Assembly (NCBI RefSeq): GCF_002572525.1
Contig: NZ_PDBS01000001.1
Coordinates: 2,418,001 to 2,482,000 of the forward strand
Source of the DNA: Natrinema sp. CBA1119
GTDB taxonomy: Archaea > Halobacteriota > Halobacteria > Halobacteriales > Natrialbaceae
DNA length: 64,000 nt
Direction of reading: 5' to 3'
Shown here: piece by piece, positions 1-64,000 of the stretch
Position numbering within the stretch: position 1 is the first letter of the stretch
Layout: each line of letters starts with the position of its first letter
Position numbers and translations under genes: made by a program
Notes under the pieces: model-generated
What the model was told of the DNA's origin: nothing
Seen by the model: only the letters and a program-made list of their open reading frames with translations
Database searches by the model: none

Positions 1-150
1 CCCGTCGGCCTCGAGGGACTGACCACCTACAAGTACCACCTCGAGGGCGACGGCCAGCTCGTCGCCACCTACGCCGGCGAGGACGCGAAACCGTTCACGC
101 ACCAGAAGTTCGACGGCGAGTGGTCGCCCGGCCGCCTCTCCGACAAATAG
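1..150 (+). CDS. C-terminal end of an unidentified protein (cut by window edge)
   Basis: The first frame is open from base 1 to a TAG at 148-150 and gives 49 residues rich in Gly, Asp and Tyr, with haloarchaeal codon use. It ends in PGRLSDK. The start and most of the protein lie outside the window, and I recognise no domain in this tail. It converges with the minus-strand mch operon, and only 16 bases separate the two stop codons. Confidence 0.6.
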
Positions 151-166
151 GGTCTTCTTCCCGCGC

Positions 167-706
167 CTACCCACGCGTGGGCGCGGATCGATACCCGTCT
201 TCCGTCTTCTCTGCGAGATCGAGCAGAACGGCCCACTCGAGCAGCCGTTCGATCCGTTCGCGCTGCTTCTCTTCGGCGCGGATCGGACGCCGTCCACGTT
301 CACCGGATTGTCGTCGCTCTTCGCGGACCGCTGTGGCAATCTCACTAGCGGTCAGCGAGCCGTCGGCTCGCTCGAGCGCTGAAAGCACTGCGTCGGCTCC
401 GTCCACCCGCTCTCGAAACGCTCGACGGAGCCGGTCGGGCTCGAGCGCTGATGGGGTGTCCGAATCGGTCTCCGCACTCGAGCCTGGATCACGGCGGCGA
501 AAGCCCGCCGGCTCCTCGGTCGCGAGCTCGAGCGCGCGCAGGAAGGTGAGCCACGTCGCCGCCTCGTCGCGCGTTTCGAGGGGCGTCTCGTCGACGAGGA
601 GTTGACAGCAGTCGTCGGCGTCGCCGGCGGCCGCGGGGAGGGTGCGGCGGATTGTCTCGACCGCGGCGAGATCCGCGGGCGGTTCGGGGACCGGCTTGAA
701 TCGCAC
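167..706 (-). CDS. Hypothetical acidic protein in operon with mch
   Basis: This 179-residue protein starts with GTG at 706, two bases after the mch stop, so the pair is almost certainly co-transcribed and translationally coupled. An upstream in-frame extension exists but lies inside mch, so the GTG is preferred. The N-terminal half contains a CC pair near residue 35 and a helical stretch. A charged Ser/Asp linker follows, and the last 70 residues are Arg/Glu-rich, ending in a segment that could be a small winged-helix-like fold (LLEWAVLLDLAEKTEDGYR). I recognise no family with confidence. The tie to mch suggests a role connected with C1-carrier metabolism or only shared expression; this is inference. 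Confidence 0.7.
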   Translation of the reverse strand: MRFKPVPEPPADLAAVETIRRTLPAAAGDADDCCQLLVDETPLETRDEAATWLTFLRALELATEEPAGFRRRDPGSSAETDSDTPSALEPDRLRRAFRERVDGADAVLSALERADGSLTASEIATAVREERRQSGERGRRPIRAEEKQRERIERLLEWAVLLDLAEKTEDGYRSAPTRG

Positions 707-708
707 GG

Positions 709-1641
709 CTACAGGTCGAAGGAGTCGACGAGCAGGTCCTCGTCCGTTTCGCCGTGGACGTACGTCGGCCCGCCGATCACGTCGATCGTCACCGCCGCGG
801 GCGCGAAGAGATCCGACGGCACCTCCGAGAAATCCCACTCGAGGTCGTCGAAGACCTCGCCGAGCGGCCGGCCGTGATCCTCGGCGGCGCTCGAGGGCAC
901 CGAGTCGAAGATATCGGCGTCCTCGCGGACCGTGAGGTGTGCGCGCCCGCCGTAGGCAATCGCGTCGTTCGTCCGCGCGATGGCCGTCCGCTCGTCACCC
1001 GCGACGGGCGCGACGGGCGCACGCCCGGTCGCGGAGACGATGTCGAGCGGGTCGTAGCCCAGTTCCGAGAGCCGGAAGGTCGCGAGTTCGGCCGCGCGGG
1101 CGGCGTTCGTAATGCTCCCCGTGAGGCTCGCGGTCGGATAAGCCAGCAGGAACACGCTGCTCGTCTCGACCTCGGCGCGCTCGGCGACGTGCTCGGCCAC
1201 GGACTCGGTCGGATCCGCCTCCGTCTCGATGGCCAGCGCCGTCAGATCGAATGCGTCGGTGTAGCCGATGCGGCGGAACTCCTCCTCTTCGGCCACCAGC
1301 GCCCGAGCGGGACCGCTGCCGAGCCCCTCGAAGTCCTCGGTCAGTACCTCCCAGCCCGCCTTCTGGGAACACAGCAACGAGAGCGCCGGCTGATCCGTCG
1401 AGAGCTCGACGAAGGGGATCGACGCGTCGCCGAGCTCGCCGAGTTCGTAGCTCGGCGTCGCCATCCCCGCCGTCTGAATTTCGGTCAACAGGAGCCCGGC
1501 CTCGATACCGCCGTCGAACTCGAGGCCGAAGTCGAGTACCGTCGATTCGTTCTCGAGGTCGTAGCCCCCGATATTCAACTCCTCGGCGTAGTCGAGGGCC
1601 TCGTCGACCAACTCGATCGCCATTCGATTGAGACTTTCCAT
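709..1641 (-). CDS. mch: Methenyltetrahydromethanopterin cyclohydrolase
   Basis: The enzyme interconverts 5,10-methenyl and 10-formyl forms of the pterin C1 carrier in the cytoplasm. In haloarchaea, which make no methane, it serves C1-unit transfer with folate/pterin-type carriers. The 310 residues match the family length. The N-terminus MESLNRMAIELVDEAL is characteristic, and the C-terminal half keeps the family block around VSATGRAPVAPVAGD. The ATG at 1641 is the natural start. Upstream lie a purine-rich GGAGGGTGA and a TATA-like TTTTACTA at about 1664-1672. A small hypothetical gene follows 2 nt downstream. Confidence 0.95.
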   Translation of the reverse strand: MESLNRMAIELVDEALDYAEELNIGGYDLENESTVLDFGLEFDGGIEAGLLLTEIQTAGMATPSYELGELGDASIPFVELSTDQPALSLLCSQKAGWEVLTEDFEGLGSGPARALVAEEEEFRRIGYTDAFDLTALAIETEADPTESVAEHVAERAEVETSSVFLLAYPTASLTGSITNAARAAELATFRLSELGYDPLDIVSATGRAPVAPVAGDERTAIARTNDAIAYGGRAHLTVREDADIFDSVPSSAAEDHGRPLGEVFDDLEWDFSEVPSDLFAPAAVTIDVIGGPTYVHGETDEDLLVDSFDL

Positions 1642-1755
1642 GGCACCGAATTCACCCTCCGTAGTAAAACCGTTTGCCAGTTCGTGTCTGACCGGTGTCT
1701 GACAGGACTGCCCTGTTCTGTACCTCGGATTGCGGTTCCGACAGACGGCCTCGTC

Positions 1756-2070
1756 TCACATCTCGCGATTTCGGGCCGGTCGCCCGAGCTGTTCTTCGAC
1801 GGCCGAGACCTTCTCCGCGGCGTCGACGTCCCGCGTCCGTTTGTCGTCGATTTTCAGGACCGTGCTCACGCGGTCGGCATCGACGGCGTCGTGAGCCGCC
1901 TGCGCGGCCGCGAAGAGTTCGTCCGTCGTCTCGGCTTCGATCACCGTTCCCATCGGGTTCGTCTCGTAGGTGACGTCGTACGCCTCGAGGGCGTCGACGG
2001 CCTTCGCGACCTCGTCGGCCATGCTGTCCTCGATTACTGGTGCGACGCTCAGTAGTGCGACTACCGTCAT
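1756..2070 (-). CDS. MTH1187/YqgV-type thiamine-binding family protein (DUF77)
   Basis: This 104-residue cytoplasmic protein starts MTVVALLSVAPVIEDSMAD. The ATG at 2070 is chosen over an upstream one because the family begins with a short beta strand. The Asn-Pro-Met-Gly-Thr motif (NPMGTVIEAE), followed by a helix and an edge strand, is the hallmark of the MTH1187/YqgV ferredoxin-like fold, members of which bind thiamine or its pyrimidine. It forms homo-oligomers in known structures. There is no thiamine biosynthesis gene beside it here, so the ligand is inferred from the family only. Confidence 0.85.
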   Translation of the reverse strand: MTVVALLSVAPVIEDSMADEVAKAVDALEAYDVTYETNPMGTVIEAETTDELFAAAQAAHDAVDADRVSTVLKIDDKRTRDVDAAEKVSAVEEQLGRPARNREM

Positions 2071-2243
2071 ACGGACCACTGATAGCCGGGCGGAACCTAA
2101 ATACCGCGTTCGACGGATCATCTCACCGGGTTTCCGTCAACTGCTCGTGAGCGCCGAACGGATGCGGTGCTCACGGTCAGTCGGCAGTGTGTGCGGAGAA
2201 AAACGACCAGTGGGACCGGGATCGGGGCAGTGACCGCCGGCGG

Positions 2244-2597
2244 TCAGTTCGTGGTCGGCGTCCGGGGCGTCTCCGCGGGCGGGTAGATGATGACGTCGCC
2301 GTTCGCGTAGACGTACACCTCGTGCTCGAGGGCGGTGAACGCGACGTGGCCGCCCGCACGATCGGAGCCGTCCGCCTTCTGGCTGAAGATACGGTCGAGT
2401 GCGTCCGGGTCGACGCTATCGTACAGGGAGAATTCCCCCTGCGAGACGTCGGTGTCCGCGATCGATGCGAGCGCGTGGACGATCGTGGTGGTAATGGTGG
2501 CGGTGCCGTCGACATCGTGGTGGAAGACGTACCGATCGTTTGGCTGGTCGTACTGGAGATCGTCCGTGCCGTCTGCGGGTGAGAGTTCAGTTTGCAT
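2244..2597 (-). CDS. HalOD1 output-domain protein
   Basis: This 117-residue protein consists of a single HalOD1 domain, a haloarchaea-specific small domain often found as a stand-alone protein or as the output of two-component receivers. The family pattern is visible: an N-terminal helix with ALASIADTDVSQGEFSLYDSVDPDALDRIF, then a beta hairpin VAFTALEHEVYVYANGDVIIYP. The function of the domain is not established; a signalling or regulatory role is assumed. A second family member sits at 40530-40808. The gene is followed convergently by nothing close, and it has its own promoter. Confidence 0.85.
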   Translation of the reverse strand: MQTELSPADGTDDLQYDQPNDRYVFHHDVDGTATITTTIVHALASIADTDVSQGEFSLYDSVDPDALDRIFSQKADGSDRAGGHVAFTALEHEVYVYANGDVIIYPPAETPRTPTTN

Positions 2598-3114
2598 TGC
2601 TATATCTGATCGTTCAATCGTGTATTAGACTGTAGTTACTCATAGTATAAAAGCCACTCGTCGCCGACAATAGTATGTATATGTGAGATACCATCCTCTA
2701 TTAGTATAATACGTCAAATACCACTGCTAGCGGCTGGTTGCGCGTCTCATCGCCAGCGTCACAGCGATGACACTCGCGACAATACGAGCTTTTGCAACGA
2801 CAATCGATTATTTCCGGTCAAACTCGACCCCTCACTCCATAGTACAGTTCCCGTCGCGGCGATCTCGCTTCCCCGACCTCCGCGTGACGGGCCGCTTCGT
2901 CGCACTCGCCAGTGGAGGTGGTTGTTCGAACGGGGGGCTTCGATAGTCGACCCCTACAGACGTGATTCGTGTGTACTGGATCGAGCGCTCCAACCGGTTG
3001 TGAAGGCCACGAGACTCTCGGACCGATTCGGATGGCGATGGCGACTGATCGATCTGCGAACCGCTTGCCACGGCCGCCCGCGGGCTTATCCACACACGCA
3101 CCCAATCCGACAAT
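2598..3114. other. Intergenic region, 517 bp
   Basis: No convincing gene. The first 150 bp are markedly AT-rich for this genome and hold the HalOD1 promoter. The remainder returns to high G+C. A TATA-like CTTATC at about 3085-3090 lies about 27 nt ahead of the ATG at 3115, which fits a leaderless transcript for the DUF4112 gene. Confidence 0.5.
2646..2652 (-). promoter_or_regulatory. TATA box for the HalOD1 gene
   Basis: On the minus strand the sequence reads TTTTATA, centred about 50 nt before the ATG at 2597. A transcription start about 26 nt downstream would leave a short 5' leader of roughly 25 nt. It lies in the AT-rich part of the intergenic region. Confidence 0.45.
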
Positions 3115-3561
3115 ATGGCAACCGGTTCAACGGACGATTTCAGTTCGGAACTCGAGAAACTTCGCGATGACCTCCCCGCCGCCGTTGATGAGGCGGCGAT
3201 CGAGCGGATGCGCGTCGTCGCGCACGCCCTCGACGAAGGGGTCCGGGTCCCGGGGACGGACTTCAAGATCGGACTCGACCCGATCGTCGGGATCCTCCCA
3301 GGGGCCGGCGATACCGCAGCAGCGGTCGTCTCGCTGTATCTCGTGGCTGAATCCGCTCGAATGGGCGTCTCCCGGTCGACGCTCGCTCGGATGCTCGCGA
3401 ACGTCGGCATCGACGCCGTCATCGGCTCCGTCCCCCTTCTCGGCGTTATCTTCGACGCCTTCTGGAAGGCCAACAAGTGGAACCTGAAACTGGCCCTCAC
3501 GGATCTGGCGGAGGCGAGCGGCGACTCGACGGACGAACCGGAATCGGTACTCATCGACTGA
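3115..3561 (+). CDS. DUF4112 membrane protein
   Basis: A 148-residue protein. After a helical acidic N-terminus it has the DUF4112 core FKIGLDPIVGILPGAGD (about residues 50-66), followed by two hydrophobic helices (about 66-82 and 98-116) and a WKANKWNL segment on the polar side. Members occur widely in bacteria and archaea as small inner-membrane proteins of unknown role. The ATG at 3115 sits about 27 nt after a CTTATC box, consistent with leaderless expression. Confidence 0.85.
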   Translation: MATGSTDDFSSELEKLRDDLPAAVDEAAIERMRVVAHALDEGVRVPGTDFKIGLDPIVGILPGAGDTAAAVVSLYLVAESARMGVSRSTLARMLANVGIDAVIGSVPLLGVIFDAFWKANKWNLKLALTDLAEASGDSTDEPESVLID

Positions 3562-3695
3562 GACGGACCGCTGTCAGTCGGCGACGGCCCACCCGAAGGA
3601 CGGTCGCCGTTGCGACGGGAATCCATAACGCAATCCGTCCGAGCGAATCGAACCCGTCGCACCGAAACTCTCCCATCGTGGGCAGTCCCCCTCCG

Positions 3696-3701
3696 TTTAT
3701 A
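3696..3701 (+). promoter_or_regulatory. TATA box for the amphi-Trp gene
   Basis: TTTATA lies about 27 nt upstream of the ATG at 3726. That spacing puts transcription initiation at or next to the A of the start codon, so the message is probably leaderless. Confidence 0.6.
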
Positions 3702-3725
3702 CCCGTCTTCGACGTGTTAGTTCGC

Positions 3726-4004
3726 ATGGGTGAACTCGAAACCGAAGCGGAACAGTCACGGGCGGAAATCGCCCGATACCTCCGAAACCTGGCCGATCAA
3801 CTCGATAGCGGTGACGATGTAACGCTCGAACTCGGTGGCGCTACGGTCGACCTGAACCCGACGGAGACGGTCACGTTCAAGCTCGAGGGCGAATCGGACT
3901 GGTCGGAGGGGGACACCGAAGCCAAACAGAGCATCGAATTCGAACTCGTCTGGTGGCGCGACGCCCGCACGGCCGACGAGGGAACGCTCGACGTTCGAGA
4001 GTAA
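3726..4004 (+). CDS. amphi-Trp domain protein
   Basis: A 92-residue cytoplasmic protein whose C-terminal FELVWWRD is the signature of the amphi-Trp domain, a short amphipathic family common in haloarchaea. The N-terminal half is a helix (QSRAEIARYLRNLADQL), followed by a beta meander with VTLELGGATVDL and VTFKLEGES. The ATG at 3726 was chosen because the TATA box sits at the right distance and the upstream in-frame sequence has no coding character. Function is unknown. It lies 21 nt before the UspA gene and may share its transcript. Confidence 0.85.
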   Translation: MGELETEAEQSRAEIARYLRNLADQLDSGDDVTLELGGATVDLNPTETVTFKLEGESDWSEGDTEAKQSIEFELVWWRDARTADEGTLDVRE

Positions 4005-4025
4005 CCCGGGGTCAGACAGACCGTT

Positions 4026-4904
4026 ATGTTCCCGCAGATCCTCTTTCCGACCGACGGGAGTCAGGGTGCATCGAACGCGCTCGACCACCTCTTGGATATC
4101 GCCACCGCCCACGATTCGACGGTTCACATCCTCAACGTCGCGAATACGACGAAAGATAGCGTTGTCAGGGTTCAAGGTGACGTCGTCGATGTCCTCGAAC
4201 GAGACGGCGAGCGGATCGTTCGAGATGCCGCTGATCGGGCACAAGAGCGCGGAGTAGCTGTCGTTACTGAGGTCCGCCAGGGCGAGCCCTACAGCACGAT
4301 CGTCGACTATGCGAACTCGCGCGACATCGATCTCGTTGTCATGCCGACCCACGGACGCCGGGGCCTCGAGCGATTCCTGCTGGGGAGTACGACCGAACGC
4401 GTCGTCAGACGAGCCGATGTCCCCGTCCTAACGATCAGGCCGACCGACGACTCGGTCACCTATCCGTATCGGAACGTCCTGGTTCCGACCGACGGGAGCG
4501 ACTGTGCGAGGGACGCGCTCGAGGTCGGAACCGATATCGCGAACGCGGACGGTGCAACGTTGCACCTCCTGTCGGCGATCGAGACCACGAGTCTCGGCGT
4601 CGACGTTCGGAGCGATATCCAGGCGACGATGATCGAGGATACCGCAACCGACATCCTCGAGGACGCGTCGGCGTTCGCAACCGACGCTGGCGTCGGGTCG
4701 GTGACCGAGGCGGTCGAATACGGCCCGTCGATTCCTCGAGCGATCCGCTCGTACATCGAGGATCACGACGTCGATCTCGTCGCCGTCGGCACGCACGGAC
4801 GAACGGGTCTCGAGCGATACCTTCTGGGGAGCGTCACCGAGCACCTCGTACGAACGTCACCGATCCCCGTGCTGACGGTTCGCTCGGCTGCATCGGGGCA
4901 GTAG
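4026..4904 (+). CDS. Tandem universal stress protein (UspA x2)
   Basis: At 292 residues the protein holds two UspA domains, about 1-140 and 147-290. Each keeps an ATP-binding G-2X-G-9X-G-(S/T)-like loop: HGRRG...LLGST around 109-122 and HGRTG...LLGSV around 257-270. Both end in the usual VPVLTIR/IPVLTVR strand. Each domain begins with a beta strand followed by PTDGS. Such proteins bind ATP and modulate stress survival; the specific client is unknown. The preceding amphi-Trp gene is only 21 nt away. Confidence 0.93.
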   Translation: MFPQILFPTDGSQGASNALDHLLDIATAHDSTVHILNVANTTKDSVVRVQGDVVDVLERDGERIVRDAADRAQERGVAVVTEVRQGEPYSTIVDYANSRDIDLVVMPTHGRRGLERFLLGSTTERVVRRADVPVLTIRPTDDSVTYPYRNVLVPTDGSDCARDALEVGTDIANADGATLHLLSAIETTSLGVDVRSDIQATMIEDTATDILEDASAFATDAGVGSVTEAVEYGPSIPRAIRSYIEDHDVDLVAVGTHGRTGLERYLLGSVTEHLVRTSPIPVLTVRSAASGQ

Positions 4905-4958
4905 CGACTCGGCTCGAGCCGACGCGATCGATGCTCCGGAATTGGTCGTTGGAGAAGG

Positions 4959-5053
4959 GCGCTGGCTGGGATTTGAACAACGCGAAGACGGTCCTGCTCG
5001 CTCACTTCGTTCGCTCACAGGCTGCGACTTCTCTCGTTCAAACCCAGGACGAT
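4959..5053 (-). repeat. tRNA-Gly tail element: T-arm inverted repeat with core
   Basis: Read on the minus strand, downstream of tRNA-Gly, this segment has three parts. It starts with an inverted imperfect copy of the tRNA T-arm (5036-5047) and continues with a 57-nt core. It ends in an exact 20-nt direct copy of the tRNA 3' end (4959-4978, identical to 5115-5134). The core carries AAGTCGCAGC (5021-5030), GAGCG-type repeats and GACCGTCTT (4985-4993). The same architecture and core words recur after tRNA-Pro at 38787-38870, with arms matching that tRNA instead. Confidence 0.75.
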
Positions 5054-5113
5054 TTCTCTGACCACGAATACTCGCGTTGCTACGCAACGCTCGCGATGTT
5101 GTGTTCAGAGAAA
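5053..5113 (-). repeat. Hairpin between tRNA-Gly and its tail element
   Basis: Outer arms TTTCTCTGA (5053-5061) and TCAGAGAAA (5105-5113) are perfect inverse complements. They enclose an inner perfect stem GCGTTGC-TAC-GCAACGC (5074-5090). It directly adjoins the 3' end of tRNA-Gly and could act in 3' processing or termination. A shorter hairpin occupies the same position after tRNA-Pro. Confidence 0.6.
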
Positions 5114-5184
5114 TGCGCTGGCTGGGATTTGAACCCAGGTTGTGACCATGGCAAGGTCACGTGATACCACTACACTACCAGCGC
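5114..5184 (-). tRNA. tRNA-Gly (anticodon GCC)
   Basis: A 71-nt cloverleaf with acceptor GCGCTGG pairing CCAGCGC, discriminator A at 5114 and a 5-bp anticodon stem TGACC/GGTCA closing the loop TTGCCAT (anticodon GCC). The T-arm is CTGGG-TTCAAAT-CCCAG. There is no intron, and CCA is not encoded. A TATA box lies about 35 nt upstream. Confidence 0.95.
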
Positions 5185-5217
5185 CCTGCTGCACTCATAT
5201 CTACTGCCGGACGGATG

Positions 5218-5222
5218 TATAA
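5218..5222 (-). promoter_or_regulatory. TATA box for tRNA-Gly
   Basis: On the minus strand CTTATACAT lies about 35 nt before the mature tRNA 5' end, the expected position for an archaeal tRNA promoter with a short 5' leader. Confidence 0.6.
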
Positions 5223-5423
5223 GGGTTGCGAATCGACCCGCCTTCGGCATGCCGCAGCATGCCGATTCTCGAGTAATTACACTGATAAATCTAGCGAATA
5301 TCCGGCAAATCCCTCCGGCTTGCGCGGATATCGAATGCAACCAGTTATCAAGGACGAATGTGTGTCCGTTCAGCACGAATTCGGGGGTGTGAGGCGTTCA
5401 CAGCCGGGATCGAATCCGCTATT

Positions 5424-5431
5424 CTTTTAAG
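5424..5431 (+). promoter_or_regulatory. Probable promoter of the SPOUT/S10 super-operon
   Basis: CTTTTAAG lies about 60 nt upstream of the ATG at 5488, predicting a leader of about 30 nt. It is the best TATA-like element before the first gene of a run of more than two dozen tightly packed genes. Confidence 0.5.
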
Positions 5432-5487
5432 ACCCTCTCCGCAATACATCGCTACAGTCTAGTGACGCGGCGTCGAAGCGTTTCGGT

Positions 5488-6363
5488 ATGACTGTCAGCG
5501 TACTCGTGCCGTCGTCAATCTGCCGGGAAGCCGAGGACAAACGCGAGGCAACTCGCAAACTTGGATACGTCGCCCGTGCGGCGACGATCTTCCGGGCCGA
5601 TCGCCTGGTCGTCTATCCCGATCGGGATGGGGAAACCGGGCGATTTGACGGCGGGTTCGTCAGCATCGTGTTGCGGTACGCCGCAACGCCCCCGTACCTC
5701 CGCAACGAGGCGTGGGGGATGCGGGACGAACTGGAGTACGCGGGCATCTTACCGCCGCTCCGCGCCATGTCACAGACCGGCTCCGAATCTACCGGTTCGG
5801 GGTCGTCAAGACAAGGAATCGTGACCGAGGTCGGACCTGAAGGGCGCGTCCGGGTCAATTGCGGACTGCAACACCCGATCTCTCTCAACGTACCGCCAAA
5901 CATGGCGGTCGAAGAGGGGGAGCGCGTGACCGTCAGGATCTCTTCGCGACGACCGGTCCGGGCGAAGCTCGTCGACGATCCCCTTCCGGGGCTTTCGATC
6001 GAGCAGACGGACCTGCGGGCAGCACTCGGCCGTGAGGACGCTGGCGTTCGTATCGCGGCCTCCCGATTCGGTGAAGAACTCACCGTCGGGCGGCTCGAGA
6101 CGCTGGCCGGACGCGTTCAGCGCGACGGGATGACCGTCGCCTTCGGCGCGCCCGAGAGAGGGCTGCCGGCTATCCTCGAAATCGAGGAATCCGCCGTCGG
6201 TGCTGCACAGGACGCAGCCGTCGACGGGGATAACGGAGTCGAACCCACTGCCGATCCGGGGTTCGACCTCTGGCTAAATACGGTTCCGGATCAGGGAAGC
6301 GAGGTCGTGCGAACGGAAGAAGCTCTGTTCGCCACCCTCGCGCCCCTCTCACTGAGAGAGTGA
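5488..6363 (+). CDS. Putative RNA (uridine) methyltransferase, SPOUT superfamily (DUF171)
   Basis: A 291-residue member of the archaeal DUF171/COG2106 family that habitually precedes rpl3. Members are SPOUT (alpha/beta-knot) enzymes predicted to methylate rRNA uridine using SAM. The N-terminal MTVSVLVPSSICREAEDKREATRKLGYVARAATIFRADRLVVYPD fits the first Rossmann-like half. An inserted OB-like barrel follows (about residues 108-165: GIVTEVGPEGRVRVNCGL). The knot part comes last, with MTVAFGAPERGLPAIL and FDLWLNTVPDQGSEVVRTEEALFATLAPL, the usual SAM-loop and C-terminal helix. It ends 4 nt before rpl3, so it is co-transcribed with it. Confidence 0.85.
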   Translation: MTVSVLVPSSICREAEDKREATRKLGYVARAATIFRADRLVVYPDRDGETGRFDGGFVSIVLRYAATPPYLRNEAWGMRDELEYAGILPPLRAMSQTGSESTGSGSSRQGIVTEVGPEGRVRVNCGLQHPISLNVPPNMAVEEGERVTVRISSRRPVRAKLVDDPLPGLSIEQTDLRAALGREDAGVRIAASRFGEELTVGRLETLAGRVQRDGMTVAFGAPERGLPAILEIEESAVGAAQDAAVDGDNGVEPTADPGFDLWLNTVPDQGSEVVRTEEALFATLAPLSLRE

Positions 6364-6367
6364 TAGA

Positions 6368-7387
6368 ATGCCACAAGCAAATACACCACGCAAAGGCTCA
6401 CTCGGGTTCGGCCCACGACAGCGTGCGACCAGCGAGGTCCCACGCTTTAACTCGTGGCCGGACACTGACGGACAGCCGACGCTCCAGGGTTTCGCGGGCT
6501 ACAAGGCCGGCATGACCCACGTCGTCATGGTCGACGATACAGCGAACTCGCCGACCGAAGGGATGGAAGAGACCGTCCCCGTGACGATCGTGGAGACGCC
6601 GCCGATGCGCGCCGTCGCTCTGCGAGCATACGAAGACACGCCGTACGGTATGAAGCCGATAACCGAGGTCTGGACCGACGAGTTCGTTCCCGAACTCGAT
6701 CGCGTTCTCGACCTTCCCGGTGACGAGACCGACACCGGCGCGACCACGGACGAACTCCGTTCCCTCCACGAGGAGGGTCGCGTCGATGACGTTCGCGTCA
6801 TCACCCACACGGTACCGGGGGAGCTGCCCTCGATGCCGAAGAAGAAACCGGACGTGATGGAAACGCGCGTCGGCGGCGGCTCCGTCGACGATCGCGTCGA
6901 GTTCGCCCTCGAGACGATCGAGAACGGCGGCGAACACGTCATGAACGACGTGTTCCGCGCCGGCGAGTACGTCGACGCGAGCGGCGTCACGAAAGGGAAA
7001 GGGACCCAGGGTCCCGTCAAGCGATGGGGCGTCCAGAAACGAAAGGGCAAGCACGCCCGGCAGGGATGGCGCCGCCGCATCGGTAACCTCGGCCCCTGGA
7101 ACCCGTCCCGCGTTCGGTCGACGGTTCCCCAGCAGGGCCAGACCGGCTACCACCAGCGGACGGAACTGAACAAGCGCCTCGTCGACATCGGCGACGGCGC
7201 AGACGCGACGGTCGACGGCGGCTTCGTCAACTACGGCGAAGTCGATGGACCGCACGCGCTGATCAAGGGCTCGCTCCCCGGGCCGCAACAGCGTCTCGTA
7301 CGCTTCCGCCCGGCGATCCGACCCGGAGACCAGCCGCGCCTCGATCCCGAGGTACGCTACGTCTCCACCGCATCCAACCAGGGATAA
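6368..7387 (+). CDS. rpl3: Ribosomal protein uL3
   Basis: A 339-residue large-subunit protein that reaches toward the peptidyl-transferase centre with its long basic loop. The start PRKGSLGFGPRQRA and the tryptophan-rich loop around KRWGVQKRKGKHARQGW and GNLGPWNPSRVRSTVPQQGQ are family hallmarks. The length is normal for archaeal L3. It is the first ribosomal gene of the S10 cluster, 3 nt ahead of rpl4. Confidence 0.97.
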   Translation: MPQANTPRKGSLGFGPRQRATSEVPRFNSWPDTDGQPTLQGFAGYKAGMTHVVMVDDTANSPTEGMEETVPVTIVETPPMRAVALRAYEDTPYGMKPITEVWTDEFVPELDRVLDLPGDETDTGATTDELRSLHEEGRVDDVRVITHTVPGELPSMPKKKPDVMETRVGGGSVDDRVEFALETIENGGEHVMNDVFRAGEYVDASGVTKGKGTQGPVKRWGVQKRKGKHARQGWRRRIGNLGPWNPSRVRSTVPQQGQTGYHQRTELNKRLVDIGDGADATVDGGFVNYGEVDGPHALIKGSLPGPQQRLVRFRPAIRPGDQPRLDPEVRYVSTASNQG

Positions 7388-7390
7388 CAC

Positions 7391-8143
7391 ATGGACGCAA
7401 CAGTACGAAACCTGGACGGCGACGACGCGGACACGGTCGAGCTCCCGGCGGTCTTCGAGACCACGTACCGCCCGGACTTGATCGGCCGAGCCGTGCGCGC
7501 CGCGCAGGCAAACCGAAAACAGGACTACGGTGCCGACGAGTTCGCCGGCCTTCGAACGCCGGCTGAATCGTTCGGTAGCGGCCGCGGGATGGCCCACGTT
7601 CCACGACAGGAGGGGCGCGCACGCCGCGTTCCCCAGGCCGTCAAGGGACGCAAGGCGCACCCGCCGAAAGCCGAGAAGGACCAGTCCGAATCGATCAACA
7701 CGAAAGCAAAGAAACTGGCCGTCCGCAGCGCGATCGCTGCGACGACCGACGCCGAACTCGTCGCCGAGCGCGGTCACGAGTTCGACGAGGATGTCGAGAC
7801 TCCCGTCGTCGTCGACGACGAGTTCGAGGACCTCCACAAGACGCAGGAAGTCGTCGACTTCCTCGAGGCAGCGGGCCTCGCGGACGACATCGAACGCGCC
7901 GACGAGGGTCGCAGCGTCCGCTCCGGTCAGGGGAAAGCCCGTGGCCGCAAGTACAAGACGCCGACGTCGATCCTCTTCGTCACATCCAGCGAGACCGGCC
8001 CGTCGCGAGCGGCCCGAAACCTCGCCGGTGCAGACGTGACGACGGCAGCCGAGGTCAACGCGGAGGATCTCGCACCCGGCGCACAGCCGGGACGACTCAC
8101 CGTCTGGACCGAGAGTGCACTCGAGGAGGTGGCCGACCGATGA
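7391..8143 (+). CDS. rpl4: Ribosomal protein uL4
   Basis: 250 residues, normal for archaea. The extended internal loop that lines the exit tunnel is seen as ESFGSGRGMAHVPR, followed by RRVPQAVKGRKAHPPK. The protein ends in the C-terminal alpha/beta domain. Its stop overlaps the rpl23 start by 4 nt (ATGA). Confidence 0.96.
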   Translation: MDATVRNLDGDDADTVELPAVFETTYRPDLIGRAVRAAQANRKQDYGADEFAGLRTPAESFGSGRGMAHVPRQEGRARRVPQAVKGRKAHPPKAEKDQSESINTKAKKLAVRSAIAATTDAELVAERGHEFDEDVETPVVVDDEFEDLHKTQEVVDFLEAAGLADDIERADEGRSVRSGQGKARGRKYKTPTSILFVTSSETGPSRAARNLAGADVTTAAEVNAEDLAPGAQPGRLTVWTESALEEVADR

Positions 8144-8394
8144 GCTCGGCCATCGAACACCCGCTGGTCACGGAGAAGGCGATGAACGACATGGACTTCG
8201 AGAACAAGCTCCAGTTCGTCGTCAACCCGGACGCGACCAAGCCCGAGATTCGGGACGAGGTCGAAGAGCGCTTCGAGATCTCGGTCGAGAACGTCAACAC
8301 GCAGGTAACGATGAAGGGTAAAAAGAAAGCGATCGTCCGCCTCGCCGAGGAGGACGACGCACAGGAAGTTGCTTCGCGAATCGGGGTGTTCTGA
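8140..8394 (+). CDS. rpl23: Ribosomal protein uL23
   Basis: 84 residues, beginning at the HPLVTEKAM block that anchors the family. The beta hairpin NVNTQVTMKGKKKAIVRL follows. It sits at the polypeptide exit, where SRP and translocon dock. The start overlaps the rpl4 stop and rpl2 begins 2 nt later. Confidence 0.96.
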   Translation: MSSAIEHPLVTEKAMNDMDFENKLQFVVNPDATKPEIRDEVEERFEISVENVNTQVTMKGKKKAIVRLAEEDDAQEVASRIGVF

Positions 8395-8396
8395 GA

Positions 8397-9119
8397 ATGG
8401 GACGACGCATTCAAGGACAACGACGCGGTCGCGGGACCTCCACGTTCCGCGCCCCGTCGCACCGATACAAGGCGGACCTCGAGCACAAGAAAGAGGAAGA
8501 CGACGATATCGTCCGCGGGACGGTCGTCGACATCGAACACGACCCGGCCCGCTCCGCACCAATCGCGGCCGTCGAGTTCGACGATGGCGATCAGCGCCTC
8601 ATCCTCGCACCTGAAGGCATCACTGTTGGCGAGGAGCTCGCAGTCGGTGTCACGGCGGAGATCAAGCCCGGCAACACGCTCCCGCTCGCGGAGGTTCCCG
8701 AAGGAGTGCCGGTCTGTAACGTCGAATCGAACCCGGGCGACGGCGGTCGATTCGCCCGAGCCTCGGGGACCAATGCCGACCTGATCACCCACGACCGCAA
8801 CGCGGCGGTCGTCCAGCTTCCCAGCGGCGAGGTCAAGCGCCTCGATCCGCAGTGTCGCGCCACTATCGGCGTCGTCGCCGGCGGTGGCCGCACGGAGAAG
8901 CCGTTCGTCAAGGCCGGCAACAAGTATCACAAGATGAAGTCCCGGGGCACCAAGTGGCCCCGCGTCCGCGGTGTCGCGATGAACGCCGTCGACCACCCCT
9001 TCGGTGGCGGCGGCCGACAGCACCCCGGCAAACCCAAGTCCGTCTCGCGGGACGCCCCGCCGGGACGGAAGGTCGGTGACATCGCGTCCCGAAGCACCGG
9101 TCGAGGTGGCAAGAAATGA
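8397..9119 (+). CDS. rpl2: Ribosomal protein uL2
   Basis: 240 residues with the N-terminal [21 protein letters not shown] signature and the C-terminal [18 protein letters not shown] loop. That loop carries the conserved histidine near the peptidyl-transferase centre. The internal OB/SH3 domains are complete. The stop overlaps the rps19 ATG by 4 nt. Confidence 0.97.
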
Positions 9120-9538
9120 GTCAGGAGTACCGAACCGGCCGCGAAGGTGAGTTTACCTACCGCGGTCACACGCTCGAGGAGCTGCAGTCGATGGAGCTCG
9201 ACGAGGTTGTGGAACTGTTACCCGCACGACAGCGGCGAAGTATCGAACGCGGCCTCTCCGTCGAGAAGGAGAAGCTCCGAGAGGAGGCCAGCGAGAAGGG
9301 CGAAGAAGAGACGGCGAACGACCCGATCCGAACGCACCTGCGGGATATGCCGATCCTGCCGGAGTTCGTCGGACTGACCTTCGAGGTCTACACCGGACAG
9401 TCGTTCGAGCGCGTTCGCGTCGAACCCGAAATGATCGGCCACTACCTCGGCGAGTTCCAGCTAACGCGAACCTCCGTCGAGCACGGTCAGGCCGGTATCG
9501 GCGCGACTCGATCGTCCAAGTTCGTCCCACTGAAGTGA
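9116..9538 (+). CDS. rps19: Ribosomal protein uS19
   Basis: 140 residues, an archaeal-length uS19 with an N-terminal helical extension ([22 protein letters not shown]). The core [19 protein letters not shown] and [14 protein letters not shown] contacts the 16S head. It is coupled to rpl2 through an ATGA overlap. Confidence 0.96.
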
Positions 9539-9545
9539 TCCACGC

Positions 9546-10022
9546 ATGGGAATCAATTACTCAGTCGACGCGGATCCCGACGCCACGGCGAAAGCCATGC
9601 TTCGGGAGCGTCATATGAGCAACAAGCACAGCAAGGAGGTCGCACGCCAACTCAAGGGCCAGACCGTCGGCGAGGCTCGGGCGTACCTTCAGGACGTAAT
9701 CGACAAGAAGCAGTCGGTGCCGTTCAAGTCCCACAATACCGGCGCGGGTCACCGCTCCGATATCGACGGCTGGGACGCCGGCAAGTACCCCGAGAAGGTC
9801 TCCAAGGAGTTCATCGATCTGCTCGAGAACGTCGAAGCAAATGCGGATCATCAGGGCTTCGACGGCGAGTCGATGGAGATCGTCCACGTCGCCGCCCACA
9901 AGGTCGGCGAGTCCGTGGGCCGCAAGCCCCGCGCGATGGGGCGTGCCTCGGCCTGGAATACGCCACAGGTCGACGTGGAGATCGTCGTCGAAGAAGTCGA
10001 AGACGAGGAGGACGATAGCTAA
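9546..10022 (+). CDS. rpl22: Ribosomal protein uL22
   Basis: 158 residues. It contains the helix [18 protein letters not shown] and the tunnel hairpin with [22 protein letters not shown]. The C-terminus is a run of Glu/Asp, typical for halophiles. The stop overlaps the rps3 start by one base (TAATG). Confidence 0.96.
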
Positions 10023-11017
10023 TGGCTGACGAACACCAATTCATCGAAAACGGCCTGCAGCGGTCCCAGATAGACGAGTTCTTCCAAGAAGAGCTCGGCC
10101 GCGCGGGCTACGGTGGTATGGACGTCGCCAAGACGCCGATGGGAACCCAGATCGTCCTCAAGGCCGAGAAGCCCGGGATGGTCATCGGCAAAGGCGGCGA
10201 GAACATCCGGAAGGTCACGACGGCTCTCGAGGAGAAGTTCAACCTCGAGGACCCCCAGATCGACGTGCAGGAGGTCGACGAACCCGACCTCAACGCACGG
10301 ATCGTCGCGGACCGACTGGCCAACGCGCTCGAGCGTGGCTGGTACTTCCGGAAGGCCGGTCACACGACGATCGACCGGATCATGGACGCCGGCGCGCTCG
10401 GCGCGGAGATCGTCCTGTCGGGGAAGGTCACCGGCGCACGATCGCGCGTCGAGAAGTTCAACCGCGGTTACATCAAGCACAACGGCGAGCCCGCCGAGAC
10501 GGTCGTCGACCACGGCCAGGGCGTCGCGGTCATGAAACTCGGCACTATCGGCGTTGATGTCAAGATCATTCCGCCGGGAGCCGAGCTTCCCGACGACTTC
10601 CAGGTCAGCGAGGACATGGATCCGGAAGAGGTCGTTCCGGACGCCGTCGAAGTCAACGCGGAAGGCGGCGTCGAGGAACTCCTCGAGGGCGAACCCGAGG
10701 CGGCCGAGGCCGCCGAAGGCGATGCCGAAGCTGCTGCTGACGAAGCCGTCGAAACCGACGAAGCCGACCTCGACGAAGACGTCGTCGAGGAAGTCATCGA
10801 AGAAGAGGTCGAGGCTGACGCCGACGAGGAGTTCGACGAAGTCGAAGTCCCCGGCGATGAAGACGTCGACGAAGAGCTCGAGGAGCTCGAGGAAGACGTC
10901 GAAGCGGAAGCCGAAGAGCTCGTCGAAGAGATGGACGAGGAGTCGGAAAGCCCCTCGGACGATGCGGACGAAGCAGATACCGACGAAGCGGACCCAGACG
11001 AGGGAGGTGACGCCTGA
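10022..11017 (+). CDS. rps3: Ribosomal protein uS3 with long acidic tail
   Basis: 331 residues. The N-terminal KH domain carries the GKGG loop at 56-59, and the second alpha/beta domain runs to about residue 195. The remaining 130 or so residues are almost only Glu, Asp, Ala and Val, a low-complexity acidic tail well beyond the bacterial S3 length. Acidic C-termini are known in halophilic S3, but the DNA here is correspondingly repetitive (GAC/GAA/GTC). The stop overlaps the rpl29 ATG by one base. Confidence 0.97.
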
Positions 11018-11232
11018 TGGCGATCCTCCGCGTCGAAGAGATCCGCGACATGACTCCCGCCGAGCGGGAGGAAGAACTCGAGGAACTCGAGACGGAACTG
11101 CTGAACCAGAAGTCCGTTCTCGCCGCCGGTGGTGCCCCGGAGAATCCGGGTCGCATCGGCGAACTCGGTCGCACCGTCGCGCGGATCAAGACGATCCAGC
11201 GTGAGGAAGGCGACCTCGCAGACGAAGAATAA
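11017..11232 (+). CDS. rpl29: Ribosomal protein uL29
   Basis: 71 residues forming the two-helix L29 hairpin: [20 protein letters not shown], a turn at [11 protein letters not shown], and the second helix [12 protein letters not shown]. It sits by the tunnel exit next to L23. It is translationally coupled to rps3, and rnp1 follows 11 nt later. Confidence 0.95.
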
Positions 11233-11243
11233 GAAACAACACA

Positions 11244-11657
11244 ATGGCACTGACACCCGAGACCCTGCCGCGACACGAACTCAACGGGCTCCCCGTGCGA
11301 GTCGTCGAGAGCGACGACTCCTCGCGGGTCGGCCTCGAGGGACGAGTCGTCATCGAGACGACCAAGACCCTCTCGATAGAAGTTCGCGCCGACGGCGAGT
11401 CCCGGGTCGTTATGGTGCCGAAGTCGGGCTCGACGTTCGAGTTTGCGATCACAGATGACGCCGCCGATCTCGCGAAGGGATCGGGGACTGCGTCCAAACT
11501 GGCCGACACTGAACCCGCCGAGGGATCCGAGGAACGATCCTCACCCGCTGCGGACTGCGCTGGCGAGGATGTAGCCTACGTTACGGTCGATGGATCGCGG
11601 TTGCTCTCACGGCCCGCCCGACGCACGGAAACGAATGGTGACTCACCATGGCAATAG
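11244..11657 (+). CDS. rnp1: RNase P protein component 1 (Rpp29/Pop4)
   Basis: This 137-residue Sm-like barrel subunit of archaeal RNase P helps mature tRNA 5' ends. The core LNGLPVRVVESDDSS...GLEGRVVIETTKTLSI...VVMVPKSGSTFEFAI is clear, as is the last strand YVTVDGSRLLSRPARR. Between them is a roughly 40-residue acidic insert (about residues 73-112) absent from shorter homologues. Its DNA contains an inverted repeat GGATC/GATCC near 11523-11542. It overlaps rps17 by 10 nt. Placement between L29 and S17 is conserved in archaea. Confidence 0.92.
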   Translation: MALTPETLPRHELNGLPVRVVESDDSSRVGLEGRVVIETTKTLSIEVRADGESRVVMVPKSGSTFEFAITDDAADLAKGSGTASKLADTEPAEGSEERSSPAADCAGEDVAYVTVDGSRLLSRPARRTETNGDSPWQ

Positions 11658-12085
11658 GACTAGACGTTGAAACCCCTCCGGAACCGAACAATCCGGAGGA
11701 ATACGACTACGAGAAGTGTCCGTTCTACGGCGACCTCTCCGTTCGAGGACAGATCCTCGAGGGAACGGTCGTCTCGACGGACATGGACAAGACCGTAGTC
11801 GTCGAGCGAGAGTACGATGTGGCGGTCCCGAAGTACGACCGACACATGAAACGACGCTCGCGCATCCCGGCACACGTACCGGGCGTGCTCGAGCCGCTCT
11901 CGGTCGGTGACACGGTCAAGATCGCAGAGACCCGACCACTGTCGAAGACGAAATCGCACGTGGTCGTCGAAGTAACCGCCGAAGCGACCGCGGAGGACCT
12001 CGCCGAACTCACGAGCCAGGCCGAGCCTGAGCCGGAGCTGTCGGACGAGGACTTCGCGACGGACGAAGACGAGGGTGACGAGTGA
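11648..12085 (+). CDS. rps17: Ribosomal protein uS17
   Basis: 145 residues. The OB fold has [22 protein letters not shown] and [18 protein letters not shown], and an acidic C-terminal tail follows. The ATG at 11648 lies inside the end of rnp1. The stop TGA shares its A with the rpl14 ATG. Confidence 0.95.
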
Positions 12086-12483
12086 TGGAGGCGATGAAAG
12101 CCGACGTCACGCAGGGCCTCAAGAAGGGATCCCTGATCACGTGTGCCGACAACACCGGCGCACGTGAGCTGAAGGTCATCAGCGTCGCGGGCTACCACGG
12201 CACCAAGAACCGCCAGCCGAAGGCGGGGATCGGTGACAAGGTGACCGTCTCGGTCACCAAGGGTACCCCGGAGATGCGCCGACAGGTCCTCGAGGCCGTC
12301 GTCGTTCGCCAGCGGAAGTCGATCCGCCGGCCGGACGGCACGCGGCTCAAGTTCGAGGACAACGCGGCGGTCATCATCGACGAGAACGAGGAGCCCCGCG
12401 GCACGGAGATCAAGGGCCCCATCGCCCGCGAAGTCGCGGAACGCTTCGGAGCAATCGCCAGCACGGCGACGATGATCGTATAG
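12085..12483 (+). CDS. rpl14: Ribosomal protein uL14
   Basis: 132 residues, starting [21 protein letters not shown] prefer the ATG at 12085 over the GTG one codon earlier because archaeal L14 begins exactly there and it forms a TGATG overlap with rps17. The core [15 protein letters not shown] and the basic loop [19 protein letters not shown] are typical. Confidence 0.96.
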
Positions 12484-12485
12484 AT

Positions 12486-12842
12486 ATGACCACGCAACCA
12501 CACAAACAGCGAACGCAGACGAGAAACGCGCCGCTGCACGAGCGAGGAAAGCAGCTGCACGCGACGCTGTCCGACGACCTCCGCGAGGAGTACGACACCC
12601 GTCGAACCCGCGTCAACGCGGGCGACACGGTCGAGGTCATGCGCGGCGACCACGCCGGCGAGGAAGGCGAGGTCATGCGCGCGATCCTCGAGGATGGGAC
12701 CATCCACGTCGAGGACGTGACAGTCGAGACGGCCGACGGCGAAGAAGTGCCGCGGCCGCTGGACCCGTCGAACGTCCGCATCACGGAGCTCGACCTCGAG
12801 GACGAGCGTCGCGAGGCGCGTCTCGAAGGTGATACCGAATGA
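12486..12842 (+). CDS. rpl24: Ribosomal protein uL24
   Basis: 118 residues with the archaeal N-terminus [20 protein letters not shown]. The KOW motif [21 protein letters not shown] is followed by an acidic end. It initiates early 50S assembly. Its stop overlaps the rps4e start by 4 nt. Confidence 0.96.
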
Positions 12843-13618
12843 CGAAACACCAGAAGCGACTGTCAGTTCCGAAGTCCTGGCCGGTCGAGCGAAAGACCGA
12901 GACCTTCACGGTAAAGGCCGGTGCCGGCCCACACGGCGAGGACGGCGTGCCGCTCGTCGTCCTCTTGCGGGACGTGCTCGGCTACGTGGACTCGCGCAAG
13001 GAAGCGCGCTACGCACTCTCGGAGGATTCGATCCTCATTAACGGGGTCGCGATCAACGACGAACAGCGCCCGATCGGCATGTTCGACATCGTCGCGTTCC
13101 CCGCTCTCGAGGAATACTACCGCGTCTTCCCCGACGAGGGCGGTCGGCTCGCGCTGACCGCAATCGACGAGGACGCAGCGGGGAGCCGCCTCGGCAAGAT
13201 CGAGGGCAAACAGCAGGTTCCCGGCGGCGACACGCAGTTGACGCTCCACGACGGAACGAACGTCCTCACCGATTCCGACGAGTACCGGCCGAAGGACTCG
13301 ATCGTCATCGACAACGACGACAAATCCGTCGTCGCGCACTTCCCATACGAGGAGGGCGCGCTCGTGACGGCCGTCCGTGGCAACCACGGCGGCAAAGTCG
13401 GCGAGATCGACGCGATCGACATCACGCCGGGCAGCGGGTCGAACAACGTTGGCGTCTCGATGGACGACGGCGGCTTCGAAACCGTCGAAGAGTACGTCGT
13501 CGTCATCGACAAGAACTTCACCGGTGACGAGGATAGCGCGGAACGAAGTTCCGCGAACAGTCAAGCGGCGGAGCCGCGAGACGACGACGAACCCGCAAAC
13601 ACAGGTGATGACGAATGA
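12839..13618 (+). CDS. rps4e: Ribosomal protein eS4
   Basis: 259 residues. The S4 RNA-binding domain ([27 protein letters not shown]) and the KOW domain ([15 protein letters not shown]) are intact. After residue 230 there is an extra Ser/Glu/Asp tail. Its DNA holds two back-to-back small palindromes, CGCGGAAC-GAA-GTTCCGCG (13537-13555) and GCGGC-GGA-GCCGC (13565-13577), which look inserted without breaking the frame. It overlaps rpl5 by 4 nt. Confidence 0.95.
13537..13577. repeat. Two palindromes inside the 3' end of rps4e
   Basis: A perfect 8-bp stem with GAA loop (13537-13555) is followed after 9 bases by a 5-bp stem with GGA loop (13565-13577). Both lie in the non-conserved tail of eS4, so the sequence adds residues rather than disrupting the fold. 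Confidence 0.6.
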
Positions 13619-14154
13619 GCGAAGCCGACAACGCTGACTTCCACGAAATGCGCGAGCCCCGCGTCGAGAAAGTCGTCGTCCACATGGGCGTCGGCCAGGG
13701 CGGTCGCGAACTCGGCAAGGCCGAGGACATTATCGAGGAGGTCACGAGTCAGGAGAGCGTCCGTACGCAGGCAAAACGGACCGAACCCGACTTCGGCATC
13801 CGTCAGGGCGATCCGATCGGCACGAAGGTCACCCTTCGCGATCAGGACGCACGCGAGTTCCTCGAGACGGCGCTTCCCCTGGCGAACATCTCGTCGTCGC
13901 AGTTCGACGATACGGGGAACTTCAGCTTCGGTGTTGCAGAACACACCGACTTCCCCAGCCAGGAGTACGACCCGAACGTCGGGATCTACGGGCTGGACGT
14001 CACCGTCAACCTGGTGCGTCCGGGCTACCGCATCGCCAAGCGCGATAAGGCCACCCGATCGATCCCCTCGAGCCACCGACTGACCCCCGAGGACGCTATT
14101 TCGTTCCTCGAGGCGAACTTCGACGTGACCGTAGAGGGCACAGACGATGAGTGA
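13615..14154 (+). CDS. rpl5: Ribosomal protein uL5
   Basis: 179 residues binding 5S rRNA in the central protuberance. Family blocks [31 protein letters not shown] and [19 protein letters not shown] are present. The ATG overlaps the rps4e stop. The gene ends 8 nt inside rps14. Confidence 0.96.
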
Positions 14155-14329
14155 AAGCGAAACAGAAAACGACCGCACGGGCGAGCACGCAGCAAAGCGG
14201 ACGGGACAGATCGAGTCCTGTCAGCGCTGTGGCCGCGAGCAGGGACTTGTCGGGAAGTACGACATCAACCTCTGCCGGCAGTGCTTCCGCGAGATCGCCC
14301 GCGACATGGGATTCAGGAAGTATCGATAA
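14147..14329 (+). CDS. rps14: Ribosomal protein uS14, zinc-binding type
   Basis: 60 residues. It keeps the four-cysteine zinc site CQRCG...CRQCFRE (residues about 25-28 and 43-46), so it is the C+ form. The basic C-terminus GFRKYR is standard. It overlaps rpl5 by 8 nt, with rps8 one base downstream. Confidence 0.95.
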
Positions 14330-14330
14330 C

Positions 14331-14723
14331 ATGACCGGAAACGATCCACTCAGTAACGCGCTCTCGGGACTCGATAACGCCGAGAGTGTGGGTCATCTCA
14401 CCCACGAGGTAACGCCCGCCTCGAACGAAATCGGCAGCGTGCTCGAGGTCTTCTATGACCGCGGGTACATCGACGGCTTCGAGTACGTCGACGACGGTAA
14501 AGCCGGTCAGTTCGAGGTCGAATTGAAAGGAGCGATCAACCAGTGCGGCCCCATCAAGCCCCGCTACGCCGTCGGCTCCGAGGACTTCGAGAAGTGGGAG
14601 AAGCGCTATCTCCCCGCTCGAGACTTCGGTGCGCTCGTCGTCACGACGAGCAGCGGCATCATGAGCCACTACGAGGCTCGCGAGCAGGGTATTGGGGGCC
14701 AGGTTATCGCATACGTCTACTGA
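14331..14723 (+). CDS. rps8: Ribosomal protein uS8
   Basis: 130 residues from [20 protein letters not shown] to the conserved end [21 protein letters not shown] plus GGQVIAYVY. The ATG at 14331 follows the rps14 stop by one base. An upstream in-frame extension overlaps rps14 and is rejected. Confidence 0.96.
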
Positions 14724-14725
14724 CC

Positions 14726-15259
14726 ATGCGAGTAGAACTGGAAACCCCCGAGAACGTAACCGTCGAGGTCGATCGGTTCGACGTGACCGTCGAAGGGCCG
14801 GAAGGCAGCGTGACGCGCCGCCTCTGGTACCCCGACGTGACCGTCGAAACCGACGACGATCAGGTGGTCATCGAAAGCGGTGCCGAGGACGCGAAGACGA
14901 ATTCGACCGTCGGCACCTTCGAGAGCCACATCCGAAACGCATTCCACGGCGTGACCGAGGGCTGGGAGTACGAGATGGAAGTCTTCTACTCTCACTTCCC
15001 GATGCAGGTCCGCGTGGAAGGCGAGGAGGTCGTCATCGAGAACTTCCTCGGCGAAAAGGCACCGCGACGAACGACTATCCACGGTGAGACCGACGTCGCC
15101 GTCGACGAGGAGCAACTCGTCCTGTCCGGCCCCGACAAGGAGGATGTCGGACAGACGGCGGCCGATATCGAGCAGCTGACGAAGGTCACCGGCAAGGACA
15201 CCCGCGTTTTCCAGGACGGGGTCTACATCACCACCAAACCCGCCAAAGGAGGCGTCTAA
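14726..15259 (+). CDS. rpl6: Ribosomal protein uL6
   Basis: 177 residues in two repeated alpha/beta halves, starting MRVELETPENVTVEVDRFDVTVEGPEGS, with GTFESHIRNAFHGVTEGWEY in the first half and IEQLTKVTGKDTRVFQDGVYIT in the second. It sits near the sarcin-ricin loop. The ATG at 14726 is 2 nt after rps8. Confidence 0.95.
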   Translation: MRVELETPENVTVEVDRFDVTVEGPEGSVTRRLWYPDVTVETDDDQVVIESGAEDAKTNSTVGTFESHIRNAFHGVTEGWEYEMEVFYSHFPMQVRVEGEEVVIENFLGEKAPRRTTIHGETDVAVDEEQLVLSGPDKEDVGQTAADIEQLTKVTGKDTRVFQDGVYITTKPAKGGV

Positions 15260-15262
15260 AAG

Positions 15263-16000
15263 ATGGCAGACGATCAATCGAACGACGAGCAAGCCTCGGA
15301 CGACGCCCGAACACTCGAGGACATCAGCGGCGTCGGCGCGAGCAAAGCGGACGCGCTGCGCGATGCCGGTTTCGAGTCCATCGAGGACGTCAAGGAAGCC
15401 GACCAGGACGACCTGGCCGATGCCGACGGCGTCGGGAACGCGCTCGCAGCCCGTATCAAGGCCGATGTCGGCGACCTCGAGGTCACCGACGAGACCGAAG
15501 CCGAGATCGAGGACGAGAGTGCAGAGGAAGAAGCGCTCGACGAAGACGTCGAGACGGAACTGCAGCCCCGCGGGCTGACCGAGAAGACGCCCGAACTCTC
15601 CGAGAACGAGGAGCGACTCCTCAACCGCCGACGGAGCGAGGGGAAACCGCAGTTCAAGCGACAGGACTACCACAAGAAAAAGCGGACGCCGGAATCCTGG
15701 CGACGACCCCGCGGCCAGCTGTCCAAGCAGCGCCGCGGCGTCAAGGGCAAGGGCCCGAAAGTCGAGGCCGGTTTCCGCACGCCGAAAGCCGTCCGGGGGA
15801 AACACCCCAGCGGCTTCGAGGAAGTCTACGTCGAGAATCTCGGCGACCTCGAGGGCGTCGACGGCGACAGCGAGGCGGTCCGGATCGCCTCCGCGGTCGG
15901 CGCGCGCAAGCGCGAGCGGATCGAAGAGGAAGCCGAAGACCAGGGCGTTCGCGTCCTGAACCCGACCTACGAGGAAGTCGAGGTGGAATCAGATGACTGA
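15263..16000 (+). CDS. rpl32e: Ribosomal protein eL32 with helix-hairpin-helix N-terminal domain
   Basis: 245 residues. Only the last 140 or so form the eL32 core ([21 protein letters not shown]...[19 protein letters not shown]). The first 75 residues are a helix-hairpin-helix pair ([40 protein letters not shown]), and an acidic linker of about 30 residues follows. The same extension is known from other haloarchaeal L32e proteins. It overlaps rpl19e by 8 nt. Confidence 0.95.
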
Positions 16001-16442
16001 TCTGAGCGCACAGAAGCGACTGGCGGCCGACGTCATGGACGTCGGCAAGAACCGCGTCTGGTTCGACCCGGACGCACAGGGAGACATCGCCGAAGCGATC
16101 ACTCGTGACGAGATCCGCGAACTCGTTGACGAGGGTCGCATTCAGGCCGACGAACCCTCCGGCAACTCACGCGGCCGCGCTCGAGAGCGCAACGCGAAAC
16201 GCGCCTACGGCCACCAGAACGGTCAGGGTAAGCGTCGCGGCAAGAAGGGCGCACGCCAGAACGAGAAAGAAGAATGGCAGAAGAAGATCCGTGCACAGCG
16301 CCGGAAGCTACGCGACCTCCGCGACAAGGGCGAACTGACGCCCACGCAGTACCGCACGCTCTACAAGAAAGCGGGCGGCGGGGAGTTCCGTAGCGTCCAG
16401 TACCTGTTGAACTACATCGACGACAACTACGGTAACCAATAA
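15993..16442 (+). CDS. rpl19e: Ribosomal protein eL19
   Basis: 149 residues, all-helical and very basic for a halophile. [26 protein letters not shown] starts the globular part and the long helix [27 protein letters not shown] is typical. It is archaeal/eukaryotic specific. The stop overlaps the rpl18 ATG by one base. Confidence 0.96.
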
Positions 16443-16990
16443 TGGCGACAGGACCACGATATAAAGTGCCGATGCGGCGTCGCCGTGAGGTCCGGACGGA
16501 CTACCACCAGAGGTTGCGCCTGCTGAAATCGGGAAAGCCCCGCCTCGTTGCTCGCAAGAGTAACAAGCATACTACGGCGCAGCTGATCACTCCCGGACCT
16601 CAGGGAGACGAGACGCTTGCAAGCGCGCACTCGAGCGATCTGGCGGAGTACGGCTGGGACGCCCCCACGAGTAACATTTCCGCGGCGTATCTGACCGGCC
16701 TCCTGGCCGGCAAACGAGCCGTCGACGCCGGTCTCGAGGAGGCAGTCCTCGACATCGGCCTCAACACGGCCACGCCCGGCAACAAGGTGTTCGCGGTACA
16801 GGAGGGCGCGATCGACGCCGGCCTCGAGATCCCGCACAACGATAGCGTACTCGCTGACTGGTCGCGTACGCGCGGCGAGCACATCGCCGACTACGCCGAA
16901 CAGCTCGACGAGCCGCTGTACAGCGGCGAGTTCGACGCAACGGATCTCCCCGAACACTTCGACGAGGTACGAGAGGCGATTCTCGAATGA
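16442..16990 (+). CDS. rpl18: Ribosomal protein uL18
   Basis: 182 residues, the long archaeal form. [37 protein letters not shown] is the 5S-binding N-terminus, and [26 protein letters not shown] belongs to the core. Its stop overlaps rps5 (ATGA). Confidence 0.96.
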
Positions 16991-17640
16991 GTAACTACAA
17001 CGATAGCGGATGGGAACCCGTCACCCGTCTCGGCCGGAAGGTCCAGGAGGGCGAAATCGAGGACATGGAGACCGCCCTCAACTCGGGCCTCCCGCTAAAG
17101 GAACCCGAAATTATCGACCAGCTCCTCCCCGGACTGGAAGACGAAGTACTGGACATCAACATGGTCCAGCGGATGACTGACTCCGGACGACGCGTGAAGT
17201 TCCGCTGCGTCGTCGCCGTCGGCGACCGCAACGGGTTCGTCGGCTACGCCGAGGGTCGAGACGACCAGGTCGGCTCTGCCATCCAGAAGGCGATCGGTAT
17301 CGCGAAGCTGAACATGATCCAGGTGCCCCGCGGTTCGGGTTCCTGGGAGGACCGCTCGGATCGGCCCCACTCGCTGACGCGGAAGACGACCGGCAAGGCC
17401 GGCTCCGTCGAAGTCGAGGTCATTCCGGCCCCCGAAGGGCTCGGACTGGCCGCCAGCGACACCGTCCGTCACGTCCTCGAGCTGGCCGGCATCGAGAACG
17501 CCTGGACCAAGAGCCACGGCAACACTCGAACGACGGTCAACCTCGCGAAAGCGACGTACAACGCGCTCGAGAACGCCTCCCAGTCGCGACAGCCGCGACA
17601 GCGAGGCGGCCGGGACGAAGCTGAGGTGGCTGACCAATGA
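16987..17640 (+). CDS. rps5: Ribosomal protein uS5
   Basis: 217 residues. The double-stranded-RNA-like domain holds [23 protein letters not shown], and the C-terminal domain holds [35 protein letters not shown]. It is involved in decoding fidelity. It is coupled on both sides by 4-nt overlaps with rpl18 and rpl30. Confidence 0.96.
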
Positions 17641-18103
17641 AAGCGATCATCCAGATCCGTGGCGAAGTGAATCGACAGGACGACGTCCAGGACACCCTGT
17701 CGATGCTCAACATCCACAACGTCAACCACTGCACGCTCGTCCCCGAAACCGACCCGTACGAGGGGATGATTGCCAAGGTCAACGACTACGTCGCCGTCGG
17801 CAAGCCCGACGCGGACGTGATCGAGACCCTGCTCGCGAAGCGAGCGGAGCCCCTCGAGGGCAAGCAGGCGGACGTCGACGAGGAGTGGCTGGCCGACAAC
17901 ACTGAGTACGATACCTTCGGTGAACTGGCCGACGCGCTGCTCGACGAGGAGACGACACTTCGTGACGAGGGACTGTCACCGACGCTTCGACTCCACCCGC
18001 CGCGGGGGGTCACGATGGTATCAAAAAGCCGACCGTCGAGGGCGGCCAACTCGGAAAGCATACAACAGGGGAGATTAACGACCTCCTAGAATCGATGCGA
18101 TAA
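17637..18103 (+). pseudogene. rpl30: Ribosomal protein uL30, 1-nt frameshift in a G run
   Basis: The first 124 codons give a normal archaeal uL30 ([20 protein letters not shown]...DEGLSPTLRLHPPRG). At 18004-18009 there are six G where seven would be needed. As written, the frame then reads VTMVSKSRPS and stops at 18089. Adding one G restores the conserved tail (GGHDGIKKPTVEGG, then GKHTTGEINDLLESMR) ending at TAA 18101-18103, 2 nt before rpl15. The corrected length is 155 residues. Because the tail is perfectly preserved, this is probably a sequencing error, a very recent mutation or slippage on the G run; an inactive gene is unlikely in this operon. Confidence 0.93.
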
Positions 18104-18105
18104 CC

Positions 18106-18606
18106 ATGACGAGCAAAAAACGACGCCAGCGCGGATCGCGGACCCACAGCGGCGGTTCCCACAAGAATCGACGCGGTGCGGGCCATCGCGGTGGCCGCGG
18201 CCGTGCCGGGCGCAGCAAACACGAGTTCCACAACTACGAACCGAAGGGGAAACACGGCTTCAAGCGACCCCACGACATCCGCGAGACGGTCGCGGAGATC
18301 GACGTCCAGAAGTTAGACGAGGACGCGATCCTCTATGTCGCGGAGGACCTCGCCGAGGAGACCGACGACGGTTACGAACTCGACGCACGCGATATCGTCG
18401 AGGACGGCCACGAGGTCGACGTCGTCAAGGTCCTCGGATCGGGGCAGGTCCGCAACCAGCTGACGGTCACTGCGGACGCCTTCTCCGAGACGGCCGAGGA
18501 GAAGCTCGAGGCCGGCGGCGGTGAGGCTGTTCTCTCCGAGCGCGGCGAGGAGCGAGCGGCCGAGGCCGAGGACGAGGAAGCCGACGCTGAACAGGACGAG
18601 GAATAA
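18106..18606 (+). CDS. rpl15: Ribosomal protein uL15
   Basis: 166 residues. The Gly/Arg/His-rich N-terminus (MTSKKRRQRGSRTHSGGSHK, GAGHRGGRGRAGR) penetrates the 50S core. The C-terminal domain ends in an acidic tail. It lies 2 nt after the restored rpl30 stop, which supports the frameshift interpretation, and 2 nt before secY. Confidence 0.95.
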   Translation: MTSKKRRQRGSRTHSGGSHKNRRGAGHRGGRGRAGRSKHEFHNYEPKGKHGFKRPHDIRETVAEIDVQKLDEDAILYVAEDLAEETDDGYELDARDIVEDGHEVDVVKVLGSGQVRNQLTVTADAFSETAEEKLEAGGGEAVLSERGEERAAEAEDEEADAEQDEE

Positions 18607-18608
18607 CT

Positions 18609-20072
18609 ATGGGATGGAAGGAAGCCGCTGAACCGGTTCTGACGAGGATGCCAGCAGTACGCCGTCCGGAGGGGCACGTCCCCTTCAAACGGAAGCTGAT
18701 GTGGACGGTCGGCATCCTCATGTTGTACTTCTTCCTGACGAACATCTCGCTGCTCGGGTACCAGTCCGGCGGGGCGGGCGACCTCTTCGGACAGTTCCGT
18801 GCGATCCTCGCGGGAGCGCACGGATCGGTGCTCCAGGTCGGTATCGGACCGATCGTCACCGCGAGCATCGTCTTGCAGCTGCTCGGCGGTGCGAACCTGC
18901 TCGGGCTCGATACGGACGATCCCCGGGATCAGGTTCTCTATCAGGGCCTCCAGAAGGTACTGGTCGTCCTGATGGTCATCCTGACCGGGCTCCCGATGGT
19001 GTTCGCCGGCGGCTTCCTGCCAGCAGTGCCACAGCTCCAGCTCGGCGGGCTCACCCTCGATCAGACGCAGGTGCAGATGCTGATGTTCGCCCAAATCGTC
19101 GTTGGCGGTATCCTCATCCTCTACATGGACGAGGTCGTCAGCAAATGGGGCGTCGGCAGCGGGATCGGTCTGTTCATCATCGCCGGCGTGAGCCAGCGAC
19201 TGGTCACCGGGCTCATCAACCCGGTCCAGGGCGGGTTCTTCTTCGACTGGTACCGCATCTTGACCGGACAGGTCGAGATGGGGTCGCTCGTCTCGGGAAG
19301 CGGTCTGCAGACGCTGCTGCTCGGTGACGGGCATATTATCGCCCTGTTCACGACGGTGCTCATCTTCGGGATCGTCGTCTACGCGGAGTCGGTCCGCGTC
19401 GAGATCCCGCTGAGCCACGCCCGAGTCAAGGGCGCTCGCGGTCGCTTCCCCGTGAAGCTCATCTACGCGAGCGTCCTGCCGATGATCCTCGTTCGCGCAG
19501 TGCAGGCGAACATCCAGTTCATGGGCCAGATCCTCAATCAGCAGTGGGCGGGGATGCCCGCGTGGCTCGGGAGTTACTCGCAGGGCCAACCCGACGGCGG
19601 GTTCTTCTACTATGTGTCCCCGATCTACTCGCCGCAGGATTGGATGTGGTTCACGGCGAACGTCGGCCAGGAGTGGTGGCAGGTAATGATCCGAATCGGT
19701 ATCGACGTCACCTTCATGGTTGTCGGTGGGGCGATCTTCGCCATCTTCTGGGTCGAGACGACGGACATGGGTCCCGAATCGACGGCGAAGCAGATCCAGA
19801 ACTCCGGGATGCAGATCCCCGGCTTTCGACAGAACGTCGGTGTCATCGAGAAGGTCATGGAGCGCTACATTCCGCAGGTGACCGTCATCGGCGGTGCGCT
19901 GGTCGGCCTGCTGGCCGTCTGGGCCAACATGCTCGGCACCATCGGCGGTGTGAGCGGAACCGGACTGCTGCTGGCCGTCTCCATTACGTACAAGCTGTAC
20001 GAGGAGATCGCCGAGGAGCAGATGATGGAGATGCATCCGATGATGCGCGACATGTTCGGCGGCGGCGACTAA
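18609..20072 (+). CDS. secY: Preprotein translocase subunit SecY
   Basis: The 487-residue channel subunit of the archaeal Sec translocon has ten predicted membrane helices. The plug/N-terminal part reads PFKRKLMWTVGILMLYFFLT, and YAESVRVEIPLSHARVKGARGRFPVKLIYASVLPMI is the conserved cytosolic loop. An external-loop segment, GMPAWLGSYSQGQPDGGF, is also present. It is the last gene of the run. A T-rich CTCTTTCAGTTCTCC follows the stop and may mark termination. Confidence 0.97.
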   Translation: MGWKEAAEPVLTRMPAVRRPEGHVPFKRKLMWTVGILMLYFFLTNISLLGYQSGGAGDLFGQFRAILAGAHGSVLQVGIGPIVTASIVLQLLGGANLLGLDTDDPRDQVLYQGLQKVLVVLMVILTGLPMVFAGGFLPAVPQLQLGGLTLDQTQVQMLMFAQIVVGGILILYMDEVVSKWGVGSGIGLFIIAGVSQRLVTGLINPVQGGFFFDWYRILTGQVEMGSLVSGSGLQTLLLGDGHIIALFTTVLIFGIVVYAESVRVEIPLSHARVKGARGRFPVKLIYASVLPMILVRAVQANIQFMGQILNQQWAGMPAWLGSYSQGQPDGGFFYYVSPIYSPQDWMWFTANVGQEWWQVMIRIGIDVTFMVVGGAIFAIFWVETTDMGPESTAKQIQNSGMQIPGFRQNVGVIEKVMERYIPQVTVIGGALVGLLAVWANMLGTIGGVSGTGLLLAVSITYKLYEEIAEEQMMEMHPMMRDMFGGGD

Positions 20073-20169
20073 CGCCGACTCCGTTCTCTTTCAGTTCTCC
20101 GGACCCTGAGCAGTTGCGCAACTGCACCAGTCGGTATCGAACTGTGGGCTGCCGACCGGTGAGAGACCG

Positions 20170-20243
20170 ATAGTAGCCACTGAAAGTCCTGCAACCCAAT
20201 CGCACGATTTGATCAGTGTGTGAGTCGTTTCAGTGGCTACTAT
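20170..20243. mobile_element. MITE-like element, copy A
   Basis: A 74-bp segment bounded by perfect 16-bp terminal inverted repeats ATAGTAGCCACTGAAA / TTTCAGTGGCTACTAT. The right half (GATCAGTGTGTGAGTCG plus repeat) is nearly identical to copy B at 32983-33063, while the middle differs. It has no coding capacity and no clear target duplication. It lies between secY and the following gene, whose apparent upstream extension runs through it. Confidence 0.7.
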
Positions 20244-20270
20244 AACCCGCTGCACGACGCACCCCAACAC

Positions 20271-20786
20271 ATGGTCAACGCCTTCTGGCTCGATCGCGAC
20301 CTCGAGCGAGCCGCGACGTGGCTCGTCGATCGCCACGTCACGAGCAGCGTCTTCGAGTGTTCGATGGTGCTGACGACGGCGGTTCAGCGAAACGGCTACC
20401 CGGAATCCGACGCGCTGTACGTCACGCATCCCGACCACCCGCTGACTCGCTGGGCGGCGCGCTCCCTTGCCAACTGGCGCTCACTCCGGGCGTACACCGA
20501 CACGGCGCACGAGGAGTGGCGCTATCGCTGGGATCACGACTCGACGGATCGGCACGGCTGCTGGGCGACCGTTCGATCGCTCGACGACGATCGGGTTCGC
20601 GGCCTCGAGTGGCCCCGCGAGGGCCGCGAGGATTCGCCGCCGGTGACGGACGGGTGGACGGCCGAGGACTACGTCGACGCCTATCGCTACTACGACGCGA
20701 ACGAGAAGCGACACCTGTTCGAGTGGTCGAAAGCGCGGTCGATGCTGCCCTGGATCCCGGAGTACACGGTCGACGGGACGGGGTGA
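20271..20786 (+). CDS. Conserved hypothetical protein (phage-type HP/W family resemblance)
   Basis: 171 residues from the ATG at 20271; an earlier in-frame GTG lies in the MITE-like element and is rejected. The pattern FWLDRDLERAATWLVDRHV, then HPLTRWAARSLANWRSLRAYTDTAHEEWRYRW resembles a family frequent in phages and archaea, with conserved D/H near the start and an HP-x2-RW...N-W block. I cannot name its activity. It is strongly rich in Trp and Arg for a halophile. It may be a mobile-element passenger, since a MITE-like element precedes it and a palindrome follows. Confidence 0.65.
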   Translation: MVNAFWLDRDLERAATWLVDRHVTSSVFECSMVLTTAVQRNGYPESDALYVTHPDHPLTRWAARSLANWRSLRAYTDTAHEEWRYRWDHDSTDRHGCWATVRSLDDDRVRGLEWPREGREDSPPVTDGWTAEDYVDAYRYYDANEKRHLFEWSKARSMLPWIPEYTVDGTG

Positions 20787-20913
20787 CGTCCGCTCCGTTC
20801 TCGCGCCACGACGGGGACGCGCAGCCTGCAACGGCTGCGTGAGATGCGGTGCCGAGAGAGCGGTCGCTGTCGACGCGAGCGATCGGACCGTGTTCGACTG
20901 CCGGCGCTTCATA

Positions 20914-20988
20914 CGGACTACTGTAAGTCATTTCCGGCGCGACCGCAGGCCGGACGCGGTCGCGCCGATAAATCGTTACAGTAGACCG
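20914..20988. repeat. Stop-codon-abutting palindrome, copy C
   Basis: Outer arms CGGACTACTGTAA (20914-20926) and TTACAGTAGACCG (20976-20988) enclose a perfect 11-bp stem GGCGCGACCGC/GCGGTCGCGCC (20936-20946, 20956-20966) with a 9-nt loop. It ends 2 bases before the TCA (stop) of the minus-strand zinc-finger gene. A related copy lies at 55285-55366. Confidence 0.7.
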
Positions 20989-20990
20989 CA

Positions 20991-21152
20991 TCAGTCCGAG
21001 ACCGGCTGCATCTCGGCTTGGTCGTGGAGGGTGGCGAGATAGCGGGCGACTTCGTCGTGGGTGTGGGCCCCGACGAGGTGGTCCTCGAGCGTCCGATCGA
21101 GTTCCAGTACGTCGTGGCAGATCGGACACTCGATCGGCGGTTTGAATGCCAT
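20991..21152 (-). CDS. Small C2H2-type zinc-finger protein
   Basis: 53 residues from the ATG at 21152: IECPICHDVL, a helix, then DHLVGAHTH, giving a Cys2-His2-like arrangement (C-x2-C...H-x4-H). A start 16 codons upstream (21200) is also possible. Such tiny zinc-finger proteins are common in haloarchaea and may act as regulators or protein adaptors. The stop codon directly abuts palindrome copy C. Confidence 0.7.
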   Translation of the reverse strand: MAFKPPIECPICHDVLELDRTLEDHLVGAHTHDEVARYLATLHDQAEMQPVSD

Positions 21153-21356
21153 CTGTTCTTCACCATCCGTCTGTTCGAGGGAAAGCGCTACAGCATGCAT
21201 GTGCCCGCCCGCGATGCGTCTCGAGCGCTCCATCATCGACATCCAAGCCGTCGGCGTCCGATCTACCTGTCGAGCGACGGCCGCCGTTTCGACCGACCCG
21301 TCGGGTAGCGTGCGCAGCGAAAAGGTGTTTCCTCGACGCGGTCGGAGCCCCACTCG

Positions 21357-22031
21357 ATGGGCGACCGATCCGTGACCGACTGGGAGTTCGACGCGGAGTT
21401 CGAGACGGCCCTCGAGACGGTGCCCGACGACCAGTTCGATCGGGACCGGTTCGTCCCCGGCGTCGGACCGCTGTCGGCGGACGTGATGCTCGTCGGCGAG
21501 GCGCCGGGCGAGCGAGAAGTCGAACAGGGTGAACCCTTCGTCGGGCAGGCCGGCCAGCAGCTCGATCGAGCGCTCGATGCGATCGGCTACGACCGTCGCG
21601 ACCTCTATATCACCAACCTCGTCAAGGTGCGACCGCCGGAGAACCGCGACCCTTACGTCGCGGAGATCGAGGCCTGGTGGCCGGTGCTCGAGGCGGAGAT
21701 CGAGCGCGTCGATCCCAGCGTGCTCGTTCCGCTGGGGAGTTTCGCGACGGACGAACTCCTCGAGACGGACGAGACGATCACCGACCTGCACGGGCGCGAG
21801 TTCGAGCGCGAGCTGCGTGGCACCTCGGATTCCTCGAGCGGTGCGAGGCGCGACCGAAGTGAGCGCCTCGATGAAACGAGCGGGGAGGAACGACCCGCGA
21901 GCGGACGCGATCCGCGAGAGCGCGAGGTCCGCCGCGTCGTGCCGGCGTTCCATCCCGCGGCGGCGCTGTACGACCGGAGCAAGGTCGACGCCGTGGAGTC
22001 GGATCTGCGGACCGCCCTCGAGTTGGCGTGA
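21357..22031 (+). CDS. Uracil-DNA glycosylase family 4-like protein lacking Fe-S cysteines
   Basis: 224 residues of the uracil-DNA glycosylase superfamily, which removes uracil from DNA to start base-excision repair. Motif 1 is GEAPGE (48-53), FVGQAG is at 61-66, TNLVKVRPPENRDP at 86-99 and the histidine motif FHPAAAL at 198-204. Family 4 enzymes carry a 4Fe-4S cluster; in them the third motif reads KCRPP and a second Cys lies about 15 residues on. Here those positions are V91 and W107/W108, and the protein has no cysteine at all. Residues 155-187 are a low-complexity insert over a DNA palindrome. Confidence 0.85.
   Translation: MGDRSVTDWEFDAEFETALETVPDDQFDRDRFVPGVGPLSADVMLVGEAPGEREVEQGEPFVGQAGQQLDRALDAIGYDRRDLYITNLVKVRPPENRDPYVAEIEAWWPVLEAEIERVDPSVLVPLGSFATDELLETDETITDLHGREFERELRGTSDSSSGARRDRSERLDETSGEERPASGRDPREREVRRVVPAFHPAAALYDRSKVDAVESDLRTALELA
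21844..21870. repeat. Palindrome inside the glycosylase gene
   Basis: CGAGGCGC (21844-21851) and GCGCCTCG (21863-21870) form a perfect 8-bp stem around GACCGAAGTGA. It falls in a non-conserved insert of the encoded protein, as with the palindromes in rps4e. Confidence 0.6.
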
Positions 22032-22100
22032 CGGAGACCGGGACCGTCCGGGTCGTGCAGGCCGAGACGGCTTCCGGGGCGGGACGGTACTGCCGACCGA

Positions 22101-22394
22101 ATGAGTCCCACCGTTACCGACGACGACGTCGGCAAGCCCGTCGAGAGTGCAGACGGCGAGACACTCGGTACCGTCGTGAGCGTCGACCCAGAGGGTGCGC
22201 ACCTCGATCCGGAACCGGATATGACCGACTCGATCACGGCCGTGCTCGACTGGGAGCCCGCGTCCGGTGACATCGTCCCGCTCGAGGACGACGCGATCGA
22301 CGAGATCACCGAGGATGCGGTCCGGCTCAGGGCCGCGTTTTCGGCGGAAAGCGTCGCACCGGACGATGAGCCCGAACCCGAACTCGAGGGGTGA
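22101..22394 (+). CDS. Small PRC-barrel-like protein
   Basis: 97 residues, very acidic. The first half, VTDDDVGKPVESADGETLGTVVSVDPEGAHLDP, has the beta-strand pattern of PRC-barrel domains (GKPV...G..LG.V..V). The C-terminal half is acidic and may carry a helix. Haloarchaea encode many stand-alone PRC-barrel proteins of unknown role, some linked to RNA or division proteins. It starts 69 nt after the glycosylase gene and may share its transcript. Confidence 0.7.
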   Translation: MSPTVTDDDVGKPVESADGETLGTVVSVDPEGAHLDPEPDMTDSITAVLDWEPASGDIVPLEDDAIDEITEDAVRLRAAFSAESVAPDDEPEPELEG

Positions 22395-22715
22395 CGACTG
22401 GGCGAATCGGGACGGAGACACCGACGGGTGACTCCTCGCCGTCACCCGGGAAACAGCCGTCCGATCACCGAACGGGATTCTCGGGCGGCGTCGCGCGGGT
22501 TATTTCATCCCTTCTGGAGGGGAGTCCGTCTCGACTGCGGGTAGGAGGTTGATAACAATGCCGTCCGTCGGCGACGGTCAACGCAGTGATCAGGAACGTG
22601 CTCGCCGTTCGTCACCGGTCGGATCGTGCGACGGCAGATCCCCGGTTCGCGCTCGTGGAGTCGACGACGTCGCGCTGTCGTCGCCTTCCGACTGACCCGG
22701 TGTTCGCGTTGACTA
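22395..22715. other. Intergenic region, 321 bp
   Basis: No gene seen. It includes an AT-richer patch around 22500-22515 (GGTTATTTCATC) and a GTTGATAACAATG at about 22549. The last 90 bp before the flippase are plain GC-rich sequence without a clear TATA box. Confidence 0.4.
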
Positions 22716-24182
22716 ATGTCAGTTACTGAGCGGATCGTCGACGGCTTCAAGGCGACGCTGGGGGCTCGTCTCGTCACCAACCTCGCGAACGGGGTGTTGA
22801 TGCTACTGCTCGCGCGGGAACTACTCACACCCGACGAGTACGGGTTGCTGTTCTTCGTGATCGCGGTCATCGGCGTCGCAGGGATGTTTACCGACCTCGG
22901 AATCGCTCGCTCGGCCGCCCGATACATCTCCGAGTCCAAGGAGACCGATTCCGGCAAAATCCCGTACCTCCTCCGGACATCGCTCGGATTTCGACTGGTG
23001 TTGATCGGCATCGTTTCGACTACGCTGGTCGTCGGTCACGAGCAGCTTGCCGCCCTGCTCGAGACGCCGGAGGCGGCGACGCTATTGCTGGTCGGCGGCG
23101 TCTATCTCGTCTTCCAGTCGCTGAACTCCTACACCCAGACGGTCTTTCAGGGCTTCAATCAGGTCGAACTCAGCGCCGTTGTCAACGTCGTCAACAACGT
23201 CACGCGGGTCGGCTTCGTCGTCGCCTTTACCGTCCTCGGACTCGGCGTCGTCGGCGCGATGATGGGGTATCTGGTCGGCGCAGTGCTCGCGACAGGCGTC
23301 GGGCTCGTCCTCCTCTACCGACGGTTCTACGTGACCTACGACGACGACGGTGGTGAGAAGACGCTGCGCAATCGAATGCTGCGATACAGTATTCCGTTGA
23401 CCGCCTCGACCAGCGCGAGCATTCTCGACAATCGGATCGATACGGTTCTCGTCGGATTCTTCCTCAATCCGGTGGCCGTGAGCTATTACGTTCTCAGCAA
23501 GCAAATCTCGGAGTTCGTGCTCGTTCCCGCCGGCTCGCTGGGCTTCTCCGTCTCGCCGACCTACGGCGAACAGAAGGCCAACGACGCGCTCGAGGAGGCG
23601 GCGCGGATCTACGAGTCGACGCTGCAGTACGTCCTCCTCCTCTACATCCCGGCGGCCGTCGGGCTGATCCTCGTCGCCGATCCGGCCATTCGGCTCGTGT
23701 TCGGCGCGGACTACGCCGGTGCCGTCCCCGTCCTTCAGCTGATGGCGATCTACGTCATCTTCCAGGCGATCACCAACGTGACCACGAACGGGCTGGATTA
23801 CCTCGGCCGGGCGTCCGACCGCGCGATCGCGAAGGGGGTCACCTCCGCCGCCAACGCCGTTCTCAACGTGCTCTTGATCCCGCGATTCGGCGTCCCAGGG
23901 GCGGCGTTCGCCACCGTCATCACCTACGGCATCTACACGGCCGTCAACGTCTTCGTGATGTACCGCGAGATCGCGTTCGATTACGGCGGCGTCGGCCGAT
24001 CGATCGCGCTCATCTCCCTCATTTCCGCGGGGATGGGCGTCGCCGTCCTCATTCTCGTCCCCTACGTCTCGAACCTGATCGCCCTCACCGGCGTGATCGC
24101 ACTCGGCGTCGGCATCTGGGGATGCTTGATCACGTTCAGCGGGCTGGTCGATCCTCAAGAGACGCTCGCACTGTTGACCTAG
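22716..24182 (+). CDS. Polysaccharide/oligosaccharide flippase (Wzx/MVF-type)
   Basis: 488 residues with 12-14 predicted membrane helices, typical of the MATE/MVF-type flippases that move lipid-linked glycans across the membrane. The N-terminus FKATLGARLVTNLANGVLML...LARELLTPDEYGLLFFVIAVIGVAG and the D-G-ARSAARYI loop are characteristic. The mid-protein segment RYSIPLTASTSASILDNRIDTVLVG and the C-terminal LNVLLIPRFGVPGAAFATVITYG are also family-typical. In haloarchaea such proteins serve S-layer glycosylation or exopolysaccharide export. No glycosyltransferase is adjacent, only the kinase fusion downstream. Confidence 0.85.
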   Translation: MSVTERIVDGFKATLGARLVTNLANGVLMLLLARELLTPDEYGLLFFVIAVIGVAGMFTDLGIARSAARYISESKETDSGKIPYLLRTSLGFRLVLIGIVSTTLVVGHEQLAALLETPEAATLLLVGGVYLVFQSLNSYTQTVFQGFNQVELSAVVNVVNNVTRVGFVVAFTVLGLGVVGAMMGYLVGAVLATGVGLVLLYRRFYVTYDDDGGEKTLRNRMLRYSIPLTASTSASILDNRIDTVLVGFFLNPVAVSYYVLSKQISEFVLVPAGSLGFSVSPTYGEQKANDALEEAARIYESTLQYVLLLYIPAAVGLILVADPAIRLVFGADYAGAVPVLQLMAIYVIFQAITNVTTNGLDYLGRASDRAIAKGVTSAANAVLNVLLIPRFGVPGAAFATVITYGIYTAVNVFVMYREIAFDYGGVGRSIALISLISAGMGVAVLILVPYVSNLIALTGVIALGVGIWGCLITFSGLVDPQETLALLT

Positions 24183-24546
24183 TCTCGCCGGCGGTCGCTA
24201 GTCTTGGCGCTTTCCGTACCCGTTCTCGATCCCTCCTCTATTTCGTTCCCCTGCTCCCGATTCTCTACGCACGATTTTTGCTCGAGACTCCGTTTCGGTC
24301 GTCGCGTTCCCTCGAGTGGCGACCGACTGCGTTCGGGTGACCGCCTGCCCGTGCTGTCTCCGTTCCGCTCACGCTCGACTCGCGGCATTCCGGTTCGAAT
24401 CGCGGCATTCCGGTCCGTTCGTGCGCTCACGAGAGTGGCCGCTCCCCCATCGGCTCGCTCGTCTCCAGTGGTAACAATACCCTTCTGGAGCGCTATATAC
24501 CAGTAATACGTTCATATCAAAATAGGATACAGTCGGCATCGAGAAT
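24183..24546. other. Intergenic region with 15-bp direct repeat and TATA elements
   Basis: 364 bp without a gene. TCGCGGCATTCCGGT occurs twice, at 24380-24394 and 24400-24414, spaced exactly 20 bp, a possible tandem binding site. The final 70 bp turn AT-rich (GCTATATACCAG near 24490, ATATCAAAATAGG near 24516) ahead of the GTG at 24547. Confidence 0.5.
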
Positions 24547-26457
24547 GTGAACACACGACTCCCCGATTCCGATACCAACGGGGCAGCCCTCCGGTCGTTC
24601 GTCGATCAGTTCGAGCGGGGTGAGCGACACGCGGCGGTCCAAACCCTGCTCGAGACCGCCGACGAGCCGCGTTCGATACTCACGTCGCTCTTCGGCGTCG
24701 GATACGACGGCTGGTACGCTCTCGTCGCCGACGACATCTCCGGCTCCTGCCTCGATCTCACCCCCGGCTGGGGACGAACGACGCCGCTTTTGAGTCGACT
24801 CGCGGACACGGTCTACACGTACCAGCCGACCGATACTGGCAGTCGGCTCCTCGAGGCTCGACCGGCACTGGAGGGAGCCGACGTGGTGTCGATCGCGAGC
24901 GACGACCTCGCCTCGGCGGTCCGCGGTCGTTCGTTCGAGACGATCGTCACGACGGGACCGCGGGCACCTGACGGCGACTTCTTTGATCACGTCGACGGGC
25001 TCGCCCCGTCGCTCGAGGACGGTGGCACCCTTATCACCGAGATAAACGGCTGGCCCAGAACGACCGGAATGACGGATCGGGTCGGCCTCGAGCGCGGGTC
25101 GGCGATGGCCGGCGATCGATCCCCGGCGACCGTCTGGCGATCGATCCCTTCGCGGCTCGTCGCCGCCCTCGAAGACAGGGGGTTCGACGAGGTCGAACTG
25201 TTCGGGCTGCTCCCCGGTGGGAGGCGATACCGGTGGGCGGTGCCGGTCGCCGGCCCCGACGCCCTCGAGTGGGTGTTGGACACGATCGAGGCAGACACGA
25301 CGGCCGCTCGGCTGCTCCGAGGCGGTGCGACCCTCGCCAACAGGATGGGTGTCGTCAAACAATCGTATCCCAGTTACGTCGCCGTCTGTCGAACGCGGTC
25401 GGCGGCGTCGGAAACGGACGCCGAATCGGGGACGGGGACCGAGCGGACACGAGTGCTCCGACGCGGCGCGAACCGGTCGATCGTCTTCGAACTCGTCGAC
25501 GGCGGCCTCGAGTCCGTCCGGAAAGTACCGAACGCTCCCTCCCACGGCCGCTACAACGAACGCGCGGCGTCGACCCTCTCTGCGCTCGCGGCTGCGGACA
25601 GCCCGCTAACGGGGACGCTCCCCGACGTGGCGCTCGAGGAGTCCCCGCTCGGTCCAGTGCTGTCGGAATCGCCGGCAGCGGGCATGCCGCTCATGGACGT
25701 TGTCGCCCGACTGGAGACGCCGCCCGATCCGGACGCCTTCGCTCGAGTCCTCGAGACGGGACTCGACTGGGTCGGGAGGCTACAGCGAACGCACATGGGG
25801 CCTCGAGTAACGGTGTCACCGGAGACGATCCATCGCGAGTTGACCCCGGACGAACTCGACGTGACACCGCCGGCGGTGTCCGAGCCAGTCGAGTATCCGA
25901 GGGTCCCCGCGCACGGGGACTATCACCCGGGGAACGTCCTCGTCGCCGACGACGGCACGATCGAGCGCGTCATCGACTGGGAGTACAGCGCGCTCGATCG
26001 CAACCCCGTCGCCGATCCCGGCTTCTTCACCCTGAAACTCGCCGAGTTCGCGTTCGGCGGCTTCGAGGCGGGCGTCCGAGCCACGCTGCTCGAGGACACG
26101 CCCCACGCTGACTGCGTGTACGAGCAGTTGGTCGCGTACTGCGACGCCATCGGCGTTCGCCCGCGAACGTTCGGGGCCTACCTCGGACACGCGCTCGTGA
26201 CCCAGACCGACGTTCACTTCCAGTCTGCCAGTCCGTGGCGCTTCCACGCGAATCCGCGGGAGAAGTGCGATCGATTGGGGTTCCTCTACAAGAACCTCGC
26301 GGAAATTCGGTGCCGACTCGAGCGCCAGCGAACGGAGTATTCCGCAGGTTCGCAGCCAGTGGTCGACTCCGGTTCCGACGCCGACGCAGTTGAGTCAGGT
26401 CATCGCGAGTCAGTTCGTGCTGCGGACGCCTCCGTCGAGCAGTCACGTCACCGGTGA
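24547..26457 (+). CDS. Fusion of methyltransferase-like domain and aminoglycoside-phosphotransferase-type kinase
   Basis: 636 residues starting with GTG. The N-terminal half resembles a class I SAM methyltransferase: GSCLDLTPGWGRTTPLLSRL (67-86) is in the place of motif I, and SIVFELVDG begins the next domain at about 311. The C-terminal half is an APH/choline-kinase fold with Brenner motif HGDYHPGN (456-463; D458, N463) and metal-binding DWEYS (D477). Motif I is degenerate (T-P-G-W-G), so SAM use is uncertain. Pairing with the flippase suggests small-molecule or glycan phosphorylation linked to envelope assembly; this is inference. The last 30 residues are low complexity. Confidence 0.75.
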   Translation: MNTRLPDSDTNGAALRSFVDQFERGERHAAVQTLLETADEPRSILTSLFGVGYDGWYALVADDISGSCLDLTPGWGRTTPLLSRLADTVYTYQPTDTGSRLLEARPALEGADVVSIASDDLASAVRGRSFETIVTTGPRAPDGDFFDHVDGLAPSLEDGGTLITEINGWPRTTGMTDRVGLERGSAMAGDRSPATVWRSIPSRLVAALEDRGFDEVELFGLLPGGRRYRWAVPVAGPDALEWVLDTIEADTTAARLLRGGATLANRMGVVKQSYPSYVAVCRTRSAASETDAESGTGTERTRVLRRGANRSIVFELVDGGLESVRKVPNAPSHGRYNERAASTLSALAAADSPLTGTLPDVALEESPLGPVLSESPAAGMPLMDVVARLETPPDPDAFARVLETGLDWVGRLQRTHMGPRVTVSPETIHRELTPDELDVTPPAVSEPVEYPRVPAHGDYHPGNVLVADDGTIERVIDWEYSALDRNPVADPGFFTLKLAEFAFGGFEAGVRATLLEDTPHADCVYEQLVAYCDAIGVRPRTFGAYLGHALVTQTDVHFQSASPWRFHANPREKCDRLGFLYKNLAEIRCRLERQRTEYSAGSQPVVDSGSDADAVESGHRESVRAADASVEQSRHR

Positions 26458-26571
26458 GCGTCGAGCGACTGGGCCGTTCGACCGGCGGATTGGATCCGAT
26501 GTCACTGCTATCGGCTGTGACGGAGAGAGAAGGCGTGATTCGGTTTCAGGCGCCGTCCGTGCGCGGTGGCG

Positions 26572-26838
26572 TTATTGGATCGAGTACCCTGCTGCGAGGG
26601 TGAGCAGGACGACCATGAACACCGCGGTGAGCATCAGGTAGGTGATCGACCGCGGCTCGTCTTTCAGGTGCTGGAAGTAACCGGCGATCAAGGAGACCTT
26701 GATGACTGCCAGAATCATCGTCCCACCCACTGCGAGTTCATAGGTGAAGATCTCCGGGAAGTGGAAGAAGACGAACTTCCCCGTTGCCAGCAGTATCAGC
26801 GCCACGTAAATCAATGCGTAGTTCCGAATACTCGCCAT
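26572..26838 (-). CDS. Cytochrome oxidase subunit IV-like membrane protein
   Basis: 88 residues, three membrane helices: NYALIYVALILLATGKFVFF, then GGTMILAVIKVSLIAGYFQHL and a C-terminal VFMVVLLTLAAGY. The motif KVSLIAGYFQHLKDEPRSIT is that of prokaryotic COX4/CyoD-type subunits, which stabilise heme-copper oxidases. The ATG at 26838 fits a TATA box 29 nt upstream, implying a leaderless message. It is separated from the catalytic subunits by two membrane-protein genes on the other strand. Confidence 0.85.
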   Translation of the reverse strand: MASIRNYALIYVALILLATGKFVFFHFPEIFTYELAVGGTMILAVIKVSLIAGYFQHLKDEPRSITYLMLTAVFMVVLLTLAAGYSIQ

Positions 26839-26863
26839 TGGTGAGGAATGAGACTGACGGATA

Positions 26864-26870
26864 CTTATAC
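26864..26870 (-). promoter_or_regulatory. TATA box for the subunit IV-like gene
   Basis: GTATAAG on the minus strand lies 29 nt before the ATG at 26838, predicting a leaderless transcript. The surrounding bases are AT-rich on both sides. Confidence 0.55.
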
Positions 26871-27010
26871 CTTCCTCATACGATCGCTCACCGGCCTGGC
26901 CGGCGTCTGCGCGTCCGTCGGAAGGAGGTAGTAAATCGACGGTCGCGCGGGACCGACCGTGACCGCATGGAAGCGACACGTAGATGGATCGCGGGTACGA
27001 ATCGCCGACA

Positions 27011-28411
27011 ATGAGTGGACGTTCGGCTCTCCGTCGCCGGACCGGTATCGGGTTCGTGTTCGCCCTCGCGGTCCTCGCCGCGAGCACCGGCGTCGTCGCC
27101 GCGAGCAACGTGGCAGCCGGCCTTTCGGGGGGCAGCGACGTGTCGGTTCCGACGTGGCTCTACCTCGCGACTGGCGGCGGTGCCATCGGTGCCTCGGCGC
27201 TGCTGACCATGCTCGTCACCGATCGCGACGTGATCGGGACCTACCACGACCGCACGCTCGAGACCACGACGGACCGGCTCCTGGCTGCGGGCTCGCTCCT
27301 ATTCGGCGTGCTCGGTCTTTTTGGACTCGCGCTGATCCTGATCGCCGGGATCCGCGGTCCGCCAATCGGGTTGGTCAGCGCGACCGTCCTAGTGACGTTC
27401 GTCGGCGGGCGGGCGCTCCTGACGATCGCTGCATACACCGTCGGCAACCCGTGGCCGGCGCTCAACCCCTGGCGACGGATTGCCGCGGCGCTGCCCAACG
27501 GCTACGAATCGTACCCGTCGGCTTTCGGCTCCTGGCCCGCCGTCGTGGCGCTGTTGACGTTCATCTGGCTCGAGGTGGTCGCCCCGCTGACCTCGTCGGC
27601 GCGTGTGCTGGTGTTCGTGCTCGTCATGTACTCGCTGTTTACGATCTCGAGTGCGGTCGTCTTCTCCCCCGAGACGTGGTTCCGTCGCGGCGATCCGCTC
27701 TCGCTGTGGTTTCGACTCTACGGGGCCGTCGCGCCGATTCAGCGCACGGACGACGGGCTCGAACTGCGATTCCCCGGCTCTCGGCTGAGCGACGACGACC
27801 TGGTAACTGACACCTCCGTCGTGGCGTTCGTGCTCGCACTCGTCTGGGAACTCACCTACAGCGGGTTTATCGTCACCCCCGTCGGCGTCGGGACCGTCGA
27901 AGCGCTCGTCGGGCTCGGCATCCCGCCGGTGATCGTCTACCTGCTCTTGCTCGTCGGCGGCTTCGCCCTGTTCTGGAAGGTGTACTGGATCGCGATCGAC
28001 CGGACCCGCGATCGGGCCGACACGTATCTCTCCCGTCGGTATCTCGGGATCCGCTTCGCCGCACCGCTGCTCGCAATCGCGGCCGGCTATCACTTCGCAC
28101 ACTATATCGGCTTCGCGATCTCGCTGTGGCCCTCGTTGTTCGACGCGCTGGCAATGCCGCTCGATCCGCCGCCGAACCCGACCCGGTACGCGCTCCCGGG
28201 CTGGTTCGGGTACGTCGAAATCGCCGGCATCCTGCTCGGTCACGTTCTCGCGGTGTGGATCGCCCACACCGTCTCCTTCGATCTCTTTCCCGGCAAGCTG
28301 CAGTCGATCAGGAGCCAGTATCCGCTCATCGTCGTGATGGTGTTTTTCACGATGGTAAGCCTCTACCTCGTCTCCAAGGGGTCGATGAGCCCGCCATACG
28401 TTCCGGGCTAA
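27011..28411 (+). CDS. Polytopic membrane protein of unknown function
   Basis: 466 residues from the ATG at 27011 (MSGRSALRRRTGIGFVFALA); a start nine codons upstream is possible. About ten to twelve hydrophobic helices are visible. Conserved-looking features include NPWPALNPW (about residue 147), a HFAHYIGF segment near residue 360 that could bind heme or metal, and a final IVVMVFFTMVSLYLVSKGSM. I do not recognise the family. Location between oxidase genes and the histidine-bearing helix hint at a respiratory role, but this is inference. Confidence 0.75.
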   Translation: MSGRSALRRRTGIGFVFALAVLAASTGVVAASNVAAGLSGGSDVSVPTWLYLATGGGAIGASALLTMLVTDRDVIGTYHDRTLETTTDRLLAAGSLLFGVLGLFGLALILIAGIRGPPIGLVSATVLVTFVGGRALLTIAAYTVGNPWPALNPWRRIAAALPNGYESYPSAFGSWPAVVALLTFIWLEVVAPLTSSARVLVFVLVMYSLFTISSAVVFSPETWFRRGDPLSLWFRLYGAVAPIQRTDDGLELRFPGSRLSDDDLVTDTSVVAFVLALVWELTYSGFIVTPVGVGTVEALVGLGIPPVIVYLLLLVGGFALFWKVYWIAIDRTRDRADTYLSRRYLGIRFAAPLLAIAAGYHFAHYIGFAISLWPSLFDALAMPLDPPPNPTRYALPGWFGYVEIAGILLGHVLAVWIAHTVSFDLFPGKLQSIRSQYPLIVVMVFFTMVSLYLVSKGSMSPPYVPG

Positions 28412-28544
28412 TCGCCCGCCATCTCTCTTCGACACCTTTCCTTTTCGACCCACTACTCGTCCGGCTCACTGGTTTCTCTCCCACTGACCGTTCGGACTAC
28501 TGAACCGGCAAACACTTCCTCTCGCTCTCGTAATTGTCGATCGA

Positions 28545-28832
28545 ATGGCGACCAATCGGCCACTCGAGCGGGAGTACGAGGTGCCACCGGAGGAAACACC
28601 CGGCAAGACCTGTCCGTACTGCGGACGGCCGTTCCGATCCGAGCGATACGCCACGTTCCATATCGGTGTCGACCACGCCGAGGAGTGTTCCGAGGACGAA
28701 TACGAGGCGTTCGAAGCCGAACGCGACGACGAGGAGTACGACCTCTTTACGTTCCACTTCAAGGCGGCTATCTCCGTGTTTCTGGTCTACTTCCTGTTTA
28801 CGTTCGTCTACGCGCTCGTCTGGGCCGGCTAA
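28545..28832 (+). CDS. Membrane-anchored C2H2-like zinc-finger protein
   Basis: 95 residues. A zinc finger CPYCGRPFRSERYATFHIGVDH (C-x2-C...H-x4-H, about 22-43) is followed by an acidic linker and one C-terminal membrane helix (AAISVFLVYFLFTFVYALVWAG). The geometry predicts a cytoplasmic finger tethered to the membrane. It stands between the polytopic protein and the oxidase subunits, so a role in oxidase assembly or metal delivery is conceivable. No function is established. Confidence 0.75.
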   Translation: MATNRPLEREYEVPPEETPGKTCPYCGRPFRSERYATFHIGVDHAEECSEDEYEAFEAERDDEEYDLFTFHFKAAISVFLVYFLFTFVYALVWAG

Positions 28833-29177
28833 CGCTCTGACTCGAATCCTCTCCCCTCTCGTACCGATCCCCGGCCGCCGATGCTGCCCTCGCTTCTCGT
28901 CATCGTTCCGTCTCTCACACCGTCGCTCGAGCCGGGAGGCTGATTTGTCTCGTCTCACCGTGCTCTCGAATCCCGGCTCGATCGCGCGGTCGGTAGCGCT
29001 GTCGCCGCTCGAGTGTCGGGAGGACAATTCACCGCCTGGATCGAAACGCCAGTATCGGGTACCGACGGGTATGGTCAGCGAATACAACGCCGCGAATTCG
29101 TCGGTTCGTCTCAGTAGTCGTCAGGAAGAAGGGAACAGCAATCGAACGCCGAATCGAACCCGTGTAGCGGCGGGCCG
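28833..29177. other. Intergenic region, 345 bp, convergent
   Basis: It lies between the converging zinc-finger gene and the fused oxidase gene. I see no gene, repeat or clear terminator, only GC-rich sequence with scattered CTCGAG sites. Confidence 0.4.
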
Positions 29178-31673
29178 CTACATCAGGTAGAACAGTGGGA
29201 ACAGGAAGACCCACACGATGTCGACGAAGTGCCAGTAGAGACCGAAGTACTCCACCGGCATGTGATCCTCGAGATAGGCGTCGATCGAGACGACGCGGTA
29301 GATCATGAAGCCCGCGATGAGCAGGCCGAGGATGACGTGCAGCGCGTGCAGGCCGGTCGTCACGAAGTACAACGAGTACTCGATCCCGCTGAACCAGTAG
29401 TGACCGTCCGCGAACTTGCTGCTGTACTCGAAGGCCTTGACGCCCATGAACACGAACCCGAGCAGGACCGTCGCGCTGAGCGCGCCGAGCAGTCCCTTCT
29501 TGTTTCCGCGTTCGGCCATCACGTGCGCGAGGATGACCGTGAAACTCGAGGTGAGCAGGACGTACGTGTTGAACAGCCCCGCCATGGTGATCGACTCGAG
29601 GTGCCAGTTATCCCAGCCGCCGTGGATGCGCATAAAGATGTACGCACCGATCGCGGCCCCGAAGACGACGACGTCAGAGGCCAGAAAGACCCAGACGCCC
29701 ATCTTTTCGTTGCTGATGCCCTCGAACGGCCAGCGTTCGGCGATCGCCATCTCGGGAGCGTCGAACTGCTCGCGGCCGAACTGGAACAGCGTGATCCCCA
29801 TCAGGCCGAGTCCGAGCGCGGTCAGTATCGGGTAGACGATACTCTGGTTGGGCGCAGAAGCCAGGCTGACAAAGTCGCCGACATCGCTCGCGATGTTGGA
29901 CTCGACGAACGAGTAGACGTACGGTGTGATGCCGCTGAGCCCGAGGAAGAAGACGAAGGTCCCGGCACCGATGCCGACCGGCCAGATGCTGGCGTGGTCG
30001 GCGTGTTCTTCCTCGTGGCTTTCGGCGGTTGCGGTCGCTCCGTGGGCGACGCCGCCGTCGGTCGCCGCGGGGGCGTCGTCGACGAACTCGAGTCGGCCGC
30101 TCGCGTAGCTGGGGCGGTTCGGCCAGTTCTCGAGGGGCGGCGGCGAGGGGATTGCCCACTCGGCAGTTCTCGAGAACGTCCACGGGTTGTCCGGCGCGTC
30201 GGGCCCGGAGATGAAACTCTTCCCGAGCGTGATGAACACGAGCAACACTCCCGCACCGAGGACGAACGCCCCGACGGTTGCTAGCTGGTGGTAGATCTCT
30301 GCGCTCTCAGCGTAGTGGAAGACGCGCCGCGGCGTCTCCCAGGCGAGGAACATCGGGAAGTACAGCAGGTTGAAGCCGAGGAAGTAGACTGCGAAGCTGA
30401 GCTTTCCGAGTCGTTCGGAGTACATCTTCCCGGTGATCTTTGGCCACCAGTAGTAGAGACCACCGAACAGCGCGGTGACACCGGAGACCATCACGTAGTG
30501 GAAGTGAGCGACGACCCAGTAGGTCCCGCGGAACTCGTAATCGAGGACGACGGCACCGAGGAAGACGCCGGTGATCCCGCCGAGGATGAACAACACGAGC
30601 GCACCCAGCGAGAACAGGAACGGCGTCGTAAAGCGCACGCGACCCTTGACCATCGTGTAGATCAGTGCGAAGACCATCAGGTCGAAGGGCAGCGAGATAC
30701 CGATCGTCGTCGCCATAAAGAGCGTCTTGATCGGGAGGTTGATCGTCGACAGGAACATGTGGTGCATCCAGACCAGGAAGGACTGGACGGCCACCAGGAC
30801 CATCGCGATGATGACCCACTTCCGGCCGACGAGTCGTCGACCACAGAAGGTCTGGAACGTCTCGAACATGATTCCCAGCGCCGGGAAGAAGACGATGTAC
30901 ACCTCCGGATGGCCGAAGAACCAGAACAGGTGGGCCCACAGCAAGCTCGAGCCCTGGTCAGTGGCGAAGTACTGTGTGAGGAACAGGCGGTCGACCGACA
31001 GCAACAGGAGCGCTGCCAGCAGTGCCGCGAACGCGAACAGCATCATCCAGATGGTCAGCAGCCACGACCACGAGAACATCGGGATGTTCCAGAGACCGAG
31101 CCCTTCGGCTCGAGACCGATGCATCGTCACGAGGAAGTTTACCGACCCAATCGTGATCGACACGACGAATAAGGTCAGCGCGAGGATCGTCGCGTTGCTG
31201 CCGGCAGTCGCCCCGATCGCCGGTGTATAGGTTGGAACGTTCAGCGGGGCGTACATCGTCCAGCCGCCGGAGAACGTTCCTCCCTGGAAGAACGAGATCC
31301 CCATGAGGATGCCCGAGAACAGGTAAAACCAGTAACTCAGGGCGTTCAGTCGTGGGAACGCGAGGTCTTTCGCCCCGATCTGCAGCGGAACGAAGTAGTT
31401 CGCGAACCCGCTCGCGATCGGAGAGAGGAACCAGAAGACCATTATCAGTCCGTGTGCGGAAACCGACTGATAGTACTGGTCGTTCGATAGTAGCGCGCTG
31501 CCGCCAAATTGCATGCCGCCCGACTCCCAGAGATGGGCGCGGAACAGCAAAGCGAGGACACCACCGAAGATGAGGAAGAACAGCGATGTCGTGATGTACA
31601 GGATCCCGACGTCCTTGTGGTTGGTCGTTACTAACCACCGCTTGACCGATTTCATCGGCGGGAGATCACTCAT
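29178..31673 (-). CDS. Cytochrome c oxidase subunit I+III fusion
   Basis: At 831 residues this is a fused CoxA-CoxC polypeptide. The subunit I part (1 to about 520) has heme a ligand H74 (SAHGLIM) and the H255-P-E257-V-Y259 element with the cross-linked Tyr and proton-gating Glu. Also present are CuB ligands H304-H305, K-channel Lys K316, and H390/H392 in AHFHYVM for heme a3 and heme a. After a charged linker (about 545-590) the subunit III part (about 595-831) follows, with GVWVFLASDVVVFGAAIGAYIFMRIHGGW and ending YWHFVDIVWVFLFPLFYLM. It pumps protons while reducing O2. The start overlaps the coxB stop. Confidence 0.95.
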   Translation of the reverse strand: MSDLPPMKSVKRWLVTTNHKDVGILYITTSLFFLIFGGVLALLFRAHLWESGGMQFGGSALLSNDQYYQSVSAHGLIMVFWFLSPIASGFANYFVPLQIGAKDLAFPRLNALSYWFYLFSGILMGISFFQGGTFSGGWTMYAPLNVPTYTPAIGATAGSNATILALTLFVVSITIGSVNFLVTMHRSRAEGLGLWNIPMFSWSWLLTIWMMLFAFAALLAALLLLSVDRLFLTQYFATDQGSSLLWAHLFWFFGHPEVYIVFFPALGIMFETFQTFCGRRLVGRKWVIIAMVLVAVQSFLVWMHHMFLSTINLPIKTLFMATTIGISLPFDLMVFALIYTMVKGRVRFTTPFLFSLGALVLFILGGITGVFLGAVVLDYEFRGTYWVVAHFHYVMVSGVTALFGGLYYWWPKITGKMYSERLGKLSFAVYFLGFNLLYFPMFLAWETPRRVFHYAESAEIYHQLATVGAFVLGAGVLLVFITLGKSFISGPDAPDNPWTFSRTAEWAIPSPPPLENWPNRPSYASGRLEFVDDAPAATDGGVAHGATATAESHEEEHADHASIWPVGIGAGTFVFFLGLSGITPYVYSFVESNIASDVGDFVSLASAPNQSIVYPILTALGLGLMGITLFQFGREQFDAPEMAIAERWPFEGISNEKMGVWVFLASDVVVFGAAIGAYIFMRIHGGWDNWHLESITMAGLFNTYVLLTSSFTVILAHVMAERGNKKGLLGALSATVLLGFVFMGVKAFEYSSKFADGHYWFSGIEYSLYFVTTGLHALHVILGLLIAGFMIYRVVSIDAYLEDHMPVEYFGLYWHFVDIVWVFLFPLFYLM

Positions 31674-32698
31674 CAGGCCTCACCTCCGTCGTTCGTGTCG
31701 CTTTCATTGGTTTCACTTTCCGTCGCGTTGAGCTCGAGCGTGTAGGACTCGTCGACCGGACCGGTCATGTCGAACTGCGCTTCGACCGGTTCGAACTGCT
31801 GGCCGCCCTCGGTCGGTGAGATCGTTATGTTGTAGACTCCGCCCTGTTCGATGTCGCTGACGTTGCTAACCGTGATCGTCCCGTTATCGAACTGGTCGTC
31901 CGTGTAGGTCTCTTCGAAGTCCCACTCCTGACTCTCGAGGGTCATCTCGTATCCGACGTCCCCGTATCCGGTTTCTTCGGAAACGGGAGTCTCGTTCCCG
32001 TCTTGAACCGTAATCGACATCGTCAGCTGCTCGTTCATCCACTCGTCGAACGCGTCGGGTTCCATGACCTGGGCTTCTCCGGTCATGGTAGTGTGGAACT
32101 CGCCACAGAGCTCGAAGCATTTGATCTCGTACGTTCCGGGTTCCTCGGCTTCGAACCAGGTTTCGTCGTACTCGCCCGGAATCGCGTCGGCTTTCACCTT
32201 TTGATCGGGGATACCGAACGCGTGCCAGACGTCGCCCGATGTCACCTGGAGCCAGACTCGCTCGTCTGCGGGGACTCGGAGCGTCGACGTCGATTCGATC
32301 CCGTTGTCGTACTCGAAGTACCACGCGAAGCTATCGCCGGTCACCTCGACGTTGAGTGCCTCTTCTTGGTTGGCGTCTCCGGGATCTTCGACGTACAGGA
32401 GCATCGTGTACGTCCAGATCACCAGAGAAATGACGATGATGGCACTGATTCCAAATGAGAGGAACAGTTTTTTGCCGCCCTTTCCGCCTGTCGGTAACTC
32501 CCCCACGGATGGCAGATCCTCGTCTTTCTCGGCGGCCTCGCCAGTATCACGGTACTTGTACGCGTTGTACAACGTGTACGCGACAACGACGATACCGACG
32601 AGCGTCCCGAGTCCGAGGAATACCACGAAGATATTCTCGAACACGTCGACGCGGGTCCGCTGCATCGGGGCAATGAGTGCGCTGTAGATTGTATTCAT
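31673..32698 (-). CDS. coxB: Cytochrome c oxidase subunit II
   Basis: 341 residues. Two membrane helices (about 23-43 and 80-102) precede the cupredoxin domain. The CuA ligands are intact: H159 (VWHAF), then C194, E196, C198, H202 and M205 in CFELCGEFHTTM. Residues after about 225 form an extra beta-rich domain of about 115 residues with acidic Thr/Ser-rich composition, not part of canonical subunit II. It may be a surface-exposed adaptation to salt or to a blue-copper electron donor (inference). The gene shares one base with the coxAC start, so the two are translationally coupled. Confidence 0.93.
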   Translation of the reverse strand: MNTIYSALIAPMQRTRVDVFENIFVVFLGLGTLVGIVVVAYTLYNAYKYRDTGEAAEKDEDLPSVGELPTGGKGGKKLFLSFGISAIIVISLVIWTYTMLLYVEDPGDANQEEALNVEVTGDSFAWYFEYDNGIESTSTLRVPADERVWLQVTSGDVWHAFGIPDQKVKADAIPGEYDETWFEAEEPGTYEIKCFELCGEFHTTMTGEAQVMEPDAFDEWMNEQLTMSITVQDGNETPVSEETGYGDVGYEMTLESQEWDFEETYTDDQFDNGTITVSNVSDIEQGGVYNITISPTEGGQQFEPVEAQFDMTGPVDESYTLELNATESETNESDTNDGGEA

Positions 32699-33072
32699 CT
32701 CTTTTGTCGGCCAGTTATATGTCGGACGATGGTTGCTGGGGGCACTTATCTATTTGGAAACCGCCCGGACGCGCCCGTTTCTCGAGTCAGGCTGCGGTTC
32801 GTGGTTCGATCGGCGGACCGTCCGCCGCCGTCAGTTCCCCTCATCACGATGTCGTTGGGGTCGACGACCTTTTCTTTATCGTTCTTTCGGCCGGATGACG
32901 CCCGCTAGGATGGGAATCATGACGTAGTCAGGCGAACACGTTCGTGTCAGCTATCTGAGGGCGATGGTCTCGCTTGTCGTCTATAGTAGCCACTGAACGT
33001 CATTGCACGCCTGATCGACCGACAGCTGTCCGATCAGTGTGTAAATCGTTTCAGTGGCTACTAGAGGGCCGT
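32699..33072. other. Intergenic region between coxB and the next minus-strand gene, 374 bp
   Basis: Upstream of coxB are TATA-like elements at 32715-32720 (too close to the ATG for a standard leaderless start) and an AT patch near 32752-32760. The distal part carries MITE-like copy B. No gene seen. Confidence 0.45.
32983..33063. mobile_element. MITE-like element, copy B
   Basis: An 81-bp segment with inverted ends ATAGTAGCCACTGAA and TTCAGTGGCTACTA. The internal block GATCAGTGTGTAAATCG beside the right end differs by only three bases from copy A, whereas the left-central portion is unrelated in sequence and 7 bp longer. It ends 10 bp from the stop codon of the minus-strand gene at 33073. Confidence 0.7.
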
Positions 33073-33537
33073 TCACACCTCGGCGACCCAGACGCGAAAC
33101 CCTGCCGGTAGATCATACACCTCGAGGAAGACCTCGTCGACAAACTGGGCGATCCGATTCGGGTCCGCCTTCGCGCTGATCCGGGCGTTGACCCCCTCTG
33201 CCTCCTCAGGTCGAATCAGTTCGTCGATCTTGAACGCCGAAAACTCCCCGATGACGGTCTTTAGCGTCTCCAGTTCCGCGTCGGTACAGTCGAGGTTGAC
33301 CGTTCCGTCACCGAACTGGATCCACGGAACGCTCAATTCCGCGGGCGGCGCATCGTCCACACCGTCCTCGGAACCGGGCGTCGTCTCCGTCTCGTCAGTC
33401 CCGTCTGCGTCTGCCTCGAGGACGGCGTCGTCGGCCTCGAACGTCAGAAAAGTGCTCTCGCGATCGCGATGTGCGACGATGGCGTCGACGTACAGTTTCC
33501 GTCGCTCGGCGGGTTCGGTCGCATCGAAGCGAGTCAT
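33073..33537 (-). CDS. Conserved haloarchaeal hypothetical protein
   Basis: 154 residues in two parts. The first is a short alpha/beta N-terminal half with an acidic Thr/Asp-rich loop (about 45-65). The second is a C-terminal half LDCTDAELETLKTVIGEFSAFKIDELIRPEEAEGVNARISAKADPNRIAQFVDEVFLEVYDLP. I recognise no domain. It is divergently transcribed from adenylate kinase with a symmetrical promoter pair. Confidence 0.75.
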   Translation of the reverse strand: MTRFDATEPAERRKLYVDAIVAHRDRESTFLTFEADDAVLEADADGTDETETTPGSEDGVDDAPPAELSVPWIQFGDGTVNLDCTDAELETLKTVIGEFSAFKIDELIRPEEAEGVNARISAKADPNRIAQFVDEVFLEVYDLPAGFRVWVAEV

Positions 33538-33560
33538 AGTCGAACGGACGTCCTCGATTC

Positions 33561-33573
33561 TTTAAGCCTTTAT
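33561..33573. promoter_or_regulatory. Overlapping divergent TATA boxes (adk and hypothetical gene)
   Basis: TTTAAG (33561-33566) lies 26 nt from the minus-strand ATG at 33537 and CTTTAT (33568-33573) lies 26 nt from the adk ATG at 33597. Both genes are therefore probably expressed as leaderless mRNAs from abutting promoters that may compete. Confidence 0.6.
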
Positions 33574-33596
33574 GCGGTGCCCCTGAACGGAAACGT

Positions 33597-34232
33597 ATGG
33601 CTCAGCCACGAATCCTGATCCTGGGCGCGCCCGGTGCGGGGAAAGGGACCCAGAGTGCAAAGATCACCGACGAGTTCGACGTTGATCACATCACGACCGG
33701 CGACGCGCTCCGAAACAACAAGGAGATGGACATCTCCGAGTTGGACACCGAGTACGACACGCCGGGCGAGTACATGGACCGGGGCGAACTCGTCCCCGAC
33801 GAGGTTGTCAATGCCATCGTCGACGAGGCCCTCTCGCAGGCCGACGGCTTCGTTCTCGACGGCTACCCGCGGAACGTCGAACAGGCCGAGGAACTCGAGG
33901 GCATGACCGACCTCGACGTCGTCCTCTCCCTCGAGGTCAGCGAGGAGGAACTCGTCCACCGGCTGACCGGCCGCCGCATGGATCCCGAAACGGGCGACAT
34001 CTACCACGTCGAGTACAACCCGCCGGAGGATCCCGACGTCGAGGAACGCCTCGAGCAGCGAGACGACGACACCGAGGAGACCGTGCGGGAGCGACTGTCG
34101 GTCTTCCACGAGAACACCGAACCCGTTATCGAGTATTACGAGGCAGAAGGCGTGCTCGAACGAGTCGACGGCGAGCAGGCTCCCGACGAAGTCTGGGCGG
34201 ACGTGAAGGCGACGATCGAAGACACGGCGTAA
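33597..34232 (+). CDS. adk: Adenylate kinase
   Basis: 211 residues. It catalyses ATP + AMP to 2 ADP in the cytoplasm. The P-loop [10 protein letters not shown] occupies 10-19, the AMP-binding part has TTGDALR and [10 protein letters not shown], and the lid carries [23 protein letters not shown] without zinc cysteines. It is a bacterial-type short-lid/long-lid enzyme rather than the trimeric archaeal AdkA. It is a usual downstream neighbour of secY, here about 13.5 kb away. Confidence 0.95.
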
Positions 34233-34299
34233 TCCTTTCTGAGGAAAACGTCTTCGTTACAGAAGAGTGCTCGAGGGTCGAGGACAGCTACCGACGCTG

Positions 34300-35817
34300 C
34301 TATTTGTTCTGCACGTCGAGTTCGTGAACGGCGACGTTCAGATAGGTGATCTGCGGCGGAAGCGGGTATTCACCCGAATAGGGATCGATGTTAGCGTTCT
34401 TCAAATTGGAGTCGTAATCGAAGGAGACGGAGTTCGATTGTGCACAGGCGGAGTAGGCGACGATCGACCCGAAAAAGTCTCCCCCGCCCTGCATGTGGAC
34501 CTGATGTGAATCACTACATTTACCGGTGCTTCCGTCCCACCAGTCCTTTTCTTCGTTCGATGAAACGTAGAGTACACCCTCGAAAGCGCCCGTATTACCC
34601 GGTCCGAAATCTACGCTCATCGTTGACGAGCCGTAAAATTGGATGGCCCCCGCATCGTCGCTGCAAGTGCCCCCGTCGCTAGTATCACATATGTCGCCCT
34701 TAATGACGGTGTCGTTCCCTCCGGCGTAGATGCGCAAAACGTTCCCGTCATCCCGGTTGACGACGCGGATCGATCCGTCTTTCTCGAGGTTAACGTCGTT
34801 CTCGACGATCAGCGTCGCGTTCCCGTTCGTCAGGTCGAACTCGTAATCCTCATCGCCGTCAATCTCCTCAATAAAGTACGTACCATCGTCGATCGGGCTC
34901 GTATAGCTCCCATTCGAGAGGTTTTCGTCAACGTCTTCGCCGGTTTTGGCGTCGGCGACCATCTGATCGATAACAGTGTCCATCTCCGGTAAGGGCGTTC
35001 CCGTCCGGTGATCGTTTCCGAAGTTATCGTGCTTGTCGTAGAAATCGTTCGGGTCATCCGACCCGATTGTCGCGCCCTCATCGAACGCCCCCTCGAGATC
35101 AGCGTATCCGAGAAGGACCGTGATCGTTCGGTTCTCGTGATCGATGTTCTGGATCGACGTTCCGCCGGCTTCCGTCCGGAAGTACCGTTCCCAGCCCCTG
35201 TAGTAGTCGCTCTGAATCGTGATCGTGACGGAATCGTTTTTGACGAAACTCACGTGGCGCATGGGATTTGTTTTGGTGTGTTTGACCGAGATCTCACCAG
35301 AATCGAGCGACTGCTCTCCGCTGAGCGTCGTGATCGGGAACCACAACGTGTCGTCCTCGGAATTGTAATTGATATTCGGGGCAGAGAGCATTCGAGTCTG
35401 ATTCCCGGTTTCTCGCCAGACCCCGCCCGATTGATAAGAGATGATCGTCCCATCACCGCCCTCGTACTCGATAGCCCCCATCGGTTGTTGAGTGATATTG
35501 ACCCCGCCACCTCTGATAGTCACCCATCCAGCTTTCGTTTTCGTCACCGCACCTGACTCGCCCGCCTCGAACTGAACCGATCGAGGCGTATCGTCGCTCG
35601 CCGAGACCGTCGACATCGTATGACTGAGCTCGACGAATGCCTGTTCGACTCGATCGTGTTCCGACTGCTGTTCGGCGCTGGACATAACGTCACCAGCGAC
35701 GATCAGTATCCCAACACTGACCGTCGCGACCATCCCGATCAGGATGACGAGGCTGAGTACCGCCGACTGCCCGCGATTCGAAGTGACGGTTACGTGCCCC
35801 TCGCCTCGAGAATTCAT
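34300..35817 (-). CDS. Pilin-like N-terminus surface protein (haloarchaeal DUF7289-like)
   Basis: 505 residues. SNRGQSAVLSLVILIGMVATVSVGILIVAGDVM (about 13-45) is a type IV pilin-like/class III membrane segment of the kind found in haloarchaeal secreted proteins. The rest is a long extracellular beta-rich domain with many Asn-x-Ser/Thr sites, Gly/Asp-rich loops and a central block WWDGSTGKCSDSHQVHMQGG with Cys pairs. Base composition is noticeably lower in G+C than the flanking adk and DUF106 genes, consistent with later acquisition. It separates two genes normally found together. Confidence 0.75.
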   Translation of the reverse strand: MNSRGEGHVTVTSNRGQSAVLSLVILIGMVATVSVGILIVAGDVMSSAEQQSEHDRVEQAFVELSHTMSTVSASDDTPRSVQFEAGESGAVTKTKAGWVTIRGGGVNITQQPMGAIEYEGGDGTIISYQSGGVWRETGNQTRMLSAPNINYNSEDDTLWFPITTLSGEQSLDSGEISVKHTKTNPMRHVSFVKNDSVTITIQSDYYRGWERYFRTEAGGTSIQNIDHENRTITVLLGYADLEGAFDEGATIGSDDPNDFYDKHDNFGNDHRTGTPLPEMDTVIDQMVADAKTGEDVDENLSNGSYTSPIDDGTYFIEEIDGDEDYEFDLTNGNATLIVENDVNLEKDGSIRVVNRDDGNVLRIYAGGNDTVIKGDICDTSDGGTCSDDAGAIQFYGSSTMSVDFGPGNTGAFEGVLYVSSNEEKDWWDGSTGKCSDSHQVHMQGGGDFFGSIVAYSACAQSNSVSFDYDSNLKNANIDPYSGEYPLPPQITYLNVAVHELDVQNK

Positions 35818-35840
35818 TAGAAGGTGATTGTCAACATTAC

Positions 35841-35848
35841 TTATAAAT
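35841..35848 (-). promoter_or_regulatory. TATA box for the pilin-like gene
   Basis: On the minus strand ATTTATAA lies about 28 nt before the ATG at 35817, so a leaderless transcript is predicted. Confidence 0.55.
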
Positions 35849-36014
35849 CGTTCGACTGATCAAACGCTTCAATTCTGTTCGATACCGCTTAGAGAGCGAA
35901 TACGGGTGGCAGACGACGATCATCGCCTGGCATCTTTTGCTTCGTCGTATCCGGGCCGGTGATGACTACCGTTCGATCCGACGCGGCCTCGTCGCTATCG
36001 AAGAAAAACACTTG

Positions 36015-36020
36015 TATATC
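36015..36020 (+). promoter_or_regulatory. TATA box for the DUF106 gene
   Basis: TATATC in CTTGTATATCGG sits about 27 nt upstream of the ATG at 36044, again the leaderless spacing. Confidence 0.5.
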
Positions 36021-36043
36021 GGACCCACCCTAGCACAAACCAG

Positions 36044-36997
36044 ATGACGCGTACAGCCGAGAAGATCGACGCCCTCGTCCGCGAGGATTCCTCGATGGCG
36101 GCCGCCCTCGAGGCGATCCGCGATGAAGCCGACAGGAACGGCGGCGAGGTCCAGTGGGCCGACGTCAGCGACGACCTGACGAGCGGACAATGGGGGCGAT
36201 TGATCGAGAAAGGTGTGTTAGTCGACGGCGACCAAGGGTTCGAGATCGCCGATCGCGAGGCCTACGATCGGGCACTCGACGGCGATGGCAACGGTAGCAA
36301 TGCCGCAGCCGATGTCGACATCGACGAGGAGGAATCGAGCTGGTCGCAATGGGACAAGCTGGCCGGCGTGGGGGCGCTCCTGTTGATGCCAGGGTACTGG
36401 TTCGACTCGATCCAGAACGTCGTCGGGAACGCCGTCAACGTCTTTCTCGGACCGCTCGATGCGGCGTTACCGTTCTACGCTGTGATCCTTTCGGTCGCGC
36501 TGCTCACCGGCCTCTACTCGTCGCTGCTCCAGGCGAATCTGATGAACACGGAGGTCATGGGCAAGTATCAAGAGCGCATGAAGGCCGTCCAGAACGAACA
36601 GAAGGAGCTCCGCCAGAAGAAAAAAGACGCCGAGGACCGCGGCGCGAGCGAGGCCGAAATCGAACGCATCGAAAACGAGATCGAGAAGGCCCGCGAAGAG
36701 CAGATGGAGGCCATGGCGGACAATCTGGGCATGTTCAAAGAGCAGTTCCGCCCGATGGTTTGGATCATGCTGTTGACGATCCCGCTGTTCCTCTGGATGT
36801 ACTGGACGATCCGGACGGGCGCTATCGGGGCCGCCGAAGAGACCGTCGTGATGCCCCTCGTCGGGGAGATCGAGTGGCAGGAAGGTGTGCTCGGACCGAT
36901 GCAGGCGTGGATCGTCTGGTACTTCCTGTGTTCGATGGGGTTCTCCCAGCTGATTCGCAAGTCGCTAAACATCGATATGTCGCCGTCGAACGCCTGA
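36044..36997 (+). CDS. DUF106 membrane protein (YidC/EMC3-related insertase family)
   Basis: 317 residues. A soluble acidic N-terminal extension of about 90 residues precedes the DUF106 core. The core has an amphipathic start, a membrane helix (about 142-165) and a long coiled coil ([20 protein letters not shown] to [11 protein letters not shown], about 172-225). Two further membrane helices (about 240-262 and 285-305) follow. Archaeal DUF106 proteins are Oxa1/YidC/EMC3 relatives that aid membrane protein insertion next to SecY. Its gene normally lies beside secY, adk and cmk, as here. Confidence 0.88.
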
Positions 36998-37097
36998 GCT
37001 GACCCGTCGACAATCGTCCCTTCTCGTTCGTTTTGGCCCAGATCGACCGGCCTCGCGCATTCAAAACCCATTTCACCTGCCCCCTCGCAGATCGACT

Positions 37098-37673
37098 ATG
37101 TTACTCACCGTCTCCGGCCCGCCGGGAAGCGGGAAGAGCACGACCGCCGAGTTGCTCGCCGACGCCTTCGATCTCGACCACGTCAGCGGCGGTGACATCT
37201 TCCGCGACCTGGCCGACGAACGCGGCTACACCCCCCTCGAGTTCAATAAACTCGCCGAGGAAAACGACGAGATCGACCGCGATCTCGACCGGCGGCTCCG
37301 AGAAATCGCCGTCGACGCGGACGATCTGGTGCTCGAGTCGCGACTCGCCGGCTGGCTGGCTGGCGACCAGGCCGACTTCCGGTTCTGGCTCGACGCACCG
37401 GCGCGGGTCAGGGGCGAACGCATCGCCGAGCGCGAGGAGAAAGACCCCGTCCGCGCGACCGAGGAGACGAAGGCTCGCGAGGCCAGCGAGGCCCAACGCT
37501 ACGATGAGTACTACGGGATCGACATCCGGGATCTGACGATCTACGACCTCTCGGTGAACACGGCCCGCTGGGAGCCCGATGCCGTCCTCGATATGCTCGT
37601 GACCGCCGTCGAACGCTACGACGCCGCCGGCGACGAGGGGAAAGCGCTCGTCGACCTCGAGACTGACTTCTGA
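37098..37673 (+). CDS. cmk: Cytidylate kinase
   Basis: 191 residues. It phosphorylates CMP/dCMP with ATP. P-loop [10 protein letters not shown] (6-15), the archaeal [10 protein letters not shown] segment, and [20 protein letters not shown] with a lid region [12 protein letters not shown] identify the short archaeal form. The stop shares bases with the truB ATG (TGATG), so the two are coupled. Confidence 0.93.
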
Positions 37674-38581
37674 TGACGCTCCGTGGCCCACCGGGTGAGC
37701 GCTCGCCCGCCGAGTTGCTCACCTTCGGCGTCGTCAACCTCGACAAGCCGCCCGGTCCGTCCTCGCATCAGGTCAGCGGCTGGCTCCGCGACGCCGTCGA
37801 CGAGACGCTGGCCGAGCGCGGCGTCGAGTCGCGGATCGGTCGCGCCGCCCACGCAGGGACGCTCGATCCGAAGGTGACCGGCTGTCTCCCGATGATGCTC
37901 GGCGACGCGACCCGGCTCGCACAGGTCTTTCTCGAGGGGGGAAAGGAGTACGTCGCCGTTCTCGAGTGTCACGCGCCGGTTCCGGCCGACGCCGAGTCGG
38001 TCATCGCCGAGTTCGAGGGACCGATCTATCAGAAGCCGCCGCGCAAGAGCGCGGTGACCCGTCGTCTGCGCGTGCGAGAGATCTACGACCTCGAGGTGCT
38101 CGAGGCCGAGGATCGACGGCTCCTCGTGCGGATGCGTTGCGAGAGCGGGACCTACGTCCGCAAACTGTGTCACGACCTCGGACTGGCGCTGGGAACGGGC
38201 GCGCACATGGGGCACCTGCGCCGGACGGCCACGGATCCGTTCGACGATCGGACGCTCCACACGACCCATGACTTCCTCGACGCGCTGGGCTTCTGGCTCG
38301 AGGACGACGATCCCGAACCGCTGTACGACGTCGTCGAGCCCGCAGAGCGCATGCTCGAGGGGATCCCGAGCGTCGTAATCGCCAGGAACGCGGCCCGCGA
38401 GGTGGCCGAGGGAGCGCCGGTCTACGCGCCGGGCGTGCTCGAGGCCGACGACGGGATCGATCGGAGAGCGCTCGTGGCCTGTTACACGCCCGACGGTGCA
38501 GCGGTGTGTCTCGGCGAACTGGTCGGTGATATCGACGCTGAGAGCGGTGTTGTGGTTGGTCTCGAGCGTGTATTGGTCTGA
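37673..38581 (+). CDS. truB: RNA pseudouridine synthase TruB/Cbf5
   Basis: 302 residues. The catalytic Asp is D65 in HAGTLDPKVTGCLP. The second TruB motif is GPIYQKPPRKSAVTRRLRVR, the third is RMRCESGTYVRKLCHDLG, and a C-terminal PUA domain lies at about 205-290. In archaea this is the catalytic subunit of H/ACA RNPs and can also make tRNA position 55 modification. It follows cmk with overlapping stop/start, a conserved archaeal arrangement. Confidence 0.94.
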   Translation: MTLRGPPGERSPAELLTFGVVNLDKPPGPSSHQVSGWLRDAVDETLAERGVESRIGRAAHAGTLDPKVTGCLPMMLGDATRLAQVFLEGGKEYVAVLECHAPVPADAESVIAEFEGPIYQKPPRKSAVTRRLRVREIYDLEVLEAEDRRLLVRMRCESGTYVRKLCHDLGLALGTGAHMGHLRRTATDPFDDRTLHTTHDFLDALGFWLEDDDPEPLYDVVEPAERMLEGIPSVVIARNAAREVAEGAPVYAPGVLEADDGIDRRALVACYTPDGAAVCLGELVGDIDAESGVVVGLERVLV

Positions 38582-38638
38582 GCGGTCTCGATCGATGGGT
38601 GGTGGAAACCCGTGTTGAAGCGGTCGCGAAACGACACT

Positions 38639-38644
38639 CTTAAG
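38639..38644 (+). promoter_or_regulatory. TATA box for tRNA-Pro
   Basis: CTTAAG lies about 29 nt before the first base of the mature tRNA at 38671. Confidence 0.5.
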
Positions 38645-38670
38645 CGGCAGACGGGCATCGATTCAGGTAC

Positions 38671-38741
38671 GGGACCGTGGGGTAGTGGTATCCTCTGCGG
38701 ATGGGGTCCGTAGGACCCGAGTTCAATTCTCGGCGGTCCCA
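38671..38741 (+). tRNA. tRNA-Pro (anticodon GGG)
   Basis: 71 nt. Acceptor GGGACCG pairs CGGTCCC, discriminator A at 38741. The anticodon stem TGCGG/CCGTA closes the loop ATGGGGT (anticodon GGG). The T-arm is CCGAG-TTCAATT-CTCGG. No intron and no encoded CCA. Confidence 0.95.
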
Positions 38742-38745
38742 TATT

Positions 38746-38773
38746 CTGTCGCGAACAGGATCGTGAGCGACAG
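38746..38773 (+). repeat. Hairpin between tRNA-Pro and its tail element
   Basis: CTGTCGC (38746-38752) and GCGACAG (38767-38773) form a perfect 7-bp stem with a 14-nt loop just after the tRNA, in the same relative place as the larger hairpin after tRNA-Gly. Confidence 0.5.
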
Positions 38774-38786
38774 ACTCTGGAAAGAG

Positions 38787-38870
38787 CCAAGAATTGAGCA
38801 CGCAAGTCGCAGCTGACGAGCGCGAGCGAGTCAGACCGTCTTGCATCTGTTCAATTCTCGGCGGTCCCAT
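38787..38870 (+). repeat. tRNA-Pro tail element: T-arm inverted repeat with core
   Basis: An inverted imperfect T-arm copy (38787-38799, 11 of 13 matching) comes first. A 49-nt core follows with AAGTCGCAGC (38804-38813), two GAGCG words and GACCGTCTT (38834-38842). It ends in an exact 22-nt copy of the tRNA-Pro 3' end (38849-38870, identical to 38721-38742). Element order and core words match those after tRNA-Gly. Confidence 0.75.
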
Positions 38871-39024
38871 TTTCGCGACGCAACGAGCGAGGGAGCGGAG
38901 CGACCATCGCAATGTGAGGAGAGATAACGGGAGCAGGGAGCAGTTTCGCTGCGACCGTGGTCCCACCCGGGATTATCTACGTGTTCAACTCCTCGCGTCT
39001 CGTACCTTCGAGCGGGACTCACAG

Positions 39025-39183
39025 TCACCGGCGGAGTTCGTTCGTATACACTGCGAGCGTGAATACTGCGCCCAGGGAAAAGAAGATGAAGAAAAGATCC
39101 CTGAAGGCGACGCCAATCAGGGAAATCTGGAGGCCGATGAGCATGTTCATGATGTCGTTTTGGCGGTCGGCAGTATCACTCAT
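39025..39183 (-). CDS. Small membrane protein, 52 residues
   Basis: A short minus-strand reading frame from ATG 39183 to TGA at 39025: MSDTADRQNDIMNMLIGLQI followed by a long hydrophobic stretch (LIGVAFRDLFFIFFSLGAVFTLAVY) and a charged end NELRR. One or two membrane helices are predicted. The acidic start, strong hydrophobic core and sensible termini argue it is real. No family recognised. Confidence 0.6.
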   Translation of the reverse strand: MSDTADRQNDIMNMLIGLQISLIGVAFRDLFFIFFSLGAVFTLAVYTNELRR

Positions 39184-39593
39184 ATCGATAGCTGTTGGTC
39201 ACAACCATATGAACTGTTTCACTCGACAGCATTCGCTCGAGCGGGTCAGACTCATCACGGAGACGGTCGCTCCACGATTTCGGAGACGAGAATACACGGA
39301 GCCGCAACGAATCCACGGATCCGGCACCATACTTCGCTACGAAACAGAGTAGTTTTAAGACACCATATGTCAACAATTATAATGGAAGCGACGCTCCATC
39401 TGTCGCAGGGGGCTGCGCCGAAATGCCCCGGGTGTCAGAGCACCCGAGACGTGGCTTCCAAGCGGACGCTTCGAAGCCATGATTCCGCACATTCTACCGG
39501 GATATAAACGTCCCGCCCGACGGACGCGTGCACCGACTCGAGCACCCACGACACCCACTACAACCAGCCTCACGACCCGATCCGGTGATCCCG
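39184..39593. other. Mostly non-coding stretch holding one possible tiny gene
   Basis: AT-rich patches occur at 39350-39382 (GTTTTAAGAC, AATTATAATGG) and at 39500-39508 (GATATAAACG). The only candidate gene is the 41-codon frame at 39382-39507. The rest shows no coding character. Confidence 0.4.
39382..39507 (+). CDS. Possible 41-residue protein with one CPGC knuckle
   Basis: The frame ATG 39382 to TAA 39507 encodes MEATLHLSQGAAPKCPGC followed by a Ser/Arg-rich end. A TTTTAAG box about 25 nt ahead of the ATG gives leaderless spacing. Only one C-x2-C pair is present, so a lone zinc knuckle would need a partner or dimer. It could equally be a chance frame or a gene truncated by mutation. Confidence 0.35.
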   Translation: MEATLHLSQGAAPKCPGCQSTRDVASKRTLRSHDSAHSTGI

Positions 39594-39767
39594 ATGGCCG
39601 ATGAGAGCAGCGGCAGAGGCGGAAGTTCGCGTTCGCATCCAGACTGTCCGCGCTGTGGCGAACCGGTCGCGACGCTGACGGTCATCGGACCGGAGGACGG
39701 CTACGTCGGCCCCTGTGGCTGTCACATGCCGCCCGAACTGCTCCCGAATCCGGGTCTCGGGGAGTAA
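39594..39767 (+). CDS. Small zinc-ribbon-like protein
   Basis: 57 residues from ATG 39594 (an upstream in-frame ATG is unlikely). CPRCGEPVATLTVIG and later GPCGCHM give a C-x2-C...C-x-C zinc ribbon typical of haloarchaeal small zinc-finger proteins. Such proteins act in regulation of motility, biofilm or lipid genes where tested. No specific role can be assigned here. Confidence 0.65.
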   Translation: MADESSGRGGSSRSHPDCPRCGEPVATLTVIGPEDGYVGPCGCHMPPELLPNPGLGE

Positions 39768-39871
39768 CACCGACTCGAGGCGACGGGTTCGAGCCACACC
39801 CGTCGCTCGCGGTGATGTATGGTGCTCTCGGACGCGACGATTTGAACGTGACCCGCGACCGAATCCGAGAA

Positions 39872-40236
39872 TTAGCTCTCGATTCGGGCGCTGTACTCGA
39901 ACTCGCTGGCGCTAAGAGATTCCGAGAAGTCGATATCGAACTCGAGTTCGTACGTATTCGACTGCTCGCCGTCGACGGTGATGTCACGCCGTTCGGTGTA
40001 GGTGTCACCGCCGGTCATATCGATCTGGCCGAGCAGCGTGTCGGAGTTCGACGACCCGCTCGTGTTCGAGACCGCGACGGACAGGACGACGTTTCCGAAC
40101 GCTGTCGTCTCCGCGGACGTGTCGTCGACGGTCAAGCCACCGCCGATCCCGCCGCCGTCGCTACCGGAACAGCCCGCCAGTACCGCTATCGTCCCACGCC
40201 GACGCCGCTGAGCATCGATCTTCGAGTGAGCCCCAT
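39872..40236 (-). pseudogene. Tat-exported lipoprotein gene, 1-nt frameshift in signal peptide
   Basis: The reading frame from ATG 40236 begins MGLTRRSMLSGVGVG, a twin-arginine signal, but ends in TAG after 16 codons. One base over, the frame continues directly with TIAVLAGCSGSDGGG, a perfect lipobox, and then the mature domain TTAFGNVVLSVAVSNTSG...DIDFSESLSASEF to TAA at 39872. Adding one G to the GGG at 40193-40195 joins them into a 121-residue protein with lipidated C23. The mature part resembles a small extracellular beta-sandwich. It is either a genuine broken gene or a homopolymer error. Confidence 0.8.
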
Positions 40237-40529
40237 CTGTCCCTCCGATGCCACGCGACCGGCTTGGTTCCTTCGATTATGGTAGTGACTCGACACGTCG
40301 CGATCGGTGTATCCGCTGGAGCCCGGTCGAGTGCGTCCCGTTCGTCGAGACGGCTCACCACAGCGGCCCTGATCGAAACAGATGGTGGCACGGCATTCGA
40401 ATTCCCGCCCGTCGAACGATCGCTCGAGCAGTCGGCGAGTTCGGCTGTCTGACGCGCGTCTGCCGCGTGGCTGCCAGCTGTCAGTAACGTATCGAGGGAA
40501 TTATTGCGATCCTCGTTGCCGCCCGTCAT
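40237..40529. other. Intergenic region, 293 bp
   Basis: Short frames on both strands have no family resemblance and atypical composition for this genome. It may contain decayed sequence but I can identify nothing in it. Confidence 0.35.
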
Positions 40530-40808
40530 ATGTCAGCAACGATTCCGACCAGCATCAGGGTGGTACAGGGGGTGGCAGCACACGAGGGAACAGACCCGAT
40601 GGATCTCGAGCCGCCGTTGCACGCGGTCATCGATACGGACGCACTCGACGCGCTATTTCGTCCGACAGAGGACCCGAACGCGGTTGCGTCATCGGTCGAG
40701 TTCACGTATCGGGGAAAACACGTGTCCGTCGATAGCGCGGGTCGCGTCGATGTGACGGAGAACGACACCGATCGAACCGGGTCGACCGGGACCGGTCCGG
40801 AACGGTAG
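40530..40808 (+). CDS. HalOD1 output-domain protein
   Basis: 92 residues. The HalOD1 pattern is clear: RVVQGVAAHEGTDPMDLEPPLHAVIDTDALDALF followed by ASSVEFTYRGKHVSVDSAGRVDV. A Thr/Asp tail follows. It is the second stand-alone HalOD1 protein of the window; the first is at 2244-2597. Function unknown, presumed signalling. Confidence 0.8.
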   Translation: MSATIPTSIRVVQGVAAHEGTDPMDLEPPLHAVIDTDALDALFRPTEDPNAVASSVEFTYRGKHVSVDSAGRVDVTENDTDRTGSTGTGPER

Positions 40809-40850
40809 TCGACGAGTCCGATCGGATGCCGTCGACCGCCGCGTCGCGAG

Positions 40851-42209
40851 TCAGCCGTCCACGGTGACGGCGGATGTCGACGGCGTGAACATGTGCTCGT
40901 CGAGATAGCCCCAGTCGTCGAAGGTTCGGGGCCCGGATTCCGAAGAGAAGCCGTAGAACTCCCGCGGCGCGTCGTAGTTCATGACGCTCGTGTAACTCCG
41001 GAAGCCGTATCTGGCGCTGTCGATCCCGTCGAAGTCGGTGTTTGACAGTCCGAGCGAGTGGCCCAGTTCGTGCATCACGGTCGACCCGGTGTGGTCGTCG
41101 CCCCACTGGGCTTCGACCATCATCGTCCCGAGCCCGGCCTTGCCGATGACGTTCCCCCGCGCGGTATCGCCGGCGACGTCCTCGACGATGGCCAGATAGT
41201 GATATCCCTCCCCCGCCCGGTCGAAGTACCGCGATCGGTACTCGGTCAGTTGGCCGACGTCGGTCGACGATTCACGGGGAATCGTGTTGCTATAGACGAC
41301 GTGCAGGTCCGCGCCGGACGATCCGTCGGGGTTCTCGAGCGGCGCGGTGTCGAACTCGTCGACGACCCGTTCGATCTCGGCACGCTCGAGGTCGACCCCT
41401 TCCATCCGGTTGAGTTCGACGTAAATGTCGGTGCGAAGCGGGTCGGCGTCGGGATACAGGTCCTGACGGTGGACCTCCGCGCCGTCCGCGAGCCCGTCGC
41501 CGTCCGTGTCCGACTCGAGCGGATCCGTCCCGTGCTCGTTGACTTCCGCGCCGTCGTCGAGTCCGTCACCGTCCGTATCGGCCGCGGTCGGATCGGTGTC
41601 GTACTCGCCGATCTCGGGGCCGTCCGCGAGCCCGTCGCCGTCCGTATCCGCCGCGAGCGGATCCGTCCCGTACGTCTCGAGTTCGTCGGGATCGGACAGT
41701 CCGTCGTCGTCGGAATCGCTCGTCAACGGATTCGTCCCGTGCTGGCGGACCTCCGTCCCGTCGTCGATGCCGTCGCCGTCAGTGTCCGCCGCGAGCGGGT
41801 CCGTCTCGTAGTCGCGAACTTCCGGGCCGTCGTCGAGACCATCTCCGTCGGTGTCCGCCACAGCGGGGTCGGTCTCGTGGTCGCTGATCTCCGCACTGTC
41901 GTCGAGTCCGTCGCCGTCGGTGTCCGCCTCGAGCGGATCCGTCTCGTAGTCGTGCACCTCCACTCCGTCCGCGAGCCCGTCACCGTCCGTATCCGCGACG
42001 GTCGGGTCGGTCCCGCGTCGCTTTTCCGCGCCGTCGTCGAGTCCGTCACCGTCGGTGTCGTCGTCGAACGGGGCGGTTCCGTCGCGGAGTTCCACCAGTA
42101 TCGGCTCTCCGTCGCCGTCGGGATCGACGACCGTCGCTCCGGCGACGACTCCGGTCGTCAGCAATCCGACGAGAAGAACGAGAACAGTGAGTAGCCGCGA
42201 AGATCGCAT
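40851..42209 (-). CDS. Secreted metalloprotease with thrombospondin type 3-like calcium repeats
   Basis: 452 residues. The signal peptide (RLLTVLVLLVGLLTTGVVAGA, 5-25) is followed by nine DTDGDGL-type repeats starting at 51, 73, 96, 119, 142, 165, 188, 211 and 234, a 23-residue period, expected to bind Ca2+. The C-terminal domain has the zinc motif H380-E-L-G-H384-S-L-G-L and a Met-turn SVMNY (408-412), as in metzincins; a third zinc ligand would follow in the SLGLSNTDFD stretch. The likely role is extracellular proteolysis or surface processing. Its promoter AATATAGTTATTC lies about 28-31 nt before the ATG. Confidence 0.85.
   Translation of the reverse strand: MRSSRLLTVLVLLVGLLTTGVVAGATVVDPDGDGEPILVELRDGTAPFDDDTDGDGLDDGAEKRRGTDPTVADTDGDGLADGVEVHDYETDPLEADTDGDGLDDSAEISDHETDPAVADTDGDGLDDGPEVRDYETDPLAADTDGDGIDDGTEVRQHGTNPLTSDSDDDGLSDPDELETYGTDPLAADTDGDGLADGPEIGEYDTDPTAADTDGDGLDDGAEVNEHGTDPLESDTDGDGLADGAEVHRQDLYPDADPLRTDIYVELNRMEGVDLERAEIERVVDEFDTAPLENPDGSSGADLHVVYSNTIPRESSTDVGQLTEYRSRYFDRAGEGYHYLAIVEDVAGDTARGNVIGKAGLGTMMVEAQWGDDHTGSTVMHELGHSLGLSNTDFDGIDSARYGFRSYTSVMNYDAPREFYGFSSESGPRTFDDWGYLDEHMFTPSTSAVTVDG
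41460..42059 (-). repeat. 69-bp tandem repeats coding the calcium-binding array
   Basis: Nine units of 23 codons, each with GACACGGACGGCGACGG-like sequence, make the DNA itself highly repetitive. Unit six (DSDDDGL) is the most diverged. Such arrays are prone to unit gain and loss. Confidence 0.75.
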
Positions 42210-42235
42210 TTCCTGAACGTCTCGAACGGAAGAAT

Positions 42236-42243
42236 AACTATAT
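42236..42243 (-). promoter_or_regulatory. TATA element of the metalloprotease gene
   Basis: The minus-strand AATATAGTTATTC lies about 30 nt before the ATG at 42209, suggesting a leaderless or very short-leader transcript. Confidence 0.45.
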
Positions 42244-42373
42244 TGTGGCTATTCGCGAGCGGAACCGATCTGACTTGTGGCGGTCCGGGGCCGGCGGGAC
42301 CCGAACCGCGGACTGTTTCACTTTCACCCCGCTGTCCAAACCCTCTTACACGCCGGTCCCGGAGACGACGGTA

Positions 42374-45343
42374 ATGGACGGGAACGAGCGCCTCGAGTTG
42401 CCGGTCACCGACGACGCCCTCCCTTTCGATCCCGCCGCTGCGACGATCGAAGACGGCGACGTCTTCGACCTCCTCGAGCCGGCGGTCCAGGAGTGGTGGC
42501 TCGCGGAGTTCGGCGAGTTCGTCCCCGAGAACGACGGCTTCTTCACGCCGCCACAGCGGGGCGCGATCCCGAAGATCCACGACGGGATGAACACCTTGGT
42601 CTGTGCGCCGACTGGCAGCGGCAAGACCCAGGCCAGTTTCTGTGCGATCATCAACGAACTGTTCAAACGCGAGAAGGCGAGCGGGCTCGAAAATTCGGTC
42701 TACTGTCTCTACGTCTCCCCGCTTAAGTCCCTCGCGAACGACATTCACCGCAATCTCGAGGTGCCACTCGAGGGGATCGAAGAAATCGTCGCCGAGCGCG
42801 ACGGCGACGAGTCGATGGGCGAGATCCGCCACGCCATCCGCCACGGTGACACCTCCTCGAGCGACCGACAGAAGATGCTCGAGGAGACGCCGCACATCCT
42901 CAACACGACTCCCGAGACGCTCGCGATCCTCCTCAATTCGCCCAAGTTCCGCGAGAAGCTCCGCACCGTCGAGTACGTCATCGTCGACGAGATCCACTCG
43001 CTGGCGGCGGGGAAGCGAGGGACGCACCTCTCGGTGAGCCTCGAGCGACTCGAGGCGATGGCCCCGGGCGACATCACCAGGATCGGCTGTTCCGCGACGA
43101 TCGAGCCGCTGGATCGCGTGGCGGAATTTCTGGTCGGCTGCGAGAAATCCGGCGGCGACGAGACGGGACGCGTTCGGGATTCGGACGGCGATTCTCGCAG
43201 TTCGACCGCACCGCCCGCGGACAACGCAAGCGGTGAGGCCCCCGATCGAAGTGACCGCCCTGATCGAAGGGACCGCCCCGACGATTCGACCGAGAGTGAG
43301 GGCGAACGGCCCGAACGCGACCGGGAGACTCGCACGGAGACGGAGACCGAAGCGACCCGCGACTACGAGATCGTCGACGCCCGCTTCGCCCGCGAGTTCG
43401 ATCTCCAACTCGAGTGCCCGACGGACGACCTGATCAACACGTCCCGTGAGGTCGTCCAGGAGCGATTCTACCGGATGCTTCACGACCACGTCCAGGGACA
43501 CACGAACACGCTCGTCTTCACCAACACGCGCTCGGGCGCGGAACGCGTCCTCCACAACCTCCGGGAGCGATTCGACGCCTACGACGAGGAGAACTCGGGC
43601 TGTCACCACGGCAGCCTCTCGAAGGAGGTCCGACAGGACATCGAGGGGCGGCTGAAAGACGGCGACCTCGACGTGGTCACCTCCTCGACGAGCCTCGAGT
43701 TGGGGATCGACATGCCCCACGTCGATCTGGTCGTCCAGGTCGGGTCGCCCAAGTCCGTCGCCGCTTTGCTCCAGCGGGTCGGGCGAGCGGGCCACCGCGT
43801 CGGTCAGACCGTCACCGGCCGGGTGATCGCACTCGACCGCGACGAACTCATCGAGTGTGCGGTCATGCTCAAGACGGCCGCAGAGGGGTTCGTCGACTCC
43901 GTGTCGATCCCCGAAAACGCCCAGGACGTGGCCGCCCAGCACGTCTACGGGATGGCGATCGCCGAGATCAGACCCGAGTCAGAGCTGAAAGCGATCCTCC
44001 GACGGGCGTACCCCTATCGCGACTACTCCGCGGCCGAGTACGAGTCGCTCATGCGCTACCTGACGGCGGAGTACGCCGGCCTCGAGGACCGCAACGTCTA
44101 CGCGAAGGTCTGGCGCGACGAGAACGACCCGCCCGACGGCGAACACCACTACGAGGAATACCCGGTCGGCGAGCGGCTGATCGGCAAGCGCGGCCGGCTC
44201 GCGCGCGTCATCTACATGACCAACATCGGCACGATTCCGGACTCCTTTACCTGCGACGTTAAGACGCGAGCGAGCGACGAGTGGGTCGGCCAGCTGGACG
44301 AGTCCTACCTCGACACCCTCGAGAAGGGCGACGTCTTCGTCCTCGGCGGCGATCACTTTGAGTACAGCTACCGTCGCGGGTCGAAGGTCTACGTCGACCG
44401 CACGAGCGCCCGGCCGACCGTCCCGTCGTGGTACTCCGAGCGGCTGCCGCTCTCCTACGATCTGGGCTGTGAGATCATCGACTTTCAGGGGGAGCTCCTC
44501 GCACACTACGAGGACGGCGGCCCCCCGCGGGTCCGCGCGTGGCTCCGCGAGTTCCCGCTGGACGACGACAGCGTCCGCGCGGTCGCCCGCCTGTTCGAGT
44601 ACCAGTGTCGGTACGCCGGCGCGGCGAGCGTGAGCACGCCCGACCGGCTCGCGATCGAGGTCGTCCGCGACCGCGAGGAGTACGAACGCCACTACTACGT
44701 CCACTCGAACTACGGGCGCAAGGTTAACGACGGGTTTTCCCGGCTGCTCGCGTACCGCTGTGCGCAGGAGGCGACGGCCAACGTCCGCGTGGCAGTCGCG
44801 GACAACGGCTTCGTCCTCTCGATGCCGCTCAACCGAAAGGTCGACATCGAGGGCGTCATCGACGACCTCGAGCCCGCCGACGTCCGCGCAGACCTCCGGG
44901 CGTCACTGTCGGGAACCGATCTCCTCCAGCGCTACTTCCGGATCAACGCGACTCGCTCGCTGATGATCCTCAAGCGCTACAAGGGCTATGAGAAGTCCGC
45001 GAGCGAACAGCAGGTCTCCAGCGAGATGCTGCTGGGGTTCGCCGAGGAACTCGAGAACTTCGCCGTGATCGAGGAGACCTACCGCGAGATCCTCGAGGAC
45101 AAGCTGAACGTCGCGGAAATCGAGGGCATCGTCGATGCGATCGACGCAGGCGAGCTCGCGGTCTCGCGACACCTCCTCGATTCGCCGACGCCACGGGCGT
45201 TCGGTCTCGCGACGCTCTCGGCCAGCGACGTCGTCCTCGCCGAGGACGAGAGCGCCGCGCTCCAGTCGTTTCACGACAGCGTGCTCGAGGAGATCGGCGA
45301 GGAGTCGCTGGCGGGGCTGTCGACGGGACCCGAGGGCGAGTGA
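42374..45343 (+). CDS. Lhr-type ATP-dependent helicase
   Basis: 989 residues from ATG 42374; a longer start upstream lies in non-coding-looking sequence. This is a superfamily 2 helicase with Walker A PTGSGKT (79-85), DEIH box (205-208), GCSAT (238-242), and a second RecA domain with TSSTSLELGIDM and QRVGRAGHR. The KRGTHLSVSLERL after the DEIH box is a hallmark of Lhr proteins, which unwind DNA/RNA hybrids and forks. A hydrophilic acidic insert (about 258-329) interrupts the core and includes an 18-bp tandem DNA duplication. The C-terminal 450 residues match the Lhr WH-plus-cap region. Confidence 0.9.
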   Translation: MDGNERLELPVTDDALPFDPAAATIEDGDVFDLLEPAVQEWWLAEFGEFVPENDGFFTPPQRGAIPKIHDGMNTLVCAPTGSGKTQASFCAIINELFKREKASGLENSVYCLYVSPLKSLANDIHRNLEVPLEGIEEIVAERDGDESMGEIRHAIRHGDTSSSDRQKMLEETPHILNTTPETLAILLNSPKFREKLRTVEYVIVDEIHSLAAGKRGTHLSVSLERLEAMAPGDITRIGCSATIEPLDRVAEFLVGCEKSGGDETGRVRDSDGDSRSSTAPPADNASGEAPDRSDRPDRRDRPDDSTESEGERPERDRETRTETETEATRDYEIVDARFAREFDLQLECPTDDLINTSREVVQERFYRMLHDHVQGHTNTLVFTNTRSGAERVLHNLRERFDAYDEENSGCHHGSLSKEVRQDIEGRLKDGDLDVVTSSTSLELGIDMPHVDLVVQVGSPKSVAALLQRVGRAGHRVGQTVTGRVIALDRDELIECAVMLKTAAEGFVDSVSIPENAQDVAAQHVYGMAIAEIRPESELKAILRRAYPYRDYSAAEYESLMRYLTAEYAGLEDRNVYAKVWRDENDPPDGEHHYEEYPVGERLIGKRGRLARVIYMTNIGTIPDSFTCDVKTRASDEWVGQLDESYLDTLEKGDVFVLGGDHFEYSYRRGSKVYVDRTSARPTVPSWYSERLPLSYDLGCEIIDFQGELLAHYEDGGPPRVRAWLREFPLDDDSVRAVARLFEYQCRYAGAASVSTPDRLAIEVVRDREEYERHYYVHSNYGRKVNDGFSRLLAYRCAQEATANVRVAVADNGFVLSMPLNRKVDIEGVIDDLEPADVRADLRASLSGTDLLQRYFRINATRSLMILKRYKGYEKSASEQQVSSEMLLGFAEELENFAVIEETYREILEDKLNVAEIEGIVDAIDAGELAVSRHLLDSPTPRAFGLATLSASDVVLAEDESAALQSFHDSVLEEIGEESLAGLSTGPEGE
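43244..43278 (+). repeat. 18-bp tandem duplication in the helicase linker
   Basis: GATCGAAGTGACCGCCC (43244-43260) is followed at once by GATCGAAGGGACCGCCC (43262-43278), encoding DRSDRP and DRRDRP. It sits in the acidic insert, where length changes are tolerated, and contains the same GAAGTGACC word as the gene-internal palindromes. Confidence 0.5.
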
Positions 45344-45560
45344 CGGAGTCCGCACTCGAGTCGCGTTCGCCAGCGAACCCGATCATCACGTTACCAGCGG
45401 TAGCTCTCGCCCAAACTGACTTTGTGTTGGAAACTGAAGTGGTGGTGTATCACCGATGATGCGCCAGACAATTCCACGCGCAGGGGCCGACGATCTGTAT
45501 CGCGAATCCAACGGCGTGATCCGCCGTCCACTGACCAGCCGTCAGAACGGGGTGCGATAG

Positions 45561-46421
45561 ATGGTCGATCACGAGACCTGGAGCGACGAGCAGTCGACGG
45601 CGACCGTCTCGGTCGATGGCCGCGATCTCGAGGTGGCGTACCACGACACCGGTCCTGACGAGGGCGAGGGCGAGGGCCCGCCGGTCGTCTTCGTCCACGG
45701 CATCCCGACTTGGTCGTTCCTCTGGCGGGATATCGTGCCGCCGGTCGCCGAGGATCGACGCACGATCGCGCTCGATATGGTCGGCTACGGCAACTCCGCG
45801 ATGAGCGACGACTTCGACCGCTCGATTCGCGCACAAGAAGAGATGCTCGAGGCCCTGCTCGCGGACCTCGCTATCGGTCGAATCGCGCTCGTCGCCCACG
45901 ACATCGGCGGCGGCGTCGCCCTGCGCTTCGCCGCGCACAATCCCGATGTGGTTGAGCGACTCGTCCTCTCGAATGCGGTCTGTTATGACTCCTGGCCGGT
46001 CGAGTTCGTCTCGAATCTGGGTCTTCCGTCGACGGCCAATCTCGAGCGCGAGGAACTCGAGGGGCGCCTCGATTCGGCGTTCGTCGAGGGCGCTTACGGC
46101 GAGGCCGATCCCGAGTTCGTCGACGGGATGAAAGCGCCGTGGCTGACCGACGAGGGCCACGTCTCGCTGGTCCGCGACGCCGTCGCGACGAACACCAACC
46201 ACACGACCGAGATCGACTACGAGGCGATCACCGCGGAGACGCTACTGCTGTGGGGCGAAGACGACGTGATGCAGCCCTACGCCTACGCCGAACGATTGGC
46301 CGAGGATATCTCGGACGCGACACTCGCGCCGCTGTCGGACGCCTACCACTGGGTGCCCGAGGATCGATCCGACGCCTACGCCGACCGCCTCCGCGAGTTC
46401 CTGTCCGGAACGGAAGTGTAA
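45561..46421 (+). CDS. Alpha/beta-hydrolase, dehalogenase/epoxide-hydrolase type
   Basis: 286 residues. The oxyanion HGIP is at 46-49. The nucleophile elbow is H113-D114-I-G-G, an aspartate rather than serine, as in haloalkane/fluoroacetate dehalogenases and epoxide hydrolases. The acid is D234 or D235 (WGEDD) and the base H263 (AYHW). Substrate is unknown; a C-halogen or epoxide substrate is possible. The cap region 150-205 is intact. A regulator gene follows within 31 nt, so the hydrolase may be controlled by it. Confidence 0.88.
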   Translation: MVDHETWSDEQSTATVSVDGRDLEVAYHDTGPDEGEGEGPPVVFVHGIPTWSFLWRDIVPPVAEDRRTIALDMVGYGNSAMSDDFDRSIRAQEEMLEALLADLAIGRIALVAHDIGGGVALRFAAHNPDVVERLVLSNAVCYDSWPVEFVSNLGLPSTANLEREELEGRLDSAFVEGAYGEADPEFVDGMKAPWLTDEGHVSLVRDAVATNTNHTTEIDYEAITAETLLLWGEDDVMQPYAYAERLAEDISDATLAPLSDAYHWVPEDRSDAYADRLREFLSGTEV

Positions 46422-46451
46422 CAGTATGTCAGCTACGACACTCACGCACGT

Positions 46452-46976
46452 ATGAGTGGTGACCCACCAACCTGGGATTTCAAAGATCGCGACATCGCGA
46501 TCCTCTGTGAACTCTCGAACGATCCGCAGTTGTCCTCTCGGGAACTCACGCAGGTGCTCGAGGAGGAGTACGATATCGACGTCTCCCACGTCACCGTCAG
46601 CGAGTCGATCCGACGGATGCGCGACGAGGGCGTCTTCCGCGAGGCGATCATTCCCAACGAGGAGTACTACATCTTCGCGCTGTTCGAGTTCAAGTTCAAT
46701 CCCGAGAACTTCGCCGAGAGCTGGCGCGACGCGATGGAGTACATCAAGGCGGACAAACACACCCTGTTCTTCTTCCTCTCGGACGGGGAGTACCAGTGGA
46801 AGACCGTGATGATGTTCCGCGATCGCCAGGAGGTCTCCCAGTGGATCCACGAGTGCTACACCGAATACGGCGACGTCATCGCGAACATCCGCAACTCGGC
46901 GGTTCACAACGTCCTCAAGTTCCAGACCGATCCGCGGATCTACGAGGACCTCCGAAACGAACGCAACGAGCGGTAA
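46452..46976 (+). CDS. Lrp/AsnC-like winged-helix transcriptional regulator
   Basis: 174 residues. The N-terminal winged helix (DRDIAILCELSNDPQLSSRELTQVLEEEYDIDVSHVTVSESIRRMRDEGVF) is of the Lrp type found in haloarchaea. The C-terminal part is a ligand-binding alpha/beta domain (IPNEEYYIFALFEFKF...TLFFFLSDGEYQWKTVMMF) rather than a classical RAM domain. It lies between the hydrolase and the convergent fatty-acid cluster, a position suggesting control of that catabolism. Confidence 0.82.
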   Translation: MSGDPPTWDFKDRDIAILCELSNDPQLSSRELTQVLEEEYDIDVSHVTVSESIRRMRDEGVFREAIIPNEEYYIFALFEFKFNPENFAESWRDAMEYIKADKHTLFFFLSDGEYQWKTVMMFRDRQEVSQWIHECYTEYGDVIANIRNSAVHNVLKFQTDPRIYEDLRNERNER

Positions 46977-46992
46977 CCCCGCCCGGTAGTTG

Positions 46993-47445
46993 TTAGCCGT
47001 CGATGCCGTCGCGGAACAGTCGGTAGGTAGTCCGGCCGACGGCAGCCTCGCCGTCTTCCCCCTCGATGGTCACGTCGGTGACGCCGGTCGAGCCGCCGAC
47101 GCGAAGTACTTCGGCTTCGGCCCGCAGGTCGCCCGTCGCCGGCCGTAGATACGAGACGTTGAGGTCTGTCGTCGTCAGGAACGCCTCCGACGGGTTCTCT
47201 AACGTGCTTCGGAGTGCGAACGCACTCGAAGTGTCGATCAGCGTCGCGACGATCCCGCCGTGGACCGGATCGTATCCCTCAGTCCCGGTGGGGTTCTCGA
47301 AGTCCTCGTTTCGATCGATGACGAGGACCGCACGTCCGTCCTCGAGGTGGTCGACGTCGATGTCGAGCCACGACAGGTAGCCGTGGTGTTCGACGAACGA
47401 CGCCCACTCGGGCCACGCGGACGGCTCGTCCGGTCCGTCGGTCAT
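46993..47445 (-). CDS. PaaI-family hotdog thioesterase
   Basis: 150 residues. The hotdog helix DPVHGGIVATLIDTSSAFALRS with the conserved HGG is present, followed by the strands TTDLNVSYLRPATGDLRAEAEVLR. It probably hydrolyses acyl-CoA or aromatic acyl-CoA thioesters. The start follows the HCDH-ECH stop by a single base, so the two form an operon. Confidence 0.85.
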   Translation of the reverse strand: MTDGPDEPSAWPEWASFVEHHGYLSWLDIDVDHLEDGRAVLVIDRNEDFENPTGTEGYDPVHGGIVATLIDTSSAFALRSTLENPSEAFLTTTDLNVSYLRPATGDLRAEAEVLRVGGSTGVTDVTIEGEDGEAAVGRTTYRLFRDGIDG

Positions 47446-47446
47446 G

Positions 47447-49399
47447 TTACTTGCCCTCGAACTCGGGGTCGCGATCCTCCGCGAAGGCCGCGGTCCCTTC
47501 CAGGACGTCCTCCGTGCTCGTCAGGAGTCCGAAGCCCTGGCTCTCCATGGCGAGTGCGGCTTCCATGCTCGCGTCCTCGCCCTCGTTCATGACCTTCTTG
47601 GCGATCTTGAGGCCGATCGGCGGACCGCCGGCGAGGTCGGAGACGAACTCCTCAACGGTGTCGTCGAACTCGTCGCGCTCGACTGAACGGTTGATGAGGC
47701 CCCACTCTTCGGCGCGGTCGGCGTCGATGTGGTTGCCTCGGAAGACCAGTTCTTTCGCGCGGGTCTCGCCGAGGATGCGGGTGAGTCGCTGCGTGCCGCC
47801 GCCGCCGGGGATCAGGCCGAGGCTGATCTCCGGCGTGCCGAAGGACGAGCGGTCGGTCGCGACGCGCAGGTCACAGGCCAGCGCGAGCTCGAGGCCGCCG
47901 CCGAGACAGAAGCCGTCGATCTTCGCGAGGACGGGGCGTTCGAAGTCGTTGACCGTCTCGAAGGCGGGCGTCACGTCCATCAGGTCGGTCGGGTTCGCGT
48001 CGCTGAAGCCGGAGACGTCCGCGCCGGCACAGAACGCCTGGTCGCCCGCGCCTTCGATCGTCGCACACCGGACCTCGTCGGTGTCGACCGAGGAGAACAG
48101 CTCGTCGATTTCGTTGAGCAGGTCCTCCGAGAGCGCGTTCATCCGCGACGGGCGGTCGAGTTCGACGGAGAGAACGCCGTCCTCGAGTTCGTAGTTCAGG
48201 TCGTGGAAGGGGCCGAGTTCGTCGTCGCCGTAGTCATAAAAGCCGGCACCGGCGTCCTCGCCGGTCTTGCCTTCCTCGACGAGCTGCTCGAGGTAGGGAT
48301 GGGGCTCGAAGCGGTCGGAACCCGTCTCCTCGTAGAGGGTCTCGAGCTTCTCGAGGACCTCGTCGAGGCCGATCTTGTCGGCTCGTCGGCAGATGCCCTC
48401 GGGGAAGCCGAGTCCGAGCTGGACGCCGGTGTCGACCTCTTCGGGCGTCGCGACGTCCTCACCGACGAGGAAAGCCGCGCGGTTGATCATGCGGGCCTCG
48501 ACGCGGAGCCAGTCGAAGCCGCCCGCGTCCTCGGGTTCGTAGTCGGCGCCGTCGCCGTCCTCGTAGTCGTAAAAGCCCTTGCCGGTCTTCTGGCCGAGTT
48601 CGTCGGCCTCGACCTTCTCTTCCGTGATCGGCGGGATCGGACTGCCGCCCTCCTTGCGGACGTGGTAGCCCACGTCGATGCCGGTGAGATCGCCGAGTTC
48701 GAATGGCCCCATCGGGTAGCCCCGTTCGTGGACCATGGTGGCGTCGGCCTGCCGGATGGTGACCTCGCCGTTCGAGACCATCCAGGCGGGCTCGCCGCCG
48801 AAGGGGCCGACGATGGTGTTGACGACGAAGCCGCGGACGTCCTTGCGGACGTAGATCGGCGTCTTGCCGATGGACTCGACCCACTCGTATCCCGCTTCGG
48901 CGGCCTCGTCGCTGGTGTCCTCGCCGTAGATGACCTCGACGAGGTCCATCTTGACCGGCGGGTTGAAAAAGTGCAGTCCGAGCACGCGCTCGGGCGTGTC
49001 CACAGCCTCCGCGATGTCCGAGATCGGAAGACTCGAGGTGTTCGTCGCCAGCAGCGTGTCCTCGCTGGTGTACTCCTCGAGGGAGGTGAAGATGTCGTGT
49101 TTCAGATCGAGGTCCTCGGGTGCGGCCTCGATCACGAGGTCGGCGTCGCCGACGGCCTCCTCGAGATCCGTCGTGATATCGATCCGCGAGAGGACCTCGT
49201 CGGCCGACTCGTCGATGAGTTCTTTCTCCTCGAGTTTCTCGACGCTCCACTTGATCGACTCGTAGCCGTCCTCGACGAACTCGTCTTTGATGTCCCGCAT
49301 CGTGACATCGTAGCCGGCCATGGCCGTTACTTCGGTGATTCCGTGCCCCATGTTCCCCGCGCCCAGCACTGCAACGCGGTCGATGCTGTCCAGTGACAT
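47447..49399 (-). CDS. 3-hydroxyacyl-CoA dehydrogenase / enoyl-CoA hydratase fusion
   Basis: 650 residues from ATG 49399. The N-terminal NAD-binding GAGNMG (13-18) and the HCDH C-terminal domain (to about 390) are followed by a crotonase domain: FCLGGGLELALACDLRVATDRSSFGTPEISLGLIPGGGGTQRL. It performs hydration of enoyl-CoA and oxidation of 3-hydroxyacyl-CoA in beta-oxidation. Domain order (HCDH first) is the reverse of bacterial FadB and typical of archaea. A CTTAATA box lies about 28 nt before the start. Confidence 0.93.
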   Translation of the reverse strand: MSLDSIDRVAVLGAGNMGHGITEVTAMAGYDVTMRDIKDEFVEDGYESIKWSVEKLEEKELIDESADEVLSRIDITTDLEEAVGDADLVIEAAPEDLDLKHDIFTSLEEYTSEDTLLATNTSSLPISDIAEAVDTPERVLGLHFFNPPVKMDLVEVIYGEDTSDEAAEAGYEWVESIGKTPIYVRKDVRGFVVNTIVGPFGGEPAWMVSNGEVTIRQADATMVHERGYPMGPFELGDLTGIDVGYHVRKEGGSPIPPITEEKVEADELGQKTGKGFYDYEDGDGADYEPEDAGGFDWLRVEARMINRAAFLVGEDVATPEEVDTGVQLGLGFPEGICRRADKIGLDEVLEKLETLYEETGSDRFEPHPYLEQLVEEGKTGEDAGAGFYDYGDDELGPFHDLNYELEDGVLSVELDRPSRMNALSEDLLNEIDELFSSVDTDEVRCATIEGAGDQAFCAGADVSGFSDANPTDLMDVTPAFETVNDFERPVLAKIDGFCLGGGLELALACDLRVATDRSSFGTPEISLGLIPGGGGTQRLTRILGETRAKELVFRGNHIDADRAEEWGLINRSVERDEFDDTVEEFVSDLAGGPPIGLKIAKKVMNEGEDASMEAALAMESQGFGLLTSTEDVLEGTAAFAEDRDPEFEGK

Positions 49400-50051
49400 G
49401 GTCGTGTGATTGCTCGGGATCGTCTTAATACCACCGAACCGACTTAGCAATGTTAAGCCCGTTGTCTGCCGTTGTACCGCGCATACGCTGACTCGAGTTT
49501 GGAGTAAACGTCGGTAATCGAAACTCGGGTTTATTCCGACCGGACGGCCGATCAGCGGTCGACGGGACGGAACGAGTTCGATTTCGCGATCGACTCGAGT
49601 CGTCCGACTCGACTGTCCCTCGTCGGTTTCTGACGTGGCGTACAGGGAAGCAACGCATGCTCCAGACCAATCAACCGGCGTGCGGTGGCGCGCGCTGGGC
49701 CGCGGTGAATGGTAATGAACCGCGGCCTGACACTGCGCGAGGGATGAGCGAGCGACGGCAGGAGCGAGCGAATCGGTTGGGGAGGGCGTGGCGATTCCCT
49801 GTTGCCACGATAGCAGGACGCTTTATTTCCCACAATTCCCCCAGACTACGCCGTTCCATTCACTCTACTACCGAACAGTTCGTTCGACGACTATCGGGTG
49901 AGCCAGCCGCTTCAGAACCGTTCTGTGCCGCTGCTCACTCTCGATGCGCCAGCAGCAAAAAGTACGACCAGCTTCGTTCGATCCGTCGGTCGGTTCGCTC
50001 GCCACTCGAGCGGCAGACGCTGTCGGACGGAGAAATCGTGGACCGATCCCG
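49400..50051. other. Intergenic region, 652 bp, with a repeat-like segment
   Basis: The first 50 bp hold the promoter of the fusion gene (CTTAATA, 49424-49430). At about 49680-49810 is a GC-rich block with a perfect hairpin GGCCGCGG/CCGCGGCC (49698-49705, 49720-49727) and GAGGGATGAGCGAGCGACGG followed by GGGGAGGGCGTGG. It has the look of a dispersed haloarchaeal repeat. The rest has no gene. Confidence 0.5.
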
Positions 50052-51113
50052 CTACAGCGGTTCGTCGCCCTCGATGATCCGTTTGGCCCGCGCTGCCAGC
50101 GCCGGCACGCGCTCTTCCATCAGCGGGTACATCGGATCGTCGCTGTTCCCCTCGAGGTAGCGCCGGAAGAACATCTCGCCGAGGCCGGCCAGCTTGTAGA
50201 CGGCCAGTGTCCGGTAGAACCGCTCGTGTTCGAACTCGTAGCCGGTCAGCTCCTCCCAGCGCTCGACCAGTTCGGGTCGGCTCGAGTAGCCCTCTCGCTC
50301 CATGAAGCGGGTCGAGAGTTCGGGAATCGACGGCTCGGGGTCTTTCGCGTCGCGCCAGTAGGAAAGCATCCAGCCCAGATCGGCGCGCGGATCGCCGAGC
50401 GTGGCCATCTCCCAGTCGAAGACGCCGATCAGTTCCGGCGGCGTTCCGGGGGCGAACATGACGTTGTCGAGCTTGTAGTCGCCGTGGACGAGGGTGTGGG
50501 GGTGTTCGTCGGGAACGTTGTCCCGGAGCCAGTCGCCGACCTCGTGGAGGTCGGGCACTTCCCGCTCGTCCTCGGTGACTTCGAACGCCCACGAGAGCTG
50601 TTTGCCCCAGCGGTCGACCTGTCGCTGGGTGTAGCCGGCGGGGCGGCCGAACTCGCCGAGACCGATCTCCTCGTAGTCCAGGTCGTGGATTTTCGCCAGC
50701 GTGTCGACGAGCTCTTCGCCGATCCGCTCGCGCTGGTCCGGCTCGGCGAACCGTTCGGGCTCGTCCTCGCGGAGGACGTCCCCCTCGAGTTGCTCCATCA
50801 CGTAAAAGTCGCTGCCGATGACGTCGTGGTCTTCGCAGGCGAGCACCGGGGTCGGCACGGGAACGTCGGTGTCGGCGACCGCGTTCGTCACGCGGTACTC
50901 GCGGAGGACGTCATGTGCCGTGTCGGCGGTTTCGCCCGGCGGCGGCCGCCGGATAACGAGCTCGCGGTCGCCCCAGGTGACGAACAGGGTCTCGTTCGAG
51001 TGTCCTTCCTGATGGCGGGCAATGTCGTAGTCGTCGACCTCGCCGAGGTGTTCTCCCAGATACGCGACCAGCGCGTCCTCGTCGACGAGGCGCTCGTAGT
51101 AGTTCTCGCTCAT
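50052..51113 (-). CDS. APH-type phosphotransferase, ACAD10/LvaA-like
   Basis: 353 residues from ATG 51113; a TTG 90 bases upstream is possible but less likely. This is a choline/aminoglycoside kinase fold with catalytic HGDYKLDN (H210, D212, N217) and metal D233 (VFDWEMATLGDPRADLGW). The DPRADLGWML signature and the neighbourhood of acyl-CoA enzymes match the subgroup that includes the kinase domain of ACAD10/11 and bacterial LvaA, which phosphorylate 4-hydroxyacyl-CoA. Antibiotic resistance is an unlikely role. Substrate assignment is inference. Confidence 0.82.
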   Translation of the reverse strand: MSENYYERLVDEDALVAYLGEHLGEVDDYDIARHQEGHSNETLFVTWGDRELVIRRPPPGETADTAHDVLREYRVTNAVADTDVPVPTPVLACEDHDVIGSDFYVMEQLEGDVLREDEPERFAEPDQRERIGEELVDTLAKIHDLDYEEIGLGEFGRPAGYTQRQVDRWGKQLSWAFEVTEDEREVPDLHEVGDWLRDNVPDEHPHTLVHGDYKLDNVMFAPGTPPELIGVFDWEMATLGDPRADLGWMLSYWRDAKDPEPSIPELSTRFMEREGYSSRPELVERWEELTGYEFEHERFYRTLAVYKLAGLGEMFFRRYLEGNSDDPMYPLMEERVPALAARAKRIIEGDEPL

Positions 51114-51415
51114 GGGAGCGACTCGGCGGTGCTGTCGGCGCGGGCGGCCGATACGATGTCGTCCGGCGATTCGTGATTCGCTGTGGGCATTGTCGTATGC
51201 CAATACGTCCCCCCTTAACGAAAATAGTTACGCCGCAAACCATCTTTTACAATGTTTGTGCGGTGGAAGTTACCAATGGGCGCGGATATTGGCCGGGAAC
51301 CAGACGGAAGCGGCCGCTCGAGCGGAACCGCCGCGGGCGTTCGTCGGGAACGCGATCGGCCCGAAATTCCTCGCCGGCTCCGTTCGACCGCCCCAATCAG
51401 GAGAGAGACCGCGAC

Positions 51416-51985
51416 TTACCCGAGGATGTAGTCGAGTTTCGGGTACTTCTCGAGCAGCGGCTGCCCGTCGATCTCGTACGCCTCGATGAGCCGGTCCAGT
51501 CCGAGGATCCGGCCGGCACCGAAGGCGGCGACGGCGAGGAACACGAGCATGTACGCGAAGTCACCGTTGATGAACCCGTGAGCCATGTCCCAGTTCCCGA
51601 AGTAGAACATGAGCATCATGAGCGCGCCGAAGAACGCCGCGAGGCGGACGAGCGCACCGACGAGCAGGCCGAGGCCGATGAGGACCTCGCCCCACGGGAC
51701 GGCGACGTTCGCGAATTCGACGAACCACGGCGTGGACCCCATCCAGGCGAACACGTCGGCGAGTGGGTTACCGTTCGTGGCGGCGCTGTGGGTCAGGTAG
51801 CCACCGGCGCTAAAGCCGCCCTCCGCGATCTTCGTGACCCCGGAGTACAGGAACGCGTAACCCATCATGAGCCGTAGCGCGAGCACGAACCACGCGCTCA
51901 GGCTGTGGGCCTTCGCGCGGACGCTGACGCCGCCGATCTCGCTCTCGAACACGTTCGCACCGACACTCATCTTCTCTGTGGACAT
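51416..51985 (-). CDS. DoxX-family membrane protein
   Basis: 189 residues, four membrane helices. WFVLALRLMMGYAFLYSGVTKI (helix 1 with R/G-YxFL-G) starts the DoxX domain. GEVLIGLGLLVGALVRLAAFFGALMMLMFYFG is the central part. DoxX was described as the small subunit of an archaeal terminal quinol oxidase and is also found in unrelated redox systems. It has its own promoter with an operator-like palindrome. Confidence 0.85.
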   Translation of the reverse strand: MSTEKMSVGANVFESEIGGVSVRAKAHSLSAWFVLALRLMMGYAFLYSGVTKIAEGGFSAGGYLTHSAATNGNPLADVFAWMGSTPWFVEFANVAVPWGEVLIGLGLLVGALVRLAAFFGALMMLMFYFGNWDMAHGFINGDFAYMLVFLAVAAFGAGRILGLDRLIEAYEIDGQPLLEKYPKLDYILG

Positions 51986-51998
51986 GTGATCTTCATCT

Positions 51999-52012
51999 AC
52001 GTCTATAGACGT
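51999..52012. promoter_or_regulatory. Operator-like palindrome ACGTCTATAGACGT at the DoxX promoter
   Basis: A perfect 14-bp palindrome located 14-27 nt upstream of the DoxX ATG, with a third half-site TAGACGT at 52031-52037 overlapping the TATA box (TTTATATAG, about 52022-52031). With that TATA box the start of transcription falls inside the palindrome, so a repressor bound there would block initiation. Confidence 0.6.
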
Positions 52013-52215
52013 CGACAGACGCTATATAAATAGACGTGAATTCTACAATCGCGGGAATCTATTTTCAGACCTCTTCGAGACGGTCTCGTCGGATTCGCGG
52101 GCTCGGTTCGAGATGGCGATCGGACTTAAACGGATACCTCGCGAGTTCAAGATCCAGCGACTGACTCGGATCCGGGGAATCAATTCTCGGCTCTCGCTCG
52201 AGCCACCGATTGAAC

Positions 52216-52995
52216 TCACTCGTCTCGCGCGTCTTCACCGGAGCGGGTCCGATTTTCCGATTGGCGTGGCTCGTCTCCATCAACGATCTCGAGCACGTCC
52301 GTCGGCGTCTCGATCCGGTAGGAGACGGCCGGGCCGTCGTCGGCCCCGAAGGCGACGCCGTGCATCCCCATGTCGGCGGCTCCCTTTACGTCGTGAGCGT
52401 AGCGGTCGCCGATCATCAGCGACCGTTCGGGGTCGACGCCGGCCGTCTCGAGCGCCGTCTCGAACATGGCGGGATCGGGCTTCGTGCGCCCGACTTCCTC
52501 GGAGGTGGTGATCGAGTCGAACTGTTCGCGGACGCCGAAGCGCTCGAGCATCTTTCGGCCCTCCGCGTCGTCAACGTCGCTGATGACGCCGACGTGGAGG
52601 TCCCGTTCGGCGAGCCGTTCGATCGCCTCGACGGCCCCCGGAATCGGTTCGATCGACGCGCGGACGACCTCGTCGAATCGGGGCTGCCAGTCCGCTCGAG
52701 GGATCACCTCGCCGACGATGGCCTCGACGCCGCGGTGGTAGCCGTCGCGAGCGGACCGGAACTCGGTGCCGTCGCGCTCGCGGAAGTAGTCCCCGACGGT
52801 CGACCGCCAGGTGTCGATGGCCTCCTCGACCGTCGCGTCCACCTCGTGGCGCTCGAGCACGTCCGCGATGAAGTCGGCGTGGGCGGCCTGGACGGAATCG
52901 AGTGAGAGGATGACGCCGCCGATGTCCCAGAAGACGGCTTCCCACTCGCCGTCTGGTGCAGTTGCGTCGCCGTCCGCCGCCGCATCCTCGCTCAT
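52216..52995 (-). CDS. HAD-superfamily hydrolase (DxGGV-type)
   Basis: 259 residues. The nucleophile motif is D24-I-G-G-V rather than DxDGT, the variant found in the N-terminal phosphatases of soluble epoxide hydrolase and ACAD10. Motif II (VISDVDD) and motif III/IV (GRTKPDPAMF, MIGDRYAHDVKGA) are intact. It probably removes phosphate from a small organic ester. The ATG overlaps the stop of the hydroxyacid oxidase, so both are translated from one message. Confidence 0.85.
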   Translation of the reverse strand: MSEDAAADGDATAPDGEWEAVFWDIGGVILSLDSVQAAHADFIADVLERHEVDATVEEAIDTWRSTVGDYFRERDGTEFRSARDGYHRGVEAIVGEVIPRADWQPRFDEVVRASIEPIPGAVEAIERLAERDLHVGVISDVDDAEGRKMLERFGVREQFDSITTSEEVGRTKPDPAMFETALETAGVDPERSLMIGDRYAHDVKGAADMGMHGVAFGADDGPAVSYRIETPTDVLEIVDGDEPRQSENRTRSGEDARDE

Positions 52996-54194
52996 CGCTC
53001 GGCCCTCCGGATCGTCGACCGGTCGATTTCGTCGAGGCTCGCACACCCCGAGAGCCCGACCGTCAGATCGAGATCGGCGAGCAGGTTCTCGAGGACGGCG
53101 CTGACGCCGTCCTCGCCGCCGATTCCGAGTCCGAGCGCGTAGGGCCGACCCAGTAGGACCGCGTCGGCACCGAGCGCGATCGCCCGGATCACGTCGCTCC
53201 CGCGCCGGATGCCGCTGTCGAAGAGGACGGGAACCTCGCGGTCGGCGGCGGTCGCGTCCGCGACCGCGTCGACGACGTCCGGCAGCGCCTCGAGCGCCGG
53301 GATCGCGCCGTCGACCTGCCGGCCGCCGTGGTTCGAGACGACCATCCCGTCGACGCCGCGTTCGACCGCCTCGCGAGCGTCGTCGGGATGCAGGACGCCC
53401 TTGACGACGATCGGCAAATCAGTCTGGGCCTGAAGCCACTCGAGGTCGTCCCATGTCAGCGAGGCGTCGCCGAAGCAGGCCTGCCAGGACGCGATCGCGG
53501 CCTCCTCGTCGTCTCGCGGATCCGCCTCGAGTCGCTCGCGGAAGGACGGATCCTCGAAGTAGTTTTTCAGGCCCTGTGCCTCGAGGAAGGGCAGGTAGCC
53601 GAGTTCGATGTCGCGCTCTCGCCACCCCATTTTGGGCGTGTCGAGCGTGACGACGACGGCCTCGTAGCCCGCGTCCTCGGCGCGCTCGAGGAAGCTGGCC
53701 GCCACGTCCCGGTCGGAACTCCAGTAGAGCTGAAACCAGCCGGGGCTCTCGCCGAGTTCGTCGCTGACTTCCTCCATCGAGTACGAGGAGACGGAGCTAC
53801 AGATCATCGGCACTCCGAACTCGCTGGCCGCGCGGGCGACGGCCAGTTCGGCCTCCTCGTGGAGGATCGACTGGACGCCGATGGGCGCGAGCATGACGGG
53901 CGCGGGGTACTCGCGGCCGAAGAGGTCGACCGACAGGTCGCGCTCGGAGATGTCCCGCATGATTCGGGGGACGATCTGCCACGCGTCGAAGGCGCGGTCG
54001 TTCGCGGCGACCGTCGACTCCGAGCCCGCGCCGCCAGCGACGTAGGCGAACGCCTCCTCGCTGAGTTCTTCACGGGCGCGTTCCTCGAGGTCCTCGTAGG
54101 AGACGGGAAACTCGGGGCGCTCGTCCTCGAGCATTCCGTTGAGATAGACCTCGGCCTGGCGATCCGGTCCGTAATCGGGAGTGTCTGGTGTCAT
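52992..54194 (-). CDS. FMN-dependent alpha-hydroxyacid oxidase/dehydrogenase
   Basis: 400 residues, a TIM-barrel flavoprotein oxidising L-lactate-type 2-hydroxyacids. FMN and substrate residues are in place: YVAGGAG (51-57), APIGVQ, QLYWSSDR (155-162), K265 and the catalytic H289 with R292 in SNHGGRQVDG. Long loops (QGLKNYFEDPSFRERLEADP) are of lactate 2-monooxygenase type. It shares an ATGA overlap with the HAD gene and is divergent from the SDR gene. Confidence 0.9.
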   Translation of the reverse strand: MTPDTPDYGPDRQAEVYLNGMLEDERPEFPVSYEDLEERAREELSEEAFAYVAGGAGSESTVAANDRAFDAWQIVPRIMRDISERDLSVDLFGREYPAPVMLAPIGVQSILHEEAELAVARAASEFGVPMICSSVSSYSMEEVSDELGESPGWFQLYWSSDRDVAASFLERAEDAGYEAVVVTLDTPKMGWRERDIELGYLPFLEAQGLKNYFEDPSFRERLEADPRDDEEAAIASWQACFGDASLTWDDLEWLQAQTDLPIVVKGVLHPDDAREAVERGVDGMVVSNHGGRQVDGAIPALEALPDVVDAVADATAADREVPVLFDSGIRRGSDVIRAIALGADAVLLGRPYALGLGIGGEDGVSAVLENLLADLDLTVGLSGCASLDEIDRSTIRRAER

Positions 54195-54329
54195 GGTCGT
54201 GTCCGTGACGGCGACCGTCCTGCCGCCGTCGCGTGAATATCTGTGTCAGTGCTTGCCACTCACTTAACGGTACGGTATCCATCCCCATCTTTATTAACAA
54301 CTGATGTGAATGTGCGGGTGAGTCTAACA

Positions 54330-54377
54330 ATGGTAACGAAGCAAATTCGAGTCGCAGTTGCAGGTGACCGCGCGTGA
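54330..54377 (+). CDS. Possible 15-residue leader peptide before the SDR gene
   Basis: ATG 54330 opens a frame MVTKQIRVAVAGDRA ending in TGA at 54375-54377, which overlaps the GTG start of the SDR gene at 54374. The AGGTGA at 54361-54366 sits as a ribosome-binding site 8 nt before that GTG, unusual in this largely leaderless genome. Translation of the leader could gate the SDR start. Confidence 0.35.
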   Translation: MVTKQIRVAVAGDRA

Positions 54378-55150
54378 GTACGGACCAGTTCAGCGTCGAC
54401 GGCGAGACCGCCATCATCACGGGCTCCTCGAGCGGCATCGGGAAGTCGATCGCGGAGCGCTTCGCCGCGGACGGCGTCGACGTCGTCGTCTGCTCGCGCG
54501 AGCAGGAGAACGTCGATCCGGTCGCCGAGGGAATCAACGAAAGCGACAGTCCCGGCCGGGCGCTGCCGGTCGAGTGCGACGTGACCGACCGCGAGGCCGT
54601 CGATGCGCTCGTCGAGGCCACCGTCGAGGAGTTCGGCGGGCTGGACGTGCTGGTCAACAACGCCGGCGCGTCTTTCATGGCCCAGTTCGACGAGATTTCG
54701 CCGAACGGCTGGAAGACGATCGTCGACATCAACATCAACGGGACTTATCACTGCACGCACGCCGCTGCGGAGCACCTCAAGGACGGCGGCGGCTCGGTGA
54801 TCAACCTCGCGAGCGTCGCCGGCCAGCGCGGCTCGCCGCTGATGAGCCCCTACGGCGCGGCCAAGGCCGCCGTGATCAACCTGACGACGACGCTCTCCTA
54901 CGAGTGGGCCGACGACGACGTCCGCGTCAACTGCATCGCGCCGGGCTTCGTCGCCACGCCGGGCGTCGAGAGCCAGATGGGCGTCTCCGCGGACAGCATC
55001 GACCGCGAGGAGGTCGCGCGCCGGATCGGGACCGTCGAGGAACTCGCCGATGTCACGCAGTTCCTCGCCAGCCCCGCCTCGTCGTACATCGTTGGCGAAA
55101 CGATCACGGTGCAGGGCGTCCCGCAGATTTCCGAAGATCGCGACATGTAA
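54374..55150 (+). CDS. Short-chain dehydrogenase/reductase
   Basis: 258 residues from GTG 54374. TGSSSGIG (17-24) binds the nicotinamide cofactor. NNAG is at 95-98 and the catalytic S147, Y160 and K164 are intact. SDRs of this kind oxidise or reduce hydroxyl and keto groups of acyl chains or sugars. The cofactor cannot be decided from sequence alone. The gene is divergent from the hydroxyacid oxidase and shares the regulatory region. Confidence 0.88.
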   Translation: MSTDQFSVDGETAIITGSSSGIGKSIAERFAADGVDVVVCSREQENVDPVAEGINESDSPGRALPVECDVTDREAVDALVEATVEEFGGLDVLVNNAGASFMAQFDEISPNGWKTIVDININGTYHCTHAAAEHLKDGGGSVINLASVAGQRGSPLMSPYGAAKAAVINLTTTLSYEWADDDVRVNCIAPGFVATPGVESQMGVSADSIDREEVARRIGTVEELADVTQFLASPASSYIVGETITVQGVPQISEDRDM

Positions 55151-55284
55151 ACACCCCCGCTTCACTCGAGCGACTCGGTTCACGATGCGGCCGTCCCAGT
55201 CCTCGAGCGTCCACCGGTCGCCGTTCGATGACAGAAATCGTCGCTCGGTAAAAGAAATATCGTGACCGGATATCCGGCCGTTCA

Positions 55285-55366
55285 GACGGTCTACCGCCAC
55301 TGTGTCTCGGCGCAACCGCGACCCGCCGTGCGGTTGCTCCGGTACACCGTTACACCAGACCGTCTC
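55285..55366. repeat. Stop-codon-abutting palindrome, copy D
   Basis: Outer arms ACGGTCT and AGACCGT and an inner stem GCAACCGC/GCGGTTGC (55312-55319, 55330-55337) align base for base with copy C near 20914-20988. The element ends at the TCA stop of the minus-strand AhpD-like gene, exactly as copy C ends at the stop of the zinc-finger gene. One stem pair is G-C in C and A-T in D. Confidence 0.7.
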
Positions 55367-55769
55367 AGTCGTCGCTCGGTGCCGCGGATCGCTGTTCTTC
55401 GACGTGCTCGGCGATTGCTTCGGTCTCGGTCGCGAACTCGTCGTGATCGACCTCCGCCCCGTGGAGCACGGTCGAGAAGTAGCGCACGCCGCTCGTGACG
55501 GCGATTGCTTCGGACATCTCCGCGTCCGTCACCCCCTCGAGTTCCGCTTCCGCTCTGTGGAAGCGGATGCAGTACGGACACTGGATTGCCGCCGCTGCGC
55601 CGAGGGCGACGAGCGCCTTTTCCCGCTGCTCGAGCTCCGTCTCTCCGAGCTCGAGATCCCGAACGATTCCCCAGCTGTGGTCCGCGGCCGGCTCCGGCAG
55701 CGCCTCGATCCAGCTCGGAACCCGTCCGAGATACTCCGCTATCTCCGCTTGTGTTTCGGTTGATACCAT
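55365..55769 (-). CDS. AhpD/carboxymuconolactone decarboxylase-like protein
   Basis: 134 residues, all-helical. The redox-active site C64-P-Y-C67 with H71 (QCPYCIRFH) is of the AhpD type, which reduces peroxide-detoxifying partners, rather than a decarboxylase. The C-terminal helix and acidic tail are normal. It may support oxidative stress defence near FMN oxidases that make H2O2; this link is inference. Confidence 0.85.
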   Translation of the reverse strand: MVSTETQAEIAEYLGRVPSWIEALPEPAADHSWGIVRDLELGETELEQREKALVALGAAAAIQCPYCIRFHRAEAELEGVTDAEMSEAIAVTSGVRYFSTVLHGAEVDHDEFATETEAIAEHVEEQRSAAPSDD

Positions 55770-56015
55770 TATCCCCTCCTCCGGATTTCGCGTCCGCCGT
55801 CGGAAACAGTGCCGATTGCCCCGGTGACGACCGGAAACCCATGCTCTCTTTCCCCTCGAGGGGAGATGAAACTATCACACAGTCATTTGATAGCACGGCA
55901 CGTATATTTATCGACAATCTGAATAACTACTGGACCGGTAGCGATCGCGGGAATCCGTCGTCGGACCCCGATCTCGGCTTTCGTCGACGATCGCTACTTC
56001 TCAGCAGTCGACGGA

Positions 56016-57191
56016 TCAACTCGGAAGTCTGCCTCGTCGCTCGAGGAGGACGAGAATGACGATCGAACCGCCGAGGAGGAGGGCGGCACCGCTGAACACC
56101 GCGTCGTAGGTGTAGCCGCGCTCGAGGAAGAGACCCACGGCGGACGAACCGAGCGCCTGCGTTAGCATCCAGACCGAACTGAACACGGCGTAGGCGCTCG
56201 CCCGCGTCGAATCCGGCAACGTATCGAGGAGGTACGTGTCCGTCGCCGGGAACAGCGTGTGAATGACGAAGCCGACGACCGCGGTGACCGCGATCAGCGC
56301 GAACAGGCCGTCGACTGCCGTCAGTACGAGAAGGCTTGCGGCGAACGCGCCGACGATTCCGAGCAGGTAGGGAACCTTCGGGAACCTGTCGGCCAGATCG
56401 CCGCCGAAGTAGAACGCGGGAACGCCGGCAGCGAAGACGATCGTGAGCATCATCCCCGCCATCCGATCAGAAAGTCCCTTCGACTGCATATACAGTTCGT
56501 AGAAATTGAACAGGCCCTGCCAGACGAAGACGGGCGCGCCGACGATCGCCAGCGCCGTGACGATGAGCCGCCACTCCGAGAGCGCACCGGCGACGAAGTC
56601 GCGATCGGCCCCTCCCGCGCTCGGCATCTCGGTGTTCCTCGCAATAATCCACGTGGCGGCCGTCACTACTGCTGCGCCGACGGCGATCGCCCACAGCGAG
56701 AGCCGCCAGTCGACGATGAGCGTGAGCGCGACGAACGGGGCGGCGATCACCGCGGCGATCTGGCTGGCAGCCCCGTGGATTCCCATAACGTGGCCGACGC
56801 GCGACGGGAATAGTTCGCTCAACAGCGGATTCGCCGAGACGAAGTAGACTCCGGAAGCGATGCCCATGAGGAAGGCCCCGCCCATGAGCTGTGGGACGGT
56901 CATCGCGGTCGCAGCGATCGCCGAGGACGCGGCGAGAATCATCCCCGACCCGACCACGATGTGGTGTCTCGAGACCTTCGTGAGGAGCCACCCGGTCGGC
57001 AGACGAAGGGAGGCGCTCCCGACCCACGCGAGCGTCACGATGAGTCCGGCGGTCGCCTCGCCGATCGCGAATTCGGTGATGAACACGTCCAGCAGCGGTG
57101 CGAAGATGACCCTGGCGAGGTTGAGCAAAAAGACGAGGCCACAGAGAGAGGCGAAGAGTCGCGTTCGGGTCACAGTCACTAGTTCCGACAA
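56016..57191 (-). CDS. Major facilitator superfamily transporter
   Basis: 391 residues with twelve predicted membrane helices. The A-motif-like loop after helix 2 is GWLLTKVSRHHIVVG, the second half repeats with GGDLADRFPKVPYLLG. It probably exports or imports a small organic solute; the substrate is unknown. It is divergent from the F420-type oxidoreductase gene. Confidence 0.88.
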   Translation of the reverse strand: MSELVTVTRTRLFASLCGLVFLLNLARVIFAPLLDVFITEFAIGEATAGLIVTLAWVGSASLRLPTGWLLTKVSRHHIVVGSGMILAASSAIAATAMTVPQLMGGAFLMGIASGVYFVSANPLLSELFPSRVGHVMGIHGAASQIAAVIAAPFVALTLIVDWRLSLWAIAVGAAVVTAATWIIARNTEMPSAGGADRDFVAGALSEWRLIVTALAIVGAPVFVWQGLFNFYELYMQSKGLSDRMAGMMLTIVFAAGVPAFYFGGDLADRFPKVPYLLGIVGAFAASLLVLTAVDGLFALIAVTAVVGFVIHTLFPATDTYLLDTLPDSTRASAYAVFSSVWMLTQALGSSAVGLFLERGYTYDAVFSGAALLLGGSIVILVLLERRGRLPS

Positions 57192-57386
57192 CGGCTCTCA
57201 AACGTTCCGAAACCGGACGATTCCGTGGCGGTTTGACGGTCGCTCCGGATCGGCCCGACGTGCGCGCAACACGAATATCAGGCCGCATTCTAGTTCAGGC
57301 CGCGTTCGATCCCGAGCTGTAAACGATAGTCTTCGGGCCCCCGGTTCCCATACACCCAAAAGGCACCGTTCCGTCTGTGGTTGATG

Positions 57387-58388
57387 ATGACAGACAGAGA
57401 TGTCCACCTGCCGGTGGCCGCACAGCCGACGATCGACTCGATCGTCGACTACGCACAGACCGCCGAGAACGGCGGGTACGACTGCGCCTGGCTCCCGGAG
57501 ACGTGGGGACGCGACGGCGTCACCGTCCTGACGGCGATGGCCGAGCGCACCGACTCGATCGACGTCGGCTCGAGCATCCTCAACACCTACTCGCGCTCGC
57601 CGGCGCTGTTGGGACAGACGGCGGCGACGCTGCAGGAGCTCTCCGACGGCCGGTTCCGGCTCGGGCTCGGCCCGAGCGGCCCCGTCGTGATCGAGAACTG
57701 GCACGGAGTGGAGTTCGGGAACCCCCTCAAACGGACGCGCGAAACCGTCGAAATCGTTCGAGAAGTGCTGTCGGGGGAGACGGTGAACTACGACGGCGAC
57801 GACTTCCAACTCTCGGGGTTCCGCCTTCGATGTGATCCACCGGAAACGCAACCGCCGGTCGAGGTCACTGGAATGGGGCCCAAGGCAGTCGAACTGGCGG
57901 GTCGGTTCTCCGACGGTTGGCACGGGATCATGCTCACCCCCGAAGGGATGGCGGACCGCATCGATGACATCGAGCGCGGTGCCGAACTCGGCGACCGCGA
58001 TCCCGACGACGTGCAGGTCACCGCCGGCGTCACCTGCTGTGCGCTGGACGACCCCGACGAGGCCCGCGCGCTCACCCGCCAGCACATCGGCTTCTACGTC
58101 GGCGGGATGGGGACGTTCTACCGTGACTCCCTCGAGCGCCAGGGGTACGACGAGGCGACCGAGATTTACGATTCGTGGCAGGACGGCGACCGCGAGCGCG
58201 CTCTCGAGCTCGTCGACGAGCACATCCTCGACGACCTCTGCGCGGCCGGCGATCCGGAAACCGTTCGCGAGCAACTCGAGGCCTACGAAGCGGTCGACGG
58301 CCTCGACGCCGTCGCGGTCAGCTTCCCCCGCGGCGCGAGCGAGGAGCAGGTTCGGCAGACGATGGAAGCGGTCGCGCCCGACGCCTGA
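57387..58388 (+). CDS. LLM-class F420-dependent oxidoreductase
   Basis: 333 residues (ATG 57387, the second of two adjacent ATGs). The bacterial luciferase-like TIM barrel is seen in ENGGYDCAWLPETWGRDGVTVLTAMA, TYSRSPALLGQTAATLQELSDGRFRLGLG and the C-terminal half. Members use F420 and are related to methylene-H4MPT reductase. Haloarchaea possess F420 and a family named for a Natronomonas protein. Substrate unknown; together with mch in this genome a C1 role is possible but unproven. Confidence 0.82.
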   Translation: MTDRDVHLPVAAQPTIDSIVDYAQTAENGGYDCAWLPETWGRDGVTVLTAMAERTDSIDVGSSILNTYSRSPALLGQTAATLQELSDGRFRLGLGPSGPVVIENWHGVEFGNPLKRTRETVEIVREVLSGETVNYDGDDFQLSGFRLRCDPPETQPPVEVTGMGPKAVELAGRFSDGWHGIMLTPEGMADRIDDIERGAELGDRDPDDVQVTAGVTCCALDDPDEARALTRQHIGFYVGGMGTFYRDSLERQGYDEATEIYDSWQDGDRERALELVDEHILDDLCAAGDPETVREQLEAYEAVDGLDAVAVSFPRGASEEQVRQTMEAVAPDA

Positions 58389-58472
58389 ACGGGTATTGAG
58401 GTCGAATTGGTTTCTGCATGGACGTGTGCGGTATCCGACAGCACCCCTACCAAACCACGTTCGGGTGGGAAT

Positions 58473-58580
58473 GAAAGGGGCGACGCCGCTCACGGTGCGA
58501 GACGATGTAAGCACCGCAGGCGAGTATAGCGAGCCGAGGAGCACAGCGAGTCGCAGCCCGTGAGCGGTGTCGGGGCTTTC
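58473..58580. repeat. Long inverted repeat
   Basis: Arms 58473-58495 and 58558-58580 are inverse complements with the inner 10 bp perfect (CCGCTCACGG/CCGTGAGCGG) and a few mismatches outside. The interior carries GAGTCGCAGC, close to the AAGTCGCAGC core word of the tRNA-tail elements. It lies between the F420 gene and the AIR-synthase gene and has no coding capacity. Confidence 0.6.
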
Positions 58581-58672
58581 GGGGTGTTCTGGTAAGTGAG
58601 TCCGTCGTATACCCAACCGTCGCGAACGAATTCTTCGACAGCTACAAACGGCCCATCGTCCCAGTTCGTGGT

Positions 58673-59674
58673 ATGCCCGGCAAGGTGAGCCCGGACGACC
58701 TGCTCGCGCACGTCTTCGAGCGGACGGGGGCGGCCGAAACCGACGAGACGATAGTACAGGGCCCCGCGGACGGCGAGGACGCCGCCGCGATCGACTGGCC
58801 CGACGGCGAGGGGACGCTCGTCGTCAGCTCCGATCCGATCTCCCTGGCCGCCGCCGAGGTGGGCACTCTCGGCGTTTACGTCGCCACCAACGACGTCGCG
58901 GTCTCGGGGGCCGACCCGCGCTGGCTGACGGCCGTCGTCTTGCTTCCCGCCGGAGCCGATGAGAGCGCTCTCGAGGAAATCTCCCACGACCTGGACGCCG
59001 CCGCGCGGGCGGTCGGCGCGTCGATCGTCGGCGGCCACTCGGAGTACGTCGACCAGCTCGAGCGGCCGCTGCTCTCCCTGACGGCGATGGGCACGACCGA
59101 TCGGTTCGTCCCGACCGGCGGCGCGGAGCCCAGCGACGCCGTCGTCCTCACCAAAGCCGCGGGGATCGAGGGAACGGCCATCCTCGCGGCCGACTTCGGC
59201 GACGAACTCGGCGTCGATTCCGAAACCCACGAGCGCGCCGAGGGGTTCCTCGATGAGATCAGCGTCGTTCCCGAGGCCCGCATCGTCCGCGAGTACGCGA
59301 CGGCGATGCACGACCCCACCGAGGGCGGGGTCGCGGCCGGCCTGCTCGAGGTGGCCCGCGCCTCGACCGTCCGGCTCGAGGTCGATCGCGACGCCGTCCC
59401 GATCCGCGAGGAGACGGCGGCGCTGTGCGAGGCGGCCGGCGTCGATCCGCTGCGGATCTTCGGCTCCGGCGCGCTGGTCGCGACCGTCCCCGCGGACGAA
59501 CTGGACGACTGTCTCGAGGAGCTCGCGGCTGCGGGAATCGAGGCCGCCGAGATAGGGGCCGTTCGGGGCCTCGAGGGCGGCGAACCCGAACTCGTTCTCG
59601 ACGGCGAGCTGATCACCGAGCCGATCGAGGACGATCTCTATCCGCTGTGGGAGGCCGCCGACGCGGACGACTGA
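58673..59674 (+). CDS. AIR synthase-like (HypE/PurM superfamily) protein
   Basis: 333 residues. The AIRS N-terminal domain holds DGEDAAAIDWPDGEGTLVVSSDPI and GVYVATNDVAVSGADPRW with the nucleotide-binding Asp residues. The C-terminal AIRS domain has EGGVAAGLLEVA. HypE, ThiL, SelD and PurM belong here. Hydrogenase genes are absent from the window, so the generic name is used. Its 3' end overlaps the converging K+ channel gene by 37 bases. Confidence 0.83.
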   Translation: MPGKVSPDDLLAHVFERTGAAETDETIVQGPADGEDAAAIDWPDGEGTLVVSSDPISLAAAEVGTLGVYVATNDVAVSGADPRWLTAVVLLPAGADESALEEISHDLDAAARAVGASIVGGHSEYVDQLERPLLSLTAMGTTDRFVPTGGAEPSDAVVLTKAAGIEGTAILAADFGDELGVDSETHERAEGFLDEISVVPEARIVREYATAMHDPTEGGVAAGLLEVARASTVRLEVDRDAVPIREETAALCEAAGVDPLRIFGSGALVATVPADELDDCLEELAAAGIEAAEIGAVRGLEGGEPELVLDGELITEPIEDDLYPLWEAADADD

Positions 59675-60801
59675 CCCACGACCCCGTCGGTTCCGAGCAG
59701 CGCGTCGACGGTCACCTCGATCAGCACGGTTTCGGGGTCGACCACGACGTCCGCCTCGGTTCGGTCGGTGGACTCGGTTTCCCCACCCGTGAGGGCCACG
59801 ATTTTGGCGTCCGTGTGCGACCGAGCCGCGGCGATCACCGCGTCCGCGTCTCGCAGGGCGGCGGTCCCGACGAGTACCGCATCGCACGTTTCGAGGCCGG
59901 CCCGCTCGAGCGTGCCGTCGGCCGTCGGATCTCCGATGATCACGTCGACGCCGTCCGAACGCCGTGAGCGCTCATCGCTCGTCACGACCGCGACCGACGC
60001 GCGGGACGCGAGGGCGTCGACGATCGGTGCGATCGTCTCGTCGGACCCGAAAACGACGATTTCCGCGCCGGTCCCCGGTTCGCCTCCGGCCGCGGCAGCG
60101 TCGGAACCGAGACGAGCCGTTGCCTCGCGACCGGTTCGGGCGAGGTGGGTATCGAGCACGGGTCCGAACAGGCTGCCGACCGTGGCGGCCAGGGTCGCCG
60201 GTCCGAGGACGACCAACGAGATGGCGAACAGACGCGCCGCTTCGGTGCTCGCGTGGACGTCGCCGTAGCCGACCGTGCTCGCGGTCACGATGGTAAAGTA
60301 GACCGCGTCGACGACGGTCGTGACCCCGTCGAACCCGCTTCTGAGCGCGTACGCTCCGGCGGTTCCATAACAGAGGACGCCGACGATAGACAGGAACGCA
60401 CCGATCTGCGTCGCGTCGAGGGTACTCGAGCGCGTGAACCGACCGCTTGTGGCGACGAGGACGGTGAGTCCGCCGACCGAGAGAACGACGAGCGGGACTG
60501 ACACCGCTCGGAACTGGACGATGCCGTGTGCCCCGGACAGGGCAACGAGGAGAACGGCGGTGACGTACGCCAGCCGATAGCCTCGACGCATCCCCCAGGC
60601 GGTGACGAGCAGGGCAAAGCCGACGATGGTCCCGCTGAACTCCGCGACGGCCTGAAGATCGCCGAGCGTGCCGCCGGTCTCGAGGGCCGGCCGAGTGAGA
60701 ATCGCGCCGACGCCGGTCGCGATCGACGTGAGGGCGATTGCGGCGACGATCCAGACAGCGACGCGACCGCCGGGTCGACGCGGGTGAAGCGCCTCGAACA
60801 T
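59638..60801 (-). CDS. Potassium channel with TrkA-N/RCK-like domain
   Basis: 387 residues from ATG 60801. Four N-terminal membrane helices (about 13-33, 55-75, 79-95, 100-117) precede a two-helix pore domain with selectivity filter T176-V-G-Y-G-D181. Residues 246-375 form a Rossmann TrkA-N domain with three strand-loop units (AEIVVFGSDETIAPIVDAL, VAVVTSDERSRR, KIVALTGG). Potassium uptake or leak control is the expected function in a salt-in strategist. The stop overlaps the AIR-synthase gene by 37 bases on the opposite strand. Confidence 0.88.
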   Translation of the reverse strand: MFEALHPRRPGGRVAVWIVAAIALTSIATGVGAILTRPALETGGTLGDLQAVAEFSGTIVGFALLVTAWGMRRGYRLAYVTAVLLVALSGAHGIVQFRAVSVPLVVLSVGGLTVLVATSGRFTRSSTLDATQIGAFLSIVGVLCYGTAGAYALRSGFDGVTTVVDAVYFTIVTASTVGYGDVHASTEAARLFAISLVVLGPATLAATVGSLFGPVLDTHLARTGREATARLGSDAAAAGGEPGTGAEIVVFGSDETIAPIVDALASRASVAVVTSDERSRRSDGVDVIIGDPTADGTLERAGLETCDAVLVGTAALRDADAVIAAARSHTDAKIVALTGGETESTDRTEADVVVDPETVLIEVTVDALLGTDGVVGQSSASAASHSG

Positions 60802-60977
60802 AGCGATTCCACACCGACGGCGGCGGTAAACCCCCGGTCGAGTCCGCCACCCGACGGGGCACACGAATTGTGGACTGTGAGCGTTCTTGGCACTGACTTA
60901 TTGGTGGGGATTTCCTCCGAGAGTCAAGGCGAAGATCACAGACGGGAACCCCGACGGAACGGCCTCGGAGGAGCTAC

Positions 60978-61071
60978 TTTCGATTATCGCGTCTGTCGGG
61001 TTGACGATCTCCGGTTCGGGAACGTCGTCGATACGGACGTCCTGTTCGCCGCGCCAGGTGAGCGTCCTCAT
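60978..61071 (-). pseudogene. N-terminal relic of a zinc-type alcohol dehydrogenase
   Basis: The first 31 codons read MRTLTWRGEQDVRIDDVPEP then EIVNPTDAIIE, an unmistakable start of glutathione-independent formaldehyde/alcohol dehydrogenases. After that point homology stops; the expected AICGSD zinc-ligand region is missing and the frame runs into unrelated residues. The remainder of a roughly 380-residue gene is not found nearby, so most of it has been deleted. Confidence 0.7.
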
Positions 61072-61241
61072 CGGTTCGTCCTCCGTTCCGCGAGTCGACT
61101 CGGCCGACGCGCGCTCGTTATCCCGCTCAGTATCAAATCCGGTCGTAATCCACACGCAAGGCGGCACTAAACGCGGGCCCTGCGTCTGCAATCGTCATTG
61201 GGAGCGCTCGGCGGTCGAACGACCGGTCGCCGGTAGCGCTC

Positions 61242-62084
61242 CTACGCCCGCCGCGACTCGAGCGCGCCGACCTCGAGACGGCCGACGGCGGCCGGAGCGA
61301 GAACAATACCGGCGAGGAGAATCGCGTAGAGGACGACGAGCAGGGGCTCGACCGCTGCGACGACGGGTTCGACACTCGTGATGAGGGCCACGAATCCGCC
61401 GCCGAGACCGGTGAGGACGACGCCCTCGAGTCGGGATCGCAGTGCTGGCAGGGCCTCGAGCCGCCGCGTGGCGAGTAGCCCGCCGATCGAGCCGCCGAGT
61501 CCGAGCAGCGCGTCCGTCGTTCCGACGACCGCAGCGGCGGGAACGGCGAGGGCGAGCGCGATGCCGAACCCGATCGTCGGATCGCCGCGTGTGAGGCGGT
61601 TCATGACCCCGATGAAGGCGATTCCGAGGACTGCGCCGACGATCACGTCGCCCAGGTAGTGGACCCCGAGGGCGACCCGCGAGAGCGAGACTGCGACGAC
61701 GAGCGTGCTCGCACCGGCGACGGCCCGCCAGTCGTCGCCCCGATCGTACACCGAGACGAGTCCGCCGTAGACGACCGCCGCCGCGAACGCGTGACCGCTC
61801 GGGAAGCCGTACCCCTCGCGCTCTCCCTCGAGCGGGAGCAACATGGCGTCCGCCGGTGGTCGCGGGAGTTCGAAGGCGGCCTTGAGCGAGAGCAAGAGCG
61901 CCAGGCCGGCGACCGCGTAGCTGATCACGAGCGCGCTCCGGCGGCGATCCGCGCACCAAAACAGCACGGCGAGTAAGAACATGAGGAGCGTCGTTCCGCC
62001 GAGTTCCGTGATAAACACGACGACCTCCGCGTATTCGGTCGGCACGATATTACGGACGGCGGTGCTTTGCTCCCTGAGTCGCAT
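61242..62084 (-). CDS. PAP2-family membrane phosphatase
   Basis: 280 residues (ATG 62084; an alternative start is seven codons earlier). The acid phosphatase motifs are K68...RP (KAAFELPRP), PSGH (95-98) and SRVALGVHYLGD (135-146) with H142 and D146. Six or more membrane helices are visible, and the C-terminal 110 residues add further helices beyond the usual PAP2 core. It probably removes phosphate from prenyl or lipid phosphates, such as dolichyl diphosphate, in the membrane. Confidence 0.88.
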   Translation of the reverse strand: MRLREQSTAVRNIVPTEYAEVVVFITELGGTTLLMFLLAVLFWCADRRRSALVISYAVAGLALLLSLKAAFELPRPPADAMLLPLEGEREGYGFPSGHAFAAAVVYGGLVSVYDRGDDWRAVAGASTLVVAVSLSRVALGVHYLGDVIVGAVLGIAFIGVMNRLTRGDPTIGFGIALALAVPAAAVVGTTDALLGLGGSIGGLLATRRLEALPALRSRLEGVVLTGLGGGFVALITSVEPVVAAVEPLLVVLYAILLAGIVLAPAAVGRLEVGALESRRA

Positions 62085-62180
62085 GTCATCGGTCGTTACT
62101 CTCACCGGGGCATAAATGGAGGGAGTATCGGTCGGTGGCCAAGTCGGTTCCGTGATCGGTCCGCGTCGTGACGTGACGGC

Positions 62181-64000
62181 TTACCGCCGCGCCCACTCGA
62201 GCATCCGCTCGTAGACCGGATCTGATGCGAGCGCACTCGCGTCGCCGACCAGCACCAGCGCGCGCTTCGGCCGGGTAAGGGCGACGTTGATCCGCCGGTA
62301 GTCCTCGAAGATCGGTCCCTCGAGCGAGCCGGTCGCGGTAAAGGAGACGATGATGACCTCCTGGCTCGAGCCCTGGAAGCGGTCGACGGTGTCGACGGCC
62401 ACGTCGTCGGGGACGTGCTTGGAAATCTCCGAGACCTGCGCCCGGAACGGGGCGATGACGCCGATGTCGGTGCGCTCGAGGCCCGCGGCCTCGTAGGTCT
62501 CGATCAGGTCCGCGATCCGTGCGGCCTCCTCGCTGTCGGTGTACTGGCTCCGGTCGCCCTCGACATCGACGAACGAGACCGGATCCCGAAGGTTCTCGGG
62601 CAGTCCATTGCGGGAGACGCCCTCGAGGTCGTCCAGGGTCCGGCCCGCGACCTCGGGCGTCGCGGGTCGAAGCCGGCCGTCGTAGAACTCGTTCGAGGCG
62701 AAGACCTGAATGCGTTGATTCATCCGGTACTGGTGGGTCAACATGACGCCGGCCTCGGGGTGGAGATCGACGAGCCGCTCGAACAGCGACTCAGTGAGGT
62801 CGTTTTCGGCCCGAACGACCGGCGGGAGTTGCTCGTGGTCGCCGACCAGTACGAACCGCTCGGCCAGATTGATCGCCGCGCAGGTTCCGGGTTCGGTGAG
62901 CTGTGCGGCCTCGTCGACCAGCGCGACGTCGAAGGCCTGCTCTTTCATGATCCGCGAGCCGCAGGTCGACGTCGTCGCTGCCACCACCTGCGCGTTCTGG
63001 AGTTTCGCGACGCGGTCCTCGGGATTCCCCGAACGCTCGAGGCGGTAGGGCTCCATGTCGTCGCGGATCCCGCTCTCGGAGCCGACGCGAACCACGCGAT
63101 CCTCGTCGATCACGTCCTCGAGTTGCTCGAGCAGGGCCTCGAGCGCGTTATCCACCGCCCGATTCGTGAAGGCAGAGAGCAGGACGCGCTCGCCGCGCTC
63201 GACCATCGCGCGGATGGCGCGGGCGATAGTATACGTCTTCCCGGTGCCCGGCGGCCCGTGGATCAGCGCGCAGTCTTCCGCTCCAACCGCCTTCGTCACG
63301 GCCTCGTTCTGGCGTTCGTTGTTGTCGATGAACGTTTCCTCGATGGTCTCGAATTCGGGATCCACTCTCCCGAACAGGATGTCCTTGCGCTGCTCGTCGC
63401 CTTTGAGGAGCGCGTCGTGCATCGCGACGAGCAGCCGGTCGGTCGTCAGTTCGGAGGGGTAGACGTCGAGCCGCGTCACCTCGACCGGCTCGTCCGCCGT
63501 GAGCACGACCTCGTCGTCTAACCGCTTGACCCACGCTAACTCCGAATCGCCGCGAACCGGATGGCCGTCGCTCGCGAGCACCAGATCGCCCTCGCGGAGC
63601 TTCGAGGTCGCGCCGCCGGTCCGCTCGGCCCGCAGTTCCCAGCGTCCTTCCTCGAGCGGCCGCTTCTCGACGAACTCGAGATTGATCAGCGCGCGGTCGT
63701 CGTCGGCCCGCTCTTCGGCCGTCTGTTCCCAGAGCTTTGCGTACTCGCGGTGGACCTCGCGGCGTTCTTCCTCGATCGCGCGGTAAAATCGGTCGAAGTA
63801 CTCGAGTTCTTCCTCGGGCAGCGACTGGCCGATCTGGCCGGCTTTCGACTCCTGATCGAGGCGGCCAGAGACGACCATGCAGGTGTCCTGTTCGAAGCAG
63901 TACTCGCACTTCGCGTCGGCCTCATAGCCGGTCGGAATATCGCCGGCGGTCTCCTTCGCCGCGATCTCGTTGCGCAGACGAACGACGTACTTCAGGAGAC
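62181..64000 (-). CDS. Dna2/Upf1-like superfamily 1 helicase with Fe-S cysteines (start beyond window)
   Basis: The frame is open from TAA 62181 to the right edge, at least 606 residues. Just inside the edge it encodes CEYCFEQDTC (three cysteines spaced C-x2-C-x5-C), matching the Fe-S cluster of Cas4/RecB-like nucleases that precede Dna2-type helicases. Then come the UPF1-like core: Q-motif NERQNEAV, Walker A GPPGTGKTYT, DEAAQ, GDHEQLPPV, LTHQYRMN, VDRFQGSSQEVIIVSF and LTRPKRAL. A role in DNA replication or repair processing is expected. The nuclease part is mostly outside the window. Confidence 0.88.
   Translation of the reverse strand, partial: LLKYVVRLRNEIAAKETAGDIPTGYEADAKCEYCFEQDTCMVVSGRLDQESKAGQIGQSLPEEELEYFDRFYRAIEEERREVHREYAKLWEQTAEERADDDRALINLEFVEKRPLEEGRWELRAERTGGATSKLREGDLVLASDGHPVRGDSELAWVKRLDDEVVLTADEPVEVTRLDVYPSELTTDRLLVAMHDALLKGDEQRKDILFGRVDPEFETIEETFIDNNERQNEAVTKAVGAEDCALIHGPPGTGKTYTIARAIRAMVERGERVLLSAFTNRAVDNALEALLEQLEDVIDEDRVVRVGSESGIRDDMEPYRLERSGNPEDRVAKLQNAQVVAATTSTCGSRIMKEQAFDVALVDEAAQLTEPGTCAAINLAERFVLVGDHEQLPPVVRAENDLTESLFERLVDLHPEAGVMLTHQYRMNQRIQVFASNEFYDGRLRPATPEVAGRTLDDLEGVSRNGLPENLRDPVSFVDVEGDRSQYTDSEEAARIADLIETYEAAGLERTDIGVIAPFRAQVSEISKHVPDDVAVDTVDRFQGSSQEVIIVSFTATGSLEGPIFEDYRRINVALTRPKRALVLVGDASALASDPVYERMLEWARR

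Follow-up and report, generated by a model that had tools for sequence, protein, structure and literature searches.

Short folded units ending in a copy of the tRNA 3' end lie behind tRNA genes across the Halobacteria

Introduction

Archaeal integrases prefer the 3' ends of tRNA genes as integration sites, with 5' limits that vary (PMC8371274). At the att sites of tyrosine-integrase elements in tRNA genes, such as those of the archaeal SNJ2, pNOB8 and related elements, insertion occurs in the 3' part of the gene, the tRNA is restored, and a direct copy of its 3' end is found on the far side of the insert, which encodes its own integrase. In integrons, tandem gene cassettes each end in a folded, imperfect hairpin (attC) with an unpaired inner spacer and a variable terminal stem; the newest cassette lies beside the attI anchor, cassette order is shuffled, and one strand is selected. 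The core sites of attC read GTTRRRY (R') and RYYYAAC (R''). The integrons known from archaea (PMC9668308) are of the bacterial kind. Haloarchaea also carry short repeats, the SMRs and PATEs of Haloquadratum, among which SMR-A is ~110 bp long with inverted repeats and without a transposase, and its mobilisation is unexplained; SMRs produce no target duplication and insert in the palindromes of IS605/PATE elements (PMC3119063).

Here we describe non-coding units behind tRNA genes that recall each of these systems in part, starting from two of them in a 64,000-nt stretch of the genome of Natrinema sp. CBA1119 (hereafter the window). Like att sites in tRNA genes, the units leave the tRNA intact and flank the insert with a repeat of the tRNA 3' end, but they are only about 80-160 nt long, too short to encode an integrase of their own, they occur in arrays behind most tRNA types, and their folded core is conserved and preceded by an inverted T-loop arm. 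They share with integron arrays, in outline, the tandem arrangement, the folded imperfect hairpin with an unpaired inner spacer and variable terminal stem at the end of each cassette, the position of the newest member beside the anchor, the shuffled order and the selection of one strand. Their anchor, however, is a tRNA gene rather than attI, they are private to a tRNA type, and they carry no cargo ORF, for which typical units have no room; moreover, their 3' arm reads GTTCAAA or GTTCGAA, which departs from the R' consensus. With SMRs and PATEs they have in common their shortness, their inverted repeats, the lack of a transposase and haloarchaeal hosts, whereas SMRs neither duplicate their target nor lie at tRNA ends. 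We found no published description of the units in the open-access literature, although an earlier account in other journals is possible.

Results

The first of the two loci lies on the forward strand behind tRNA-Pro (GGG; 38671-38741), a gene that congeners carry without the unit. Sequence inspection and ARAGORN confirmed the order reported in the first-pass annotation, namely a hairpin, an inverted T-arm, a core and a direct copy of the tRNA 3' end. The hairpin, H1 (38745-38774), is formed by CTGTCGC and GCGACAG (38746-38773) and is of a type found in most units. It is followed by the inverted T-loop arm AGAATTGAGCA (38790-38800), which pairs with 38848-38858 in the arm helix, and by the core, in which the conserved 5' half AAGTCGCAGC (38804-38813) and 3' half GACCGTCTT (38834-38842) enclose a variable terminal hairpin (TGACGAGCGCGAGCGAGTCA, 38814-38833) whose stem covaries between units. 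The unit ends in the direct copy GTTCAATTCTCGGCGGTCCCAT (38849-38870), which runs from the T-loop to the discriminator plus one T. The exact 22-nt match to tRNA-Pro that the annotation had assigned to both arms holds for this direct copy, while the inverted arm pairs over ~11 nt, corresponding to the T-loop and part of the T-stem. The stretch from arm to copy (38785-38872) folds far better than shuffled sequence (z = -4.75).

Downstream of the copy lies an older tail (TTTTCGCGACGCAACGAG..., 38871-38928). In several congeners without the unit, this tail adjoins tRNA-Pro itself; it is probably the H1 region of the older, decayed unit next to it. That second unit, which has a different core type (CAGGGAG-CAGTTTCGCTG-CGACCGTGG), occupies 38934-38965 and ends in the truncated copy GGTCCCA; related remnants are present in several congeners, and the same core type is intact in tRNA-Val units of two congeners (loci L263 and L264). 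These two loci differ in the orientation of the terminal hairpin of one core type, which reads GCAGC-GAA-GCTGC in one and, inverted, GCAGC-TTT/TTC-GCTGC in the other, as if it had flipped.

On the reverse strand, tRNA-Gly (GCC; 5114-5184) is followed by a second unit with the same core words in the same order, as had been proposed. It comprises an H1 hairpin with a further hairpin nested in it (5053-5113), the inverted T-loop arm (CTGGGTTTGAAC, 5037-5048), a core (4985-5030) made up of AAGTCGCAGC (5021-5030), a variable hairpin and GACCGTCTT (4985-4993), and a direct copy of the tRNA-Gly 3' end (GTTCAAATCCCAGCCAGCGC, 4959-4978). From arm to copy, this unit too folds far better than shuffled sequence (z = -3.64). 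A common core combined with arms from each unit's own tRNA is thus supported, but the idea that the core is fixed had to be abandoned: several further core types occur in this arrangement and together make up a family rather than a single sequence.

Neither core word is rare in the window when taken alone, since the observed count was attained in 72 of 100 shuffles for AAGTCGCAGC and in 36 of 100 for GACCGTCTT. The joint, ordered pattern, in contrast, has five occurrences in the genome (5.06 Mb), each directly behind a tRNA gene (Lys, Val, Arg, Gly and Pro), whereas the reversed control pattern has none. Of the 47 tRNA matches in this genome, ~19 are followed 70-150 nt downstream by a direct repeat of the tRNA's 3' end, which an H1 hairpin often precedes and a similar tail often follows. 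By a stricter count, 16 of 31 tRNAs have such a copy within 400 nt downstream and one has a copy upstream; a full-length inverted copy lies downstream of a single tRNA. More than half of the tRNAs of this genome have no unit.

We then determined how widely the units are distributed. A scan of named genomes with the core plus GTTC as query returned at least 120 stretches. Among the matches listed, all were from Halobacteria except for two in Rhizobium without a tRNA, nearly all lay downstream of a same-strand tRNA, at a distance of 46-360 nt, together with a copy of that tRNA's 3' end, and the host tRNAs covered about 18 amino-acid types. A covariance model built from 30 units matched 285 of 292 Halobacteria genomes, representing 73 of 77 genera, and had no match in about 242 genomes of the phylum outside this class. 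Thus, both of the tRNA-tail elements originally noted are present, but they belong to a class-wide family that forms arrays.

The same model was used to ask where the units lie. Among the 82 strong matches in four genomes (full-length, E <= 1e-4), 77 fell within 1 kb downstream of a same-strand tRNA, compared with an expectation of 0.6-1%. This is the opposite of a core found mostly away from tRNA genes and supports the earlier claim that the element is confined to tRNA 3' ends. Three of the five exceptions do have an upstream tRNA: in locus L310, tRNA-Lys lies 5 kb away with an integrase element in between, and in L311 and L314 the upstream tRNA-Pro genes were missing from the tRNA-model list. 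The remaining two end in a tRNA-like 3' copy, with no tRNA in the stretch read. On plasmids, the only two matches were on haloarchaeal megaplasmids, one of them behind an intact tRNA-Gly. The second, in Natrinema thermotolerans (CP031304.1, 987 kb, about 232380-238462; L228), lies behind a 3' end of the tRNA-Glu type, not recognised as a tRNA by ARAGORN, which may belong to a degenerate or intron-containing tRNA.

An Rfam search of the window gave no match on the units, even at a relaxed threshold; the only matches above the gathering score were to tRNAs and an L4 leader, and sub-threshold matches fell on tRNAs. The leader match (5837-5936, forward strand) is a strong one to the L4-Archaeoglobi ribosomal protein leader (RF03135, 73.5 bits), here in a haloarchaeon.

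Comparison of orthologous tRNAs revealed both occupied and empty sites, as the annotation had suggested might be found, at tRNA-Pro, tRNA-Ile and tRNA-Val. None of 12 congeners has the Pro unit of this genome at the corresponding position, not even the nearest, in which the region upstream of tRNA-Ile is 99% identical. This distribution suggests that the Pro unit was gained; however, because a decayed older unit is also present at the locus, this genome could instead have retained a unit that the others lost. At tRNA-Ile, 13, 11 and 5 of 29 congeners have 0, 1 and 2 units, respectively; the 21 Ile units fall into 12 groups at 85% identity, with members of groups B, C and F coming first in the array in certain genomes and second in others. 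The tRNA-Val arrays of 29 congeners range from 0 to 4 units. More generally, tandem arrays reach 4-5 units, and their number and order vary between sister species. In the tRNA-Gly (GCC) arrays of L053 and L149, whole tRNA-Gly genes are duplicated inside the array, so that tRNA and unit are at times amplified jointly.

The copy, which comprises the last 20-22 nt of the unit's own tRNA, is closely matched to its host. It is identical to the tRNA at 19 or more of 20 positions in 81 of 105 units, and at acceptor-side diagnostic sites it agrees with the tRNA of its own species in 225 cases and with that of another species in 7. Copy preservation, an indirect measure of unit age, is polar along the arrays: where at least two copies are present, the tRNA-proximal copy is better preserved in 60 arrays and the distal copy in 5, and when both copies match at 16 or more of 20 positions the proximal copy is better in 30 and the distal in 2. 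By this indirect measure, the newest unit lies beside the anchor, as it does in integrons. The H1 and spacer sequences are more alike within a tRNA type (likeness score 18.4) than between types (10.7), and this relatedness holds across species, indicating that each unit stays with one tRNA type instead of moving at will from tRNA to tRNA. The restriction to tRNA ends and the occupied and empty sites agree with the earlier proposal of a tiny mobile element that targets tRNA 3' ends, although such movement would be confined to one tRNA type.

The fold of the units is conserved. The covariation score of 0.215 compares with 0.118 for shuffled alignments, is reached in 0 of 500 shuffles and falls when the pairing partners are slid, and nine pairs have changed on both sides. 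The inverted arm tracks the A/G variant of the T-loop of its own tRNA, with C replacing T in the arm where the T-loop has G (UA in 23 units, CG in 6). The claim that the arm derives from the unit's own tRNA accordingly stands in so far as it follows this variant, although the arm covers only the nearly universal T-loop. We also asked whether the inverted arm pairs with the acceptor strand and rejected this, as the arm matched its own tRNA at 6.5 and other tRNAs at 6.1 of 12 positions, which is not above random.

To identify the folded strand, we examined mismatches in the arm across 138 aligned matches. The wobble was kept on the tRNA-sense strand in 108 cases and on the other strand in 24, and in the 5' arm, A-to-G changes, which keep a G.U pair, are far commoner than T-to-C changes, which leave a broken C.A. 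The folded strand is therefore the tRNA-sense strand. The same arm counts of G.T versus A.C rule out folding of the antisense strand, the counterpart of the bottom strand in integrons. In the terminal stem, an initial wobble count of 12:1 became 7:7 on a larger, structure-fitted alignment, such that the strand call rests on the arm. Together, the covariation and the one-sided tolerance of G.U pairs demonstrate selection for a fold of the tRNA-sense strand. This tolerance is explained by RNA no less well than by single-stranded DNA. The apical loop is a C-GNA-G triloop in 89 of 113 units; C-GNA-G is a stable triloop in DNA, which gives only a hint that the folded strand is DNA. An origin from an archaeal intron at the T-loop was also considered; inspection of the core by eye revealed no 3-4-3 bulge-helix-bulge.

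Discussion

We favor, at not quite even chances, the reading that the units are non-coding, non-autonomous micro-cassettes inserted at the T-loop and 3' end of tRNA genes by site-specific recombination, with the newest beside the tRNA. Each cassette would consist of H1, the inverted T-loop arm, the structured core and a stretch reaching from the T-loop to the 3' end. It would fold on the tRNA-sense strand and recombine with the T-loop/3'-end block in a tRNA of the matching type, such that its 3' end restores the tRNA while the former 3' end of the host becomes the far-side copy. New cassettes would thus enter beside the tRNA, arrays would grow outward, and distal, older cassettes would decay; recombination between the direct repeats could remove or reshuffle cassettes. 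From these features we infer three points: insertion occurs by site-specific recombination, a tyrosine recombinase acting in trans carries it out, and the strand that folds is DNA.

Such an insertion would account both for the match between each copy and its own tRNA and for the youth of the proximal copies, and units would be private to tRNA types because a cassette with the wrong acceptor sequence would break the tRNA. It would also make needless the previously suggested mechanism that copies the host tRNA end around a core, since after insertion in the T-loop/3' end the original end of the host tRNA would itself be the copy. Copy-number change, shuffling and homogenisation might also come from homologous recombination between the 21-nt repeats. 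We propose more tentatively the wider claim of an undescribed mobile system found throughout the class, in which gene-less cassettes that fold as single strands integrate newest first into tRNA ends of their own type to form a tRNA-anchored, integron-like array.

Possible, though in our judgment doubtful, is that the units are structured 3' trailer RNAs with a role for the host, co-transcribed with the tRNA, folding into H1 and the core hairpin and taking part in 3' processing, in termination or in regulation, perhaps as a decoy 3' end, while homologous recombination between the tRNA end and the copy shuffles and homogenises them. Selection on a tRNA-sense fold that tolerates G.U, the invariable location of units on the strand of the tRNA, their presence in 285 of 292 genomes and the persistent identity of the copy to its own tRNA would all be expected of such an RNA. 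However, the absence of units from more than half of the tRNAs here and the freedom with which sister species lose or replace them would be odd for a needed role, and neither polar decay nor restriction to a single class is predicted. Furthermore, a T-rich stretch directly 3' of the tRNA makes read-through uncertain, and Rfam holds no match. If the units are nonetheless trailers, they represent a class-wide, fast-evolving structured tRNA trailer that is missing from Rfam.

That the units are small transposon-like repeats (a MITE, an SMR or a single-strand element of the IS605/Y1 type) targeting the palindrome of the T-arm appears improbable. Their size (~110-130 nt), inverted arms, hairpins and single-strand folding do resemble those of haloarchaeal SMRs and PATEs (PMC3119063). 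Yet the units are accompanied by a tRNA-specific duplication of 20-22 nt and lie only behind tRNAs, whereas SMRs occupy IS605/PATE palindromes without any duplication, and units are closer within one tRNA type than across types.

A possible involvement of tyrosine integrases bears on the proposed cassette insertion as well as on a further explanation, which we consider very unlikely, that the units are att remnants left after the loss of proviruses or integrated plasmids. Integrases that cross over in the T-loop would be expected to leave an identity block with the limits of the copy, from T-loop to 3' end. In L310 (G173:C1:1909200-1915000), an element encoding a 340-aa Phage_integrase protein (gene at 441-1463, forward strand) has integrated in tRNA-Lys (CTT) and separates this gene from its unit, and the far end of the element is an exact 21-nt copy of the tRNA 3' end, GTTCAAATCGCGCCCGGCCCG, the same block as in the units. 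In L102, a 335-aa integrase gene (2222-3229, reverse strand) lies just upstream of a unit with a tRNA-Ala (GGC)-type 3' end, and in L103 an integrase whose C-terminus resembles that of L102 is encoded upstream of 2354, just upstream of a unit with the same type of end; in both cases the gene adjoins a truncated tRNA 3' copy and the tRNA lies outside the locus. Apart from the integrated elements in these three loci, no recombinase, IntI included, was found directly beside the units. Integrase-bearing elements between tRNA and unit or beside units, and an att block with the limits of the unit copy, are what scars would lead one to expect. On the other hand, H1, arm and core are common to all tRNA types and families, the ends of the integrase element itself do not have this structure, and decay products would not retain covarying helices. 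In addition, searches of IMG/VR and phage records found no match to the units and no complete unit in a viral or phage attP. Finally, chance likeness arising from the universal T-loop and the common haloarchaeal GAGCGAAGCGAG words has next to nothing to recommend it, for although single words are common in the window, the ordered pattern, the genome-wide association with tRNAs, the covariation and the class-wide model matches refute it.

Should the units indeed be micro-cassettes inserted by recombination, nearly every haloarchaeon would carry from a few to a few dozen minimal mobile cassettes that rewrite the 3' ends of its tRNA genes, and these would constitute a new kind of site-specific element. 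At ~80-160 nt, a cassette would be short enough that it may move as a folded single strand. Such cassettes would show how tRNA 3' ends and trailers evolve in the class, account for some of the disorder downstream of tRNA genes, a region in which proviruses and plasmids integrate, and provide a new integration tool for halophiles.

In the tRNA-Gly (TCC) array of Halorientalis marina (L074), ~1.5 kb of foreign-looking DNA separates the second copy of the tRNA 3' end from a third, which would fit integration of an element at the copy in a unit rather than at the tRNA.
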